From Agromyces fucosus (GTDB taxonomy: Bacteria; Actinomycetota; Actinomycetes; Actinomycetales; Microbacteriaceae): DNA of 64,000 nt. Positions 1-64,000 of this stretch are shown here, in pieces. The first letter of the stretch is position 1; the number at the start of each line of letters is the position of its first letter. The stretch is from assembly GCF_004134865.1 (NCBI RefSeq), contig NZ_SDPO01000001.1, positions 806,001-870,000 of the forward strand, read 5' to 3'. The notes beneath the pieces were generated by a model. That model saw nothing but the letters and a program-made list of their open reading frames with translations, was not told where the DNA came from and made no database searches. The translations under genes and the position numbers were made by a program.

Positions 1-16
1 AACGACGGGAAGCGCC

Positions 17-709
17 TCACTCGGTCGCCGCGTCGAGCAACGGCAGGTCGTCGATGCTCACGAGGCGTGTCGCGACCGCGTACTCCACGAGTCGAGCGCG
101 ACGGTTCGTCGCCAGCTTGCCCCGGCCGCCGCGCAGACCGTCGACGCCGATGCGGTCGAGCTTCTCGCAGACGTTGTCGAGCTTGCGGTTGAAGGTCGTC
201 ATGCTCCAGCCCAGACGGGCCGCGGCCTCGGCCGAGCTCGGCACGAGCGCCCGCCCGCCGGCCGGCTGCGCGAGGACGTTCTCGGCCAGCGAGACCACGA
301 GCAGGCGCTGGCTGGAGGTGAGCGTCACCGGCAGGATCGTCGTGCCGCCATCGGTGGGGGCAGCGGTGAGGGAGGTGTTGTAGAAGTCCTCTTCGGCGTG
401 CACCGTGAAGTCGTAGGTCGTCGCACCGGCGCTGAACATCACGTGCACGGTCTGGAAGACGAGCGGGAGCTTCGCGCCCGGCGCGAGCCACGCCTGCACG
501 CTGCCCGTCGCGTCGGAGATCGTCGCGGAGAGGATCTGCCCGACGTTGGAGAGCCACCACAGCCCGTACTCCGACGACAGCGTGAGGAACGTCCGGTGCA
601 GGTAGGGGTTGTCGTCGATCGTGAGGTCGGACTCCCGACCGATGGTGAACGGCTCGCCGACCTCGACGGTGTACGACTCACCGCAGTATTCGACGCGGAG
701 CGGCCTCAC
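17..709 (-). CDS. FHA-domain protein with C-terminal helix-turn-helix-like region
   Basis: A 230-residue soluble protein. Residues about 15-70 resemble a forkhead-associated phosphothreonine-binding fold (GRESD, then NPYLHR and SNVGQ), but the usual SxxH and NGT motifs are degenerate. The last 85 residues are helical and basic (SSAEAAARLGWSMTTFNRKL, then GGRGKLATNRRARL) and look like a winged or LuxR-like DNA-binding module. The GTG start at 709 overlaps the TGA of the upstream kinase gene (GTGA), so translation is coupled. The open frame continues further upstream, but that part lies inside the kinase gene and has no family resemblance. Inference: a phospho-reader that could carry the kinase signal to DNA. 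The FHA call is moderate and the DNA-binding call is tentative. Confidence 0.75.
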   Translation of the reverse strand: MRPLRVEYCGESYTVEVGEPFTIGRESDLTIDDNPYLHRTFLTLSSEYGLWWLSNVGQILSATISDATGSVQAWLAPGAKLPLVFQTVHVMFSAGATTYDFTVHAEEDFYNTSLTAAPTDGGTTILPVTLTSSQRLLVVSLAENVLAQPAGGRALVPSSAEAAARLGWSMTTFNRKLDNVCEKLDRIGVDGLRGGRGKLATNRRARLVEYAVATRLVSIDDLPLLDAATE

Positions 710-2403
710 GGCGTGCACCCCGTCTTCGCCTCGGACACCTTGCTCCCGCGCTGCACCTGCACCTCGATGCACGTGCGGTTGCCCGCGGACGTTCCCTCGA
801 CGGTGATCGTCGGACCCTTCGACACCTGCTTCTCGCCGGAGCCGTCGGACCGCCACCACCGGTAGAGGTCGTCGTCTTCAGGGTCGGAGTGGGACACCTC
901 GAACGTGACGCTCGACCCGTCGGCGCTCGCGACGCCGGTGGAGACCACGGGAGCCGGCACCGCCCCCGTGACGACGGCGTTCTCGCCGCCGGGCTTCGCG
1001 GTCTCGACCGCGGGCGACTCGGCCAACGTGCCGGACATCGCGATCGCGATGCCGATCACGGCGGCGACGACGGCACCGGCGACGATGCCGATGACGAGTC
1101 CGACTCGGCTGCGTCGAGGTGCGGATGTCTCGGCTGCACGCGACGCCGCGACCGGCTCGCCGTGCACCCCAGGTCGTGCCGGGCGCACGATCGTCGAATC
1201 CGGTGCGGTCATCACGTCCACCGACGGCGCACCGCCGCCGGGGGAACGCACGATCGTGGCATCCGACATCTCGACCGCCGCGGGCCGGCGCACGACGGTG
1301 CCGTCGTCGACCGGGCCGACGACGGACGCGGCGGGTGCCTGCGCCTGGATCTGCTGCGGCGAACGTGCCCGAGTGGCGTCGTCATCGGCCTGGACGGCGC
1401 GAGGCGCCTGCGCGTCGACCGTGCGCACCGACCGAGCGCGGGTCGCATCGTCGTCGTCGGGCTCCGCCTCCTCGCGTGCGCTCGCGAGGTTCGGAACCTC
1501 GATGCTCGTGGCCGCGTAGCCGAGCTCGAGCTCGACGCGCTGCAGCGCTCGAGCGAACTCGACGGCACTCGGGTAGCGGTCGTCGCGCCGGCTGGCCATG
1601 CCCTTCGCGAGCACGGCGACGAGGCTGCGCGGTACGTCGGGACGGTCCATCGGCGTGATGGCTCCGCGCTCGATGCGCCCGATGAGGTCGAGCGACCCGT
1701 TCGAGCGGCCGGGGATCTCGAACGGGGTGCGCCCGGCGATGAGCGTGTGCACGGTCGCCGCGAGCGAGAACACGTCGCTGCGGGTGTCGGGCCGCGGGTC
1801 GTCTTCGAACATCTCGGGAGGCGACCACGGCACGCTCATGCCGACGGCTGACGGGCCGGATGCGGTGCCCGAGGCGAGTTCGCTCGCCGTCACGGTGTGC
1901 ACCGGCAGTTCGCCCTCGAGGTTCGATGAGATGCCGAAATCTGTGAGCGCAGGCCAGCCGTAGTCGTTCGTGAGCACGTTCGCCGGCTTGATGTCGCGAT
2001 GCAGGATGCCTGCGGCGTGGGCGGTCGCGATCGCGCCGGCGAGGCGCACGCCGGTGCGCAGCGCGTCTTCGATCGAGAACGGTTGACGCTTGTACCGCTC
2101 GGCGAGGCTCGGCCCGGAGCAGTACTCCATCACGAAGTACGGGCGACCGTCGGCCGAGACGTCGGCATGGAAGATCGTGACGATGAACGGATGCGCCGAC
2201 AGTTGCGCCATCAGGTTCGCCTCGGCGACGAACTGCGCCTTGGTGTCGCGGCCGAGCCCCTCGGCGAGCAGCACCTTCACCGCCACCTTGCGTCGGGGCA
2301 GCTTCTGCTCGTACAGGAAGACGTCGGCGAACCCGCCCGACCCGAGCAGCCCGTGGGCCGCGTATCCGGGCAGCTCCGGCGGAATCGACGGGGCGCGGCG
2401 CAT
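706..2403 (-). CDS. Membrane serine/threonine protein kinase (PknB-like)
   Basis: 565 residues. A Hanks-type kinase domain occupies residues about 13-275: glycine loop GSGGFADVF, lysine in VAVKVLL, catalytic HRDIKPANVL, DFGIS and SPPEMFEDD. A Thr/Arg/Ala-rich linker with repeated DDATRARS and DATIVR motifs follows and may hold autophosphorylation sites read by the neighbouring FHA proteins. One membrane span lies near residues 435-460 (VGLVIGIVAGAVVAAVIGIA). The last 90 residues are predicted outside the cell and carry two cysteines; no PASTA repeats are seen. The ATG overlaps the upstream stop (TGATG). It is the third gene of a PP2C-FHA-kinase-FHA operon. Substrates are unknown. Confidence 0.93.
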   Translation of the reverse strand: MRRAPSIPPELPGYAAHGLLGSGGFADVFLYEQKLPRRKVAVKVLLAEGLGRDTKAQFVAEANLMAQLSAHPFIVTIFHADVSADGRPYFVMEYCSGPSLAERYKRQPFSIEDALRTGVRLAGAIATAHAAGILHRDIKPANVLTNDYGWPALTDFGISSNLEGELPVHTVTASELASGTASGPSAVGMSVPWSPPEMFEDDPRPDTRSDVFSLAATVHTLIAGRTPFEIPGRSNGSLDLIGRIERGAITPMDRPDVPRSLVAVLAKGMASRRDDRYPSAVEFARALQRVELELGYAATSIEVPNLASAREEAEPDDDDATRARSVRTVDAQAPRAVQADDDATRARSPQQIQAQAPAASVVGPVDDGTVVRRPAAVEMSDATIVRSPGGGAPSVDVMTAPDSTIVRPARPGVHGEPVAASRAAETSAPRRSRVGLVIGIVAGAVVAAVIGIAIAMSGTLAESPAVETAKPGGENAVVTGAVPAPVVSTGVASADGSSVTFEVSHSDPEDDDLYRWWRSDGSGEKQVSKGPTITVEGTSAGNRTCIEVQVQRGSKVSEAKTGCTP

Positions 2404-3614
2404 CAGCCGCCCACCACCTGGATGGTCCAGCCACCGCCGAGGTCGACGACGGTGCCGGTGAGCACCGGGGTGGGCTCACCGGATCGCAGCTTCACGGGGG
2501 GCTTGCCGGGCGCCACCACGTGGGTGCCGTTGCGGGAGTGCAGGTCGGTGATGACGACGGTGTCGCCCTCGAGCGCGAGTCGCACGTGGCTCCGCGAGAT
2601 GTCGGGATCGCCGAGGCCGATCGTGATGAGTCTCGGGATGCGGCCGCCGGACACCTTGCTCACGCTCGGCGCGCGGCCGAGCACGACCTCGTGGCCGATC
2701 GCCTCGAGCGTGCCGTCGGGCATCCTGATGCTCGCCTGCGCCACGGGCTCGGCTGCCTGCAGCGTCGGCGCCTCCTCGGCCGGCGTTCCGGCCGAGGCAC
2801 GCGCTGCGCGCGCTTCGCGGAGTCGCTTGATGTCGATGCTCGCGACGGTCATCCCGTCGTGATCGCCGTCGACGGGAGCGGCCGCAGGTGCCGCCGTCGG
2901 CGGACCGGCGGGCAGGCCGTTCGTGAATGCTGACGAGGGGCCGGCGATCGTCTCCTCATCGGGCACCATCGTCAGTTCGACCGGGGCCGTCACTCGCGCA
3001 GGCGCGGGCACCGGAGGAGCCGGAGAGACCGGTGCCGCGGGAGCAGGAGCGGCCGCGGGAGCAGGAGCAGCCGTGGGAGCAGGAGCGGGCGGAGCCACCG
3101 GCACGGGAGCGGCGACGGGAGCGGCCTCGCTGGCCGGGGCCGCGGCGTTCGACGGCGCGTCGAGCTGCACGCGCGCGACGGGTTCGACACCGTCGGAGAC
3201 GATCGAGCGCAGCGGCACGACGGCCTCGACGACGGGCAACTGCGGCGCGGAGGCATCCGCACCACCATCGACGACGACCTCGATCGAGGAGCCGCCGTCG
3301 AGCACGCGCTCGACCCAGGTGGAGACGCCCGCGTCGTGGATCTCGTCGGACGCGGAGCGCACGGTGATGGGGCCGCGTACCACGACACGCGCCGTGCCGG
3401 CCTCCTCGTCGCGCACGACGAGTGCGAACGATGGCGTCGCCGCGAGCCCCTGGGCGGTGAGCCGGTCGAGCACGAGGGACGTCGGGTCCCCGGTCGCGAG
3501 CTCGGGCCAGAGCGCGGCCAGCCGATCGGCCGCATCAGCGGGAACGACGAGGATCACTCCGCCGCGAACGGCCGCGAACCACGCCGCCTCGGAATCATGC
3601 CGGTACGTCGCCAT
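2403..3614 (-). CDS. FHA-domain protein with Pro/Ala-rich linker
   Basis: 403 residues from an ATG at 3614 with a strong upstream GGGGGAGG; an open frame reaching further upstream lies inside the PP2C gene. Residues 1-130 form a globular region of unknown family. A low-complexity Ala/Pro linker (about 170-230) follows. The C-terminal 100 residues are a canonical FHA domain: GRAPS, DISRSHVRL and LHSRNGT carry the phosphothreonine-contacting Arg, Ser, His and Asn. It overlaps the upstream PP2C gene by 20 bp and its stop overlaps the kinase start. Likely a cytoplasmic adaptor that binds phosphorylated kinase or substrate. Confidence 0.88.
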   Translation of the reverse strand: MATYRHDSEAAWFAAVRGGVILVVPADAADRLAALWPELATGDPTSLVLDRLTAQGLAATPSFALVVRDEEAGTARVVVRGPITVRSASDEIHDAGVSTWVERVLDGGSSIEVVVDGGADASAPQLPVVEAVVPLRSIVSDGVEPVARVQLDAPSNAAAPASEAAPVAAPVPVAPPAPAPTAAPAPAAAPAPAAPVSPAPPVPAPARVTAPVELTMVPDEETIAGPSSAFTNGLPAGPPTAAPAAAPVDGDHDGMTVASIDIKRLREARAARASAGTPAEEAPTLQAAEPVAQASIRMPDGTLEAIGHEVVLGRAPSVSKVSGGRIPRLITIGLGDPDISRSHVRLALEGDTVVITDLHSRNGTHVVAPGKPPVKLRSGEPTPVLTGTVVDLGGGWTIQVVGG

Positions 3615-4488
3615 CTCCGCCTCCCCCGGTACGCGGCCGCGTGTCCTCGGCCGCTCTCGACAGTCGTCCGCGCCGATCGCGCGTCGTCTCATCATCATCG
3701 TCGTCGGATCCGAGCACGGACTCGACGACGATCGCCGTCACGTTGTCGCGGCCGCCATGCGCGAGCGCGAGGTCGACCAGTTCGCCGGCGAGCCCCGCCG
3801 CGTGCCCCGTGTCGCCCGCGAGGATGTGCGCGATCGTGCGATCGTCGACCTCCTTGGTGAGGCCGTCGCTGCACACGAGGAACACCTGACGGCCCGCCGC
3901 GGGGATCAGCCAGACGTCGGGATCGACGAACTCGTCGGCACCGAGCGCTCGAGTGATCACGTTCCGTTCGGGGTGGCGTTCGGCTTCCTCGGGCTGGATC
4001 AGGCCGGCGTCGACGAGCTCCTGCACTGCGGAGTGGTCGACGCTCAACTGCTCGAGGGTGCGGCCGTCCCAGGCGTAGACCCGCGAGTCGCCGATGTTAA
4101 AGACCATCCAGTGGAAACCCGCGCCGTCGCCGGCATCGACGAGGGCGATGCCCGACAGCGTCGTTCCCGCGACCGCGGTGCCCTCTTCTCCGGCCTCGCT
4201 GAGCGAGCGCACCGCCTCGTTCGAGCTGTGGATCGCGTCGAGCACCTGCTCGGGCGACGAGGGGACACCGAACTCGAGGTGCCGGGAGAACGTCTCGATG
4301 ACGGCCTGGCTGGCGGCGTCTCCACGCGCGTGACCGCCCATGCCGTCGGCCACCAGATAGACGGGTGCCTCCGCGAGGAACGAGTCCTCGTTCACGCTGC
4401 GGACACGACCCACGTCGGTTCGCGCGCTGTGCGCGATGAGCGCGGCTCCTCGCGTCAGGGCGACGACGCCCTCGCCATCACCTGACAC
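3595..4488 (-). CDS. PP2C-family serine/threonine phosphatase
   Basis: 297 residues. The metal-dependent PP2C motifs are all present: RSVNEDS near residue 31, VADGMGGHARGD near 50, GDSRVYAW, CSDGLTKEV and GGRDNVTAIVVE. It is a soluble enzyme without membrane span, like the stand-alone PstP/Stp catalytic domain, and probably dephosphorylates the kinase encoded two genes downstream and its targets. The GTG start at 4488 has GAGGAG 4 nt upstream. First gene of the four-gene phospho-signalling operon; a candidate -10 box TAGCGT sits at 4552-4557, giving a leader of about 55 nt. Confidence 0.95.
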   Translation of the reverse strand: MSGDGEGVVALTRGAALIAHSARTDVGRVRSVNEDSFLAEAPVYLVADGMGGHARGDAASQAVIETFSRHLEFGVPSSPEQVLDAIHSSNEAVRSLSEAGEEGTAVAGTTLSGIALVDAGDGAGFHWMVFNIGDSRVYAWDGRTLEQLSVDHSAVQELVDAGLIQPEEAERHPERNVITRALGADEFVDPDVWLIPAAGRQVFLVCSDGLTKEVDDRTIAHILAGDTGHAAGLAGELVDLALAHGGRDNVTAIVVESVLGSDDDDDETTRDRRGRLSRAAEDTRPRTGGGGDGDVPA

Positions 4489-4551
4489 GGTTCTCCTCGG
4501 ATCGAGCGGGAAGGGTGGCGACCGCGACGATTCGTCCGGCGCCGAGCCTCC

Positions 4552-4557
4552 ACGCTA
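4552..4557 (-). promoter_or_regulatory. Candidate -10 box of the PP2C-FHA-kinase operon
   Basis: TAGCGT on the minus strand, matching the TANNNT actinobacterial -10 pattern, about 64 nt upstream of the PP2C start. No clear -35 is visible. Confidence 0.4.
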
Positions 4558-4611
4558 GCAACTCCGGGGCGCTCTCGATGACGCCTGTGGATCGGGACGG
4601 CCCCATCGAGG

Positions 4612-5649
4612 TCACTTGCCGTCGGAGTGGGAGTCCTCGGTGAAGTGCGGCACCTCGTCCATGAGCTTGTGCCCGCGCGACTTCGCGTCGTGCCGGGCCT
4701 TCAGGAGGCTCGCCACGGTCGCGACCGCCATCGCCGCGAGGATCACGCCGAGCGACATCCACGTCGAGATCTCGGGCGCCCACTCGATGTGCTCGCCGTT
4801 GTTGATGAACGGCAGCTCGTTCACGTGCATGGCGTGGAACACGAGCTTGACGCCGATGAACGCGAGGATGAAGGCGATGCCGTACTTGAGGTACTCGAGG
4901 CGCTCGAGGAGTCCGCCGAGCAGGAAGTACAGCTGACGGAGGCCCATGAGGGCGAAGACGTTCGCAGTGAACACGATGAACGGACTCTGCGTGATGCCGA
5001 AGATCGCCGGGATCGAGTCGAGGGCGAAGAGCAGGTCGGTCGTGCCGATCGCGATGAAGACGATGAGCATCGGCGTGAAGAAGCGCTTGCCGTCGATGAC
5101 CGTGCGGAGCTTGACGCCGTCGTACTCGTCGGTGATCGAGACGCGGCGGCGCAGGATCCGCACGATGAACGTGTCCTTGTCCTCGTCGTCCTCGTGACCT
5201 CGCACCTGCTGGATCGCGGTCCATACGAGCCAGGCGCCGAAGATGTAGAAGATCCACGAGAAGTTCTCGATGAGCGAGGCGCCGAGCAGGATGAAGATGC
5301 CGCGCAGCACGAGCGCGATGATGATGCCCACCATCAGCACCTCCTGCTGCAGCTTCCTCGGCACCGCGAACTTCGCCATGATGATGACGAACACGAAGAG
5401 GTTGTCGATCGAGAGGCTGTACTCCGTCAGCCAGCCGGCGAGGAATTGCCCGGCGAACTCGCCGCCCGCGAAGAAGTACATGAGGCCCGCGAAGATCAAG
5501 GCCAGCACGACGTAGAAGACGACCCAGAGGGTCGATTCCTTCATCGACGGAACGTGCGGGCGCTTCAGGACGAGCAGGAGGTCGGCGACGAGGATCAGCG
5601 TCAGGACGACGAGGGATCCGACTTCGAACCAGATGGGGAGTTCGAGCAA
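4612..5649 (-). CDS. TerC-family integral membrane protein (Mn export type)
   Basis: 345 residues from a TTG start at 5649, chosen because GAAAGG lies 6 nt upstream and the protein then begins with the family's short N-terminus before the first span. Eight or so hydrophobic helices, with the TerC signatures EYSLSIDNLFVF and FALDSIPAIFGIT carrying the acidic residues thought to bind metal, and a charged cytoplasmic loop (VRGHEDDEDKD). TerC/Alx relatives export manganese, sometimes to supply secreted metalloproteins. The upstream leader looks like a manganese riboswitch, which supports a manganese role here. Confidence 0.93.
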   Translation of the reverse strand: MLELPIWFEVGSLVVLTLILVADLLLVLKRPHVPSMKESTLWVVFYVVLALIFAGLMYFFAGGEFAGQFLAGWLTEYSLSIDNLFVFVIIMAKFAVPRKLQQEVLMVGIIIALVLRGIFILLGASLIENFSWIFYIFGAWLVWTAIQQVRGHEDDEDKDTFIVRILRRRVSITDEYDGVKLRTVIDGKRFFTPMLIVFIAIGTTDLLFALDSIPAIFGITQSPFIVFTANVFALMGLRQLYFLLGGLLERLEYLKYGIAFILAFIGVKLVFHAMHVNELPFINNGEHIEWAPEISTWMSLGVILAAMAVATVASLLKARHDAKSRGHKLMDEVPHFTEDSHSDGK

Positions 5650-5684
5650 CGTTTGCCTTTCGGAGTGTGCGGGGACGACGGAAT

Positions 5685-5800
5685 CCGAAAGTCTCTCCCC
5701 CTGCCGATTCGCAGGTCCCACGCCCGGAGCGGCGGCAATGGCGCTCGTACTGACGATCGTGGGTCGAGGCCTGGCCTCGCGGGATACTCCCCTTCGCTCT
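5685..5800 (-). promoter_or_regulatory. yybP-ykoY (manganese) riboswitch upstream of terC
   Basis: On the minus strand the leader begins GCGAAGGGGAGTATCCC and ends GGGGAGAGACTTTCGG. These match the two conserved strands of the yybP-ykoY aptamer (GGGGAGTA on the 5' side, an AGAC-pyrimidine stretch on the 3' side). CGAAGG pairs with CTTTCG to close P1. Between them lies a hairpin CGAGGCCAGGCCTCG and a GCC-rich second arm. The 3' P1 strand CTTTCGGA is also perfectly complementary to TCCGAAAG, which includes the terC ribosome binding site (5655-5662). Metal binding should therefore free the site and turn translation on. The central loop was not fitted to a covariance model. Confidence 0.8.
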
Positions 5801-5804
5801 CGCG

Positions 5805-5810
5805 AGTCTA
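5805..5810 (-). promoter_or_regulatory. Candidate -10 box for the terC riboswitch transcript
   Basis: TAGACT on the minus strand just before the aptamer; the start point would fall at the first aptamer stem. The same hexamer occurs before ilvD and upstream of tmRNA. Confidence 0.5.
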
Positions 5811-5869
5811 GCCGAACCCGGCCAGCGCCCAGGCGCCACCCGCTACAGGTTCCGTTCGACGCCCGCCAA

Positions 5870-5875
5870 TAGAAT
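5870..5875 (+). promoter_or_regulatory. Candidate -10 box for the UPF0114 gene
   Basis: TAGAAT, followed by a leader of about 20 nt that contains AAGGAG. Confidence 0.45.
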
Positions 5876-5901
5876 CGGGGTCCCCACGAGAAGGAGTGCC
5901 T

Positions 5902-6600
5902 GTGAGCTCGACACCCCCCGCCCGCCAGTACCGCACGACCCCGGGCTCGGCCCTCGTCGGCTACGCGATCTTCGCGAGCCGCTGGTTGCAGGCGCCGCTC
6001 TACCTCGGGCTCATCCTCGCCCAGGCGATCTACGTCGTCGTCTTCATGATCGAGCTGTGGCACCTCGCCGAAGGCGTGATCGCACACCCCGAGAAGATCG
6101 ACGAGGCGGACATCATGCTCGCCGTGCTCGGCCTCATCGACGTCGTGATGATCGCCAACCTGCTCATCATGGTGATCATCGGCGGGTATGAGACGTTCGT
6201 CTCGCGCATCAACGTCGACGGCCACCCCGACCAGCCCGAGTGGCTGAGTCACGTCAACGCGAACGTGCTGAAGGTCAAGCTCGCGATGGCCATCATCGGC
6301 ATCTCGTCGATCCACCTACTGAAGACCTTCATCGAGGTCGGCGACATGACCGACGGCCTGGCCAAGGGCACCGAGACCGGCCAGAGCTACAGCTCCGAGG
6401 GTGTCATGTGGCAGGTCATCATCCACTCGGTGTTCATCCTGTCGGCGCTCGCGCTCGCGCTCATCGACCGCATGTCGTACCACAAGGTCGCACCGCACGA
6501 GGTGCACGACGGAGTCCCCGTCGCATACCCCGACGCCCACCCGGGCCTGGGCACGGATCCCACGAAGCTCGAGCCCGTCGACTCCGGCTCGCACCGCTGA
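5902..6600 (+). CDS. UPF0114 (YqhA-like) membrane protein
   Basis: 232 residues from GTG at 5902, which has AAGGAG at 5891-5896 with 5 nt spacing; a GTG two codons earlier overlaps that site. Four predicted spans: LYLGLILAQAIYVVVFMIEL, ADIMLAVLGLIDVVMIANLL, VKLAMAIIGISSIHLL and MWQVIIHSVFILSALALALI. The YGTYVSR-like family motif appears as YETFVSRI after the second span. The family is widespread and of unknown function. It is divergent from terC; the shared intergenic region holds both promoters. Confidence 0.88.
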   Translation: MSSTPPARQYRTTPGSALVGYAIFASRWLQAPLYLGLILAQAIYVVVFMIELWHLAEGVIAHPEKIDEADIMLAVLGLIDVVMIANLLIMVIIGGYETFVSRINVDGHPDQPEWLSHVNANVLKVKLAMAIIGISSIHLLKTFIEVGDMTDGLAKGTETGQSYSSEGVMWQVIIHSVFILSALALALIDRMSYHKVAPHEVHDGVPVAYPDAHPGLGTDPTKLEPVDSGSHR

Positions 6601-6610
6601 ACCACACATC

Positions 6611-6642
6611 GGGGCGCGGCATCGAGACGGATGCCGCGCCCC
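6611..6642 (+). terminator. Hairpin after the UPF0114 gene
   Basis: A 12-bp stem GGGGCGCGGCAT / ATGCCGCGCCCC with an 8-nt loop, 10 nt after the stop. No T-run follows, as in many actinobacterial terminators. Confidence 0.6.
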
Positions 6643-6696
6643 GACGCAGTTCGTGCGGGGCCGCAGCCCGCGGCACAGGGCTCCTGCGCCTGAAAC

Positions 6697-6732
6697 GCAG
6701 AAAAGCCCTCGCAAATGCGAGGGCTTTTCTGC
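6697..6732. terminator. Bidirectional intrinsic terminator
   Basis: Near-perfect 17-bp stem with GAAAAGCCCTCGC on the left arm and its complement on the right; A and T runs lie within the stem on either strand. It sits between the UPF0114 gene (plus) and tRNA-Glu (minus), serving both. Confidence 0.85.
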
Positions 6733-6756
6733 TTGTGTTGTCGCATGTCACATACG

Positions 6757-6829
6757 TGACCCCAGCGGGATTTGAACCCGCGCTGCCGCCGTGAGAGGGC
6801 GGTGTCCTAGGCCGCTAAACGATGGGGCC
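6757..6829 (-). tRNA. tRNA-Glu (anticodon CTC)
   Basis: 73 nt on the minus strand. Acceptor GGCCCCA pairs with TGGGGTC, discriminator A. The anticodon loop CTCTCAC gives CTC, and the T-arm contains GGTTCAAAT. CCA is not encoded. The terminator at 6697-6732 lies 24 nt downstream. Confidence 0.97.
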
Positions 6830-6927
6830 GAATCGACAACTTGAAGAGTATGACACAGCATCGGGGCCGCCGCAAAATCGAGGCCGCTGCGACATCCGCT
6901 CGGGGTCATCAGCCCGACGACACCGGC

Positions 6928-7830
6928 TCAACAGAACACCGAGAGCGCCCCAGGGACGATCTCGACGTCGACCGGAAGCTGGCCGATGCGCTCGCCGTCG
7001 GCGTAGGCGACGATGTCGTCGGCCTCGATGCGCACCTGGCGGCCCGTGAGGAACTCCACCGCCGGATGGTCGGCATGACGACCCGCGAATACCTTCGGGA
7101 AGACCGCGACGAGGCGGGCACGCGAGAGGGGGTGCACGATGAAGACGTCGAGCAGCCCGTCCGAGAGGTCGGCGTGCGGCACGATGCGCATGCCGCCGCC
7201 GATCGACGAGTTGTTGGCCACCGAGACGAGCATGGCGCGCTGCTCGCGGCGCACGCCGTCGATCGTGATCGTGTAACTGCGGGGGCGGAAGGTGATGAGC
7301 TCGCGCACCATTGCGAGGGTGTACCTGCTCGGTCCCTTGGGGCGGGTCATCCCGTTCGCGCGTTCGTTGACGACGGCGTCGAACCCGGCCGAGACGACCG
7401 ACGCGAACCAGGTGCGGAGCTCACCGTGCCGGACCAGCCCGGCGTCGATCACGCGCGGCGGCCTGCCGAGGGCCTCGACGAGCGCCTCGGTCGCCGCAGC
7501 CGGATCCTCGAACGGCAGCCCGAGACCGCGCGCGAGATCGTTGCCGGTGCCCGCTGCGACGATGCCGAGCGGCACGCCCATGCCGGCGAGCAGGTTGACG
7601 CCGAGCGAGACCATGCCGTCGCCCCCGACGACGACCAGGCCGTCGGTGCCGAGCGAGAACGCGGACTCGACCTCGCGGCGCAGCAGTTCGAAATTGGCCT
7701 CCCGCAGCACCGACACCTCGTACCCCTCGCGCGTGAGCCGTTCAGCGACTGCTGGACCGACTGCGCGGCGGCGGCCGAACGAGGCTGCGGGGTTGATGGC
7801 GACGATGAGTCGCCGTGGCGTGGTGGACAT
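6928..7830 (-). CDS. Diacylglycerol kinase-type lipid kinase (DagK/YegS family)
   Basis: 300 residues. The family motifs are clear: N-terminal RRLIVAINPAASFG, the nucleotide loop VVVGGDGMVSLGVN, and AAGTGNDLARGLGLPF, followed by the beta-rich C-terminal domain. Catalyses ATP-dependent phosphorylation of diacylglycerol or a related lipid at the membrane, recycling it into phospholipid synthesis. Start chosen at the ATG giving MSTTPRRL, because residues upstream of it do not match the family. Divergent from the metallo-hydrolase gene. Confidence 0.92.
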   Translation of the reverse strand: MSTTPRRLIVAINPAASFGRRRAVGPAVAERLTREGYEVSVLREANFELLRREVESAFSLGTDGLVVVGGDGMVSLGVNLLAGMGVPLGIVAAGTGNDLARGLGLPFEDPAAATEALVEALGRPPRVIDAGLVRHGELRTWFASVVSAGFDAVVNERANGMTRPKGPSRYTLAMVRELITFRPRSYTITIDGVRREQRAMLVSVANNSSIGGGMRIVPHADLSDGLLDVFIVHPLSRARLVAVFPKVFAGRHADHPAVEFLTGRQVRIEADDIVAYADGERIGQLPVDVEIVPGALSVFC

Positions 7831-7891
7831 GGAGCGAGTCTGGCAGGCCGCGACCTTGCGCGCCGCCGCGGCCGAGGTGTTGGCTCGAAGC

Positions 7892-8527
7892 ATGCGCATC
7901 ACGAAACTCGAACACGCCGCTCTCGTCGTCGAGGACTCCGGCGACAAGCTCTACATCGACCCCGGCAAGTTCACGACGCCGATCACCGAGTCGTCGGGCG
8001 CCGTGGCCGTCGTGATCACGCACCAGCACGACGATCACTGGACTCCCGAGCAGCTGACGCGCATCCGCGAGGCGAACCCCGACGTGCGCATCTTCGGTCC
8101 GGCGGGCGTCGCCGCCGCGGCGGCCGACTTCCCCGTCGAGACCGTGCAGTCGGGAGACGTCGTCGCGGTGGGCCCGTTCCGGTTGCGGTTCTTCGGCGGC
8201 CGGCACGCCGTCATCCACCCCTCCATCCCCGTGATCGACAACCTCGGCGTGCTCGTGAACGACGCGCTCTACTACGGTGGCGACTCGTTCACGGTGCCGG
8301 GGGTGCCCGTCGAAGTGCTCGCGGCGCCCGCAGGGGCGCCCTGGATGAAGATCAGCGAGGCCATGGACTACGTCGTCGAGGTCGCACCCCGGCGAGCGTT
8401 CCCGACGCACGAGATGGTGCTCTCACGCGCCGGCAAGGCGCTGTCGAACGCCCGGCTCGCCTGGGCGACCGAGCAGGGCGGGGGCGAGTACGTGCCGCTC
8501 GAGCCGGGCGAGACGCTCGACTTCTGA
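7892..8527 (+). CDS. MBL-fold metal-dependent hydrolase
   Basis: 211 residues from an internal ATG (MRITKLEHAALVVE), the usual start of small UlaG-like beta-lactamase-fold hydrolases; the open frame upstream is antisense to the lipid kinase. Metal-binding motif ITHQHDDHW (HxHxDH variant) near residue 48, FGGRHAVIH near 100, GGDSF near 130 and a C-terminal PTHEMVLS. Cytoplasmic. Substrate unknown; the family includes phosphodiesterases and lactonases. Convergent with the serine hydrolase, 20 bp away. Confidence 0.88.
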   Translation: MRITKLEHAALVVEDSGDKLYIDPGKFTTPITESSGAVAVVITHQHDDHWTPEQLTRIREANPDVRIFGPAGVAAAAADFPVETVQSGDVVAVGPFRLRFFGGRHAVIHPSIPVIDNLGVLVNDALYYGGDSFTVPGVPVEVLAAPAGAPWMKISEAMDYVVEVAPRRAFPTHEMVLSRAGKALSNARLAWATEQGGGEYVPLEPGETLDF

Positions 8528-8547
8528 CGATCCTCGCGCAAGCAGGC

Positions 8548-10017
8548 TCAGGCGCCGGATGCTTCGGGGCCGTCGACCTTCACGAGGAAGGTCTGCGCGC
8601 GCGTGGCGGCGAGCGGCGTCATCCGCACCTCGACGCGGAGCCGGCCCGTCGCGCCCGGCAGGAACCAGACCAGGTGGTCGGGCGAATCGCACTGGGTGTC
8701 GATCGGCGTTCGGCTCGCGGCCGTGCGTCCGCCGACGGCCGCCCATGCAGCCTCGATCGCGGCTCGGCGCTCGGCGTACGGCACATCGAGGCCCACGTTC
8801 GTCGCGAGCACGGCCGACGCCGCGGCATCCGACCACTCGTTCACGATCGCGCTCAGCGCGACGGATGCCTCGAGTGTCTCGGGCCACGGCGCCGGTGACG
8901 GCGTGACCGGGCTTCGCCGATCCACTGCGTCGAGCAGGATCGCGAGCGCGACCTCCGCACCCTGCGACACGCGAGCGTACGTCGCGTTCTCGAAGGCGAC
9001 GACGCCGAGTCCGGATGCCGCGTGCCAGCGCATGTGTGCGCTGAAGCCCGGGTACCCGCCCGAATGCGAGGCGATCGAACCGAATCGCTCGTCGAGCTCG
9101 ACGAAGAGGCCGAACCCGTAGCCGTACACGACTGGCGGTGGTGCCAGAACCGCACCGGGCACGGCCGGCGGGCTGTGGCGCTTCGGTGCGACACGCACGA
9201 GCTGCTGCATCTCGCGGCGGCTCGCCGCACTGAGCGGGCCGCGCTCGAGACCCGTCGACGCCTCCGCGAGCCAGTTCCCCCAAGCCGCGAGGCTCCTCGC
9301 CGAGGCGAACAGCCCGCCGATCGCCGAGAAGACCCCCGGCCCGGTGAGCGGGAGCCCGAGCCATCCGTCGTCCTCGACCCGGCGATGGCCCGTCGCGACG
9401 GACGTCGCAGCGTCGGCGGGCCGGTCGAATCGCATGTCGAGCCCGAGGGGTTCGATGAGTTCGTGCGTCACGAAGTCGATGAACGCCACGCCCGAGACCC
9501 GTTCGACGATCTGGCCGAGCACGGCGTATCCGAGGTTCGAGTACTCGAAGCCCGTGCCTGGGACCGTGGCGCAGCGGATGCCCGCGGCGAGCGTCGCACT
9601 GAATTCCTCGCGCGTCATCGACTCCTCGCGATCGGCCCAGGGGTCATCGGTGGGCAGGCCACCCGACATCGTCATGAGCATGCGCACGGTCGGATCGACG
9701 TCGATGCCGCCGGGCACCTCGGGGGCGAACTCGGGGACGAGCGATCGCGCAGTGGCGTCGAGGTCGAGCAGTCCGCGATCGCGCAGCAGCAGCAGGGCCG
9801 CGGCCGTGAAGCTCTTCGTGCAGCTCGCGATGCGGAACAGGGTGTCGGGGCCCGGCACTGGGCGCCCCGCGTCGACCGACGCGGCGCCGGTGCCGCCGCT
9901 CGCGACGACGCCGCTGCGATCGAAGACCGCCCAGCTCCCGCCCGGCGCGGTGCCGGTCGCGATCCGCTCCGCGAAGACGGTCTCGACGGCCTGCAGTGTG
10001 TCGATGGCGACGGTCAT
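8548..10017 (-). CDS. Serine hydrolase of the class C beta-lactamase / esterase family
   Basis: 489 residues. Active-site SxxK appears as ASCTKSFTAAALLLL near residue 68. The YxN motif is YSNLGYAVLGQ near 158 and the third motif is SHSGGYPGF. There is no signal peptide, so it is likely a cytoplasmic esterase or peptidase (EstB/D-aminopeptidase type), not a secreted beta-lactamase. The C-terminal 110 residues form a separate small domain. Start at ATG 10017, preceded by GATGAGGAG. Confidence 0.88.
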   Translation of the reverse strand: MTVAIDTLQAVETVFAERIATGTAPGGSWAVFDRSGVVASGGTGAASVDAGRPVPGPDTLFRIASCTKSFTAAALLLLRDRGLLDLDATARSLVPEFAPEVPGGIDVDPTVRMLMTMSGGLPTDDPWADREESMTREEFSATLAAGIRCATVPGTGFEYSNLGYAVLGQIVERVSGVAFIDFVTHELIEPLGLDMRFDRPADAATSVATGHRRVEDDGWLGLPLTGPGVFSAIGGLFASARSLAAWGNWLAEASTGLERGPLSAASRREMQQLVRVAPKRHSPPAVPGAVLAPPPVVYGYGFGLFVELDERFGSIASHSGGYPGFSAHMRWHAASGLGVVAFENATYARVSQGAEVALAILLDAVDRRSPVTPSPAPWPETLEASVALSAIVNEWSDAAASAVLATNVGLDVPYAERRAAIEAAWAAVGGRTAASRTPIDTQCDSPDHLVWFLPGATGRLRVEVRMTPLAATRAQTFLVKVDGPEASGA

Positions 10018-10390
10018 GATGCTCCTCATCCGGCGCCCCGCGGCGGGGCGGAACCAGCGTACAAGTCGGAGGTTTCGCATGAGTTCCTGGCTCGCGTCTG
10101 TCGCTCTCCGACAAGCGGGACGCGCCTTCGCCGCCCATCCGTTGGTGATTCGCACACAACTTCCTTGGCATCCGTTGACGAAACCTCAGCCGCTGATACG
10201 TTCATGTCACTTCGGGGTCGCTCCACTCCCCCGCGGCGCCAACGTCGGTGCCGTCGGATGCCGGCACCCCGCGCCTCACGCGCCCGGCCCACCCTCGCCG
10301 TGCCACGGCGGCGGCCACGGCACCGGTCGCGAATCCTGCACCCCCATCTCGGCGCGCGATGTCGCGCGCCCGCACACCTGGAGTCTCTCA
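10018..10390. other. Intergenic region without a gene
   Basis: 373 bp between the divergent serine hydrolase and the heptad-repeat protein. No credible gene is seen. A weak promoter-like pair for the rightward gene (TTGACG 10175-10180, TACGTT 10197-10202, 16-nt spacer) is the only signal. Confidence 0.6.
10175..10202 (+). promoter_or_regulatory. Candidate promoter of the heptad-repeat gene
   Basis: TTGACG and TACGTT separated by 16 nt, about 190 nt upstream of the ATG at 10391. The -10 is a poor match, so this is tentative. Confidence 0.35.
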
Positions 10391-11743
10391 ATGACGAGAA
10401 TCGAATCCGCGTCCGAGCACCAGCACGGCGTCGGCCTCAAGATCGCCGTCATCGTGCTCGCCCTCGCGCTGGCAACGATGACGACCCTCTTCCTGCTCAC
10501 CACGAGCAAGATCGCTGGCGGCTCCGCCGAGCTCTCCGCCGGCGCCACCGAGGTCAGCGACGGTTCGCAGCAGGTCGCTGCCGGCGCGGGCGACCTCTCC
10601 GCCGGCTCCGTCGAATTGAGCGAGGGCGCAGCTGCCGCCGCGACCGGCGCGACATCCCTCGAGACGGGTGCCGCCTCAGCAGCGGCAGGCGCGGAACAGG
10701 TGCGGTCCGGCGCAGACAAGGCAGCGCTCGGTGCGGCGTCACTGGCCGACGGGGCATCCGCAACGGCCACGGGTGCCGACTCGCTGAGCACTGGCGCGAG
10801 CAAGTCGGCCGATGGCGCGGCACAGCTCGCGGCAGGCGCCGGCCAGGTCGCGGCAGGGGCCCAGGCGCTCGCGGCTGGCGCCGCCACGGCGGACTCGAAG
10901 ATCCCTGAGTTGCGTGGTGGTCTGACGTCCTTGAACGCCGGCATCACCGAGTTCAAGGACAGCGCGAAGGGATACCTGAAGACGGAGTCCGACAAGCTGT
11001 CGGGCGGACTCGGTCTCCTCGAGACGACCCTTGCCTCACTCAAGGCCGACCTCGACCTGAGCGACCCGAACAACGCGGCGCGCTACGCGGCGCTGGAAAC
11101 GATCACCGACCAGCTCCAAGTCGGCGTCACCGGCATGCAGGGAACCGCTCCCGCGGTCCTCGACGGGGGGTTCGGCAAGCTGCAGGTCGGTGTCGGCCTG
11201 GTCGACGCAGGGCTCGTCAAGTTCGATGCCGAGGCCACCTCGGTACTCACCGCGAAGTCGAGCGAACTCGCGGCGGGCGCGGCGAACCTCGCGGCGAAGA
11301 GCGGCGAGTTGAGTGCCGGCGCTTCGCAGGTCTCGGCCGGCGCGAGTTCGCTGGTCGACGGCACCTACCGGCTCGCTGAGGGAGCCGACAACCTGTCCGT
11401 CGGAACGAGCACGTTGAACGCCGGTGCCGCGAATCTCGCCACAGGGACGAAGAACCTCTCCGCCGGCGCGGCCAAGCTCGCCGATGGCACGAGCGACCTC
11501 GCCTCGGGCGCTGCGACGCTCTCGATCGGCGCATCCGATCTCGCCGACGGCACCGCCGAATTGAGCGACGGCAATGCGCTCGTCGCCGAGGGCAGCGCCA
11601 CGCTCGCGACCGGAGCGGCCGGCGTCTCCCCCTCGACGATGGTGCCGTGGCTCCTCGTCGCGCTGGGAGTCGGCGCCGCGGCGATCGCCGTGTGGATCAC
11701 CCACCGCGTTCGATTCGCCCGTCGGGAGTCCGTCACCGCCTGA
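10391..11743 (+). CDS. Two-TM protein of perfect glycine heptads (YhgE/Pip-like ectodomain alone)
   Basis: 450 residues. One span at about 17-38 (LKIAVIVLALALATMTTLFL) and one at about 418-436 (MVPWLLVALGVGAAAIAVWI) place everything between them outside the membrane. Residues 44-163 carry a glycine every seventh position, 18 in a row, in units such as AAGAGDL, SAGSVEL, ADGASAT. Residues 296-408 repeat the pattern, with 16 of 17 positions Gly. The middle (about 170-285) is less regular. The repeat resembles the extracellular helical rods of YhgE/Pip permeases, but the permease part is absent. Function unknown; possibly a structural rod or partner of a membrane complex. Confidence 0.85.
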   Translation: MTRIESASEHQHGVGLKIAVIVLALALATMTTLFLLTTSKIAGGSAELSAGATEVSDGSQQVAAGAGDLSAGSVELSEGAAAAATGATSLETGAASAAAGAEQVRSGADKAALGAASLADGASATATGADSLSTGASKSADGAAQLAAGAGQVAAGAQALAAGAATADSKIPELRGGLTSLNAGITEFKDSAKGYLKTESDKLSGGLGLLETTLASLKADLDLSDPNNAARYAALETITDQLQVGVTGMQGTAPAVLDGGFGKLQVGVGLVDAGLVKFDAEATSVLTAKSSELAAGAANLAAKSGELSAGASQVSAGASSLVDGTYRLAEGADNLSVGTSTLNAGAANLATGTKNLSAGAAKLADGTSDLASGAATLSIGASDLADGTAELSDGNALVAEGSATLATGAAGVSPSTMVPWLLVALGVGAAAIAVWITHRVRFARRESVTA

Positions 11744-11766
11744 TCCGTGGTGCCGGCGGTCGCCGG

Positions 11767-14196
11767 TCAGTGGCCCCGTTCGTCTCCACGACCGGGGCCG
11801 CCCCGGCGTCCGTCATCGCCCGGGCCGCCGCCATCCGATCCGGGGTCCGGCCAGCCGTCCCCGGAATCCTCGTCGAGACCCTGCACCTGCGTGGTCGGCT
11901 CCGGAGCCGGGGGTTCGGTTCCGGGCACGGGCCCGACCGACGGCGCGACCCTTTCATTCGGGCCCACGACGGAGAACGGATCGCCGCCGTACTTCGCCGC
12001 GGCCACCGACATGACCATGGGCCACATGCGATGTCGTGCCGTCGCAGCAGTGCCGTTGCCGAAGCCCCCGATTCCGCGCTGGTTCGCGTCCCCGTACACG
12101 CTGACGACGCCCGCAACGGTCGCCACCTTCGAACTGGCACCGGCCATCCACGTGTCCTTGTTGCCGTCGGTCGTGCCGGTCTTGCCGATCAGCGGCACGT
12201 GCGGATTCACGTTGCGGTTCGATTCCGTCGCCGTGCCGCCCGTCATCACGCTCTGCATCGCGTAGTGCATCGCCGCGGCGACTTCGGGTGTCACCGCGGG
12301 CGTGCACGTCGACGTCGGCACCGGCAGGTCGTTGCCATCGCGGTCGACGATCCGGTCGATCGCCACCGGAGTGCAGGTCACGCCGTTGTTCGCGATGCCG
12401 GCGAACGCGACGGCGAGGCTGAGCGGCGCGACCTCGTTCGTGCCGAGCACCGACGAGGGCCCCTGCTGAAGGGGATCGCCGTCGGCCCGGTGCATGCCGA
12501 ACGCCTCGGCCGTCTTGCGGATGCCGCACAGGTCGAGCTTCTTGGCCATGCCGATGAAGCCCGTGTTGATCGAGCCGATGGTCGATTCGAGCGCGGAGTA
12601 GTTGCCGCCGGACTCGTTCGCGTCGTTCTTCGGGCTCCACTTCTCGCTGTTGGTGTTGATCGGTCCGTTGCAACTGTCTTGGAAGACGCCCCAGTTCGTC
12701 TTCGGCTTCGAGTCCACCCGCTCGCTCAGCGGGTGCCCTTCGTTCAACCACTGCGCGAGAGTGAAGACCTTGTAGGTCGATCCCGGCTGGAAGCCGCTCG
12801 ACCCGCCCTGGGTGAAGTCGGTGTTGTAGTTGACACTCGTGTACTGCGGGCCGATCGCCAGCACCTCGGGGTCCTGGCTGTAGATCTTGTTCTGGGCCAT
12901 CGCGAGCACCCGTCCCGTGCCGACCTGCACGCTCGAGATCACGCCGCCGACGTCCCAGCCGGGGTAGACCTGCGGCACGTTCTGCGCCAGCGCCGTCACC
13001 GCGGCGCTCTGGAGGTCGAGGTCGAGGGTCGTGTAGACGTCGTACCCGCCTCGACGGAAGTTGCGCATGCGCGTCTCCTCGTCTTCACCGAAGGCCGGAT
13101 CCGTCTGCAGGATGTTCTTCACGTAGTCGCAGAAGTACGCGGATTCGTTCGCCGTCTGGCAGCCGGTGCTCGGCTCCTTGATGGCTGGCTCGACGGGCGT
13201 CGCGATCGCCGCGTCGTACTCCTCGCGCGTGATCTTCTTCTCGTCGAGCATGTGGAAGAGGATGTAGTCGCGTCGATCCTTGTTCCTCGCGTAGCCGTTC
13301 GCCGCGCCGTTCGTCTCGCTGTCGGGCTTGTCGAGCTGGAATTCGACCGGGTTGTTCACGATGGCGAGGAGCGACGCCGCCTGCGCGAGCGTCAGGTTCG
13401 CCGCGGTCGTCGAGAAGTAGTAGCTGGCTGCGGCTTCGATGCCGTAGACGGTGCCGCCGAAGCCCGCGATGTTCAGGTATCCGAGCAGGATCTCGCTCTT
13501 GGAGTATCGCTTCTCGACGCCGATGGCGAGCCGCATCTCCTTGAGCTTCCGCTCGATGCCGGCGCTTCCGTCGGACTCGGTCGCCGCGTCGTAGCACTTG
13601 TTCTTCTCGGCATCCACGAGCGCAGCTCGGTCGTCGTAGCTGAGCGCCGCGAGCTCCTCCTCGGTCAGATCGGCGACGGCGGTGACGTGCGCCTCCGCCT
13701 CGCACTCCTGCACGCGGATGTTCTTGACGTACTGCTGCGCGATCGAGGACCCGCCCTGCGTGTTGCCGCCGGTCGCCGTCGTCATCGCCGCTCGGATCGT
13801 GCCCTGCAGGTCGACGCCGCCGTGGTCGTAGAACCTGGGGTCTTCGCCGGCGATCGCGGCATCCTTCGCGTACTGGCTGATGGCGTCCCAGCCGACCTCG
13901 ACGCGGTTCTGGTCGTAGAACGACGCCAGTAGCACGGTGGAACCGTCGCTGCCCGTGGCGTAGATGTTGCTCTTCTCGGAGAGGTCGTCGATCTCGAGGT
14001 AGCCCGGGAGGTTCTCGAACATGCCGATGCTTCCGGATGCCGCGATGCCGACGGTCGCGATCGCCGGCGTCACGCCCGCCACGATGAGCATGGCCACGCC
14101 GACGCTCGCCGCGATGAGGCCCAAGAACCCGCCGATGACGCCGAGCGGCGTGCGTGTCTCTCGGAAGTCACGATTCCGCATGTTCCCAGAACCCAT
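11767..14196 (-). CDS. Class A penicillin-binding protein (bifunctional transglycosylase/transpeptidase)
   Basis: 809 residues. N-terminal membrane anchor about 17-50. Transglycosylase motifs GEDPRFYDHGGVD, GGSSIAQQYVKN and SKSEILLGYLNI. The transpeptidase domain has SxxK in GSTYKVFTLAQWL, SxN in STIGSINTGF and the KTG box KTGTTDGNKDTWM. It polymerises and cross-links peptidoglycan outside the membrane. Unusual is an acidic insert of about 70 residues with two cysteines between the second and third glycosyltransferase motifs. The tail is Gly/Asp/Pro-rich. An alternative ATG lies five codons inside the chosen start. Confidence 0.95.
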   Translation of the reverse strand: MGSGNMRNRDFRETRTPLGVIGGFLGLIAASVGVAMLIVAGVTPAIATVGIAASGSIGMFENLPGYLEIDDLSEKSNIYATGSDGSTVLLASFYDQNRVEVGWDAISQYAKDAAIAGEDPRFYDHGGVDLQGTIRAAMTTATGGNTQGGSSIAQQYVKNIRVQECEAEAHVTAVADLTEEELAALSYDDRAALVDAEKNKCYDAATESDGSAGIERKLKEMRLAIGVEKRYSKSEILLGYLNIAGFGGTVYGIEAAASYYFSTTAANLTLAQAASLLAIVNNPVEFQLDKPDSETNGAANGYARNKDRRDYILFHMLDEKKITREEYDAAIATPVEPAIKEPSTGCQTANESAYFCDYVKNILQTDPAFGEDEETRMRNFRRGGYDVYTTLDLDLQSAAVTALAQNVPQVYPGWDVGGVISSVQVGTGRVLAMAQNKIYSQDPEVLAIGPQYTSVNYNTDFTQGGSSGFQPGSTYKVFTLAQWLNEGHPLSERVDSKPKTNWGVFQDSCNGPINTNSEKWSPKNDANESGGNYSALESTIGSINTGFIGMAKKLDLCGIRKTAEAFGMHRADGDPLQQGPSSVLGTNEVAPLSLAVAFAGIANNGVTCTPVAIDRIVDRDGNDLPVPTSTCTPAVTPEVAAAMHYAMQSVMTGGTATESNRNVNPHVPLIGKTGTTDGNKDTWMAGASSKVATVAGVVSVYGDANQRGIGGFGNGTAATARHRMWPMVMSVAAAKYGGDPFSVVGPNERVAPSVGPVPGTEPPAPEPTTQVQGLDEDSGDGWPDPGSDGGGPGDDGRRGGPGRGDERGH

Positions 14197-14345
14197 GGCT
14201 CACCCATTCCCCGCCGGCGTCTCACGATGGTGCCGAGCCGGTAGGAGGCTCGAAATGTGTGCCGACACTCAATGGAATCGCAGCGCATCCCGGAAGTCCA
14301 GCCCACATGCCGATCGGTCGGAAGCGACTGTGCCGGAAAACGAAA

Positions 14346-14367
14346 AAGGCCCGGATGACCGGGCCTT
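14346..14367 (-). terminator. Intrinsic terminator of tRNA-Gln
   Basis: On the minus strand AAGGCCCGG - TCAT - CCGGGCCTT followed by TTTCG, 14 nt past the tRNA 3' end. Confidence 0.85.
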
Positions 14368-14380
14368 CTTCACAAAAAAT

Positions 14381-14456
14381 TGGCTGGGGTACCTGGACTC
14401 GAACCAAGAACAACGGTACCAGAAACCGCCGTGTTGCCAATTACACCATACCCCAA
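14381..14456 (-). tRNA. tRNA-Gln (anticodon CTG), CCA encoded
   Basis: Acceptor TGGGGTA pairs with TACCCCA, discriminator G and an encoded CCA. The anticodon stem GCGGT/ACCGT encloses TTCTGGT, giving CTG. The T-arm contains GGTTCGAGT. It lies downstream of gltX on the same strand. Confidence 0.97.
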
Positions 14457-14553
14457 TGGCCGAAACCGAAGCCCCGTGCCGACATGTAACTCTAGCCTAC
14501 GGCGCGACGCCCGCCAAACTGAGCAGCGCTCACCGGGCGGGCGCCTGCGCGCA

Positions 14554-16068
14554 TCATGCGAGCAGTGCCGTCAGACGGTCGATGCGCTCGAGGGAATCGA
14601 CCTTGCCGAGGATCTGCATCGACTCGAAGAGCGGCGGCGAGATGCGGCGCCCCGAGAGCGCGGTGCGCACCGCACCGAAGGCCACCCGCGGCTTGAGCCC
14701 GAGGCCGTCGATGAGCGCACCGCGCAGCGCCTCCTCGATCTGCTCGTGCGTCCACTCCTCGGCCGGGAGCCGGTCGAGGGCGTCTCGCGCCGCGACGAGC
14801 ACCGCGGGGGCGTCGTCGGTCAAGGCACCGACGGCCGCTTCGTCGAACTCGAGCCCCGCGGCATCCGTGAACAGGAAGCCCAGCATGCCGGGAGCCTCGC
14901 CCAGCAGCGCGATGCGCTCCTGGATGAGCGGAGCGCCCTCGGCGAGCACGGCCTCCTGCGCCGGCGTGATCGGATCGGAGACGGCACCTGCCGCCTGCAG
15001 GTAGGGCACGGTGCGCGCCGCGAAGTCCACGACGTCGAGCTGCCGGATGTGGTCGCCGTTGATCGCCTCCGCCTTCTTCAGGTCGAATCGGGCCGGGTTG
15101 GGGTTCACGTTCGCGACGTCGAACGCAGCGATGAGCTCGTCGCGCGAGAACACGTCGCGGTCGGCCGAGAAGCCCCAGCCGAGGAGCGCGAGGTAGTTGA
15201 TGAGCCCCTCGGGGATGAACCCGCGGTCGCGGTGGTGGAACAGGTTCGACTCGGGGTCGCGCTTGGAGAGCTTCTTGTTGCCCTCGCCCATGACGTAGGG
15301 AAGGTGTCCGAAGCGCGGCACGAACGAGGTCACGCCGATGTCGATGAGCGCGTGGTACAGGGCGATCTGACGGGGCGTCGACGAGAGCAGGTCTTCGCCG
15401 CGGAGCACGTCGGTGATGCCCATGAGCGCATCGTCGACGGGGTTCACGAACGTGTAGAGCGGCGCGCCGTTCGGGCGCACGACGACGAAGTCGATCGTCG
15501 ACCCGACCGGGAAGTCGATGCGGCCTCGCACGAGGTCGTCGAAGCCGAGGTCGGCCTCGGGCACGCGCAGGCGCAGCGCGGCCTGGCGGCCCTCGGCACG
15601 GAACGCCGCGCGCTGCTCGTCGGTGAGGTCGCGGTCGAAGTTGTCGTACCCGAGCTGCTTCGCCCGGCCGTTCGCCTCGTTGCGTGCGTCGATCTCCTCA
15701 GCGGTCGAGTACGACTCGTAAAGGTGACCGGACGCCTTCAGTCGCTCGATGATCTCGAGGTAGATCTCTCCTCGCTGCGACTGCCGGTACGGTCCGTGCG
15801 GGCCGCCGACGTCGATGCCCTCGTCCCACGTGAGACCGAGCCAGGTGAGCGCGTCGAGGATCTGCCCGTAGCTCTCCTCGCTGTCGCGAGCGGCGTCGGT
15901 GTCTTCGATACGGAAGACGAAGGTGCCGCCGGTGTGGCGCGCGTAGGCCCAGTTGAAGAGGGCCGTGCGCACGAGGCCGACGTGCGGCGTTCCGGTCGGC
16001 GATGGGCAGAAGCGCACGCGGATGTCGCTACCGGCGGCTGTGGTCGTGGGGTGAGCTGTCTCAGACAT
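14554..16068 (-). CDS. gltX: Glutamate--tRNA ligase
   Basis: 504 residues, normal for the bacterial enzyme. The HIGH-type motif is [10 protein letters not shown] near residue 24 and the KMSKS-type motif is [12 protein letters not shown] near 258, with the alpha-helical anticodon domain behind. It charges tRNA-Glu and, in actinobacteria lacking GlnRS, also tRNA-Gln for transamidation; both tRNAs are encoded nearby. Start at ATG 16068 with GAGGGG immediately before it. A TAGCAT hexamer 8 nt upstream overlaps the stop of the preceding LysR gene, so an own promoter and nearly leaderless mRNA are likely. Confidence 0.97.
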
Positions 16069-16076
16069 ACCCCTCA

Positions 16077-16082
16077 ATGCTA
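16077..16082 (-). promoter_or_regulatory. Candidate -10 box of gltX
   Basis: TAGCAT on the minus strand, 8 nt before the gltX ATG and overlapping the stop codon of the LysR gene. Confidence 0.4.
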
Positions 16083-17021
16083 TCGAGCGGCGAGCGATTC
16101 CAGCGCGGCGAGTGCCGCGGCGACGGCGGGCACCCGTTCGGCGCCGCGTGCGGTCACGAGGTGGAGCGAGCGCACGTCGGCGCGAGCGGTGGGCCTCGCC
16201 ACGACGTCCGCGTTCCGCGGGGACGCCGCGAGCGCGAGCGCCGGGAGCAGCGCCACCCCGAGCCCCTGCGCGACCATGCCCTCGACGGCGACGAAGTTGT
16301 CGGTCTCGAAGGCGATGCGCGGCACGAAGCCGGCCGCTCCTGCGAGCTCGAGCAGGTGACCGCGGCAACGCGGGCATCCGGCGATCCACGGTTCGTCGCG
16401 CAGCATGCCGACGTCGACGAAGTCGGATGCCGCGGCGGCATGCCCCGCCGGCAGCACGAGCTGCATCGGTTCGTCGCCGTAGACGCGCACATCGAGCCCG
16501 CGAGCGCTCGCCTGATGCGGGTCGTCGCGGTCGCCGGGATAGCTGAAGGTGATCGCGAGATCGGCCTGGTCGGCCCGCACGGCCCGCACGGCCTCGGGAG
16601 GTTCGGCCTCGACATAGGTGACGTCGATGCCGGGGTGCGCTGCGGCGAGCGACGCGATGAGCCGCGGCACGAGCGTGGCCGAGGCCGACGGGAAGGCCAC
16701 GAGACGCACGCGGCCGGCGCGGAGTCCGCGGAGTTCGGCGAGTTCGCCGGCTGCGGCCTCGAGTGCCGTGGCGACGTCCTGCGCATGGCGTGCGAGCACA
16801 CGGCCCGATTCCGTCAACCGGATGCCGCGACCCACGCGCTCGACGAGCGCGATGCCGGTGCGATCCTCGAACCGCCGAAGCTGCTGGCTCACCGCGGGCT
16901 GACTGTAGCCGAGCCATTCCGCAGCCGCCGTGAGCGAACCGTGCTCGGCGATCCGGTGCACCACGCGCACCGTCTGCAGGTCGAGGGCGGCGGCGAGGGC
17001 GTCGATCGAGGCATCCGACAT
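16080..17021 (-). CDS. LysR-family transcriptional regulator
   Basis: 313 residues. The N-terminal winged helix is textbook ([48 protein letters not shown]). The C-terminal half is a periplasmic-binding-like effector domain ([16 protein letters not shown] onwards). The divergent class V aminotransferase gene 82 bp away is its most likely target. The ATG lies 6 nt after a TATGAT box, so the gene is probably leaderless. gltX follows 11 bp downstream but probably has its own promoter. Confidence 0.9.
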
Positions 17022-17027
17022 GCCTGA

Positions 17028-17033
17028 ATCATA
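17028..17033 (-). promoter_or_regulatory. -10 box of the LysR gene (leaderless)
   Basis: TATGAT, one base from consensus, 6 nt upstream of the ATG at 17021. Confidence 0.6.
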
Positions 17034-17103
17034 ACCTCAGCGCATGTGTGTGATCATTCTCCGGGCCTTGTCGAATGAATCGGGCTCGCTGAGACTGGAT
17101 TCC

Positions 17104-18135
17104 ATGCACCACACTCGCGAGCGGTACGCCGCAGGACGCGGTTACCTCGCCGCCTGCACGATGGGCCTTCCCGCCGACGTCACGCGCGACGCGGTGCGAC
17201 GCGACCTCGAGTCATGGTCGACCGGGGTCGCGTGCGGCGTCGAGTACGGACGGATCCACGACCGGGCCCGCGGCCACGCCGCGACGCTGCTCGGCCGCGC
17301 GCCGAGCGACATCGCGACCGGCTCCCAGGTCTCGGTCTTCGCCGGCTTCGTCGCGGCGTCGGCACCGGCAGGTGCTGAGATCGTCTGCGTCGACGGTGAC
17401 TTCTCCTCGGTGATCGGCCCGTTCCTGGCCAGAGGCGACCTGCGCGTGCGCCACGTGCCGCTCGCCGAGCTCGCGGGGGCCGTGACCGACTCGACGTGGC
17501 TCGTCTCGTATTCGCTCGTGCAGTCGGCGACGGGCGAGGTCGCCGACGCGGCATCCGTCAACGCCGCCGCCCGGGCCGTCGGCGCGCTCACGCTCGTCGA
17601 CACGACCCAGGCCACCGGCTGGATGCCGACCGACGCGATCGATGCCGACGTCGTGATCTGCCACGCGTACAAGTGGCTATCAGCGCCTCGTGGTGCCGCC
17701 TTCGCCGCCTTCTCGACCCGGGCGGTCGACGAACTGACTCCGCACGCCGCCGGATGGTACTCGGGCACCGACCCGTGGGCGTCGTGCTACGGCCCCGAGC
17801 TGCACCTCTCGCCGGGCGCGCAGAGATTCGACGTCTCCCCCGCCTGGCAGGCGTGGGCCGGTGCCGAGGCGGCGCTCGAACTCGCGGCATCGCTCGACAT
17901 GCTCGAGGTGCAGCGCCACGACGTCGGGCTCGCGAACGCGTTCCGCGCGCGGCTCGGGGCGGCGCCCACCGACAGTGCGATCGTCGCGTGGCCCGACCTC
18001 GACGGCAGTGCACTGGCCGCGCTCGGGGCCGCGGGCATCACCGCCTCGGGGCGTGCCGGTCGGGCCCGCGTCGCCTTCCACGTGTGGAACGACGACGAGG
18101 ACGTCGAGCTCGCGGCATCCGCGCTCGGGCGCTGA
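17104..18135 (+). CDS. Class V PLP-dependent aminotransferase
   Basis: 343 residues. Fold type I PLP enzyme of the class V group (IscS/kynureninase/isopenicillin-N-epimerase relatives). Cofactor-site features: ATGSQVSVFAGF near residue 80, DTTQATGW near 165 and the Schiff-base lysine in CHAYKWLSAPRGAA near 185. Cytoplasmic; substrate unknown. It lacks the conserved cysteine loop of desulfurases. Start at ATG 17104 (MHHTRERYAAGRGYL); an ATG 60 bp upstream would add an unconserved leader. Divergent from the LysR gene, its likely regulator. Confidence 0.88.
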   Translation: MHHTRERYAAGRGYLAACTMGLPADVTRDAVRRDLESWSTGVACGVEYGRIHDRARGHAATLLGRAPSDIATGSQVSVFAGFVAASAPAGAEIVCVDGDFSSVIGPFLARGDLRVRHVPLAELAGAVTDSTWLVSYSLVQSATGEVADAASVNAAARAVGALTLVDTTQATGWMPTDAIDADVVICHAYKWLSAPRGAAFAAFSTRAVDELTPHAAGWYSGTDPWASCYGPELHLSPGAQRFDVSPAWQAWAGAEAALELAASLDMLEVQRHDVGLANAFRARLGAAPTDSAIVAWPDLDGSALAALGAAGITASGRAGRARVAFHVWNDDEDVELAASALGR

Positions 18136-18145
18136 GCGCTCCGTC

Positions 18146-18214
18146 GAGCGCAGCGACGGTCGCATCCGCTCTCGGACGTTGAGCGCAGCGACGAGCGCAG
18201 CGACGAGCGCAGCA
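18146..18214. repeat. Short 12-bp repeats between convergent genes
   Basis: The unit GAGCGCAGCGAC occurs at 18146-18157, 18181-18192 and 18193-18204, with a partial fourth copy at 18205-18214. It fills the gap between the aminotransferase and the FAH gene. Probably slippage-derived. Confidence 0.7.
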
Positions 18215-18221
18215 GCAGACG

Positions 18222-18995
18222 CTACGAGGCCGAGCGCACCGGGTTCGAGAGCGTGCCGAGTCCGGTGACGTCGACCTCGACCGTGTCGCCGTCGACGATC
18301 GGGCCGACGCCGGCGGGTGTGCCGGTGAGGATGACATCGCCCGGCAGCAGAGTGAACACGCTCGATGCGTAGGCGATGATCGACGCGACCGAGTGCACCA
18401 TGTCGGAGAGGCGTCCCGACTGGCGTCGCTCGCCGTTCACGCTCGTCTCGATCGTGGCCGTCTCGAAATCGACGTGCGTGTCGATCACGGGGCCGAGCGG
18501 GCAGAAGGAGTCGAAGCCCTTGGCGCGGGCCCACTGGCCGTCGCGCTGCTGCAGGTCCCGCGCCGTGACGTCGTTGGCGATCGTGTAGCCGAAGACGTAG
18601 TCTTCTGCGTCGTCTTCGGAGACGTTCTTCGCGATGCGCCCGATGACGACCGCGAGCTCGCCCTCGTGCTCGACCCGCTCGCTCTGCTTCGGCAGCACGA
18701 TGGCGTCGCCGGGACCGACCACCGAGGTGTTCGGCTTCAGGAACAGCAGCGGCTCGGCGGGTGCTTCGCCGCCCATCTCCTCCGCATGATCGCGGTAGTT
18801 CTTACCGACCGCGACGACCTTCGAACGCGGAATGACGGGTGCGAGCAGCTTCGCATCGGTCAGCTTGACGCGCTCACCCGTGGGCTCGTAGCCCGCGAAC
18901 ATGGGGTCGGCCTTCAGCACGACGAGCTCGTGCTCCTCTTCGTCGACGATGCCGAATGCGATGGTGTCGTCGTGGCTGAAACGCGCGATCTTCAT
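18222..18995 (-). CDS. Fumarylacetoacetate hydrolase (FAH) family protein
   Basis: 257 residues with the FAH fold: [14 protein letters not shown] near residue 62, the metal-binding glutamates in [13 protein letters not shown] near 107, [10 protein letters not shown] near 141 and C-terminal [17 protein letters not shown]. Family members hydrolyse or decarboxylate 2-oxo acids (acylpyruvase, oxaloacetate decarboxylase, HpcE-type). The exact substrate is not evident. ATG lies 6 nt after TAGGCT, indicating a leaderless mRNA. Located downstream of leuB-ilvE-ypeA but separated by a strong hairpin. Confidence 0.92.
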
Positions 18996-19001
18996 GCCTT
19001 C

Positions 19002-19007
19002 AGCCTA
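19002..19007 (-). promoter_or_regulatory. -10 box of the FAH gene (leaderless)
   Basis: TAGGCT, 6 nt before the ATG at 18995. Confidence 0.6.
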
Positions 19008-19027
19008 CCCGCGGCGCTCTGGGCACC

Positions 19028-19096
19028 GAGTCGCAGGACGATGCGTCCGACACGCCGCGCATGGTCGGCGTGTCGAGTCGAACCGTCCTGCGACTC
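19028..19096. terminator. Nested palindrome ending the leuB-ilvE-ypeA operon
   Basis: Outer perfect 13-bp stem GAGTCGCAGGACG / CGTCCTGCGACTC and inner perfect 10-bp stem CGACACGCCG / CGGCGTGTCG. The right outer arm overlaps the ypeA stop codon. It likely terminates transcription and could also be a palindromic repeat element. Confidence 0.65.
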
Positions 19097-19586
19097 AGCG
19101 ACGCGAGTCGGGCGGGATGACGCCGGCCGGAGCATCGGGGACGAGCCGCTTGCCGAGACTCACGACCTCGTCGACCCGATAGCCGAGGCTGCGGTAGAAC
19201 TCGATGACGCCCGTATTCGTCGATCGCACCTGCAGGTTCAGCTTCGGGCAGCCTCGCTCGGTGAGGAGCCGCTCGGCCTCAGCCATGAGGAGCGCCCCGA
19301 GGCGCTCGCCGCGCCGTTCGAGGTCGACCGCGAGGTAGTTCACCCAACCGCGATGCCCGTCGTAGCCGATCATCGCCGTCGCGACGACGGCGCCGTCGGA
19401 CTCCCCCACGAGGAAGAGCTCGGGCTGCACCGCGAGCTTCCGCTCGATGTCGCGGTATGGATCGTTCCACGGCACGACGAGCCCGGCCGATCGCCAGAGT
19501 TCGACGACCGGCTCGGTGTCGGCGACGTCGAACGAACGGATGCGCACGCCGTCGACCACGCCGCCGCCGTCAACGGCACCCGTCAC
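19095..19586 (-). CDS. ypeA: GNAT acetyltransferase, YpeA type
   Basis: 163 residues. Strong resemblance to E. coli YpeA: PWNDPYRDIERKL near residue 40, MIGYDGHRGWVNYLAV, the acetyl-CoA loop RRGERLGALL, ERGCPKLNLQV and the C-terminal YRVDEVVSLGKRL. Cytoplasmic N-acetyltransferase of unknown substrate. The GTG start overlaps the ilvE stop (GTGA), so it is translationally coupled as the last gene of leuB-ilvE-ypeA; an internal GTG 13 codons later is an alternative. Confidence 0.85.
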   Translation of the reverse strand: MTGAVDGGGVVDGVRIRSFDVADTEPVVELWRSAGLVVPWNDPYRDIERKLAVQPELFLVGESDGAVVATAMIGYDGHRGWVNYLAVDLERRGERLGALLMAEAERLLTERGCPKLNLQVRSTNTGVIEFYRSLGYRVDEVVSLGKRLVPDAPAGVIPPDSRR

Positions 19587-20698
19587 GCGTCGAGACGCGT
19601 GAGCCAGCCGTGGCGGTCCTCGACGCGGCCGTACTGGATGTCGGTGAGCTCCTGGCGAAGCGAGAGCGCGAGCTCGGATGCCTCGGCGCCCGTGTGCACG
19701 ATCTCGAAGTCGGTGCCGAGCAGGCGCCCGATGGGCACGACGACCGCGGCGGTGCCGCAGGCGAAGGCGCCGACGATCTCGCCGGACTCGGCGCCGCTGC
19801 GCCATTCGTCAAGCGAGATGGCGCGCCGCTCGACCGCGTGGCCGCGGTCGGTCGCGAGCTGCAGGATCGAGTCGCGCGTGATGCCCTCGAGGATCGAGGG
19901 AGACTCGGGCGTGACGAGCGTGCCGTCGCGCTTGACGAGGACGATGTTCATGCCGCCGAGCTCTTCGAGGTTGCCGGCGTCGTCGAGGAACGCGACCTGC
20001 TGGCATCCCTTCTCGTAGGCCTCGGCCTGCGGCAGCAGGCTCGACGCGTAGTTGCCGCCGGTCTTGGCCGCTCCCGTGCCACCCTTGCCGGCGCGCGCGT
20101 AATCGGTCGACAGCCAGATGTTCACGGGCTCGACCCCGCCCGGGAAGTAGGCGCCCGCCGGGCTCGCGATCACGTAGTACGCAACCTTCTTCGCAGGGCG
20201 GACGCCGAGGAACGCCTCTTTCGCGAACATGAACGGCCGCAGGTAGAGGCTCGTCTCGGGCGCGCTCGGCACCCAGTCGGCGTCGACGGCGATGATCTGC
20301 TTGAGCGACTCGATGAAGATCTCGCTCGGCAGCTCGGGCAGCGCCATGCGACGTGCCGAGCGCTGCATGCGGGCGGCGTTCTCGAAGGGCCGGAACGTGT
20401 GGATCGAGCCGTCGGCGTGACGGTAGGCCTTCATGCCCTCGAAGATCTCCTGCGCGTAGTGGAGCACCGCGGCGGCGGGGTCGAGTGAGATCGGGCCGTA
20501 GGGCGTGACGCGCGGGCGGTGCCAGCCGCCCTTCTCCGACCAGCAGATGTCGACCATGTGGTCGGTGAAGTGGTTGCCGAATCCGGGGTCGGCGAGCACT
20601 GCGTCGCGTTCGGCGGGCGTCTTCGCCTCGCCGTTGCGGATGACCTGCCAGATGAGACCGGCTGCCGACGGGGCCTGGAGCGGGAGGTTGATCGTCAT
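19583..20698 (-). CDS. ilvE: Branched-chain amino-acid aminotransferase
   Basis: 371 residues, the long (type II) form of fold IV PLP transaminases. The PLP lysine lies in AAKTGGNYASSLLPQ near residue 209; EELGGMNIV and SPSILEGITRDS are family signatures. Last step of Leu, Ile and Val synthesis: transfers the glutamate amino group to the branched 2-oxo acid. ATG at 20698 is preceded by GAAGGAAACG. It lies 40 bp downstream of leuB, so one operon. Confidence 0.96.
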   Translation of the reverse strand: MTINLPLQAPSAAGLIWQVIRNGEAKTPAERDAVLADPGFGNHFTDHMVDICWSEKGGWHRPRVTPYGPISLDPAAAVLHYAQEIFEGMKAYRHADGSIHTFRPFENAARMQRSARRMALPELPSEIFIESLKQIIAVDADWVPSAPETSLYLRPFMFAKEAFLGVRPAKKVAYYVIASPAGAYFPGGVEPVNIWLSTDYARAGKGGTGAAKTGGNYASSLLPQAEAYEKGCQQVAFLDDAGNLEELGGMNIVLVKRDGTLVTPESPSILEGITRDSILQLATDRGHAVERRAISLDEWRSGAESGEIVGAFACGTAAVVVPIGRLLGTDFEIVHTGAEASELALSLRQELTDIQYGRVEDRHGWLTRLDA

Positions 20699-20713
20699 TT
20701 TCGTTTCCTTCGA

Positions 20714-20742
20714 TGCGCTGGATCAGGAGTGCGCTGGATCAG
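20714..20742. repeat. 13-bp direct repeat at the leuB 3' end
   Basis: TGCGCTGGATCAG at 20714-20726 and 20730-20742. The second copy covers the leuB stop codon. Confidence 0.8.
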
Positions 20743-21803
20743 TTCTGCGTGAGCCTCACGCGTGCGGCGATGGCGTCGCCGACCTCGGAGGTCGTGCGGC
20801 GGGTGTCGCCGCGTTCGGCGATGTCGGCGACCACCGCGCGCTGTACCTTCTGCGCGGCTTCCGTCCGGCCGAGGTGGTCGAGGAGGAGGGCCACGGAGAG
20901 GATCGCGGCGGTCGGGTCGGCGATGCCCTGGCCGGCGATGTCGGGTGCCGAGCCGTGCACCGGCTCAAACATGCTCGGGAATCGGCCGTCGGGATTGATG
21001 TTGCCCGAGGCCGCGAGTCCGATGCCGCCGCTGATCGCGCCGGCGAGGTCGGTGAGGATGTCGCCGAAGAGGTTGTCGGTGACGATGACGTCGAATCGAG
21101 CCGGGTCGGTGACGAGGAAGATCGTCGCCGCGTCGACGTGCAGGTAGTCGACCGTGACGCCCGGGAACTCGGCCGCGACGGCGTCGACCGTGCGCTTCCA
21201 CAGCGAGCCGGCGAAGACCAGCACGTTGGTCTTGTGCACGAGCGTGAGCTTCTTGCGAGGCCGAGCGGATGCCGCGGCGAACGCGTAGCGCACGACGCGC
21301 TCGACGCCGTATGCGGTGTTGACCGAGACCTCGTTGGCGACCTCGGCCGGAGTGCCGACGCGGATCGCGCCGCCGTTGCCGACGTACGGCCCCTCGGTGC
21401 CCTCTCGCACGACGACGAAGTCGACATCGCCGGGTGCCGTGAGCGGGCTCGCGACGCCGGGGTAGAGCACCGACGGGCGCAGGTTCACGTAGTGGTCGAG
21501 TTCGAAGCGGAGCTTCAGGAGCAGGCCGCGCTCGATGTTCGCGCCCGCGAGGCGGGGGTCGCCGGGCACGCCGCCGACGGCACCGAGCAGGATCGCGTCG
21601 TGGCCCTTGATCGCGGCGAGGTCGTCGTCGGTCAGCACGTCACCGGTGGCGAGGTAGCGGGCGGCGCCCAAGGAGAACTCGGTCTGCTCGAATGCGACCC
21701 CCGACCCCTCGGTGGCCGCAGCGAGCGCCTTCAGCGCCTGCTCGACGACTTCAGGGCCGATCCCGTCACCGGGGATGACCGCGAGCTTGACCGTGTCCAC
21801 CAT
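20739..21803 (-). CDS. leuB: 3-isopropylmalate dehydrogenase
   Basis: 354 residues, the actinobacterial short form. Motifs: [12 protein letters not shown] at the N-terminus, [25 protein letters not shown], the YxxxK region and metal-binding [20 protein letters not shown], then [14 protein letters not shown]. It oxidises and decarboxylates 3-isopropylmalate to 2-oxoisocaproate in leucine synthesis; ilvE then aminates it. ATG at 21803 with AAGGAG 5 nt upstream. Confidence 0.96.
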
Positions 21804-21831
21804 GAATTCTCCTTCGTGCGCCAGCCCTCCC

Positions 21832-21837
21832 AGCGTA
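21832..21837 (-). promoter_or_regulatory. Candidate -10 box of leuB-ilvE-ypeA
   Basis: TACGCT on the minus strand, 28 nt before the leuB ATG. The resulting leader is about 20 nt, too short for a leader-peptide attenuator. Confidence 0.45.
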
Positions 21838-21874
21838 CTGGCCGCACGCGCGCGTGACACCCGCGGTGCCGTTC

Positions 21875-23461
21875 TCACTCGTGCGCGACGGCGCCCTTCG
21901 GGTTGCGGAGGGCGAGCACGGCGACGACCGCGGCGGCGACCATGAGCGCGACGCCGATGAGCGAGGTGATGACGACGCCCTCGTCGAAGGCCAGGGCAGC
22001 GGATGCCGCGAGCTGTTCGCCGATCGCCGCGGGCAGCTGCTCGGCGACCGTGGCGGCGCCCGCGAGCGTCTCGCTCGCCGTTGCGGCCTGCGCGGCGGTC
22101 AGCTCGGTCGGCAGCACGATCGCGGCGCTGTAGTGGGCCGCGAGGATGGAGCCCAGCACCGCCGTGCCGAGCACGGCGCCGAGTTCGTACGCCGTCTCGG
22201 AGACGGCGGAGGCCGCACCCGCCTTCTCGGGCGGAGCGCTCGAGAGGATGAGTTCGTTCGAGACGGTCTCCGCGGCGCCGATGCCGACGCCGAGCATCAC
22301 GAAGGCGATGACGACGGGCGCGATCGACCCGGCGGTCGCGAAGAACGCGATGACCGCGTACCCGCCGGCCGACAGGAGCAGCGCGATCGGCACGAGCACG
22401 CGCGGTCGCACGCGGCGAGCGATCGGCACGACCGCGAGGCCGGCGATGATCATCGCCACGAGCCCGGGCAGCAGGGCGAGCCCCGCCGCGACCGGGCTCA
22501 GCCCGGCGATCAACTGGAGGTGCTGGGACACGAAGTAGAGGAACCCGACGAGCGCGATGACGCTGAAGAGGTTCACGAGCACCGCGCCGCCGAACGATCC
22601 CTGGCGGAAGAGGCGCACGTCGAGCATCGGCGAGCGGCTCTTGAGCTGGCGGCGCACGAACCAGAGTCCGCAGAACAGCCCGAACACGATCGCCTGGATG
22701 CCGAAGCCCGAGACGCCCTCGGTGGCGAGCGACTTGATGCCGAACACCACCGGCACCATCGCGGCGAGTGAGAGCAGCGTGCTCGGGATGTCGATGCGGC
22801 CGGGCGCGGGGTCGCGACTCTCGGGGATGAGGAGGGGCACGAGGATCACGAGCGGCACGAGCACGGGCACCGCGAGGAGGAACACCGACCCCCAGTGGAA
22901 GTGCTCGATGAGAACGCCGCCGACGAGGGGCCCGAGGGCGCTGCCCGCGGCGAAGCCCGAGGCCCAGATCGCGATCGCGAGCCGGCGCTGCTCGCGATCG
23001 ACGAAGACAGTGCGGAGCAGCGACAGGGTCGATGGCATGAGCATCGCACCGAAGAAGCCGAGTGCCGCACGGGAGGCGATGAGCGCCTCGGCGGTCGGCG
23101 CGAACGCGGCCACGATCGAGAGCAGTGCGAACCCGACGGAGCCGATGAGCAGCATGCGACGGCGGCCGAAGCGGTCGCCGGCACTGCCCATCGCGACGAG
23201 GAGGCCGGCGAGCACGAGCGGGTAGGCGTCGATGATCCAGAGCTGCTGGGCGGCGGTCGGCGCGAGGTCCTGCGAGATCGCGGGCAGCGCGAAGCTCAAT
23301 ACCGTGTTGTCGACCGAGACGAGCAGCACCGGCAGCATGAGCACGGCGAGGGCGACCCAGGCGCGACGGGGCGCGCGCGCCGTCTGCTCGGTCGGCGTGT
23401 CGGGTGCCGTCGGGGAGGTCGTCTCGTTCGCGTGCAGTGCGGTCTGGTTGGTGTCGGTCAT
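21875..23461 (-). CDS. MFS drug exporter, DHA2 (EmrB/QacA) family
   Basis: 528 residues with about 14 hydrophobic helices. Motif A in loop 2-3 is [16 protein letters not shown], the DHA2 motif near helix 1 is [16 protein letters not shown], and motif C lies in helix 5 ([12 protein letters not shown]). Likely a proton-driven exporter of hydrophobic or cationic compounds. The N-terminal 30 residues are a Thr/Ala-rich cytoplasmic tail. Divergent from its probable TetR repressor across a good operator at 23486-23513. Confidence 0.93.
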
Positions 23462-23485
23462 CTCAGGCTCGTTCGTCTCAGGCGG

Positions 23486-23513
23486 TTACTGTACCGTCCA
23501 GTTGGTATAGTAA
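23486..23513. promoter_or_regulatory. TetR-type operator with two facing -10 boxes
   Basis: Inverted repeat TTACTGTACC - 8 nt - GGTATAGTAA (9 of 10 positions match). TATAGT at 23506-23511 serves as a -10 for the tetR gene, and TACAGT on the other strand at 23488-23493 for the MFS gene. Repressor bound here would silence both. Confidence 0.75.
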
Positions 23514-23565
23514 CAGACGTGCCTGAAGCATCACCAATTGCTCCCCCGTCGGCCACACTGGGATC

Positions 23566-24129
23566 ATGAGCCGCCCACCCGCCGCCCGAGAAGCCGTGCT
23601 CGACGCCTTCGAGCGCATCATCATCACCGACGGCGAGCGCACTGCGACGCTCGACGCCACCGCCCGGGCGGCCGGCGTCTCGAAGGGCGGCCTGCTCTAT
23701 CACTTCGGCTCGAGGCACGCCCTCATCGCCGGCCTCATCGAGCGCCTGCACCGCCTCGTCGACGACGACGTCGAGCGCATCCACTCGGCGCCCGACGGCC
23801 CGATCTCCTACTTCGTCCGCTCGTCGGTCGACCTCGAGTCGGCGATCGATCACAGCTTCGTCGCCACGGTGCGTCTCGCCCAGGGCGGCGACAGGCAAGC
23901 CGCCGCCGCCATCGACGCCGTGCGCTCGCGCTGGCTCGAGGAGATGGGCCGCCACATCGACGATCCCGCCCTCGCCCTCGCGATCACCCTCATCGGCGAC
24001 GGCCTGTACTACCACTCGGCCCTGCGCGCCGAGGTCGACGCGTCGGCACTCGACTCCGATGACATCGGCCCGGCGCAGATGGACGAGCTGGTCGCCCTCC
24101 TCGAGCGCATCGCGCAGGCCGGTCGCTAG
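23566..24129 (+). CDS. TetR-family regulator of the divergent MFS exporter
   Basis: 187 residues. The N-terminal HTH (TLDATARAAGVSKGGLLYHF) has the GLLYHFGSRHAL signature common to TetR proteins; the rest is a helical ligand pocket. It probably represses itself and the MFS gene through the palindrome at 23486-23513. Its last codons, stop and following terminator arm are duplicated 604 bp downstream (see 24704-24772). Confidence 0.92.
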   Translation: MSRPPAAREAVLDAFERIIITDGERTATLDATARAAGVSKGGLLYHFGSRHALIAGLIERLHRLVDDDVERIHSAPDGPISYFVRSSVDLESAIDHSFVATVRLAQGGDRQAAAAIDAVRSRWLEEMGRHIDDPALALAITLIGDGLYYHSALRAEVDASALDSDDIGPAQMDELVALLERIAQAGR

Positions 24130-24168
24130 ACGACGGATGCCCCGGCGCGCGCTGCCGAGCAGCAGCGC
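24100..24168 (+). repeat. 69-bp direct repeat, copy 1 (tetR 3' end)
   Basis: Spans the last codons and TAG stop of tetR plus the left arm of a terminator. Copy 2 is at 24704-24772 with a single mismatch (TAG to TCG). The right arm of the hairpin is missing after this copy. Confidence 0.92.
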
Positions 24169-24176
24169 ACCACTCC

Positions 24177-24611
24177 TCATCTCGTGCCGGTGAGCGCCTG
24201 CCAGACGAGTGAGGCGGCTATGACGGTGAAGACCGCCGCCCACCCTGCCATGAGCCATCGGCCGGCAGCGGCCGACCGGAGCCGCAGCACGCCCTGTCCG
24301 GCGACTCCTGCACCGATGAAGACTCCGATGATGAGCAGCGCCGAGACGATCAACCCGATCGGGTTCCCGCCGTCGCACTCGGTGGATTCGGGACCGCAGC
24401 GACGGAACGGCCCGCCCTGACCGCTCGTGTCGTAGCTGTTCAGGCTGACCGCGAACCAGAACGCCGCCCCGAGCGTCACGGGCATCCCCGCCACCGCCAC
24501 TGCCACGGTCGTGAGCAGCGCCCCGACGATACGGCGCCACGATGGGCGGTCGACGCGGGCATCGTTCACGTCGTCGAGCGGGTCGGTCGAGGTGTCGTGA
24601 TTCCCGTCCAA
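24177..24611 (-). CDS. Small membrane protein of unknown function
   Basis: 144 residues from a TTG at 24611 with AGGAG just upstream; a longer frame exists but overlaps the repeat and has no recognisable content. Three predicted spans: GALLTTVAVAVAGMPVTLGA, LIVSALLIIGVFIGAGVAG and LMAGWAAVFTVIAASLVWQA. An outside loop carries two cysteines (RRCGPESTECDGG). No family recognised. The gene sits between the two copies of a 69-bp direct repeat, so it probably arrived as an insertion between tetR and its terminator. Confidence 0.6.
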   Translation of the reverse strand: MDGNHDTSTDPLDDVNDARVDRPSWRRIVGALLTTVAVAVAGMPVTLGAAFWFAVSLNSYDTSGQGGPFRRCGPESTECDGGNPIGLIVSALLIIGVFIGAGVAGQGVLRLRSAAAGRWLMAGWAAVFTVIAASLVWQALTGTR

Positions 24612-24703
24612 ATGCTCCTGCCCTCCTGATCGGTGGCTCGAGACTACGGACCCCGGCGAGCGACCGCGCCCACTGCGACCCGGAATACGACCAAGGTGCA
24701 GTG

Positions 24704-24772
24704 CTCGAGCGCATCGCGCAGGCCGGTCGCTCGACGACGGATGCCCCGGCGCGCGCTGCCGAGCAGCAGCGC
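24704..24772 (+). repeat. 69-bp direct repeat, copy 2
   Basis: One mismatch from 24100-24168. Here the full terminator hairpin follows, so this copy keeps the ancestral junction with the serA side. Confidence 0.92.
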
Positions 24773-24785
24773 GCCGGGGCATCCG
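24738..24785. terminator. Intact terminator between repeat copy 2 and serA
   Basis: 17-bp perfect stem CGGATGCCCCGGCGCGC with its complement, 14-nt loop, 13 bp beyond the serA stop. Bidirectional. Confidence 0.85.
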
Positions 24786-24798
24786 ACCGTTCGAATCG

Positions 24799-26388
24799 CT
24801 ACTCGGTGATGTCGACCTCGACGAAGAGGCTCGCGTCGATGGCCTCGCGCACGCGCTCGAGCACCTCACCGGGCACCGGCGAGTCGACGGTCAGCACGCT
24901 GAGCGCCTGCCCGCCCGCCTCGCGGCGCGCGATCTGCATGCCGGCGATGTTGATGCCGGCCTCGCCGAACTCGCGGCCGTAGACCGCGACGATGCCGGGG
25001 CGGTCGGCGTACTCCATGACGATGTGGGTCGTCGCGATCGGCACCTCGAGCTCGTAGCCGTTGACGCCGACGAGCTTCTCGATCTGCTTCGGACCGGTGA
25101 GCGTGCCCGAGACGGAGACCTGGGTGCCGTCGGCGAGCGCACCCGTGAGCGAGATCACGTTGCGGTACTCGGGCGACTCGGCCGAGGTGATCAGTCGCAC
25201 GTCGATGCCACGCTGCTCGGCGAGGAGCGGCGCGTTGACGTACGAGACCGTCTCGCTGACGACGTTCGTGAAGACGCCCTTCAGCGCCGCGAGCTTCAGC
25301 GCACTCACGTCGTAGTCGGCGAGCTCGCCGCGCACCTCGACGTCGAGGCTCGTCAGCGGGCCGTTGGCGATGCCGGCGAAGAGCTGGCCGAGCTTCTCGA
25401 CGAGCGGGATGCCAGGGCGCACGTACGGGTCGATGACGCCACCGGCGACGTTGACCGCGTCGGGCACGAGTTCGCCGGCGAGGGCGAGGCGCACCGACTT
25501 CGCGACCGAGACGCCCGCCTTCTCTTGGGCCTCGTCGGTCGAGGCGCCGAGGTGCGGCGTCACGACGATGTTCGGCAGGCCGAGCAGCGGCGAATCGCGC
25601 GGCGGCTCGGAGACGAAGACGTCGACGGCAGCGCCGGCGATCGTGCGGGCGACGAGTGCGTCGTGCAGCGCGTCTTCGTCGATGAGCCCGCCGCGCGCGA
25701 CGTTGACGATGAACGCGGTCGGCTTCATGCGGGCGAACTGCTCGGTGCCGATCATGCCCGTGGTCTCTGGCGTCTTCGGCATGTGGATCGTGATGAAGTC
25801 GCTCTGCTCGAGCAACTCGTCGAGGGTCACGGTCTGCACGCCGAGCTGCTGCGCGCGCGCAGCGGTGATGTACGGGTCGTACGCGATCACGTTGGTGCCG
25901 AACGCCTGCAGGCGCGCGGCGATGAGCGCGCCGATGCGGCCGAGGCCGATGATACCGATCGTCTTCTCGTAGAGCTCGACGCCCGTGTACGCCGACCGCT
26001 TCCACTCCCCCTGCGCGAGCGCGGAGTGCGCCGCCGGGATGTGACGGGCGAGACTCAGGATGTGACCGACGGTCAGCTCCGCCGCAGAGATGATGTTCGA
26101 GGTGGGCGCGTTCACGACCATGACGCCGGCCGCAGTGGCGGCCTTGATGTCGACGTTGTCGAGGCCGACGCCCGCTCGGGCGATGACCTTCAACTTCGGC
26201 GCAGCGGCGATCGCCTCTGCGTCGACCTTCGTCGCGGAGCGCACGAGGATCGCGTCGGAGTCGGCCAGTGCTGCGAGCAGCGCAGGCCGATCGGTGCCGT
26301 CGACGGATCTGACGTCGAAGTCGGGGCCGAGGGCCTCGACGGTGGCGGGCGAGAGTTCTTCAGCGATCAACACGACCGGCTTTGTCAC
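24799..26388 (-). CDS. serA: D-3-phosphoglycerate dehydrogenase
   Basis: 529 residues, the long actinobacterial form. NAD-binding GIIGLGRIGALIA near residue 145, catalytic region NVARGGLIDEDAL, and histidine in VVTPHLGASTDEAQEK. An intervening domain (about 310-450) and a C-terminal ACT domain (HIVMEYADRPGIVAVYGREF) follow, usually giving serine feedback control. First step of serine synthesis. GTG at 26388 has AAGGAA upstream. Confidence 0.97.
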   Translation of the reverse strand: MTKPVVLIAEELSPATVEALGPDFDVRSVDGTDRPALLAALADSDAILVRSATKVDAEAIAAAPKLKVIARAGVGLDNVDIKAATAAGVMVVNAPTSNIISAAELTVGHILSLARHIPAAHSALAQGEWKRSAYTGVELYEKTIGIIGLGRIGALIAARLQAFGTNVIAYDPYITAARAQQLGVQTVTLDELLEQSDFITIHMPKTPETTGMIGTEQFARMKPTAFIVNVARGGLIDEDALHDALVARTIAGAAVDVFVSEPPRDSPLLGLPNIVVTPHLGASTDEAQEKAGVSVAKSVRLALAGELVPDAVNVAGGVIDPYVRPGIPLVEKLGQLFAGIANGPLTSLDVEVRGELADYDVSALKLAALKGVFTNVVSETVSYVNAPLLAEQRGIDVRLITSAESPEYRNVISLTGALADGTQVSVSGTLTGPKQIEKLVGVNGYELEVPIATTHIVMEYADRPGIVAVYGREFGEAGINIAGMQIARREAGGQALSVLTVDSPVPGEVLERVREAIDASLFVEVDITE

Positions 26389-26473
26389 GAACGATTCCTT
26401 CGGGTGATGCGCGCGCACGACACTGCGACTTGCGGTGGGATGCGCCACACGCCGTCGGGGCGCCTACCGTCTC

Positions 26474-26479
26474 ACTCTA
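26474..26479 (-). promoter_or_regulatory. Candidate -10 box of serA
   Basis: TAGAGT on the minus strand, about 85 nt before the GTG. Confidence 0.35.
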
Positions 26480-26521
26480 CTGGAGCGTGCATGCGGCGAT
26501 CGTTGTGTGACGTCGCCCCCG

Positions 26522-26920
26522 TCACGAGAGGTCGAGGCCGCTCAGCTCGAACAGGGAGCTGACGTCGGCGGCGAGCACCTGCACGAGCGCGAAGCCCGCG
26601 AGGAAGATCACGACCTGAGCGAGGGGTCCGCGCCGGCGCCCGAGCCAGAACGCGGTGCCGAAGACCACCAGCGGCAATGCGATGCCGACCACGAGCAGCG
26701 CCCACCCTCCGCCCGTCAGGGCGATGCCGAGACCATCGGCGTACAGGTTCATGCCGACGAGGTTGCCGACCGCCTCCCACACGTCGTAGGCGTAGAAGAC
26801 GCCGAAGACGACCGCGATCGTGATCGAGAGCCAGAGCGGCGTCGCCCGACCGGCGGAGGCCTGCTCGGCTGAGGCCGGGACGGCGCCGGTCGAGCCGGTG
26901 GGAGCGGATGCCTCGGTCAT
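26522..26920 (-). CDS. Small three-TM membrane protein, paralogue of its neighbour
   Basis: 132 residues: an Ala/Thr-rich cytoplasmic start then three spans (LSITIAVVFGVFYAYDVW, WALLVVGIALPLVVFGTAFW, VVIFLAGFALVQVLAA). Aligns by eye with the gene upstream (YADGLGIAL / FADPVAQFM; PLVVFGTAFWLG / PLWFGTVLWLAS). The ATG is 1 bp past the upstream stop. Unknown function. Confidence 0.75.
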   Translation of the reverse strand: MTEASAPTGSTGAVPASAEQASAGRATPLWLSITIAVVFGVFYAYDVWEAVGNLVGMNLYADGLGIALTGGGWALLVVGIALPLVVFGTAFWLGRRRGPLAQVVIFLAGFALVQVLAADVSSLFELSGLDLS

Positions 26921-26921
26921 C

Positions 26922-27419
26922 TCAACCTCGCAGAATGAACGGGATGGGAACGAGCAGTACGGCGCCGACGATCAGCCAGACGAGCCGCGCGCGCCGGTTG
27001 CCCGACGCGAGCCAGAGCACCGTGCCGAACCAGAGGGGTGCGGCGATGACGGCGAACCAACTGCCGAGGCCGTACATGAACTGCGCGACGGGGTCGGCGA
27101 AGATCTGCGCCTCGCCGAGAGCCGTGATCAGCCAGCCGATCGCGTACAGCAGGTAGATGCCGCCCAGCACTCCGAGCACGACGAGTTCGGCCGAGCCGGT
27201 CTGCGCAGCGGCATCCGCGCCCTCGGGTTCGTCGACGGCGGACTCGTCGCCGAGCTCATGAACGGCACCGCGCGCGTCGGCACCACCGTGCGCCTCGGCC
27301 GCGGCGTCGGGCCGCGGCGCCGCACTCGTCGGCGAGCCGACCGTCTTCCAGCCCGGTGCGAGCGTCGGGTCGTCGTCGCCCTCCCACCGGAGCGCGTCGT
27401 CGTCGGAGTCGCGGGTCAT
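26922..27419 (-). CDS. Three-TM membrane protein with acidic N-terminus
   Basis: 165 residues. Residues 1-80 are acidic and disordered (DSDDDALRWEGDDDPTLAPG). Three spans follow (LVVLGVLGGIYLLYAIGWL, WFAVIAAPLWFGTVLWLA, LVWLIVGAVLLVPIPFIL). Paralogue of the 132-residue protein encoded 1 bp downstream. The ATG lies 7 nt after a TAATGT box, so the pair probably has a leaderless mRNA. Function not recognised. Confidence 0.78.
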   Translation of the reverse strand: MTRDSDDDALRWEGDDDPTLAPGWKTVGSPTSAAPRPDAAAEAHGGADARGAVHELGDESAVDEPEGADAAAQTGSAELVVLGVLGGIYLLYAIGWLITALGEAQIFADPVAQFMYGLGSWFAVIAAPLWFGTVLWLASGNRRARLVWLIVGAVLLVPIPFILRG

Positions 27420-27426
27420 GTGCACC

Positions 27427-27432
27427 ACATTA
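27427..27432 (-). promoter_or_regulatory. -10 box of the paralogous membrane-protein pair (leaderless)
   Basis: TAATGT, 7 nt before the ATG at 27419. Confidence 0.55.
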
Positions 27433-27468
27433 GCGAGCACGACGCTGCCCGTGATCGAACCGTTCCCG

Positions 27469-28209
27469 TCAGGCCTCGGCGACCACCGCGGCGGCGACGG
27501 CCGCCGCGACGAGTCCGGATTCCGTCACGTCGAATCCGTCGACCCCGCCGCCGGGTCCGCTCGGACCCCCGCGCGACGCTGTGCCCCGTGCCGACAGGTG
27601 CACCGCATCGACTCCGGCGGCCGCGAGGTCGGCGATGTCACCGATGCGCACACCGCCGCCGGCCATGATCTCGAGCGGGCCCGACTCGACGGCCATGCGT
27701 GCGAGCGTCGCGAGGCCTGCGCGGCAATCGGCCGCTCCGCCCGAGGTCAGCACCCGCCTCGCGCCGAGGGCGTGGAGCGCGGCAACCGAGCCGAGCGGGT
27801 CGGAACTCGCATCGACCGCGCGGTGCACCGTGACGTCGAGGCCGGCCGCGGCGTCGACGAACCGGCGCACGGCCTCGAGGTCGAGGGCACCCGCATCGGT
27901 CAGTGCGCCGACGACGATCCCGTCGGCGCCGGCGGCCGCGGCGGCACGGATGTCTCGGACGGTCGTGTCGAGCTCGTCGGCGTCGTAGACGAATCCGCCG
28001 CCGCGCGGGCGCACGAGCACGTGCACGAACCCGGGAACCCCGGCATCGCGCGCCGCCCCGGCAGCTGCCTCGATCAGGCCGGCCGACGGCGTCAGCCCTC
28101 CGAGGCCGAGCGCCTGGCAGAGCTCGACGCGTGCGGCACCCCCCGCGAGAGCGACGCGCACCCCCGCGACATCCTGGACGGCGATCTCGATCGGAAGCGT
28201 TCGTGGCAT
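27469..28209 (-). CDS. cutC: CutC-family protein
   Basis: 246 residues, TIM barrel of the CutC family: EIAVQDVAGVRVALAGGAAR with RVELCQALGLGGLTPS, VLVRPRGGGFVY, GADGIVVGALT, VTVHRAVD and RVLTSGGAADCRAGL are the conserved strand ends. Long described as a copper-homeostasis protein, though the role is disputed. Cytoplasmic. The ATG lies 7 nt after TAACGT, so probably leaderless. Confidence 0.92.
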   Translation of the reverse strand: MPRTLPIEIAVQDVAGVRVALAGGAARVELCQALGLGGLTPSAGLIEAAAGAARDAGVPGFVHVLVRPRGGGFVYDADELDTTVRDIRAAAAAGADGIVVGALTDAGALDLEAVRRFVDAAAGLDVTVHRAVDASSDPLGSVAALHALGARRVLTSGGAADCRAGLATLARMAVESGPLEIMAGGGVRIGDIADLAAAGVDAVHLSARGTASRGGPSGPGGGVDGFDVTESGLVAAAVAAAVVAEA

Positions 28210-28216
28210 TCCCGAC

Positions 28217-28222
28217 ACGTTA
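28217..28222 (-). promoter_or_regulatory. -10 box of cutC (leaderless)
   Basis: TAACGT, 7 nt before the ATG at 28209. Confidence 0.55.
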
Positions 28223-28286
28223 CCGGCCCGGTCCGCCTCCGGGTGACGATTCCGCGTCGATCCCCCACCCCGCGCCCGTGTTCCAA

Positions 28287-28292
28287 TATGCT
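28287..28292 (+). promoter_or_regulatory. Candidate -10 box of the 281-residue membrane protein
   Basis: TATGCT, 32 nt before the GTG at 28325. Confidence 0.45.
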
Positions 28293-28324
28293 CATCGCGG
28301 CACTCACCCCTCGGAAGGACGAAC

Positions 28325-29170
28325 GTGGCAGAGCAGCGCAAGAAGAAGGTCGTTCGAGTCGAACCCACTGCAGCAGCAGACCACGGCGGCGGCACGGCCG
28401 TCGCCGACGACTCGGCCGCTCCGACGTGGACTCCGACTCCTGAAGCGAAGAAGCAGGCGACGACGTTCCGCCTGATCGCCGGCGGCCTCTGGCTGCTCGC
28501 CATCGGCGGCGAGATCTTCTCGATCTTCTGGGTGCTGCGCCAGGTGCCCGTGAACATGGTGCTGCTCATCATCCTGATCGTCGTCATCGGTGCGCTCGCG
28601 ATCGGCGGCTCGCTGCTCTGGAAGAAGGCGAACCGCCTCGACCCCGCGTCGAAGGAGGACAAGGTCCGCTTCTTCGTGCAGAACCAGCTCGGTGCGATCA
28701 TCGCGGTCATCGCGTTCCTGCCCCTCATCATCCTGATCTTCACGAACAAGGACATGGACGGCAAGCAGAAGGCGCTCGCCGGCATCATCGCGATCGTCAT
28801 CGGCGGTGGCGCGCTCGCCCTCGGCGTCGATTACAACCCGCCGTCGGTCGAGCAGTACACCGAGGAGTCGAACACGATCGAGCAGCTCACCGGCCAGGAC
28901 CTCGTGTACTGGACGAAGTCGGGCTCGGTGTTCCACGTCTGCGCAGAGGTTCCCGACGTCAACAAGGAGTCGAAGGACGGCCAGATCTACGAAGGCACCG
29001 TCGCCGACGCGCACGCCGCCGGCAAGGACCGCCTCGTCAGCTACTGGGAGCGGGAGGCCGTCAACTACTGCGGCTACAGCCAGGAGCAGGTCGACGCCGT
29101 CGCGGATGCGGCCGACATCGACTCTGAGGAGCCCATCGAGGCTCCCGAGGAGACCCCCGCCGCCGAGTAG
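28325..29170 (+). CDS. Four-TM membrane protein with acidic C-terminus
   Basis: 281 residues. A Lys-rich cytoplasmic start (EQRKKKVVRV), then four spans (LIAGGLWLLAIGGEIFSIFW, MVLLIILIVVIGALAIGGSL, LGAIIAVIAFLPLIILIFT, ALAGIIAIVIGGGALALGV). A soluble region of about 110 residues follows with YWTKSGSVFHVC and YWEREAVNYCGY, then an acidic tail. No family recognised. GTG start with GGAAGGA upstream; a terminator follows the stop. Confidence 0.82.
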   Translation: MAEQRKKKVVRVEPTAAADHGGGTAVADDSAAPTWTPTPEAKKQATTFRLIAGGLWLLAIGGEIFSIFWVLRQVPVNMVLLIILIVVIGALAIGGSLLWKKANRLDPASKEDKVRFFVQNQLGAIIAVIAFLPLIILIFTNKDMDGKQKALAGIIAIVIGGGALALGVDYNPPSVEQYTEESNTIEQLTGQDLVYWTKSGSVFHVCAEVPDVNKESKDGQIYEGTVADAHAAGKDRLVSYWEREAVNYCGYSQEQVDAVADAADIDSEEPIEAPEETPAAE

Positions 29171-29187
29171 TGGCCCGGCACGACGAT

Positions 29188-29219
29188 GAAGGCCCGCCCG
29201 GATCATCCGGGCGGGCCTT
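29188..29219. terminator. Bidirectional terminator
   Basis: 14-bp perfect stem GAAGGCCCGCCCGG with its complement, ATCAT loop, between convergent genes. Confidence 0.85.
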
Positions 29220-29250
29220 CACCGTCTTCGCGGCCTTCGCGGCCTTCGCG

Positions 29251-31137
29251 TCAGAACACCGGCGTGCCGTCCCGGACGAGCCGCCAGTTCTCGACGTGGA
29301 ACGTCGTCGGGTCGATCACGCCCGCGGCCGAGGCGTACGCGACGATCGCCTCGCGGATCGCCACCTGCGCGTTGTAGACCACCGGTGCGCTCGCGATGTG
29401 CGGGAAGCCGCCGCCGCCCGACTGCCGATAGTTGTTCACGGCGACGAGGAACTGCTGGTCGTCGGCGACCGGTGCACCCTGATAGCTGAGCGGCGAGATG
29501 CGCTGCCCGACGGGCTTCGCGACGTCGATCGTGTACTCGACGCCCGAGAACTGGTCGTAGTTGTAGTCGGGCGTGGAGGCCGCTCGCGGGGTCGGGGCGT
29601 TCGTCCACGCGGCCGGGTCCACGGGAGCGTCGGGGGCGACGACCTTGAAGTACTCCGCCGAGAACTCGAGGTACTCCCTGATCTGCTCGCCCGTCAGGAT
29701 CGACGCCATGAGCGTGTTGTCGTAGATGTAGAGCCCTGCGACATCCTTGATCGTCACCGACCCGGCCGGGAAGCTCGCCGCACGGTTGAACGGTGCCGCG
29801 ATCGAGACGATCGGGAGGGATGCCTCGGGCGTGCCCGCGACGGCAGCTGCCACGGTCGCCGTCTGCACCACGTTGACGTAATCGAGGATCGCCGTGTCCT
29901 TCCAGCACGCCTCGGCGGCCGACATCGCGGCCGTCGAGGTCGCGACGGGCGAGTTCATGTAGGTCACGACGGCGTCGTGCTGGTCGCGCACGAGCGCCAC
30001 GAACGCCGGATCGTCGACGACGGTGTTCGTGTTCATCGTGATCGCCGTGTGGTCGACGACGCGCCATTTGCCACGGGAATACGCGAGGTCGAGGTCGAAC
30101 ACGCTGAGCCGCTGGCCCCAGTTCTTCGGCTCGCTCATGATGACCTCGGCCCCCGTCACCGTGTTCGTGACGAGTCGTTCGGGAATCTCCTGGTGCGCGT
30201 GCCCGAAGAGGATCACGTCGATGTCGGGCACCTGCTCGGCGACGAGCCTCGCCGCGTTCTCGTTCGGGAGGTCGGAGCCGTACGACGAACTGCCGCTGTC
30301 CCCGGAGTGGGCGCTCACCACGATGATGTGCGCACCCTCGGCCTTCATCACCGGCACCCAGCGTGCGGCCGTCTCGACGAGATCGAGCACCTCGACCTTG
30401 CCCGACACGTTCGCCTTGTCCCAGATGACGACGCCGGGGTTCGTCAGGCCGAGCACGCCGACCTTCACCGGCGGGTGGCCCTTCGCGAGCTTCATCGACC
30501 TGATCGTGTACGGGCGATAGCGCGGCACCTTGGTCTCGGCGTGCACGGCGTTCGCGGCCAGCACGGGCGCGTCCATCTGGTCGATCCAGTTGTCGAGGAA
30601 GTCGAGCCCGTAGTTGAACTCGTGGTTGCCGAGCGCGACGGCGTCGTAGCCGAGCGCATTCATCTGCGCGGCCACCGGGTGGATCGCCCCTGTCTCGGTG
30701 ACCGGCTCGACCGTCGCATAGTAGAAGCCGAGCGGCGTGCCCTGAATGGTGTCGCCGGCGTCGAACAGCAGCGTGTGCTCGCGACCACGATCGGCGCGGA
30801 TCTGCTTCACGAGGCTCGCGACGCGCGAGAGGCCGACCGCGTTCGTCGGACGGGTGGCGGTGCCGTCGTAGTACGCGGCGTCCTTGTAGTAGTCCCAGTT
30901 GACGACGTTCGCGTGCAGGTCGGACGTGCCCATGATCGTGATCCTGGTCGTCGTGCCGTCGGTCGCCGCGGCTGCGGGGCCGGCCGACCACCCCGCCGCT
31001 GCGAGGGCGGTCGCGGCAGAGGCGCCGATCAGGACGTTGCGTCGAGTGAAGCCGGATGACGCGCTCCCGACCTCCTCGTCGGGGACCGCGCATGCGCACC
31101 AGCGGGGAACGGGTTCGTGGTTCGAGTGATCGCTCAT
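29251..31137 (-). CDS. Tat-exported 5'-nucleotidase / 2',3'-cyclic phosphodiesterase
   Basis: 628 residues. Twin-arginine signal with TRRNVLIGASAATALAAAG near residues 31-50. Metallophosphatase motifs: GTSDLHANVVNWD, FDAGDTIQGT, ALGNHEFNYG, VVSAHSGDSG and LFGHAHQEI. A C-terminal 5'-nucleotidase domain (GEQIREYLEF, NNYRQSGGGGFPHI) binds the nucleoside. It hydrolyses extracellular nucleotides for phosphate and nucleoside salvage. No C-terminal anchor, so secreted. It is about 240 bp past ilvC with a hairpin between, so probably a separate unit. Confidence 0.93.
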   Translation of the reverse strand: MSDHSNHEPVPRWCACAVPDEEVGSASSGFTRRNVLIGASAATALAAAGWSAGPAAAATDGTTTRITIMGTSDLHANVVNWDYYKDAAYYDGTATRPTNAVGLSRVASLVKQIRADRGREHTLLFDAGDTIQGTPLGFYYATVEPVTETGAIHPVAAQMNALGYDAVALGNHEFNYGLDFLDNWIDQMDAPVLAANAVHAETKVPRYRPYTIRSMKLAKGHPPVKVGVLGLTNPGVVIWDKANVSGKVEVLDLVETAARWVPVMKAEGAHIIVVSAHSGDSGSSSYGSDLPNENAARLVAEQVPDIDVILFGHAHQEIPERLVTNTVTGAEVIMSEPKNWGQRLSVFDLDLAYSRGKWRVVDHTAITMNTNTVVDDPAFVALVRDQHDAVVTYMNSPVATSTAAMSAAEACWKDTAILDYVNVVQTATVAAAVAGTPEASLPIVSIAAPFNRAASFPAGSVTIKDVAGLYIYDNTLMASILTGEQIREYLEFSAEYFKVVAPDAPVDPAAWTNAPTPRAASTPDYNYDQFSGVEYTIDVAKPVGQRISPLSYQGAPVADDQQFLVAVNNYRQSGGGGFPHIASAPVVYNAQVAIREAIVAYASAAGVIDPTTFHVENWRLVRDGTPVF

Positions 31138-31227
31138 GGAACAGAATGCGACCACGGCCGGATGCCTCGTGGCAAGGGTTTCCGCATGAATTCGCGGTGC
31201 TCATTCGCGCACGACGCGCACAACCGC

Positions 31228-31264
31228 GAACGGCCCGCACCGGAGCATCCGGAGCGGGCCGTTC
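31228..31264. terminator. Hairpin downstream of ilvC
   Basis: 11-bp stem GAACGGCCCGC / GCGGGCCGTTC enclosing a second small stem CCGG/CCGG. Likely ends the ilv operon. No T-run. Confidence 0.7.
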
Positions 31265-31281
31265 AGGAGTCGACGCCTCTC

Positions 31282-31301
31282 AGCGCGCGACCTCGCCGTC
31301 G
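31282..31301. repeat. 20-bp copy of the ilvC 3' end
   Basis: Identical to 31379-31398, which encodes the last ilvC residues. This detached copy would also end in a stop codon (TGA) in the same frame. Confidence 0.8.
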
Positions 31302-31376
31302 GGCTGACCGGACGAAGTCCGGGCAGTATCAACACAGTGTCGCGAGACGACTGCGTCGACGGCGCAGGTCCGCGCT

Positions 31377-34818
<3,442 letters not shown>

Positions 34819-34862
34819 TCGGTTCCTGTTCTGGTGGACGGTGTGTGCGGGAAACGCAGCAC

Positions 34863-36557
34863 TCAGCCCGTCGTGGCGCCTTCTGCGGCGGAACGCACGA
34901 GCTTCGAGTACTTCGCGAGGACGCCACGGGTATAGCGCGGGGGAAGCGGAGCCCAGCCTTCACGGCGGGCAGCCAGCTCGGCATCGTCGACCAGTAGGTC
35001 GATGGAACGAGCTGCGATATCGACCCGTATGAGATCACCATCGCGCACGAAGGCGATGGGACCTGCGTCCACCGCTTCGGGTGCCAGATGGCCGATGCAG
35101 AGGCCGGTTGTGCCGCCTGAGAATCGACCGTCCGTCAAGAGTAGTACATCTTTTCCGAGCCCGGCGCCCTTGATGGCCGCGGTGATGGCGAGCATCTCGC
35201 GCATGCCGGGGCCGCCCTTGGGTCCTTCGTAGCGGATGACGACCACGTCGCCGGCCTTGATCTCACCCGCCGTGAGGGCGTCCATGGCGGATCGCTCGCG
35301 CTCGAACACGCGCGCAGGGCCCTCGAACGTGGCAGCGTCGAAACCGGCGGTCTTCACGACCGCTCCCTCGGGTGCGAGGGAACCGTGCAGGATCGTGAGC
35401 CCGCCGGTCTCGTGGATCGGGTTGTCGAGCGTGCGCAGCACCTCGCCGTCGAGGGGCGGGAGGTTCAGCTCCTCGAGGTTCTCGGCCATCGTCTTGCCCG
35501 TGACGGTCAGCACGTCGCCGTGCAGGAGGCCCGCGTCGAGCAGCGCCTTCATGAGCACTGGCACGCCGCCGCGACGGTCGACGTCGTTCATGACGTACTT
35601 GCCGAAGGGCTTCAGGTCGCCGATGTGCGGCACCTTCGCGCCGATGCGGTTGAAGTCGTCGAGCGTGAGGTCGACCTCGGCCTCGCGAGCGATCGCGAGC
35701 AGGTGCAGCACGATGTTCGTGGAGCCGCCGAGGGCCATGCCGACGGCGATCGCGTTCTCGAACGCCTTCTTCGTGAGGATCTGACGCGCGGTGATGCCGT
35801 GCTTCAGGAGGTTGACGACGGCCTCGCCCGAGCGGTGCGCGTAGTAGTCGCGGCGGCGGTCGGCGGACGCCGGCGATGCCGAGCCCGGAAGCGAGAGGCC
35901 GAGGGCCTCGGCGACCGAGGCCATGGTGTTGGCGGTGTACATGCCGCCGCAGGCGCCCTCGCCCGGCGCGAACGCGCACTCGATGCGGTGCGCGTCCTCT
36001 GCGCTCATGGTGCCGGCCTTGACCGCGCCGACCGCCTCGAACGAGTCGATGATCGTGATGTCCTTCTCGGTGCCGTCGGACAGTCGCACCCAGCCCGGCG
36101 CGATCGAGCCCGCGTAGAGGAACACCGAGGCGAGGTCGAGACGCGCGGCAGCCATGAGCATGCCGGGGATCGACTTGTCGCAACCCGCGAGCAGCACTGA
36201 TCCGTCGAGGCGCTCGGCCTGCATGACGACCTCGACGGAGTCGGCGATGACCTCACGCGAGACGAGGGAGAAGTGCATGCCCTCGTGGCCCATCGAGATG
36301 CCGTCGGAGACGGAGACGGTGCCGAACTGCAGCGGGTAGCCGCCGCCGCCGTGCACGCCCTCTTTCGCGGCCTGCGCGAGACGGGCGAGCGACAGGTTGC
36401 AGGGGGTGATCTCGTTCCAGGAGGACGCGATGCCGATCTGCGGCTTGTCCCAATCGGCGTCTCCCATGCCGACGGCTCGGAGCATGCCCCGACTGGTCAT
36501 GGCTTCGATACCGTCGGTGACGGTGCGGCTACGAGGTTTGGGATCGAACTCCGACAT
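34863..36557 (-). CDS. ilvD: Dihydroxy-acid dehydratase
   Basis: 564 residues. The Fe-S cluster cysteines are seen in [12 protein letters not shown] and [13 protein letters not shown] (the third lies near residue 50-60 in most relatives, where this protein has TPCNLSL). It converts dihydroxy-acids to 2-oxo acids in Val/Ile/Leu synthesis. The ATG is 9 bp after the otsAB stop and lacks a Shine-Dalgarno site, but a TAGACT box 6 nt upstream suggests a leaderless transcript starting at the ATG. Confidence 0.97.
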
Positions 36558-36563
36558 GCAACG

Positions 36564-36569
36564 AGTCTA
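36564..36569 (-). promoter_or_regulatory. -10 box of ilvD inside the otsAB stop (leaderless)
   Basis: TAGACT overlapping the otsAB TAG stop, 6 nt before the ilvD ATG. Confidence 0.55.
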
Positions 36570-38813
36570 TGGCCAGCGCGAGGGGCCCCCGTGCGTCGCT
36601 TCACGGGCCTCGGCGAGGCGCTCGAGGAGGTCGGCGACGTCTTCGGGGCTGCGTACGCGGTGGGCCGCGAGCGATCTACCCTGGCCGACCTTCACGCCCA
36701 GGTCCTCGGACTCGAGTGCGGCGAACGCGTCCTCGTCGGTGACGTCGTCTCCGACGTACATGACGGCGCTGGCACCCGCGTGCTGGCGGAGCCGGGTGAG
36801 GGCCTCCCCCTTGTCGCTCGGGCGCACCGAGAACTCGATCACGCCCTTGCCGCCGCGCACTGTCAATTCGGGGATCTCGGCTTCGACGCGGGCCTTCGCT
36901 GCGCGTTGCAGGTCGCTCGCGGCATCCGGTGCCACCTTCCGCGTGTGCAGCGCGAGGCCCGCCGGCTTCCACTCCACCCACGCGCCGTCGACGCCCGCTG
37001 CGACCTCGTCGAGCACCCGGGTGAGGTGCTCGAGGGCCGCGAGCTCGGCATCCCGGAGGTCGATCGTGACGCCGCCGGTGTCGAGTTGCAGCTCGACGCC
37101 GTGCGAACCGCTCATGAGCGTCCCTGCGGGCGGATCGGCGACCTCCTTCAGGCTCTCGAGCGCGCGCCCGGAGACGATCGCGACCCTCGTGTCGTCGGTC
37201 GCCGCGAGACGTTCGATCGCTGCGCGGGCGCGATTGGTCGCGCGCGCGTCTTCTGGTCGGTCGACGAGCGGCGCGAGCGTGCCGTCGAAGTCGAGGGCGA
37301 CGAGCAGCCGATCGGTGCGGGCCAGACGCGTGATCGCGGCATCCAACCCGTCGGGGACACCGGAAGCGATGATGCCCGCGCCGGTGAGGGTCTTCAGGAA
37401 CGTCGACGACCACTTCGCGACGTCGTTCTCGCGGACGCGGCGCCTGAGCGCTCGCATGCGCCGGGCGCGTTCCTTGCGCGGCATGTGCGCCGCTTCGACC
37501 ATCGCGTCCTTCAGGCCCTCGATGTCGTGCGGGTTGACGAGGATCGCCTGGCGCAGTTCGTCGGATGCCCCGGTGAACTCGCTGAGCACGAGCACGCCGT
37601 CGTCGTCGAAGCTGCAGGCCACGAACTCCTTCGCGACGAGGTTCATGCCGTCGCGCAGAGCCGTCACGAGCATGACGTCGGAGGCGAGGTAGAGCGCGAC
37701 CATCTCCTCGCGCGGATAGCCGTGGTGGAGGTAGGCGATCGCCTGGTGGCCGAGGGTCGAGTGGTCGCCGTTCAGGCGCCCGACCATGAGCTCGATCTCG
37801 TCGCGCAATTGGCGGTACGTCTCGACGCGTTCCCGCGACGGGCTCGCGACCTGCACGAGCGTGACGTCCTCGACCGAGAGCCGGCCGTCGCGCAGCAGCT
37901 CGCCGAAGGCCTTCAGCCGGTGCCGGATTCCCTTCGTGTAGTCGAGGCGGTCGACGCCGAGCATGATCGTCTCGGGGTTGCCGAGGCTCTCGCGGATCTC
38001 GTGGGCCCTCGCCTGCACGTCGGGTCGCCGCGCGAGCTCCTCGAATCCGGCGGAGTCGATCGAGATCGGGAACTGGCGGGCGACGACGTGCCGCACCTCG
38101 CCGTCGGGGCCGGGCACGTCGAGGACGCTGCCACGGGTGGCGTACCCGAAGAGGCGCCGCACCGCGCGCGTGAAGTTGCCGGCGTCGGCGGCACGCTGGA
38201 AGCCGATGACGTCGGCGCCGAGCAGTCCGTCGAGCACCTGTCGCCGCCACGGCAGCTGCGAGTAGATGCCGTATGCCGGGAACGGGATGTGGTTGAAGAA
38301 GCCGATCACGAGGTCGGGGCGTTTCTCGCGCAGCATCCGCGGCACGAGCTGCAACTGGTAGTCCTGCACCCACACGACCGCGCCGGGCGACGCCGCGCGT
38401 GCAGCGGCCTCGGCGAAGCGTCGATTGACCCGCACGTAGGCGTCCCACCATTCCCGGTGGTACGACGGCGGCGCGATGACGTCGTGGTAGAGCGGCCAGA
38501 GGGTGTCGTTGGAGAAGCCCTCGTAGTACTCCTCGAGCTCCGATTCTGAGAGCGGCACCGGGATGATGTTGATGCCGTCGTGCTCGAACGGGTCGAACTC
38601 GCGGTCGGCGACGCCGGCCCAGCCGACCCAGGCGCCGTCGGCGGCACGCATCACGGGTTCGAGGGCGGTGACGAGCCCGCCCGGCGAGCTCTTCCAGGTG
38701 GTCTCCCCATCGGGGCCCTGCAGGTAGTCGACCGGCAAGCGGTTCGAGACCACGATCATGTCGTAGGCGGCGTCGACGTAGAGATCGTCGCGTGCTGGTT
38801 CAGGGGCGTTCAT
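36567..38813 (-). CDS. otsAB: Fused trehalose-6-phosphate synthase / phosphatase
   Basis: 748 residues. The OtsA (GT20) domain covers about 15-480: VVSNRLPVDYL, WVGWAGV, VWVQDYQLQLVPRMLRE, HIPFPAYGIY and GVDRLDYTKGI. The OtsB HAD phosphatase covers about 500-735: nucleophile DFDGTLAP, GSHGVE and GDDVTDEDAFAAL. It makes trehalose from UDP-glucose and glucose-6-phosphate in one chain. The synthase lacks the usual glycine loop variant but keeps the sugar-binding residues. Leader about 25 nt with GAGGAGG; candidate -10 at 38844-38849. Confidence 0.95.
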   Translation of the reverse strand: MNAPEPARDDLYVDAAYDMIVVSNRLPVDYLQGPDGETTWKSSPGGLVTALEPVMRAADGAWVGWAGVADREFDPFEHDGINIIPVPLSESELEEYYEGFSNDTLWPLYHDVIAPPSYHREWWDAYVRVNRRFAEAAARAASPGAVVWVQDYQLQLVPRMLREKRPDLVIGFFNHIPFPAYGIYSQLPWRRQVLDGLLGADVIGFQRAADAGNFTRAVRRLFGYATRGSVLDVPGPDGEVRHVVARQFPISIDSAGFEELARRPDVQARAHEIRESLGNPETIMLGVDRLDYTKGIRHRLKAFGELLRDGRLSVEDVTLVQVASPSRERVETYRQLRDEIELMVGRLNGDHSTLGHQAIAYLHHGYPREEMVALYLASDVMLVTALRDGMNLVAKEFVACSFDDDGVLVLSEFTGASDELRQAILVNPHDIEGLKDAMVEAAHMPRKERARRMRALRRRVRENDVAKWSSTFLKTLTGAGIIASGVPDGLDAAITRLARTDRLLVALDFDGTLAPLVDRPEDARATNRARAAIERLAATDDTRVAIVSGRALESLKEVADPPAGTLMSGSHGVELQLDTGGVTIDLRDAELAALEHLTRVLDEVAAGVDGAWVEWKPAGLALHTRKVAPDAASDLQRAAKARVEAEIPELTVRGGKGVIEFSVRPSDKGEALTRLRQHAGASAVMYVGDDVTDEDAFAALESEDLGVKVGQGRSLAAHRVRSPEDVADLLERLAEAREATHGGPSRWP

Positions 38814-38843
38814 ACAGCGGATGTCCCTCCTCGCGCTCCGCTC

Positions 38844-38849
38844 AGGCTA
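38844..38849 (-). promoter_or_regulatory. Candidate -10 box of otsAB
   Basis: TAGCCT on the minus strand, about 30 nt before the ATG. Confidence 0.45.
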
Positions 38850-38901
38850 ACAGCCGCCCGGACTCGGCTCGGCTGTCGGCGGCAGGTGGGACCATGCGTG
38901 C

Positions 38902-39303
38902 ATGGAGATCACACGAATCCAACCGGCCGGTCTCGTGGTGAGCCCGGCGTTCAGCCATGTCGCCGTCGTCCCCGCTGGCGCGACGACCATCTACGTCGGC
39001 GGCCAGAACGGCGTCGACGAGACCGGCGCCATCGTCTCCGACGACGTCGCCGCCCAGGCCGTCAAGTCCATCGACAACACCGCCGTCGCGCTCGAGGCGG
39101 CGGGCGCCTCGCTCGCCGACGTCGTGCAGTGGACCGTGTTCATCGCAGACGGCGCCGACCTCGGCGCCGCCTACGGGGCGATCGCACCGCGACTCGCCGG
39201 CACAGGGACTCCGCCGCTCGTGACCGCGGCGCTCGTCGCCGGGCTCGGCGTGCCGGGCGCGCTCATCGAGGTGAGCGCGATCGCTGCGCTGAACCCGGCC
39301 TGA
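38902..39303 (+). CDS. Rid-family (YjgF/UK114) protein without the catalytic arginine
   Basis: 133 residues. The Rid fold is clear: YVGGQNGVDETGAIV, AQAVKSIDNTAVALEAAGAS, VVQWTVFIAD and a C-terminal IEVSAIAALN. The arginine that RidA uses for imine hydrolysis (in PARSxVEVARLP) is replaced here (PPLVTAALVAGLG), so it is probably one of the Rid1-7 subgroups without that activity. Small cytoplasmic trimer by family. Confidence 0.88.
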   Translation: MEITRIQPAGLVVSPAFSHVAVVPAGATTIYVGGQNGVDETGAIVSDDVAAQAVKSIDNTAVALEAAGASLADVVQWTVFIADGADLGAAYGAIAPRLAGTGTPPLVTAALVAGLGVPGALIEVSAIAALNPA

Positions 39304-39332
39304 CCCGGCCGACCTCCCGGCCCTTGCCGGTT

Positions 39333-39359
39333 CCCGATGCGTGCGCGTCGCGCGTCGGG
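39333..39359. terminator. Hairpin between convergent Rid and YhgE genes
   Basis: 9-bp stem CCCGATGCG / CGCGTCGGG with one G-T pair. Confidence 0.5.
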
Positions 39360-39361
39360 GC

Positions 39362-41335
39362 TCAGCCGAGCGCCGCCGCTGCGAAGCCGATCGAGCGGAT
39401 GCCTCGGCGCCGACCGACCACGATGGCCGTGCCGAACACGCCCACGAGGCCGAAGACGACGAGCACTCCCGCCGCCATCGCGACCGATCCCCCGCCTGCG
39501 CCGGAGACGATGAACTGCATGCCCTGCACGGCCCAGGTGAGCGGCAGGAACGGGCTGATCACCTGATACGGCCCGCTCAGCACCTCGACCGGGTACAGGC
39601 CGCCCGACGCCGTGAGCTGCAGCGCGACGAGCACGAGCGAGATGAGCAGGCCCGCCCGCCCGAGCCAGACCGTCAGGAACGCGTGCAGCGAGGTGAACAC
39701 GAGGGCGAGCAGCGCCGCGAAGGCGAGCGTCTGAGGCAGCAGGCTCCACGACGCGCCCATGACGCCGTGCAGGAGCAGCACGACCGTGACGGCCTGCGCG
39801 AGGGCGATGAGGCCGGCACGTGCGAGGGTGCGCCAGACGAGTCCGCCGGTCGAGGCGGTGGAGCGAAGCGCTTCCCGCCCGAACGGCCGGAACACGAGGA
39901 AGAGCGCGAGGGCACCGAGCCAGAGGCCGACCGGTACGAAGAGCATGCCGATGACGTCGCCGATGCCCACGATCTCGTGGTCGCGGGACGCGGCGACCGT
40001 GACCGGTTCGGCGATCACGTCGGCGGTCTTGGAGGCGTCGATGTCGGTGAGCGCGGTCGCACTCTCGGCACCCGAGGCCAGGCCCGCGGCGAGGGTGTCG
40101 GCGCCGCTCGCGAGCTGCGTCGCGCCGCTCGCGGCATCCGCCGCGCCGCCCTGGAGTGCGCCGAGTCCGCCGGCGAGGCTGTCGAGGCCCGTGGCGAGGC
40201 CGTCGGCGCCGTCGCGGAGCGCGGCCGATCCCCCGGCCAGCTGCGCGGCACCGTCCGCCGATTGGGCGATGCCGCCCTGGACGCCGTCGATACCGCTCGA
40301 CGCCGATGCCGACAGGGTCGCACCCTGCGTGTCGAGCTGGGCGAGTCCGCCGCCGATGCCCGTCACTCCGGCTCGGAGGCCGCAGATGTCCGTCAGCGGA
40401 TCAGGAAGCGGTGCCACTGCGCAGCTTGCGGCGCCGCCGGGGATGCTCGCGTCGATGAGGCCGAGCAGGCCGGGCTGTAGGGCCGCGTAGTTCGTGTTGA
40501 TCGAGGAGACCCCGCCGGTGTACGCGGCGATTCCCGATGACAGGTCGTCGAGCCCGGCGGCACCGGCGTTCAGCTGACCGAGCCCGCCTGCCAGCCCGTC
40601 GACGCCCTGCGTGTACTGCGTGACACCCGCGGCGTACTGGTGCGCGCCGCTCGCGGCATCCGCTGCGCCCGTGGTCGCGGAGGCGACTCCGCTCGAGAGG
40701 GTGGTGAGCCCGCCGGCGAGGGAGCCGGCACCGCTCGAGAGCTGCGTCGCGCCGTCGGCGGCGTCGCCGAGCGAGCCGCCCATCGTCGCGAGGTTCGTGT
40801 AGAACCCCTCGAGGTACTGCGCGGTGAGCTCTCGGCCGAAGGTCGCCGACATCGCGTCGCCCACCGATTGGGCGACCGAGCCGGCGAGGTAGCCGTGGGC
40901 GTCGTCGGTGCGGATGTCGAGGTTCGCCTGCGTCGGGTCGGCGCTCGAAAGCGAAGTCACCGAGTCCGAGAAGTCGGACGGGATCGTCAGCACCGCGTAC
41001 GCGTCGCCCGAGGCGAGCAGGTCGGCGGCCTCCTCGTCGTTCGAGATCGTCCACTGGAACCCGGAGGTCTCGGGGTCTGTCAGCTCGGTCACGAGCAGGC
41101 GACCCGCGAGCACGGGCTGCTCGGTGCCGTCGGGCAGCGTCATCGTGACCATCTCGTCGTTGTTCACGACGACGGCCGGAATCTGCTCGAGGTTGTCGCC
41201 GCCGTTGCCGACGGCGCCCGACACGAGTCCGGCGACCGCGAGCGGCACGGCGATGACCGCCGCGACCAGCACGCCGAAGCGCACGCGTCGCTGGCCCGGG
41301 GTGGAGCCGAAGAGTCGGGAGAGTCGGGTGCTCAT
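39362..41335 (-). CDS. YhgE/Pip-type ABC-2 family membrane protein
   Basis: 657 residues. One N-terminal span (VLVAAVIAVPLAVAGLVSGA) and a large outside domain. That domain has an initial alpha/beta part (AVVVNNDEMV, LLVTELTDP) and then Gly/Ala/Ser-rich heptads (residues about 200-430, units such as SSGAGSL, AGGLTTL, NAGAAGL). Five to six C-terminal spans resemble ABC-2 permeases (LWLGALALFLVFRPFG, SLVLVALQLTASGGLYPVEV). The ATG overlaps the MMPL stop (ATGA). Likely a half-permease in the efflux unit with the MMPL protein; substrate unknown. Confidence 0.88.
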   Translation of the reverse strand: MSTRLSRLFGSTPGQRRVRFGVLVAAVIAVPLAVAGLVSGAVGNGGDNLEQIPAVVVNNDEMVTMTLPDGTEQPVLAGRLLVTELTDPETSGFQWTISNDEEAADLLASGDAYAVLTIPSDFSDSVTSLSSADPTQANLDIRTDDAHGYLAGSVAQSVGDAMSATFGRELTAQYLEGFYTNLATMGGSLGDAADGATQLSSGAGSLAGGLTTLSSGVASATTGAADAASGAHQYAAGVTQYTQGVDGLAGGLGQLNAGAAGLDDLSSGIAAYTGGVSSINTNYAALQPGLLGLIDASIPGGAASCAVAPLPDPLTDICGLRAGVTGIGGGLAQLDTQGATLSASASSGIDGVQGGIAQSADGAAQLAGGSAALRDGADGLATGLDSLAGGLGALQGGAADAASGATQLASGADTLAAGLASGAESATALTDIDASKTADVIAEPVTVAASRDHEIVGIGDVIGMLFVPVGLWLGALALFLVFRPFGREALRSTASTGGLVWRTLARAGLIALAQAVTVVLLLHGVMGASWSLLPQTLAFAALLALVFTSLHAFLTVWLGRAGLLISLVLVALQLTASGGLYPVEVLSGPYQVISPFLPLTWAVQGMQFIVSGAGGGSVAMAAGVLVVFGLVGVFGTAIVVGRRRGIRSIGFAAAALG

Positions 41336-44217
41336 CGGAGGGCCTCCTGGGCGGGCGAGACGGGTTCGAGGGTGCGGATGCCGCGGGCCGCGAGCTGCGG
41401 CGAGACCGCGGGTGACACGGCCGAGGTGCCGAGGCCGACGATCACGGTGACCTGGGCGGGCACGAGCGCGGCGAGCGCGTGCCAGAGGCCGCCCGTGGCC
41501 GAACCCGGATCGTCGTCGAGGTCGATGACGATCGCCTTCGGCCGTTCGGCGAGCGCCGCCGCGACGGCGACGAGCGTGCGGGCTTCGACGCCGAGGGCCG
41601 ACAGCGGGGTCTCGGTCGTGAACCGCGGCCCGTCGGGGCCGTGGCCGGCCGCAGCGGCCGCCCGCTCGGTCCAGGTGCGCACGAGGCCGTTCGACGGGGC
41701 GATGCGGTACCACGGGCGCGTGGCGTCGAGGCGGGCGGCGATGAGCTCTCCGACCGTGCCGCCCGTCGCCGCATCTGCTGCGACCTCGGCGATCGCGACA
41801 CCGCGCATGACGGTGCCCGCGCCGGACGGCAGCGGCGAGCCGAGCACCGCGAGGCGCCCTCCGACCGGCGCGAGCCGGCCCGCGAGCGTCGCCGAGACGA
41901 CCCGGCGAGCGACGGCGTCGCCCTGCACGACGAGCACGCCGCCTGCGGGCACCTCGACGTTCAGCGGGCCGATCGGCCGCTCGGGCAGCCCGAAGACGGC
42001 GGCCTCGGCGTTCACGGCGGCCGGGCGGGATGCGGCCCACTCCTCCTGTTCGAGGTGGGTGCGCAGCCCCTCCCCCTCGATGTCGACGTTCGGCAGTGCC
42101 TTCGCGAGCCACTTCGGCAGCCACCAGGCGGCGTTGCCGGCGAGTGCCATCGCCGCGGGCACGAGCGTCATGCGCACGAGGAACGCGTCGAAGGCGACGC
42201 CCACGGCGAGCGCGAACGCGATGCCCTTGATCACGCCGGCGCCCTCGGGCACGAAGGCGAAGAAGACGAAGAACATGATGAGCGCGGCGGCCGTGACGAC
42301 GCGTGCGGCGTGCTGGAACCCGTGCACGACGGACTTGCGAGCGTCGCCCGTCTTCACGTACTCCTCGCGCATGCCCGACACGAGGAACACCTGGTAGTCC
42401 ATGGCGAGGCCGAACAGCACCGCCATGAGCAGGATCGGCAGGAAGCTCAGGATCGGACCCGGCTCGACGTGCAGCAGGTCGGCGAACCATCCCCACTGGA
42501 AGATCGCAACGGTGACGCCGATCGCGCCGAACGCCGAGAGCAGGAAGCCGAGGGCGGCCTTGATCGGCACGAACACCGAGCGGAACACCATGAGCAGGAG
42601 CACGATCGAGAGCCCCACGACGATGAGCGCGAACGGGATCAGCGCGTCGGCGAGCCGGTTCGAGATGTCGATCGCGACGGCCGTGTAGCCGGTGACGGCG
42701 ATGGGCGTGCCGAAGTCTGCGGTGATCGAGGGCTCGAGCTCGCGGATGTTCTCGACGACGACCTTCGTCGCCGGAGCATCCGGAGCGCTCTCGGGGATCA
42801 CCTGGATGATCGCCGTGTCGGCGGTCGCGTTCGGCAGCCCCTGTCCGACGAACGCGACGTCGTCGAGTTCGCCGATGCGGGCGCCGATGGCGTCGAGGTC
42901 GCCGAAGATGTCGGTCGTCTGGGTGATGTCGACGGTGACGATGAGCGGGCCGTTGTAGCCCGGCCCGAAGCCGTCCTCGATCATCTCGTAGGCCTCGCGC
43001 TGGCTCGAACCCTCGGTGCCCGAGCCGTTCGGGAGGTTGAGGTCGAGGCTGAGGGCCGGCACGGCGGCTGCGCCGAGCAGGCCCACCACGATCACGACGA
43101 ACGCCACGGGAGCCTTCAGCACGAGGTCGACCCAGCGGCGGCCCATCGTGCGCTTGCCGCTGTCGTCGTCGGCGTTCGCGCGGCGGTGAGCCCGGCTGCC
43201 CGGCTTCGGCACGAGCTTGCGGCCGAAGACGCCGAGCAGGGCCGGCAGCAGCGTGACGGCGCCCGCCACGGCGATGAGCACGGCGAAGGCCGCTCCGACG
43301 CCCATGACGCTGAGGAACGGGATGCCGACAACGAGGAGCCCGAGCAGCGCGATGATGACGGTGAGTCCTGCGAAGACCACGGCGCCGCCCGCCGTCGCGA
43401 CCGCCTCGGCGGCCGACTCCTCGGGGTCCTGGCCGCGAGCGAGCTGGTTCCGATGCCGCGACAGGATGAAGAGCGCGTAGTCGATGCCGACCGCGAGCCC
43501 GATCATGACGGCGAGCATGGGCGCGGTCGAGGAGACCGTCGTGAACGCGGCCACGATCGAGATGCCGCCGAAGGCCGCGCCGACGCCGACGAGGGCGGTG
43601 AGCAGCGGCATGCCGGCCGCGAGGAGCGAGCCGAACGTGATGATGAGCACGACGGCGGCGAACAGCACGCCGAACACCTCGGTGATCGTCAGCCCGAAGC
43701 TCGTCTCCTGGAAGACGTCGCCCCCGAACGCCACCGTGAGACCGGCATCGCTGCCGAGCTCGCCGGTCGCCTCGACCGCCTCGAGTGACTCCGGCGCCAC
43801 GTCGGTGACCGGGCCGTCGAACTGGATCTGGATGTAGGCGGTGCGACCGTCGCCCGAGACCTGGTCGCCCGCGTACTCGTCGAACGGACCGAGCACGCTC
43901 GCGACGCCGTCGACCTGTTCGAGTTCGGTCTCCATCGCCTCGATCGCATCGCGCGCCGAGGCGGCCTCCACCGTCTCGCCGTCGGGCGCCTCGACGACGG
44001 CCTTGGCGGACGCGCCGGCGGTCTCGGGGAACACGGCGGCGAGCTGGTCGATCGCGGTCTGCGACTCGGTGCCGGGAATGGCGAAGGAGTCCTGCAGCTG
44101 GCCGCCGAGCGCGAGACCCGTGCCCAGCAGGCCGCCGAGCAGGAGCACCCACGCGACGATGACGTACCAGGCGCGGCGGAACGCGAAGCGGCCGATGCGG
44201 TGGAGGAGGAGAGCCAT
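41332..44217 (-). CDS. MMPL/RND-family exporter with degenerate ABC-ATPase-like C-terminus
   Basis: 961 residues. Residues 1-720 form a two-fold repeated MMPL transporter: single span, outside domain, then TM clusters (SSTAPMLAVMIGLAVGIDYALF carries the conserved GxxxDY proton relay; second copy LFGLAMDYQVFLVSGMREEY). Residues about 735-961 resemble an ABC ATPase in layout (VPAGGVLVVQGDAVARRVVS where a Walker A would be; LSALGVEARTLVAVAAALAE, then KAIVIDLDDDPG), but GKS/T, the signature and the catalytic Glu are lost. Coupled to YhgE downstream and a TetR gene 8 bp upstream. Confidence 0.92.
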   Translation of the reverse strand: MALLLHRIGRFAFRRAWYVIVAWVLLLGGLLGTGLALGGQLQDSFAIPGTESQTAIDQLAAVFPETAGASAKAVVEAPDGETVEAASARDAIEAMETELEQVDGVASVLGPFDEYAGDQVSGDGRTAYIQIQFDGPVTDVAPESLEAVEATGELGSDAGLTVAFGGDVFQETSFGLTITEVFGVLFAAVVLIITFGSLLAAGMPLLTALVGVGAAFGGISIVAAFTTVSSTAPMLAVMIGLAVGIDYALFILSRHRNQLARGQDPEESAAEAVATAGGAVVFAGLTVIIALLGLLVVGIPFLSVMGVGAAFAVLIAVAGAVTLLPALLGVFGRKLVPKPGSRAHRRANADDDSGKRTMGRRWVDLVLKAPVAFVVIVVGLLGAAAVPALSLDLNLPNGSGTEGSSQREAYEMIEDGFGPGYNGPLIVTVDITQTTDIFGDLDAIGARIGELDDVAFVGQGLPNATADTAIIQVIPESAPDAPATKVVVENIRELEPSITADFGTPIAVTGYTAVAIDISNRLADALIPFALIVVGLSIVLLLMVFRSVFVPIKAALGFLLSAFGAIGVTVAIFQWGWFADLLHVEPGPILSFLPILLMAVLFGLAMDYQVFLVSGMREEYVKTGDARKSVVHGFQHAARVVTAAALIMFFVFFAFVPEGAGVIKGIAFALAVGVAFDAFLVRMTLVPAAMALAGNAAWWLPKWLAKALPNVDIEGEGLRTHLEQEEWAASRPAAVNAEAAVFGLPERPIGPLNVEVPAGGVLVVQGDAVARRVVSATLAGRLAPVGGRLAVLGSPLPSGAGTVMRGVAIAEVAADAATGGTVGELIAARLDATRPWYRIAPSNGLVRTWTERAAAAAGHGPDGPRFTTETPLSALGVEARTLVAVAAALAERPKAIVIDLDDDPGSATGGLWHALAALVPAQVTVIVGLGTSAVSPAVSPQLAARGIRTLEPVSPAQEALR

Positions 44218-44225
44218 GGGCGGGC

Positions 44226-44828
44226 CTATCGGGTCGGGCGGCCGTCGGCCGTCAGCAGGAGTTCGGAGAGCACGGAGATCAGCGCGTCGCGCACGTCGGC
44301 GTCGGCGAACTGCTGCTCGTCGTCGTCGAGGAAGGTGGCGCCGGCGACGAGCGTGTACGTGGCGCCCGCGAGCGCGACGCCGAAGCGCATCTGCTCGGCG
44401 AGGCTCGCGTCGTCGGCGCAGATCGAGTCGGCGAGACCGCGGATGGCGGTGTTCGCACGTTCGATGACCGGCAGCCCCCGGAGCGACTGGCCCTGATTCA
44501 CGAAGGTGTGCACGGCGAGCCGATTGCCGAGCAGGAAGTCGACGAAGCGCTCGATGAAGACCGCCTGCGCAGCCGCCGAGCGGCCGCCAGCGACGAAGTC
44601 CCCGAGCAGGGACTCGAGCCGGTCGATCGACGGGCCGATCGCCGCCTCGAGCAGCGCCTCCTTCGACGCGTAGTGGTAGAGCACGCTGGACTTCGAGTAG
44701 CCGGCGTGGTCGGCGATCTGCTGCAGCGAACTCGCGGCGAAGCCGACGGTCGCGAACTGCTCGAGTGCCGCCTGGCGCAGTTCGTCGCTGGCGCGCACGC
44801 GGGGGGGCACGGATGCATCGGTGGGCAT
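44226..44828 (-). CDS. TetR-family regulator of the MMPL/YhgE unit
   Basis: 200 residues. HTH SLQQIADHAGYSKSSVLYHYASKEALLEAAI is typical; the helical C-terminus is the ligand domain. First gene of a tetR-mmpL-yhgE operon. The ATG lies 6 nt after TACCGT, so probably leaderless. A perfect TGACCGATCGGTCA palindrome sits immediately upstream. Confidence 0.92.
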   Translation of the reverse strand: MPTDASVPPRVRASDELRQAALEQFATVGFAASSLQQIADHAGYSKSSVLYHYASKEALLEAAIGPSIDRLESLLGDFVAGGRSAAAQAVFIERFVDFLLGNRLAVHTFVNQGQSLRGLPVIERANTAIRGLADSICADDASLAEQMRFGVALAGATYTLVAGATFLDDDEQQFADADVRDALISVLSELLLTADGRPTR

Positions 44829-44834
44829 ACGTCC

Positions 44835-44840
44835 ACGGTA
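44835..44840 (-). promoter_or_regulatory. -10 box of the tetR-mmpL-yhgE operon (leaderless)
   Basis: TACCGT, 6 nt before the ATG at 44828 and directly beside the operator. Confidence 0.55.
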
Positions 44841-44842
44841 AT

Positions 44843-44875
44843 TGACCGATCGGTCAGCTCCTGCACGATCGGTCA
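44843..44875. promoter_or_regulatory. TetR operator: perfect 14-bp palindrome plus a half site
   Basis: TGACCGATCGGTCA at 44843-44856 and GATCGGTCA at 44867-44875, where the -35 region would lie. Classic TetR-type autorepression site. Confidence 0.8.
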
Positions 44876-44913
44876 GATTCACGGATGTCTCTCAGCCCCC
44901 GGAAACGGCACGG

Positions 44914-44919
44914 TAGCGT
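44914..44919 (+). promoter_or_regulatory. -10 box of the 62-residue protein gene (leaderless)
   Basis: TAGCGT, 6 nt before the ATG at 44926. Confidence 0.5.
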
Positions 44920-44925
44920 TGCGAC

Positions 44926-45114
44926 ATGCGCAAGTACCTCTTCAGCGGCGCCGTGATCAGCGCCATCATCAGTGGCATCGGCGTGGTGAAGACCACCGCC
45001 TCCGGACCCCGCGACTGGCGCCTCCTGCTCATGTGGGTGTCGTGGGCCGCGAGCCTCGCGATCGCCATCGGCACGGTCGCCGAGGAGACCAAGCAGGGCG
45101 AGATCGGCGAATAA
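44926..45114 (+). CDS. Small two-TM protein of unknown function
   Basis: 62 residues with two hydrophobic stretches (YLFSGAVISAIISGIGVV and LLLMWVSWAASLAIAIGTV) around a short basic loop, and an acidic tail. No family recognised. The TAGCGT box 6 nt before the ATG and the third-position GC bias support a real gene. Confidence 0.65.
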   Translation: MRKYLFSGAVISAIISGIGVVKTTASGPRDWRLLLMWVSWAASLAIAIGTVAEETKQGEIGE

Positions 45115-45216
45115 CGACCCCGCGACGGCGTTGCGCGGCGTGTCACTCGCAATCCGCTCCAGCGTGCCCGAAACTGGGACGAACGACCCGAGAAGAACCC
45201 ACGAGAGGTGTCACCG

Positions 45217-45705
45217 ATGTTCCGCCGCTGGCGCCGTGCACGGCTTGCCGCCCAGGCCTCCGCCCATGTTGCCGCCCCGACCCCGCACCCTTCAGCGGCG
45301 GATCTTCGCGGCGAGCACATCTTCGAGCTGCTGAACTCGCGGCTGTCCGAATTCATCGGGCCGGGCGGCGGCTGGTCGCTCGTGCGCAAGTCCGACGGGG
45401 ACACCGACCGCATCTTCCACGCGATGCTCACGCACCAGATCGCGGCCGAGCTCACGCGCGCCATCCTCGAAGAGCGCGACTCCGTCGCCGTCGTCGTGCC
45501 GGCCGGCGAAGAGACCCTCGCGCTCGGCTGGGAGCCTGCGCCGCTCATCGTCTGGGCCGACCCGGTCGAGACCGCGCAGCCCGAGGCTGCTGCGCCCGTC
45601 GAGGTCACGGCCGACGAGCAGTTCGCCGAGGCATCCGCCCAGGTCGAGGCCGCCGCGCTGCCGACGATCGGTGCCGCGACGGCCCTCGAGGCTCGCGCCG
45701 CCTGA
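45217..45705 (+). CDS. Hypothetical protein, Ala/Glu-rich
   Basis: 162 residues from an ATG with GAGAGG 8 nt upstream (a GTG three codons earlier overlaps that site). The middle (EHIFELLNSRLSEFIGPGGG, DTDRIFHAMLTHQIAAELTR, VAVVVPAGEETLALGWE) looks like a small alpha/beta domain; the tail is Ala/Glu-rich. No family recognised and no membrane span. Confidence 0.72.
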   Translation: MFRRWRRARLAAQASAHVAAPTPHPSAADLRGEHIFELLNSRLSEFIGPGGGWSLVRKSDGDTDRIFHAMLTHQIAAELTRAILEERDSVAVVVPAGEETLALGWEPAPLIVWADPVETAQPEAAAPVEVTADEQFAEASAQVEAAALPTIGAATALEARAA

Positions 45706-45811
45706 GCCGGTAGCCGCGTCCGCAGGCTGGGTTTCACCGGAGCGGACCTCGCGCTCCAAAATCGGCCCCGCATTCTTGTACCGCGATCCGGGAATCGGCT
45801 CCCCCGCTCCT

Positions 45812-45827
45812 CGTAGCGTGATCTACG
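45812..45827. promoter_or_regulatory. Candidate operator upstream of bioY
   Basis: CGTAG - 6 nt - CTACG inverted repeat, 35 bp before the start codon. It does not match the BioQ or BirA consensus I know, so its link to biotin control is open. Confidence 0.35.
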
Positions 45828-45861
45828 GGCAATCGCCCGCACGCCACGAGAGGGGAACCCG

Positions 45862-46581
45862 TTGAGCTCCGCCCACAGCACCACTCCGAGCACCGGTCCG
45901 AGCACGATCGAGTCGAGTGCGCCGCTCCCGCCGGCCCGCCCGCGGAGGAGCAGCGCCCGCGACCTCGCGCAGATCGCCGTGTTCGCCGCCCTCATCGCCG
46001 CACTGGGCCTGCCCGGGGCGCTCTCCATCGGCGGCGCCGCCGTGCCGATCACGTTCCAGACGCTCGGCGTCATGCTCGCCGGCGCCATCCTGGGAGCACG
46101 GAAGGGAACGCTCTCAGTGCTCCTCTTCATCGCGCTCGTCGCCGCCGGCCTGCCGCTGCTCTCGGGCGGCCGGGGCGGTCTCGGCGTCTTCGTCGGGCCG
46201 TCGGTCGGATACCTCGTCGGCTGGCTGCTCGGCGCCGCCGTGATCGGCTGGGCGACCGCACGGCTGCTGCCCCGGTACCCGATCGTGCCGGCGCTCGCCT
46301 GGACCGCGCTCGGCGGGATCGTCGCCATCTACCTCGTCGGGGTGCCCGTCTTCGCCCTGATCACCGGCACGCCCCTCGACGTCGCACTGATCGGCTCCAC
46401 CGTGTTCCTTCCGGGCGACCTCCTCAAGGTCGTCGTGACGGTGCTCGTGGCGAAGGGCGTGCACCGCGCATGGCCGGGGCTCATCGAGCCGAAGTCGTGG
46501 CCGTGGGCTCGGTCGGGAGCCATCGTCACCGACCAGGCTTCCGCCGCGACCGCTCCGGAGCCGACGGACCGCTCGGCGTGA
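45862..46581 (+). CDS. bioY: Biotin ECF transporter substrate-binding component
   Basis: 239 residues. After a 35-residue Ser/Thr/Pro-rich cytoplasmic start come six spans of the BioY fold (ALIAALGLPGALSIGGAAVP, ITFQTLGVMLAGAILGARKG, GPSVGYLVGWLLGAAVIG). The family motifs PITFQTLGVMLAG and GRGGLGVFVGPSVGYL are intact. It binds biotin with high affinity in the membrane. TTG start at 45862 with GAGAGGGG upstream. First of five coupled genes; its stop overlaps the ligase start. Confidence 0.94.
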   Translation: MSSAHSTTPSTGPSTIESSAPLPPARPRRSSARDLAQIAVFAALIAALGLPGALSIGGAAVPITFQTLGVMLAGAILGARKGTLSVLLFIALVAAGLPLLSGGRGGLGVFVGPSVGYLVGWLLGAAVIGWATARLLPRYPIVPALAWTALGGIVAIYLVGVPVFALITGTPLDVALIGSTVFLPGDLLKVVVTVLVAKGVHRAWPGLIEPKSWPWARSGAIVTDQASAATAPEPTDRSA

Positions 46582-47813
46582 GCGACTGGCTGCGGGGACC
46601 GCGCGGCGGCATCGCCCTCGCGTTCGGCGGCGACGCCGTGCGCTACGGCGAGCTCGCCGACGCGGTCGCCGCAGCACGGCTGCCGAGCGGCGACGACGTG
46701 GTCGCCTGCCCGGCCGGCACCGACCCCGTCGGGCTCGTCACGCTCGTGCTCGCCTGTCTCGAGCGTGGGCGCCCGGTACTGGTGGGCGGCGATTCCGCCG
46801 ATGCGGTGCGTGTCTCGAGCGAGCTGCCGCCCGGAACCGAGCTCGCGGTGCTCACCTCGGGCTCGTCGGACCCAGCGGGTATGCCACGAGCGGTGGCCCG
46901 GACGAACGCCTCCTGGCTCGCCTCTGCGGCCCCGCTCGCCGAGGTCGCCGGGCTCCGAGCGAGCGACCGCATCGCCGTCACCGGACCGCTTCACGTCTCC
47001 ATGCACCTCTACGCGGCCCTCCATGCGCTCTGGCTCGGCGCCACGGTCGGCGACCAGGTCGTCGGAGCGAGCGCGGTGCACGCGACCCCGACGCGTCTCG
47101 CACGGCTCCTCGAGGTCGACGCACCACCTCCCGCGGCGATCGTCGCCGGCGCCGCGTTGAGCGAGTCGCTGCGCGCACGAGCGACCGCTCGCGGCATCCG
47201 CCTGACCGAGTACTACGGTGCCGCCGAACTCTCCTTCGTGGCCGTCGGCCGCGGCGACTCGCTCGAGCCGTTCCCGGGCGTCGAGGTCGAGCTCCGGCCG
47301 ACCGCGGCCGGTCCGGAGCTCTGGGCACGCTCCCCCTACCTCGCGCTCGGGGTCGTCGGAGGCGGCATGCTCCGCCGCGACGACCGCGGCTTCGCCACCG
47401 TCGGCGACCTCGCCGAACCGATCGGCGCCGACGCGTTCCGCATCGTCGGTCGCGGCGACGCCGCGATCACGACCGCGGGCGCGACCGTGCTCGCCGAAGA
47501 CCTCGAGGCGCGCCTCCTCGCGCTGCCCGGGGTCGTGGCCGCCGTCGTGCTCGGCGAGCCGCACGACCTGCTCGGCGAACGCATCGTCGCCGTGGTCGAG
47601 CTCGACGCCGCGACCGAGGCCTCGGCGGTCATCGACGCCGCACGGCAGCACATTCCCGCGGCGGAACTGCCGCGGCGCTGGTTCGTGGGCGCCGTTCCGA
47701 CGACCGCCTCGGGCAAGCCTGCACGCGGGATCCTCCGCGCCGCGCTCGCGGCGGGAACCCTCGGCGCGCCGCACCCGTCGCATCCGTCGACCTCCGAACG
47801 GAGCAACGCATGA
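46578..47813 (+). CDS. Acyl-CoA synthetase (AMP-forming) of the biotin operon
   Basis: 411 residues, about 100 shorter than usual. Adenylating motifs: P-loop-like LTSGSSDPAGMPRAVARTN, YYGAAELSFVAVG, GFATVGDLAEPIG (A8-like aspartate) and C-terminal lysine PTTASGKPARGIL. It would activate a carboxylic acid as an acyl adenylate, then a CoA thioester. GTG start overlaps the bioY TGA. With the thiolase behind, it matches Bacillus yhfT beside yhfS and bioY-type yhfU. Substrate unknown. Confidence 0.88.
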   Translation: MSDWLRGPRGGIALAFGGDAVRYGELADAVAAARLPSGDDVVACPAGTDPVGLVTLVLACLERGRPVLVGGDSADAVRVSSELPPGTELAVLTSGSSDPAGMPRAVARTNASWLASAAPLAEVAGLRASDRIAVTGPLHVSMHLYAALHALWLGATVGDQVVGASAVHATPTRLARLLEVDAPPPAAIVAGAALSESLRARATARGIRLTEYYGAAELSFVAVGRGDSLEPFPGVEVELRPTAAGPELWARSPYLALGVVGGGMLRRDDRGFATVGDLAEPIGADAFRIVGRGDAAITTAGATVLAEDLEARLLALPGVVAAVVLGEPHDLLGERIVAVVELDAATEASAVIDAARQHIPAAELPRRWFVGAVPTTASGKPARGILRAALAAGTLGAPHPSHPSTSERSNA

Positions 47814-49009
47814 CCCCCGTCGGCGACGCTCGCTCGGCACCCGTGATCGTCGCCCCGCTGCGCACCGCGATCGGCACGGCGGGACGAGGATTGGCCGCGC
47901 TCACCGTCGACGCGCTCGCCGCCCCGGTCCTCGCCGAGGTCGCAGCGACCGTCGCGCCGAGCGGTCTGCCGATCGACGACGTCGTGCTCGGCAACTGCAT
48001 GGGACCGGGCGGCGACCTCGCTCGCGTCGCTGCCTTGCGGGCCGGACTCGGTGACTCGGTGCCCGGCGTCACGGTCGATCGGCAGTGCGGTTCGGGTCTC
48101 GACGCCGTCATGCAGGCGGCCACGCGGGTCGGGGCAGGTCAGGGCGAGCTGTTCCTCGCCGGCGGCGCGGAGTCGGCATCGACGGCGCCGCACCGGTTCT
48201 GGCCGGAGTCGGGCGATCGCTACACGCGCGCCCCGTTCGCGCCGGTCGGGTTCCCCGATCCCGACATGGGCCCCGCCGCCGATCGACTCGCCGCCCTGCG
48301 CGGCATCTCCCGTGAACGCCAGGACGCCTGGGCGGCACGGTCGCACGCACGCGCCGCCGCTGCCCAGTCGAACGGCGTCTTCGACGGTGAGATCGTCGAA
48401 GTCGGCGGCATCGCGCGAGACGACCGCCCGCGAGCATCGATGGACGTGACACGGCTCGCACGATTCGCCCCTGCCTTCGCCGTCGTCTCCGAGACCGACC
48501 CCGACGCCGGCGCCGCAGTGGGCACGACGGTGGGCACGACGGGCACCGTCACCGCGGGCAACTCCTGCGGCTTCTCCGACGGCGCCGCGGTGATGGCGGT
48601 CACGACCGGCCGAACCGCACGCGACCTCGGCCTCCCCGCGCTGCGCATCGTGGCGGCCGCCGTCACCGGCAGCGATCCCGCGCTGCCGGGCCTCGGCGCC
48701 GCACCCGCCGCCCGCCTCGCCCTCACCCGAGCCGGCCTCGCTCCACCTGAGCTCGGCTTCGTCGAAATCACCGAGGCGTTCGCAGCGCAGCTCCTCGCGG
48801 TCAGCGACGAGCTCGCGCTCGACGAGTCGATCATCTCTGGCGACGGCGGTGCCATCGCGCTCGGGCATCCGTGGGGCGCCTCGGGGGCCGTGCTGCTCGT
48901 GCGCCTCGCCGCCCGCATGTTCGCGTCGGACGACGCCCGCCCCGGACTCGCCGCGTGCTCGATCGGCGGCGGCCAGGGAATCGCGATGATCGTGGAGCGG
49001 ATGCAATGA
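47810..49009 (+). CDS. Thiolase-family acetyltransferase of the biotin operon
   Basis: 399 residues. Catalytic cysteine in VDRQCGSGLDAVMQ near residue 93, GHPWGASGAVLLVRL near 355 and the second cysteine region in ACSIGGGQGIAMI near 385; FVEITEAFAAQLL replaces the usual NEAFA. It likely makes or cleaves a beta-ketoacyl-CoA. The ATG overlaps the ligase stop, and its own stop overlaps bioM. Counterpart of Bacillus yhfS. Confidence 0.9.
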   Translation: MTPVGDARSAPVIVAPLRTAIGTAGRGLAALTVDALAAPVLAEVAATVAPSGLPIDDVVLGNCMGPGGDLARVAALRAGLGDSVPGVTVDRQCGSGLDAVMQAATRVGAGQGELFLAGGAESASTAPHRFWPESGDRYTRAPFAPVGFPDPDMGPAADRLAALRGISRERQDAWAARSHARAAAAQSNGVFDGEIVEVGGIARDDRPRASMDVTRLARFAPAFAVVSETDPDAGAAVGTTVGTTGTVTAGNSCGFSDGAAVMAVTTGRTARDLGLPALRIVAAAVTGSDPALPGLGAAPAARLALTRAGLAPPELGFVEITEAFAAQLLAVSDELALDESIISGDGGAIALGHPWGASGAVLLVRLAARMFASDDARPGLAACSIGGGQGIAMIVERMQ

Positions 49010-49695
49010 ACGAGATCGTCTTCGACCATGTCAGCCACGAGTTCGATGCCGAACGCGTCGTCGACGACGTCTCGCTCGTGCTCCGCGAGCACCGTATCGG
49101 CATCGTCGGGGCGAACGGCTCGGGCAAGTCGACGCTCGCGCGCATGATCAACGGCCTCGTCACGCCGACCGCCGGCCGCGTCACCGTCGGCGGGCTCGAC
49201 CTCGCCCGGCATGCGCGCGAGGTGCGCCGCACCGTCGGCTTCGTGTTCACGAACGCCGACAACCAGATCGTGATGCCCACGGTGCGCGAGGACGTCGCGT
49301 TCACGCTGCGCCGGCACAAGCTCGAGCGAGCGGATGCCGCGGCGCGCGTCGAGGCGGCCCTGCACCGGTTCGGACTCCACGAGCTGGCCGACCGACCGGC
49401 GCACCGCCTCTCGGGCGGGCAGAAGCAGCTGCTCGCCCTCGCTTCGGTGCTCGTCGCAGAACCGGCCGTGATCGTCGCCGACGAGCCGACCACGCTGCTC
49501 GACGCACGCAACGCGCGCCTCGTCGGCGAGCACTTCGCCGAGCTGCCGCAGCAGCTCGTCGTCGTCAGCCACCAGCTCGAGCTGCTCGACGGCTTCGACC
49601 GCGTCATCGTGATGGAGGCCGGGCGAGTCGTCGCCGACGATCGGCCCGAGGTGGCGCTCGAGACCTATCGCGAGCTCATCGGCAGCCCGCGATGA
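49006..49695 (+). CDS. bioM: Biotin ECF transporter ATPase
   Basis: 229 residues. Walker A GANGSGKST near residue 35, Q-loop NADNQIVMP (ECF-type), signature HRLSGGQKQLLALASVL, Walker B VIVADEPTTLLD, and switch His in VVVSHQLELL. Energises BioY/BioN for biotin import. ATGA overlaps at both ends couple it to the thiolase and bioN. Confidence 0.94.
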   Translation: MNEIVFDHVSHEFDAERVVDDVSLVLREHRIGIVGANGSGKSTLARMINGLVTPTAGRVTVGGLDLARHAREVRRTVGFVFTNADNQIVMPTVREDVAFTLRRHKLERADAAARVEAALHRFGLHELADRPAHRLSGGQKQLLALASVLVAEPAVIVADEPTTLLDARNARLVGEHFAELPQQLVVVSHQLELLDGFDRVIVMEAGRVVADDRPEVALETYRELIGSPR

Positions 49696-50285
49696 TCGGG
49701 GTGTTCCATCCCGGACGCTCGCTCGTGCATCGGGCGCCGGCGCTCGCGAAGCTCGGCCTGCTCGCCGTGCTCGTCACGGTGATCGCCCTCCAGACCTCGC
49801 TCGTCGCCCTCGCCGTGGCGTCGGGCCTCGTGGTCGCCCTCTTCCTCGTCGCATGGCTGCCCGTGGGGCTCGTCTGGCGGCAGATCGTGCCGGTCCTCTG
49901 GCTCCTGGCCTTCGCCGTGCCCGTGCAGGTCGTATTCGGCGGCTGGGAGGCCGCTGCGACGATGGCGGTGCGTCTCGTGCTCGCCGTCGCCCTCGCGGCG
50001 CTGTACACGCTCACGACGCCCGTGACGGCGACCCTCGACGCGATGCAGGCGCTGCTCCGCCCGTTCCGTCGCTGGATCGACCCCGACCGGGTGGGGCTCA
50101 CGCTCGCGCTGACGATCAGGTGCGTCCCGCTCCTCGCCGACATCGTGCGCGAGGTGCTCGAGGCGAGGAAGGCGCGCGGCGCCGAGGGTTCGGTCGTGGC
50201 GCTCGCCGTACCCGTCATCGTGCGGGCGCTGCAGACCGCCGAGCACCTCGGGGACGCGCTGACCGCACGCGGCTTCGACGACTGA
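49692..50285 (+). CDS. bioN: Biotin ECF transporter transmembrane coupling protein
   Basis: 197 residues, EcfT family. Four to five spans (LAKLGLLAVLVTVIALQTSL, LLWLLAFAVPVQVVFGGWEA, AVRLVLAVALAALYTLTT) and the two coupling-helix signatures with Ala-Arg-Gly: EARKARGAEGS and LTARGFDD. It links the ATPase to BioY. Last gene of the operon; a terminator follows at 50342. Confidence 0.93.
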   Translation: MIGVFHPGRSLVHRAPALAKLGLLAVLVTVIALQTSLVALAVASGLVVALFLVAWLPVGLVWRQIVPVLWLLAFAVPVQVVFGGWEAAATMAVRLVLAVALAALYTLTTPVTATLDAMQALLRPFRRWIDPDRVGLTLALTIRCVPLLADIVREVLEARKARGAEGSVVALAVPVIVRALQTAEHLGDALTARGFDD

Positions 50286-50341
50286 CACGGCGACGCGAAG
50301 CGCCACCGGTACCTGTCGGATGCGGTACCCCGGGAAATGAA

Positions 50342-50374
50342 AAAGCCCCGAACCCGGCGAGAGGTTCGAGGCTT
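50342..50374. terminator. Bidirectional terminator of bioN and tRNA-Lys
   Basis: 13-bp stem AAAGCCCCGAACC / GGTTCGAGGCTTT with one G-T pair, A-run before and T-rich after on either strand. Confidence 0.85.
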
Positions 50375-50379
50375 TATCG

Positions 50380-50452
50380 TGCACCCCCTCGGACTTGAAC
50401 CGAGAACCCACTGATTAAGAGTCAGTTGCTCTGCCGATTGAGCTAGAGGTGC
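50380..50452 (-). tRNA. tRNA-Lys (anticodon CTT)
   Basis: Acceptor GCACCTC pairs with GGGGTGC (one G-T), discriminator A. The anticodon stem ACTGA/TCAGT encloses CTCTTAA, giving CTT. T-arm GGTTCAAGTCC. CCA not encoded. Confidence 0.97.
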
Positions 50453-50587
50453 ATACTGCGTTGTTTCGGCCCGGATTTTCAACAACCCGAACCGAGGAAT
50501 CACAGTATCAGGAGAATGCGCTGTTGCGCCAATCGAGCCGGAGATCGGCGCGTCGCGACGAGGTCCGCTCTCCATGATCGCCCGCGA

Positions 50588-50593
50588 TAGCCT
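50588..50593 (+). promoter_or_regulatory. -10 box of hisN (leaderless)
   Basis: TAGCCT, 6 nt before the GTG at 50600. Confidence 0.55.
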
Positions 50594-50599
50594 GATCGA

Positions 50600-51469
50600 G
50601 TGACCGCCGACTCCGCTGACCAGCTCACCTCCGACCTCGCGCTCGCCCTCGAACTGGCCGACCTTGCCGACGCGGTCTCCATCGGGCGGTTCCGCGCGAT
50701 CGACCTCGACGTGCAGACGAAGCCCGACCGCTCGCCTGTCACCGAGGCCGACCTCGCCGTCGAGCGGGCGATCCGCGAGCGCCTCGCCGCGGCCCGCCCA
50801 GACGACGGCATCCTCGGCGAGGAGTTCGGCACCGAGGGCGACGGCGCGCGGCAGTGGATCATCGACCCCATCGACGGCACCGCGAACTTCCTGCGGGGCG
50901 TGCCGGTGTGGGGCACGCTCATCTCGCTCGCGATCGACGGCGTGCCGGTCGTCGGCGTGGCATCCGCCCCGGCCATGGGCCGCCGCTGGTGGGCGGCGAC
51001 CGGACTCGGCGCCTGGACCACGACGTCGGCGGCAGAGGCCGGAGCGAGCGACGCCGGCACGAGCGATGCCGACACCGCCGGCGGCGAGGCATCCGTGCCC
51101 GGGGCCCGTCGCCTGCAGGTCTCCGGCGTCGCCTCCCTCGCCGACGCCTCGCTGAGCTTCCAGAGCCTCGCCCAGTGGCGCGACGCGGGCTACCTCGACC
51201 GCCTGCTCGCGCTCTCCGAGCGCGTCTGGCGCGACCGGGCCTACGGCGACCTGTGGTCGTACATGCTCCTCGCCGAGGGGCTCATCGACATCACGGGCGA
51301 GTTCGACGTCAAGCCGTACGACCTCGCCGCACTCATCCCCATCGTCGAGGAGGCCGGCGGCCGCTTCACGGCGATCACGGGCGAGCCCGGGCCGTGGCAC
51401 GGCAGCGCGCTCGCGAGCAACGGCGCCCTCCACGACGAGGTGCTCGCGGCGCTGGGCGACGAGGCGTAG
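50600..51469 (+). CDS. hisN: Inositol-monophosphatase-family histidinol-phosphatase
   Basis: 289 residues. Metal-site motifs GILGEEFGTEG near residue 70, WIIDPIDGTANFLRG near 90 and C-terminal DVKPYDLAALIPIVEEAGG. In actinobacteria this branch usually dephosphorylates histidinol phosphate. A related inositol or general phosphatase cannot be excluded, and no his genes are adjacent. A Ser/Ala/Asp-rich insert near residues 145-165 is unusual. GTG start 6 nt after TAGCCT. Confidence 0.8.
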   Translation: MTADSADQLTSDLALALELADLADAVSIGRFRAIDLDVQTKPDRSPVTEADLAVERAIRERLAAARPDDGILGEEFGTEGDGARQWIIDPIDGTANFLRGVPVWGTLISLAIDGVPVVGVASAPAMGRRWWAATGLGAWTTTSAAEAGASDAGTSDADTAGGEASVPGARRLQVSGVASLADASLSFQSLAQWRDAGYLDRLLALSERVWRDRAYGDLWSYMLLAEGLIDITGEFDVKPYDLAALIPIVEEAGGRFTAITGEPGPWHGSALASNGALHDEVLAALGDEA

Positions 51470-51479
51470 GCGGCGCGGA

Positions 51480-52403
51480 ATGGAGATCTGCATCTTCACC
51501 GAGCCGCAGCAGGGCGCGAGCTACGACGACCAGCTCGCGCAGGCGAGCGCCGCCGAGCGACTCGGCTTCGACGGATGGTTCCGCTCCGACCACTACCTCG
51601 CGATGGGCGACGGCGATCCCCTCCCCGGTCCGACGGATGCCTGGACCACTCTCGCCGGGCTCGCCCGGGAGACCCGGCGCATCCGGCTCGGCACGCTCGT
51701 CTCCTCGGCGACGTTCCGGCACCCGTCGGTGCTCGCGATCCAGGTTGCACAGGTCGACGCGATGTCGGGCGGCCGGGTCGAGCTCGGGCTCGGCACCGGG
51801 TGGTTCGCCGAGGAGCACGAGGCCTACGGCATCCCCTTCCCCGCCAAGCGCTTCGGCATGCTCGAGGAACAGCTCGAGGTCGTCACGGGCCTTTGGTCGA
51901 CTCCCGTCGGCGAGCACTACGACTTCGCCGGCGAGCACTACCGCCTCGCGCACTCCCCCGCACTTCCGAAGCCGGCGCAGACCGTCGTGCCGATCATCAT
52001 CGGCGGCTCGGGGCCGAAGCGCACCCCGGCGATCGCCGCCCGGTTCGCGAGCGAGTTCAACATCGGGTTCCGCGACGAGGCCGTCGTCGCCGGCATGTTC
52101 GACCGGGTGCGGCGGGCATGCGATGACATCGACCGCGACCCCGAATCGATGCGCATGAGCGTCGCGCTGCCCACGGTGGTCGCGACCTCCGATGCCGACT
52201 ACCAGCGCCGGCTCGCGGCGATCGGCGAAGACCCGGCGACGTTCGCCGGCGTCAACATCGCCGGCTCTCCCGCGGCCGCCGTCGAGAAGGTGCTGCGACT
52301 GCGCGAGCTCGGGGCCGAGCGCGTCTACCTGCAGCTCGTCGACCTGCGCGATCTCGAGCACCTCGAGCTCATCGCGGCCGACGTGCTTCCGCATCTGCGC
52401 TGA
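51480..52403 (+). CDS. LLM-class flavin/F420-dependent oxidoreductase
   Basis: 307 residues, luciferase-like TIM barrel: WFRSDHYLAMGDGDP, RLGTLVSSATFRHPSVLA, VELGLGTGWFAEEHEAYGIPF and VPIIIGGSGPKRTPAIAAR. It fits the F420-dependent group common in actinobacteria. Substrate unknown. ATG lies 10 bp after hisN, so probably co-transcribed. Confidence 0.9.
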   Translation: MEICIFTEPQQGASYDDQLAQASAAERLGFDGWFRSDHYLAMGDGDPLPGPTDAWTTLAGLARETRRIRLGTLVSSATFRHPSVLAIQVAQVDAMSGGRVELGLGTGWFAEEHEAYGIPFPAKRFGMLEEQLEVVTGLWSTPVGEHYDFAGEHYRLAHSPALPKPAQTVVPIIIGGSGPKRTPAIAARFASEFNIGFRDEAVVAGMFDRVRRACDDIDRDPESMRMSVALPTVVATSDADYQRRLAAIGEDPATFAGVNIAGSPAAAVEKVLRLRELGAERVYLQLVDLRDLEHLELIAADVLPHLR

Positions 52404-52431
52404 CGGCGTGCAGCGCGTCGCCGGCTCCCGA

Positions 52432-52437
52432 TAGGCT
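52432..52437 (+). promoter_or_regulatory. Candidate -10 box of the lipoprotein gene
   Basis: TAGGCT, about 107 nt before the GTG at 52544. Confidence 0.4.
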
Positions 52438-52543
52438 GACGTCGAAATCAACCGGATGGGGCGGGGGCGCCGGTCGATCGGTGCGCCCTCCCGGTCATCC
52501 GACCCCGTATCCCGACCCCATTCGAACCGAGAGGCCCTACCTC

Positions 52544-53068
52544 GTGAACATCCACAAGCGCCGCACCCTGACGCGCGCCATCGTCGCCATCGCCGCCGTC
52601 GCGGTCGTGATCCCGCTCAGCGGCTGCAGCATCCTCCGAGACCTCACCGGAGGCCCGGCGCCGCAGCCCGAGCGCGACGAGACGACCCAGGAGATCGTCG
52701 AGGAGGGTGACGCCGACGTCTTCGCACTCATGGTCGGCGACTGCATGAACGAGGTCTCCGAAGAGCTCGTCTCCGAGGTGCCGGTCGTGCCGTGCGACCA
52801 GCCGCACGACGAAGAGGTGTACTTCGACCTCACGCTCGAGGGCGAGGAGTACCCCGGCGACGACGTCATCCAGACGCAGTCCGACGAGGCCTGCCTCGCG
52901 CAGTTCGAACCCTTCGTCGGCCTCGCCTACGACTCGTCGGCGCTCGGTTTCTACGCCTACCGCCCCTCGCAGGAGAGCTGGGAGCAGATGGACGACCGAG
53001 TCGTCTCGTGCGTGATCTACGACCCCGCCGGTCAGGTCACCGGCACGCTGGCGGGCGCGGCCCGCTGA
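52544..53068 (+). CDS. Septum-formation-like lipoprotein
   Basis: 174 residues from GTG 52544 (GAGAGG upstream). Signal peptide AIVAIAAVAVVIPLSGCS with lipobox LSGC near residue 25, so anchored outside the membrane. Ahead lies MVGDCMNEVSEE and VPVVPCDQPHDEEVYFDL, the cysteine-containing core of the actinobacterial Septum_form domain, then SCVIYDPAGQ. Four cysteines probably make disulfides. Exact function unknown. Confidence 0.85.
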   Translation: MNIHKRRTLTRAIVAIAAVAVVIPLSGCSILRDLTGGPAPQPERDETTQEIVEEGDADVFALMVGDCMNEVSEELVSEVPVVPCDQPHDEEVYFDLTLEGEEYPGDDVIQTQSDEACLAQFEPFVGLAYDSSALGFYAYRPSQESWEQMDDRVVSCVIYDPAGQVTGTLAGAAR

Positions 53069-53075
53069 CGAACGG

Positions 53076-53112
53076 ATGCCGCGTGGCGCGCCGTCCTGGC
53101 GCCACGCGGCAT
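53076..53112. terminator. Bidirectional terminator between lipoprotein and EamA genes
   Basis: 14-bp perfect stem ATGCCGCGTGGCGC with its complement, 9-nt loop. Confidence 0.85.
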
Positions 53113-53114
53113 TC

Positions 53115-54038
53115 TCATGCCCGCCGGGGCGTGCGCCGGCTCCACGCCACGCCCGCGAGGCAGAGCGCGCCGCCGATCATGCCGAACAGCGTCGGCAGTT
53201 CGCCGAGCAGGAGCCAGGAGAGCAGCACCACGATCGCGGGCACTGCCAGCGTCGCCGATGCGGTGGCGCCGGCCGTGCTGCGCTTGAGCACGTAGGCCCA
53301 GAGCAGGAAGGCGACAGCGGTCGGGAAGACGCCGAGGTAGACGACTCCGAGCACGGCGGGGGTCGGAGCGTCGGTGAGCTCGACGACGGCCTGCGGCAGG
53401 AACGGCAACAGCACGATCGCTCCGACCACGCAGCCGATCCAGGTCGCGCTGAGTGCGTCGGCGGAGCGCAGGGCGACCTTCTGCACGAGCACTCCCGCCG
53501 CGTAGAGCACCGCGGCGAGCATGCCGAGCACGATTCCGATCGGTTCGCTGTCGGCCCCGATTCCGCCCATCGCGATGATGACCACGCCCGCGAAGGCGAT
53601 CGCGATGCCGATCATGAGTCGTCGCGGGAATCCCTCCTTGAGCAGCACGCCGGCGGCGAGCGCGACGAGCAGGGGTGCGATGTTCACGAGCATCGCGACG
53701 GTCCCGGCATCGAGGTGACGCTCGGCGAGGTTCAGTACGAGCGTGTAGCCCGCGAACCAGAGCACCCCGTATGCCGCGATGAGTGCGAGCGCCCGCGGGC
53801 GGGGCAGCGGCGGCCTGCGCACCACGGCGATCGCCACGAGTACCACGGCCCCCACGAGCTGGCGCCCGAGGGCGAGCGGGCCCGGCGAGATCGACTCGCC
53901 GATCGCGCGGATCGCGATGAACGCCGACGCCCACAGCACGAGCACCACGACCATCGCCGTGAGCACCCGCCAGCCGATCGGTTCTCGAGGCTTCGTGACG
54001 TGCGTCTGGGTGAGGGCGGCGCTCGAGGACTGTTGCAT
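53115..54038 (-). CDS. EamA (DMT superfamily) transporter
   Basis: 307 residues with ten predicted helices in two EamA repeats: ASAFIAIRAIGE near residue 38 starts the first and WIGCVVGAIVLLPFLPQA lies in the second; ALAAGVLLKEGFPRRLMIG ends the first. Probably exports a metabolite or amino acid. Divergent from a LysR gene 82 bp away that probably regulates it. Confidence 0.92.
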   Translation of the reverse strand: MQQSSSAALTQTHVTKPREPIGWRVLTAMVVVLVLWASAFIAIRAIGESISPGPLALGRQLVGAVVLVAIAVVRRPPLPRPRALALIAAYGVLWFAGYTLVLNLAERHLDAGTVAMLVNIAPLLVALAAGVLLKEGFPRRLMIGIAIAFAGVVIIAMGGIGADSEPIGIVLGMLAAVLYAAGVLVQKVALRSADALSATWIGCVVGAIVLLPFLPQAVVELTDAPTPAVLGVVYLGVFPTAVAFLLWAYVLKRSTAGATASATLAVPAIVVLLSWLLLGELPTLFGMIGGALCLAGVAWSRRTPRRA

Positions 54039-54083
54039 GAGTCAAGCCTGCTGGCGAGAACACCACAGCACAAGCGAACAATC

Positions 54084-54102
54084 CTACCGATTCGTTCAGT
54101 AG
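54084..54102. promoter_or_regulatory. LysR-type binding box
   Basis: CTAC - 11 nt - GTAG, the T-N11-A pattern of LysR regulators, midway between the divergent EamA and LysR genes. Confidence 0.55.
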
Positions 54103-54107
54103 CACTG

Positions 54108-54113
54108 TACGAT
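54108..54113 (+). promoter_or_regulatory. -10 box of the LysR gene (leaderless)
   Basis: TACGAT, 7 nt before the ATG at 54121. Confidence 0.55.
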
Positions 54114-54120
54114 CTGGGTC

Positions 54121-55032
54121 ATGGTGGATCCGCATCGCCTCCGAGTGTTCCGAGCCGTCGTGCAGTCCGGCTCCATCCACCGTGCCGCTGCCCGGCTGGG
54201 CTACACGCCGTCGGCCGTCAGCCAGCACGTCAGCACGCTGCAACGCGAGACGGGGCTGACGCTCATCGAGAAGCGCGGGCGGGGCATCGTGCCGACCGCC
54301 GCCGGCCTCGCCGTCGCCGATCGTGCGACGCGAGTGCTCGACCAACTGGCCGACTTCGACTCGCTCGCCGATGACCTCCGCTCCGGTCGCAGCGGAACGC
54401 TGCGCATCAGTTGCTTCTCCTCCTCGAACCGCTCGTGGATGCCCGCGATCGCCGCCACCATGCTCGCCGAGTTCCCCGACCTGAGACTCGAGCTCAGCCT
54501 CGTCGAACAGCACGGACAACTCACCGGCGAACCCGACGTCGAGCTCTACGTCGCGGAATCGGTTCGCGGCGATCGCGACCCGGCCGTCGCCGACGGCGTC
54601 GCCGACGGCTACGACATCGAGCCCCTCCGCACCGAGGGCTACGTCGTCGTCGTTCCGCAGCGGCATCCGCTCGCACTGCGGAAATCGGTGAGCCTCGCCG
54701 AGCTCGCCGACGAACCATGGGTCGACAACGACTACGCACGCGGCCCCTGCCGGGAGATCACCCTGTCGGCCTGCGCGGCGCGGGGCTTCGTCCCCCGATT
54801 CCGCCTGGATGCGCCCGACTACGCGACCGCGTTCGACTACGTCGCGGCCGGCGTCGGCATCACGGTGCTGCCGAGGCTCGGAGCCCTGGGGCTGCCCGAC
54901 GGCGTCGCCCTCGTCTCCCTCGACGACCCCGACGTGCAACGCCGCATCATGCTCCGGGTGAAGCGCTCGATGCGCACCCACCCGGCCGTCGGTCGTATGA
55001 CCGCACTGCTGCGCGACGCCGCCCGGTCCTGA
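54121..55032 (+). CDS. LysR-family regulator, ArgP-like
   Basis: 303 residues. HTH VFRAVVQSGSIHRAAARL and SAVSQHVSTLQRETG. The effector domain is about 95-295 (LRISCFSSSNRSWMPAIAA, VEPWVDNDYARGPC-like region). ArgP/IciA-like regulators often control amino-acid exporters, which fits the divergent EamA gene, but this is inference. Confidence 0.88.
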   Translation: MVDPHRLRVFRAVVQSGSIHRAAARLGYTPSAVSQHVSTLQRETGLTLIEKRGRGIVPTAAGLAVADRATRVLDQLADFDSLADDLRSGRSGTLRISCFSSSNRSWMPAIAATMLAEFPDLRLELSLVEQHGQLTGEPDVELYVAESVRGDRDPAVADGVADGYDIEPLRTEGYVVVVPQRHPLALRKSVSLAELADEPWVDNDYARGPCREITLSACAARGFVPRFRLDAPDYATAFDYVAAGVGITVLPRLGALGLPDGVALVSLDDPDVQRRIMLRVKRSMRTHPAVGRMTALLRDAARS

Positions 55033-55074
55033 CCGGTCCCAACCGTGCAGCGGCCCCGATCGGGCACAACGGAA

Positions 55075-55108
55075 ATGCCCGGCACCGTGAGAACACGGTG
55101 CCGGGCAT
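55075..55108. terminator. Terminator shared by LysR gene and tmRNA
   Basis: 15-bp perfect stem ATGCCCGGCACCGTG with its complement, AGAA loop. Confidence 0.9.
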
Positions 55109-55139
55109 CCGACTTCACTGTGCGACAACGGCCGATGTG

Positions 55140-55507
55140 TGGAGATGGGGGGAATTGAACCCCCGTCCATCGCTGTGATTCCACGCCTTCTCCGGGCGCA
55201 GCCTGTACATGCGTTCTACTCGGCCCCGACCTTTGCCACAGGCATCTAGGTCGACAGGCCCAGCCTGATGAAGTCCCGCGTGCCGCTCAGGCGACGACAC
55301 GCAGCAAGTTCCCTAGATGACGCCAGCTACCGGGGCGGGAACACACCCGCGGGCTGACGGACTATCGAGCTCGCTTATGCAGCGAGGGCGAAGTCAGTGC
55401 GCTTTGCATTGGCACTTATTGTTTTCCAGAGATCGTTTACGAGATAACCCTGGATCCTCGGCCCGCTTCTCGTGGGTTCGCAGACGATGTCGAAACCGAT
55501 CATCCCC
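55140..55507 (-). ncRNA. ssrA: Transfer-messenger RNA (tmRNA)
   Basis: 368 nt. The 5' end GGGGATGATCGGTTTCGAC pairs with the 3' CATCTCC plus a T-arm (GGTTCAATTCC). The tag reading frame (55375-55413, minus) encodes ANAKRTDFALAA followed by TAA, preceded by the usual resume signal region. CCA is not encoded. Rescues stalled ribosomes together with SmpB, encoded 1.7 kb away. Confidence 0.97.
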
Positions 55508-55642
55508 ATGAATCGCCGTGGCCGATCGCCCAGTCGGAACTGGACATGCAGCCTGGCGGGCCGTTGTCGCACTGTGGAGTTTCCAATGGACCTGAGTCCG
55601 AACCGGGTGCGCATCGTTGAAACGCTGAGTACCCGGCCTTAC

Positions 55643-55648
55643 AGTCTA
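55643..55648 (-). promoter_or_regulatory. Candidate -10 box upstream of ssrA
   Basis: TAGACT on the minus strand; a start near 55636 would give a 5' precursor of about 130 nt before the mature tmRNA. Confidence 0.35.
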
Positions 55649-55700
55649 GAACAGGCGCGGCCGCTCCGCCATTCCCGAGCGGATTCACCTGGAGGTCCAT

Positions 55701-56378
55701 GTGGCTACCGTCATCGCCGTGCGCGGCACCGCCGAAGAACGCATCGCCCCCGAGCTCGGCGCCGTCTCACTCACGGTGAGCGCATCCGGAGCCGAACGCG
55801 ACGCGACGCTCGCGCGCACGTCGACCGCCCACGAACAGCTCATCGCCGAGGTGCGCGAGCTCGAGGCATCCGGAGCCCTCGACACCTGGTCCGCCGGCCA
55901 ACTGCGCGTCTCCTCGCACCGCCCCTGGAACAACGAGGGCAAGCAGCTGCCCGTCGTGCACCAGGCGAGCGCCGACCTCGAGGTCGTGTTCACCGACCTC
56001 GAACGCCTCGGCGACTGGGTGAGCACCGTCTCGCTCGGCGACTCGGTCGGCATCGGCGGCATCGACTGGCGGTTGACGGATGCCTCGCGCAAGCGCACCC
56101 AGGAGTCCGCCCAGCGCGGTGCCGTCGCCGACGCGGTGGCGAAGGCCGCCGTCTACGCGGCCGCGCTCGGACTCGGCTCGCCGTCTCCGGTCGAGCTCGC
56201 CGACACCGGGCTGCTCACTGCTCAGCCGGTGCCGCCCGGCGCCCCGGCCGAGCGGATGTTCGCGATGCGCGCCTCGGCCGACATGGCGGGCGGTGGCGGC
56301 GGCCCGTCGCAGTTCACGCCGGCCCTGCTCGTGATCACGGCATCCGTCGAGGCCCGGTTCGCGGCCGACGCTGCGTGA
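55701..56378 (+). CDS. SIMPL (DUF541) domain protein
   Basis: 225 residues from GTG with GGAGG 5 nt upstream. IAVRGTAEERIAPELGAVSLTV at the start, then VSLGDSVGIGGIDWRLTDASR and AVADAVAKAAVYAAALGL, match the SIMPL/Kanadaptin family, here without a signal peptide. The family is linked to stress and signalling but its function is unresolved. Confidence 0.85.
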   Translation: MATVIAVRGTAEERIAPELGAVSLTVSASGAERDATLARTSTAHEQLIAEVRELEASGALDTWSAGQLRVSSHRPWNNEGKQLPVVHQASADLEVVFTDLERLGDWVSTVSLGDSVGIGGIDWRLTDASRKRTQESAQRGAVADAVAKAAVYAAALGLGSPSPVELADTGLLTAQPVPPGAPAERMFAMRASADMAGGGGGPSQFTPALLVITASVEARFAADAA

Positions 56379-56410
56379 GCGATCGCTCATGCTCGTCTGG
56401 GCGAAGCGAC

Positions 56411-57148
56411 TCAGGCGGGCTCGACGAGCAGGGTCTCGAGCGCGGCGAGTGCGCTGAGTTCGAGGCCTGACGCGAGGAGGTACTCGCGCACCGAGCCGTG
56501 GTCCCGTTCGACGAGGTCGATGACGCCCTCGATGGCTTCACGCGGGCTGCCGCCCATGAGGGTGCGCAGCGCGGGCGAATCGGCGACCCCGTAGCTCGCG
56601 ATGCGCGCGATCATGCCTTCGAGCCACTCGCCCGCGAGATTCTCTTCCGTCGAGGCGTAGTCGGCCACGACGGCATCGCGGTCGACGCCGACGGCGAGCA
56701 GTGCGAGCGCCACGACGACGCCCGTGCGGTCCTTGCCCGCCGTGCAGTGCACGACGACCGCACGGTCGCCCGCGGTCGAGATCTCGCGGAGGGCATCGAC
56801 CACGACCGAGGCGTGCTGCGTGACGATGCGCTCGTACAGCGCTTCGAGCGAGATGCCCGCCATGCCCTGCGACGCGCCGGAGCCTTCGAAGACGGGCAGG
56901 CGCAGCACCTCGACGTCGAGTTCGCCGAGGTCGTCGGGCATCATCTCCGCCTCGTTCTCGTCGCGCAGGTCGATGACGATGCCGACCCCGAGCTCGCGGA
57001 GCTTCGCCTGCCCGGCGTCGCCGAGGCGGGAGAGCCCGTCGGAGCGGAACAGCACGCCGCTGCGGACGGTGCCGGTGAGCGCCGGCAGGCCGCTGACATC
57101 GCGGAAATTGTAGGTGCCGGGAACCGGGATGCGCGTCGAAGTCTCCAT
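56411..57148 (-). CDS. Tyrosine/dual-specificity phosphatase (PtpB-like)
   Basis: 245 residues. N-terminal TYNFRDVSGL and FRSDGLSRL, catalytic loop VVHCTAGKDRTGVVVAL near residue 140 with the Cys-X5-Arg signature, and VADYASTEENL. Resembles the MptpB-type phosphatases that act on phosphotyrosine or phosphoinositides. ATG 7 nt after TAGGCT, leaderless. Confidence 0.92.
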   Translation of the reverse strand: METSTRIPVPGTYNFRDVSGLPALTGTVRSGVLFRSDGLSRLGDAGQAKLRELGVGIVIDLRDENEAEMMPDDLGELDVEVLRLPVFEGSGASQGMAGISLEALYERIVTQHASVVVDALREISTAGDRAVVVHCTAGKDRTGVVVALALLAVGVDRDAVVADYASTEENLAGEWLEGMIARIASYGVADSPALRTLMGGSPREAIEGVIDLVERDHGSVREYLLASGLELSALAALETLLVEPA

Positions 57149-57155
57149 CGTGCCG

Positions 57156-57161
57156 AGCCTA
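57156..57161 (-). promoter_or_regulatory. -10 box of the tyrosine phosphatase gene (leaderless)
   Basis: TAGGCT, 7 nt before the ATG at 57148. Confidence 0.6.
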
Positions 57162-57225
57162 CACGCGGCCGCCGAGCCTCGGCTGGAGCGGCCGCTCGGG
57201 CCCGTGTTCGAACCCGCCGCGGAGC

Positions 57226-57702
57226 TCAGTCGCCGAGGTTCTTCCGGCTCGCCATGGCGCGATCGGCTTCGCGCTTGTCTTGACGCTCGCGCAGTGCCTG
57301 CCGCTTGTCGTACTCGCGCTTGCCCTTCGCGACGGCGATCTCGACCTTCGCGCGCCCGCCCGAGAAGTAGATCTGCAGTGGCACGAGGGTGTAGCCGCCC
57401 TGGCTCGTGCGGTGGCTGATCTTCACGATCTCCTGCTTGTGCAGCAGGAGCTTGCGCTTGCGGCGCGGCGCGTGGTTGTTCCACGTGCCCTCGGTGTACT
57501 CGGGGATGTGCACGGCGTCGAGCCACATCTCGCCGCCCTCGATGAAGGCGTAGCCGTCGACGAGCGACGCACGCCCCTCGCGCAGCGACTTCACCTCGGT
57601 GCCGGTGAGCACGAGGCCCGCCTCGTAGGTGTCCTCGATCGTGTAGTCGTGGCGTGCCTTGCGGTTGGTCGCCACGACCTTCTGACCGGTCTCCCTGGGC
57701 AC
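57226..57702 (-). CDS. smpB: SsrA-binding protein
   Basis: 158 residues, standard length. Family motifs [57 protein letters not shown] and the basic C-terminal tail [21 protein letters not shown] that mimics mRNA in the ribosome. Escorts tmRNA (ssrA at 55140-55507). Gene order ftsE-ftsX-smpB is the usual actinobacterial one. Confidence 0.97.
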
Positions 57703-57798
57703 GTGCCTGCTCCTTGCGTCGAATGCGGATGCCCCGGGGCATCCGAGGCAGCCGTTCAGTCTAGCCGCTCGCGGCCGGGCCTGTCGAAACCCGGCCGG

Positions 57799-58706
57799 TC
57801 AGACCTTCAGGTATCTCGTGATGGCGATGCCCGCCGAGACCGCCGCGAGCACCACGCCCACGAGGATCAGCAGCGGCACGACGATCAGCGCGTCGGTGAG
57901 ATCGACGAACGTGAAGGACAGGTTCTCCGCCAGATAGCCCTGCACGAAGAAGTGCACGATCGCCACCACCGCCCCGCCCGCGAGCAGGGAGCCGATGAGC
58001 CCCGCGAACACCCCCTCGAGGATGAACGGCGTCTGGATGAAGCGATTGGATGCCCCGACGAGGCGCATGATGCCGAGTTCGCGCCGCCGTGAGAACGCCG
58101 AGAGCCTGATGGTCGTCGCGATGAGCAGCGCAGCGGCCACGAGCATGATCGCCGCGACGGTGATCGCGGTGTAGCTCGCCGCGTTCAGCACGTCGAAGAT
58201 CTGATCGAGGTAGCGACGTTGGTCGACGACGCCCTCGACTCCCGCCATGCCCGCGAAGCTCTCGACGAGCACCGCGGCCTGCGACGGGTCGACGAGGTTC
58301 ACCCAGAACGTCTCGTTCAGCACCTCGGGCGTCACGTAGTCGGCCGCGGGCGTGCCCTCGAACTGCTCCTGGAAGTTCGCGAAGGCCTGATCGTGGTCTT
58401 CGAAGTAGAACTCGTCGATGTACTTGGACAGCGTGTCCGACGACAGCTGGTCCTCGATCGCCGTCTTCTGCTCCTCGGTCGCCTCGCCGTCGGTGCAGCC
58501 GGCGGTCGTCGACACGCTCGTGCAGAGGTAGACGGCGACCTGCGCCCGGTCGTACCAGTAGTTCTTCATCTGGCCGATCTGCAGCTGCAGGAGGGCGGCC
58601 GTGCCGACGAAGGTGAGGGAGATGAACGTGACGAGCACGACGGAGACCACCATCGAGGCGTTGCGGCGAAGGCCGTTCGCCGCCTCGGAGAGCACGAGAC
58701 CGAGCC

Positions 58707-58710
<4 letters not shown>
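57799..58710 (-). CDS. ftsX: Cell-division ABC permease
   Basis: 303 residues. One N-terminal span ([20 protein letters not shown]), an outside domain (residues about 50-165), then three spans with the FtsX-type loop [19 protein letters not shown]. Couples FtsE to peptidoglycan hydrolase control at the septum. ATG overlaps the ftsE stop (ATGA). Confidence 0.96.
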
Positions 58711-59753
<1,043 letters not shown>

Positions 59754-59778
59754 CGAGCCTAAGGAAGGGCGAGGCAAA

Positions 59779-59817
59779 AGTGGGCAGCGACACCGGAAAA
59801 CCGGGTCGCCGCCCACT
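59779..59817 (-). terminator. Terminator after the NhaC-family gene
   Basis: On the minus strand, stem AGTGGGC / GCCCACT with an inner CCGG stem, followed by TTTTG. It lies between nhaC and ftsE. Confidence 0.8.
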
Positions 59818-59836
59818 GATTCAGGGACGACCGGCT

Positions 59837-61339
59837 CTACACGCCGGCGAATCCGACGATCAGGTAGAGCACGAGTGACGCGGCAGCCGCGATGCCGGCG
59901 TACGGCAGGATCGCCGTCATCAGGTTGAGCGGCTTGATGCCGGTCGACCGCGACGCGAGGATGATGCCGTCGCCGTAGAGGCAGGTCGTCGACCCGAGTG
60001 CAGCGCCCGAGAATACCGCCGCGCCCGCGATGATCGGGTTCACGTCCATCGCGAAGGCGAGGGGGATCACGATCGGCGTGATGACGGCCGCGAGGTCCCA
60101 GAACGATCCGGTCGCGTAGGCGTACACGCCGCAGACGAGGAACACCATCGCGGGCAGCAGCGCGCCGTTCATGACGGGCTGGGTCGACTCGATCACCCAG
60201 TCGGCGAGGTGCAGGTCGATGTTCATGTGCTGCACCATGAACGCGAGTGCCGTGAGCACGATGACGAAGAGCATGCTCCCGACGCCGTCGAACGCGGCCT
60301 CGAGCACGCCCTTGACCTTCAGGCGTCGCTGCACCGTGTACATGACGATGGCGACGATGAGGGCGGCGACCGTGCCCTTCAGCACGTCGACCTCGGTGAG
60401 GATCGTCACGGCGATCATGACGGCGATCGGCACGAGGAAGTTCCACGGGCCGGGCTTCGCGTACTCGGGGGAACGGGTCGCGACGGCCGTGGCGGTCGAC
60501 CCGGTTGCGACGGGAGCGGCCTCGGTCTCGACGTGAGCGGACGCGACGGCCCGGGCTCCCCCGTCGCCGGATGCCGCGAACTCGCCGACCTCGGCGTGCA
60601 GGGGCAACCCGCCCTCGGCCTCGCGCTCCTCGGCGGTCGTGCCGACGGGGAAGACGTCGCCCGAGGCATCCGCTCGTGCGATGTCCTTCTTCAGTGCGCC
60701 GAGCTTCGGGAACCATCCGAACGCGACGAGTGCGGCGATCGCGATCGCGATCCAGCCGAAGAAGATGAACGGGATGGCCTGGAGGTAGGCGCCGAAGCCG
60801 GAGCCGTTGGCCGTGACGCCCTGCGCCTCGAGGAGGCCCGCGAAGAACAGCGCCCACGTCGAGAACGGCACGATGACCGCGATCGGCGCCGCCGTCATCT
60901 TCATGATCGTGCCGAGTTCGGTGCGCGGCACGTTGTAGCGGTCGGTCACGGCCTTCATCGACGTTCCGACGGTGAGCACGTTCAGGTAGTCGTCGACGAA
61001 GAGCACGATGCTGAGCAGGAAGCTCAGGATGGTGGACTTCCGACGCGAGTTCACGAAGCGCTCGGCCCAGGCCGCGAACTCCCGGACGGCGCCCGAGCGC
61101 TCGAAGAGCGTGATCAGGATGCCGAAGAGCACGACGACGAGCATGAGCCACTGCAGGGTCTCGTCGGCCATGGCGGTGCCGAAGTAGCCGATCCAGGAGT
61201 CGAAGAACTCCCAGCCGCCGAGCAGCACGGCACCGGCGAGGGTGCCGCAGAGCATCGCGAACAGCGTGCGCCGTGTGAGCACGGCCACGACGAGGATGAT
61301 GACGACGGGGAGGAGCGCGAGCGCGCCGACGTCTTGCAT
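59837..61339 (-). CDS. NhaC-family Na+/H+ antiporter
   Basis: 500 residues with about 12 spans: [41 protein letters not shown] (family DDYxN motif), [30 protein letters not shown] and C-terminal [21 protein letters not shown] hydrophilic loop of about 90 residues separates the halves. NhaC members move Na+ for H+ or co-transport organic solutes such as malate/lactate. It follows an amidohydrolase by 23 bp, so import of that enzyme's substrate is possible. Confidence 0.9.
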
Positions 61340-61362
61340 GGTTGCCTCTGATTCGAAGGGGG

Positions 61363-63018
61363 TCAGGCGGCGGATGCCGCGAACACGGGTTGCCCGTCGA
61401 CGATCGTCGTCAGCACGGGGAGGTGCAGCAATTCGTCCGCACCGACGTCGAGCGGGCTGTCGGCCCAGACGACGAGGTCGGCGCGGTAGCCCGGCGCGAT
61501 GACGCCGAGATCGCGGTCGCCCTGCGCCTCTGCGGCCCAGACGGTGTAGCCCTGTAGGGCCTCGTACGGCGTGAGCACCTGGTCGGGCTCGAACACCGGG
61601 GCGTCGCGGTTGCCGGGTTCGCGGCGGAGCCGCGCCCAGGCGAGCCCGATGCGCGCATCGGTCTGCGCGACGGGCCAGTCGGAGCCGAGCGCCACGGGGG
61701 CGCCGGCGTCGATCATGTCGCGCACTCGCCAGCCGAGGGCGGCGCGCTCGGGGCCGAGGCGTTCGGCCCAGAAGTCGGAGCCGTCGGCCTTCCGCCACTG
61801 CATGTGGAGGGGCTGCACCGACGCGGTGATGCCGGCGTGCGCCATGCGGCGGAGGTCGCGGTCGGCGAGCAACTCGAGGTGCTCGATGCGGTGCGGGGCG
61901 GTGCCGTTCGAGTGCACGCCGGCGGCGAGGTAGGCGTCGATCGTCTCGCCGATCGCCCGGTCGCCGATCGCGTGCGTCGCGATCTGGAATCCGGCCGCAG
62001 CGTAGCGGTGCACGACGCGTTCGAACTCGTCGGCGTCGGCCCAGAACGAGGTGCCGCCGTCGCCGTGGGTGTCGGGTTCGTAGAGCCATCCGGTGCCGGT
62101 GTCGATGACGCCGTCGGCGAAGAGCTTCACGAGGCCGCCGCGCCAGCGCTTGCCCCGGCGATCGCGCTGCGCGAGGTGATGGCGTGTGCGTTCCTCGTCG
62201 TAGCCGGGGTTGTGCGCCATGGCCGAGACGATCCGCACGGGCAGCCCGCTCGGGGCTTCGTGGTCGGCGGATGCGCCGCCGTCGAGCTCATCGAGCAGGT
62301 CGAGGGTCGCGGGGTTGCCGTCCATGATGCATCCGCCGGTGATGCCCGATGCCGCGAGGCCGCCGAGGATGCCTCGGACCCGTTCGAGGGTCTCCGCGCG
62401 GGTGTACTCGGGGGCGGTGCGCAGCACGATGTCGAACGCCGAGTCCTCGCGGAGGCATCCGGTCGGCCGGCCGGCCTCGTCGACGACGATCTCGGAGGTG
62501 TCGCCGAAGCGACGGGCGCCGGTGATGCCCGAGCGGCGCAGTGCCTCGGTGTTCGCGAGGGCGGTGTGCCCGTCGAAGAACATCAGGAACGCCGGAGCGG
62601 CGGCGGTGGCCGCGTCGATCGCTGCAGCGGTCATCGGCAGGGTCGAGAAGAGGTCGTAGTCGACGTTCCAGCCGCGCACCCAGCCGCCCGCCGTGCCGTC
62701 GGCGACGCGAGCGGTTTCGTCGGCGAGCATGCGCAGGAAGGTCTCGGGCTCGCGCACTCCCCCGAAGTCGAGGCCCACCGCGAGCTCGATGCCCTGGATC
62801 GGGTGCATGTGCGCGTCGATGAGCCCCGGGGTCACGGATGCCCCGGCGAGATCCTGCACGACGGTGCGCGCTCCGCGGTAGTCGGCGAGGTCGGCGGCGT
62901 CGCCGACCGCGAGGATGCGGCCGGCCCGGATCGCGACGGCGGATACCTCGGGCCGGCGCGGGTCCATCGTGATCACGCGCGCGCCGATGAGGATGGTGTC
63001 CGCGACGACCCCGTGCAT
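61363..63018 (-). CDS. Amidohydrolase, YtcJ-type
   Basis: 551 residues. N-terminal beta domain ([20 protein letters not shown]), metal HxH in [13 protein letters not shown] near residue 75, [15 protein letters not shown] (His) near 350, the HRIEHLELL histidine, and [16 protein letters not shown] (Asp) in the C-terminal barrel. Typical of metal-dependent N-acyl or formamide hydrolases; substrate unknown. Divergent from a TetR gene across an AT-rich palindrome and co-transcribed with the NhaC gene. Confidence 0.9.
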
Positions 63019-63055
63019 GTGTGCTCGCTCTCTCGCCCGCCTTCTTCGGCGGCAC

Positions 63056-63074
63056 AATTTAATGTGGTTAAATT
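63056..63074. promoter_or_regulatory. AT-rich operator between amidohydrolase and TetR genes
   Basis: Perfect AATTTAA - 5 nt - TTAAATT palindrome. It is the most AT-rich element I noticed in the region and covers the presumed -10 regions on both strands. Confidence 0.75.
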
Positions 63075-63139
63075 CGGGCACACGCTACTCCCGAATACGC
63101 TCATCGACAAATCCCGTGTCGACCACTCGAAGGAGCCCT

Positions 63140-63832
63140 GTGAGTCCCTCCCCGGCCAAGCGCAGCGCGGGCCGCCCGCGCACGCCGGTGCTGAGCGCCG
63201 ACCAGATCGTCGACGCCGCGTTCAGCCTCGCCCGCACGGCCGGGCCCGACGGATTCACGATGGCGGCGCTCGCCCGATCGCTGTCGGTGCATCCCCCGGC
63301 GCTGTACCACTACTTCGGCGGCAAGGCCGATGTCGTGCGGGCCATGCGCGGCCGAGTCGCCGAGCTGCTCGACGTCTCGGGCTTCGACACCCCCGAGACC
63401 ACGCTCGTCGACGCGGTGCTGCGCTGGGCGCACTCCTACCGGTCGGCGTTCGCCACGCACCCCGCCGCGATCGCGCTGCTCGCGACCACGGCGATCGACG
63501 GCCAGGAGCGATCCGTCGCGAACTACGAGTCGATCACCAAGCGATTCGTGGCGGAGGGGTGGCCCGTCGGGGGCGCCGTCGACGCGATCGTCGCGCTCGA
63601 ATCGTTCATCATCGGCTCGGCGCTCGACACGCTCGCACCGGACGACATCATGTCACCGGGCACCGCTGCGCCCCTCGCGCCGACGTTCAGCCGCGCCGAG
63701 GCCCTGCGGAGCGTGAAGGCTGCAGCCCACGGCGTGCATCCGACCGACCGCTCGTTCGACCTCGGGCTCGCGGCCCTCATCGGCGGGCTGCCGGCAGCCC
63801 TCGCGGCGGCGGTCGAAGCCGAGCGCGTCTGA
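63140..63832 (+). CDS. TetR-family regulator, divergent from amidohydrolase
   Basis: 230 residues. HTH TMAALARSLSVHPPALYHYF with a Pro-rich start (KRSAGRPRTPVLS), then a helical ligand domain with a TetR_C-like region. GTG at 63140 with AAGGAG 4-5 nt upstream. Its likely targets are itself and the amidohydrolase-NhaC operon. Confidence 0.9.
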   Translation: MSPSPAKRSAGRPRTPVLSADQIVDAAFSLARTAGPDGFTMAALARSLSVHPPALYHYFGGKADVVRAMRGRVAELLDVSGFDTPETTLVDAVLRWAHSYRSAFATHPAAIALLATTAIDGQERSVANYESITKRFVAEGWPVGGAVDAIVALESFIIGSALDTLAPDDIMSPGTAAPLAPTFSRAEALRSVKAAAHGVHPTDRSFDLGLAALIGGLPAALAAAVEAERV

Positions 63833-63888
63833 TCGCGCCGACGCGGGCGGCTCGACCGACTGCGCGGCTCGCCGGCGCGCAGCTCAAG

Positions 63889-63915
63889 CGGCCGCGGCTC
63901 AGTCGGCCGCGGCCG
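63889..63915. terminator. Hairpin between TetR gene and prfB tail
   Basis: 10-bp stem CGGCCGCGGC / GCCGCGGCCG. Confidence 0.5.
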
Positions 63916-63954
63916 GAGGCATCCGCTCGTTCAGGTGCCTGCTCGGCTCGATGT

Positions 63955-64000
63955 CTACTCGGCGGGGCGCTTGCGCCACTTGATACCGGCGGCGATGAAG
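63955..64000 (-). CDS. prfB: 3' end of a gene cut by the window, probably peptide chain release factor 2
   Basis: The last 14 codons read FIAAGIKWRKRPAE then TAG. This fits the C-terminus of actinobacterial RF2 (DGFxxAGIRWRNR), and prfB is normally just upstream of ftsE. Too short for certainty. Confidence 0.55.
   Translation of the reverse strand, partial: FIAAGIKWRKRPAE

Follow-up and report, generated by a model that had tools for sequence, protein, structure and literature searches.

The window analysed here is a stretch of 64,000 nucleotides from Agromyces fucosus (contig NZ_SDPO01000001.1, positions 806,001 to 870,000), and all positions below are counted within it. Its minus strand carries a terC gene (4612-5649; 345 aa; PF03741, E 1.4e-51), whose TTG start codon (5649-5647) falls just beyond the 5650 edge of the region, 5650-5800, in which an earlier note made from the letters alone had seen a manganese riboswitch. 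Agromyces is the source of every one of the first 16 named relatives of the TerC protein, at 81-97% identity. The divergent neighbour of terC is a gene for a UPF0114 membrane protein (PF03350; 5896-6600). A probable -10 box, TAGACT, lies on the minus strand at 5805-5810; a TANNNT pattern starts 12-20 nt upstream of the P1.1 helix in 92 of 95 leaders, a count that includes the window and in which some genomes are entered under two locus ids. From the position of this putative box the terC transcript probably starts just before P1.1, and a consensus scan of the leader returned no two-hexamer promoter.

The leader itself, again on the minus strand, contains both conserved strands of a yybP-ykoY aptamer, as the earlier note had proposed. 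The 5' side, GCGAAGGGGAGTATCCC, is made up of the P1.1 5' strand CGAAGG (5796-5791), the 5' half of L1, GGAGUA (5790-5785), and the P1.2 5' strand UCCC (5784-5781), while the 3' side, GGGAGAGACTTTCGGA, runs through the P1.2 3' strand GGGA (5699-5696) and the 3' half of L1, GAGA (5695-5692), to the P1.1 3' strand CUUUCG (5691-5686), the pairing partner of CGAAGG. The arrangement expected of the class is present, with an outer P1.1 and an inner P1.2 flanking L1 and a P3 arm with its L3, and L1 has both the 5' GGAGUA and the GA ahead of the P1.1 3' strand. Between the two P1 strands the minimum-energy fold holds a P2 hairpin, GCGAGGCCAGGCCUCG (5765-5780), the P3 arm (5717-5763; lower helix 5763-5754/5726-5717, upper helix 5746-5742/5731-5727) with the L3 bulge UCAGUAC (5747-5753), and a P4 hairpin, CCUGC-GAAUCG-GCAGG (5700-5715). 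For the four-way junction, P2 and P4 are predictions from the minimum-energy fold of the window leader that stand outside the covariation counts given below, and P2 is found in the Agromyces rows of our alignment and is replaced by a short linker in the Microbacterium rows.

Together with the following GA, the P1.1 3' strand forms a putative anti-SD strand, CUUUCGGA (5684-5691), facing the Shine-Dalgarno (SD) region UCCGAAAGG (5656-5664), in which the SD GAAAGG (5661-5656) ends 6 nt ahead of the TTG. The perfect 8-bp complementarity pointed out earlier can be read directly, CTTTCGGA (5691-5684) agreeing at every base with the reverse complement of TCCGAAAG (5664-5657). A further complementarity joins GGGGAGU in P1.1/L1 (5792-5786) to ACUCCCC (5635-5641), which begins at the end of codon 3 and takes in codons 4 and 5.

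Relatives of the leader and the genes they precede

We checked the upstream regions of 110 terC loci (30, the window's own included, and 80 from a second set, with some genomes present twice), and 95 of these carry the aptamer RNA by motif. R1, the covariance model described below, found nothing at E<=1 in the leaders of the other 15 (L022, L028, L054, L061, L066, L067, L068, L075, L080, L089, L099, L106, L111, L112 and L114); in L114 a 13.2-bit match lies inside the gene and not in the leader. Some Microbacterium/Leifsonia terC genes of this group (L066, L075, L089, L106, L114) keep the GAAAGG SD and lack the aptamer, and the leader of L099 resembles a remnant, with GGGGTATCCCG adjoining the SD.

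From 57 leaders distinct at 90% we took 46 into an alignment, A2, with 11 removed by hand (long-insert Vandammella and Lampropedia among them) and the secondary structure written by hand. In A2, 96.2% of cells in paired positions can pair, compared to 86.9% after shuffling and at most 54.0% when the partners are slid, and two-sided changes occur at 12 of 24 pairs. P1.1, P1.2 and P3 covary among these homologous leaders, which share the architecture of the window: the lower and upper helices of P3 show two-sided changes at 7 of 10 and 3 of 4 counted pairs, and P1.2 shows UA/CG/GC and CG/UA exchanges between 5784-5781 and 5699-5696 among the relatives, including a C-G to U-A change in two A2 rows. 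The more divergent sets A3 and A4, whose alignments were fitted to R1, have 94.2 and 97.5% of cells paired compared to 70.6 and 75.4% when shuffled.

R1 was built from the 46 A2 leaders. It gives the window leader 86.4 bits, a score to be read with the fact that this leader is part of the training set, and it finds the E. coli alx leader with 36.8 bits (E 2.2e-7, roughly calibrated). At E<=1 it matches none of E. coli mntP, L117, L125 and L126. The 219 aligned matches, which combine A2 (the training set itself), A3 and A4 (alx included), share a conserved core, with GGGAGTA in 216, CGTCANNACG around the L3 bulge in 195 and GAGAC in 213. In the genome of the window the RNA is single-copy by R1 (there is one extra match, with E 0.88). 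That genome has another TerC-family gene at a different place (L034), which has no R1 match at E<=1. When sampled by order, class and phylum, 111 of 248, 84 of 246 and 35 of 296 genomes have a match at E<=0.01; the three samples overlap, and the counts are likely to be lower bounds because scoring was limited to 12-15 first-look candidates per genome. By R1, many other actinobacteria gain, as Agromyces does, a testable candidate for a manganese-controlled exporter gene.

TerC genes lie downstream on the same strand for 187 of the 219 matches (tblastn, E<=1e-5). Two of the remaining 32 run off their contig, and the 30 that could be scanned precede genes for GDT1 (10), Na/Ca exchangers (8, one of them below the Pfam cut-off), P-type cation ATPases (4), VIT1 (2), GreA (2), PGPGW (1) and peptidase M50 (1), with nothing recognised for two. 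By family name, the GDT1, exchanger, ATPase and VIT genes together make up 24 of the 30; genes for TerC, GDT1 and P-type ATPases are typically involved in the export of Mn2+. The GreA-like, PGPGW and M50-peptidase genes (downstream of L280, L295, L273 and L154) are not metal transporters. In the Betaproteobacteria Lampropedia and Vandammella (L081, L082, L103) the same RNA type stands upstream of terC genes whose products are 71-73% identical to the window protein, which suggests that gene and riboswitch may have been transferred between phyla; inspected by eye, the SD regions of these three loci have lost their match to the 3' P1.1 strand.

The earlier note had looked to a covariance match with the Rfam family RF00080 (Manganese) as a check, and here its expectation failed. 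Taking the gathering cut-off of 45 bits in Rfam 15 as an operational criterion for membership, we found no match in the window, none in 5500-5950 even at a permissive E<=10 and none above the cut-off over the whole genome, and no other Rfam family reached its own cut-off on the terC leader. The same silence extends across the branch. RF00080 had no match above the cut-off in 60 genomes of the family (12 have matches at E<=1) or in 149 of the phylum (four have matches at E<=0.001); at the gathering cut-off it found none of 20 terC loci although 18 of these carry the RNA by motif, and among another 20 loci, each matched by R1, it gave one sub-threshold match at E<=0.1. Below its cut-off, RF00080 points to the same sites as R1 in seven loci (L115, L116, L118, L119 and L128, with L127 matched over part of RF00080 and L262 as the seventh).

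Control sequences show how this result should be read. Two of 14 control genomes (not named individually) gave a match above the cut-off, and the controls matching at any level include E. coli and C. glutamicum. The E. coli mntP leader itself scores 41.6 bits, below the cut-off, and alx has no match at E<=1, though PMC9603457 describes the two as yybP-ykoY riboswitches under manganese control. In the RF00080 alignment to the E. coli control the 5' end is left unpaired, so that the family does not model P1.1. We therefore rejected the RF00080 negative as proof against class membership: since mntP falls below the cut-off and alx gives nothing, the silence on the window is not decisive, and RF00080 is unfit to settle the matter. 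What is new here is that the current Rfam model fails on the actinobacterial branch and on alx. Annotation based on Rfam will under-report Mn2+ riboswitches in Actinomycetota, because the family misses well-supported leaders, that of E. coli alx included.

Predicted pairing of the 3' P1.1 strand with the ribosome binding region

If the 3' P1.1 strand alternates between the aptamer and the SD, the two should change together among relatives. For each leader, 12 nt counted from the start of the 3' P1.1 strand were set against the last 30 nt ahead of the start codon; we took the longest Watson-Crick helix that the two can form, and compared it with the helices obtained when partners were swapped between leaders. 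The 219 matches yielded 187 with TerC, 181 after dropping six without GAGAC, and 178 distinct leaders; start codons came from TerC frames anchored by tblastn and were chosen partly by SD strength, with the anti-SD strand playing no part. The strand forms on average 6.19 bp with its own partner compared to 4.57 with swapped ones (sd 0.098), an own value that was not reached once in 5000 swaps. Matches of at least 8 bp occur in 44 of the 178 leaders compared to 3.7% of swapped pairings, and 112 leaders reach at least 6 bp, with fewer than six contiguous pairs in the other 66. Among the 112, the paired strand ends 6-11 nt ahead of the start codon in 83.

Part of this match is expected, since the P1.1 complement and the core of the SD are the same sequence. 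The P1.1 5' strand measured against its own pre-start region gives a slight excess (4.66 compared to 4.33 of 6 when swapped; sd 0.048, n=172). The strand classes differ in how often they reach 6 bp: 49 of 64 leaders with CUUUCG/CGAAAG, 37 of 42 with CCUCCG/CGGAGG, all three with CUUGUG/CACAAG and 16 of 25 with CCUUCG, whose partners are mixed, while no member does so in 14 rarer classes (30 leaders). In an earlier leader set two of three with CCUUGU/ACAAGG also reach it. Where the strand changes the consequences can be followed: in three Microbacterium leaders (L070, L073, L090) CUCUCG keeps P1.1 and loses one anti-SD pair, and in L017 and L020 CGUUCG breaks one pair in each of P1.1 and the anti-SD helix. 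The compensated P1.1/SD strand classes are in effect natural mutants with which a translational switch can be tested.

Clustering was applied to that earlier, noisier set, in which starts were those of the longest frame and some GC-rich loci were misframed (of 219 matches 211 had an open frame, and 186 were used after dropping 22 without an SD, two with an unfit distance and one duplicate). With one leader per cluster at 70% (97 clusters) the own pairing is 5.73 compared to 4.40 swapped, and at 62% (27 clusters) it is 5.42 compared to 4.25. At 58% the five clusters left have little power, with a median of 2.3% and at worst 25% of swaps reaching the own value. The predicted alternative pairing of an aptamer strand with the SD amounts to 8 bp in the window and is accompanied by covariation across the 178 leaders, and this comparative evidence, which argues for an SD/anti-SD helix, is new here.

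Energy folding points the same way. When the leader ends at the start codon, the ensemble with the SD hairpin is 3.3 kcal/mol better than that with P1.1, but the pairs of the hairpin have a mean probability of 0.22; adding 30 nt of coding sequence widens the gap in favour of the hairpin to 9.6 kcal/mol and raises the probability to 0.97, and the hairpin is favoured from at least 15 nt of coding sequence onward. In a 185-nt fold the eight SD/anti-SD pairs have probabilities of 0.92-0.99. The hairpin is stronger with coding sequence because GGGGAGU (5792-5786) also pairs with ACUCCCC (5641-5635) of codons 3-5, as seen in the minimum-energy structure of the 185-nt fold. The probability of P1.1 in these nearest-neighbour folds is about 0, in models that leave out the non-canonical pairs of L1, docking and other tertiary contacts, and the metal. 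The folding energy of the single sequence is no better than that of shuffles (z 0.79) and is uninformative.

The first 36 nt of terC are more complementary to the L1 strand than is sequence deeper in the gene, mainly in A2 and the Microbacteriaceae. We do not claim a second OFF helix of L1 with codons 3-5 on this basis, because conserved Leu-Pro codons can explain the enrichment.

No intrinsic terminator-like site was found in 5600-5950, in agreement with the proposal that the switch needs no terminator. With this, the strand/SD covariation and the folding with coding sequence, the exchange between P1.1 and an anti-SD hairpin that the earlier note had suggested gains support; its observation in the terC leader is confirmed, and the reading as a translational switch of the yybP-ykoY class is supported at the level of sequence comparison.

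Proposed manganese control, its alternatives and known systems

In L. lactis the metal site is listed as comprising G9, U39, C40, A41, U44 and C45 (PMC9190785). The window keeps five of these six, having equivalents of G9, U39, C40, A41 and C45, and has an A at position 44, as in alx, compared to the U of L. lactis. By position, A 5751 of the window would be the counterpart of A41, the adenosine that binds Mn2+ in L. lactis. We infer that Mn2+ is the ligand of the terC leader.

It is very probable, in our judgement, that the leader is a manganese-sensing yybP-ykoY riboswitch with a translational ON platform. The basis for this is homology to alx, the conserved core, covariation both in the aptamer helices and between anti-SD and SD, the gene context and the lack of a terminator-like site; the ON direction, and the export of Mn2+ by the TerC of the window, are inferred. 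With Mn2+, docking of L1 and L3 would stabilise P1.2 as well as P1.1 (CGAAGG/CUUUCG), the outer helix that acts as the switch; with P1.1 formed, the SD would be free and TerC would be made. Without Mn2+, P1.1 would open and its 3' strand, together with the GA, would pair with UCCGAAAG and hide the SD.

The same class of aptamer might instead act mainly on transcription: with ribosomes kept off, transcripts would end within the leader, by Rho-dependent or pause-linked termination. This resembles E. coli mntP, where Rho is described as acting at the riboswitch (PMC11647493), and two relatives from the phylum search, L128 and L125 (the latter not an R1 match), have a terminator-like hairpin and T run directly behind GAGACC. 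We regard it as unlikely for the window leader, which has no such intrinsic site, and the covariation between SD and anti-SD points to translation. Less likely again is an aptamer that shares the fold but has diverged to respond to a different divalent ion or to some other condition (e.g. pH, Ni2+/Co2+ or Ca2+), since the equivalents of G9, U39, C40, A41 and C45 are kept and TerC, GDT1 and P-type ATPases are the genes one associates with Mn2+ export. Such a change of ligand would suit the A at position 44 and the Na/Ca-exchanger-like genes (8 of the 30 non-TerC genes downstream), and alx has been reported to respond to alkaline pH too (PMC9603457); however, alx, which that paper also reports to be Mn2+-regulated, has the same A at position 44. 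Finally, chance resemblance or a decayed, non-functional remnant would fit the RF00080 negative and a folding energy no better than that of shuffles, but it is contradicted by conservation, covariation and gene context across many genomes, as well as by the R1 score of the leader (itself one of the building sequences), and we give it almost no credence.

Within the preferred reading of a translational manganese switch, a more specific and distinctly tentative suggestion is that the actinobacterial branch constitutes a sub-type of its own, largely unseen by Rfam. Its P1.1 5' strand would be an SD look-alike, so that decoy and real SD would compete for one anti-SD strand, and in Microbacteriaceae the L1 strand (GGGGAGU) may pair with codons 3-5 (ACUCCCC) as a second OFF helix. 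A search of the open-licence literature, by titles and abstract openings among the matches listed, gave no SD-exchange switch upstream of an actinobacterial terC.

Among known systems the closest to the window is E. coli alx, which shares GGAGUA and GAGAC in L1, the L3 bulge UCANUAC with the flank CGAUCG-UCANUACGA (the window reads CGAUCGUCAGUACGA there and alx CGAUCGUCAUUACGA), a downstream gene of the TerC family and the R1 match. Unlike the window it has T-rich stem-loops, no exchange of the CUUUCGGA/UCCGAAAG kind when inspected by eye, and a P1.2 that begins with a different pair. E. coli mntP offers the nearest parallel in mode of control, as its occluded RBS is established, with a translational ON switch whose RBS is inaccessible without Mn (PMC11647493); it differs from the window in its longer L3 (of the UCAACAUACU type), its MntP gene and the lack of an R1 match at E<=1. 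The L. lactis yybP-ykoY (PDB ID: 4Y1I) and Xanthomonas oryzae aptamers are alike in the P1.1-L1-P1.2 arm, the docked four-helix architecture, the L3 metal site with its invariant A and the use of P1.1 as switch helix, for which stabilisation by Mn2+ is established in both (PMC6754395, PMC11087558 and, for the architecture, PMC9190785). These two, which we liken to the window by description only, are described there as transcriptional (terminator) switches. In C. glutamicum a yybP-ykoY leader with an observed 5' end has been listed upstream of the terC gene cg2157 (49.13 bits with Rfam of 2013 or earlier; PMC3890552), a likeness to the window of class and gene only. With the P1.1 helices of X. 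oryzae and L. lactis, the RBS occlusion of mntP and the C. glutamicum terC leader all in print, both the riboswitch class and control by hiding the SD are already known, and the leader in the window adds a member to them.
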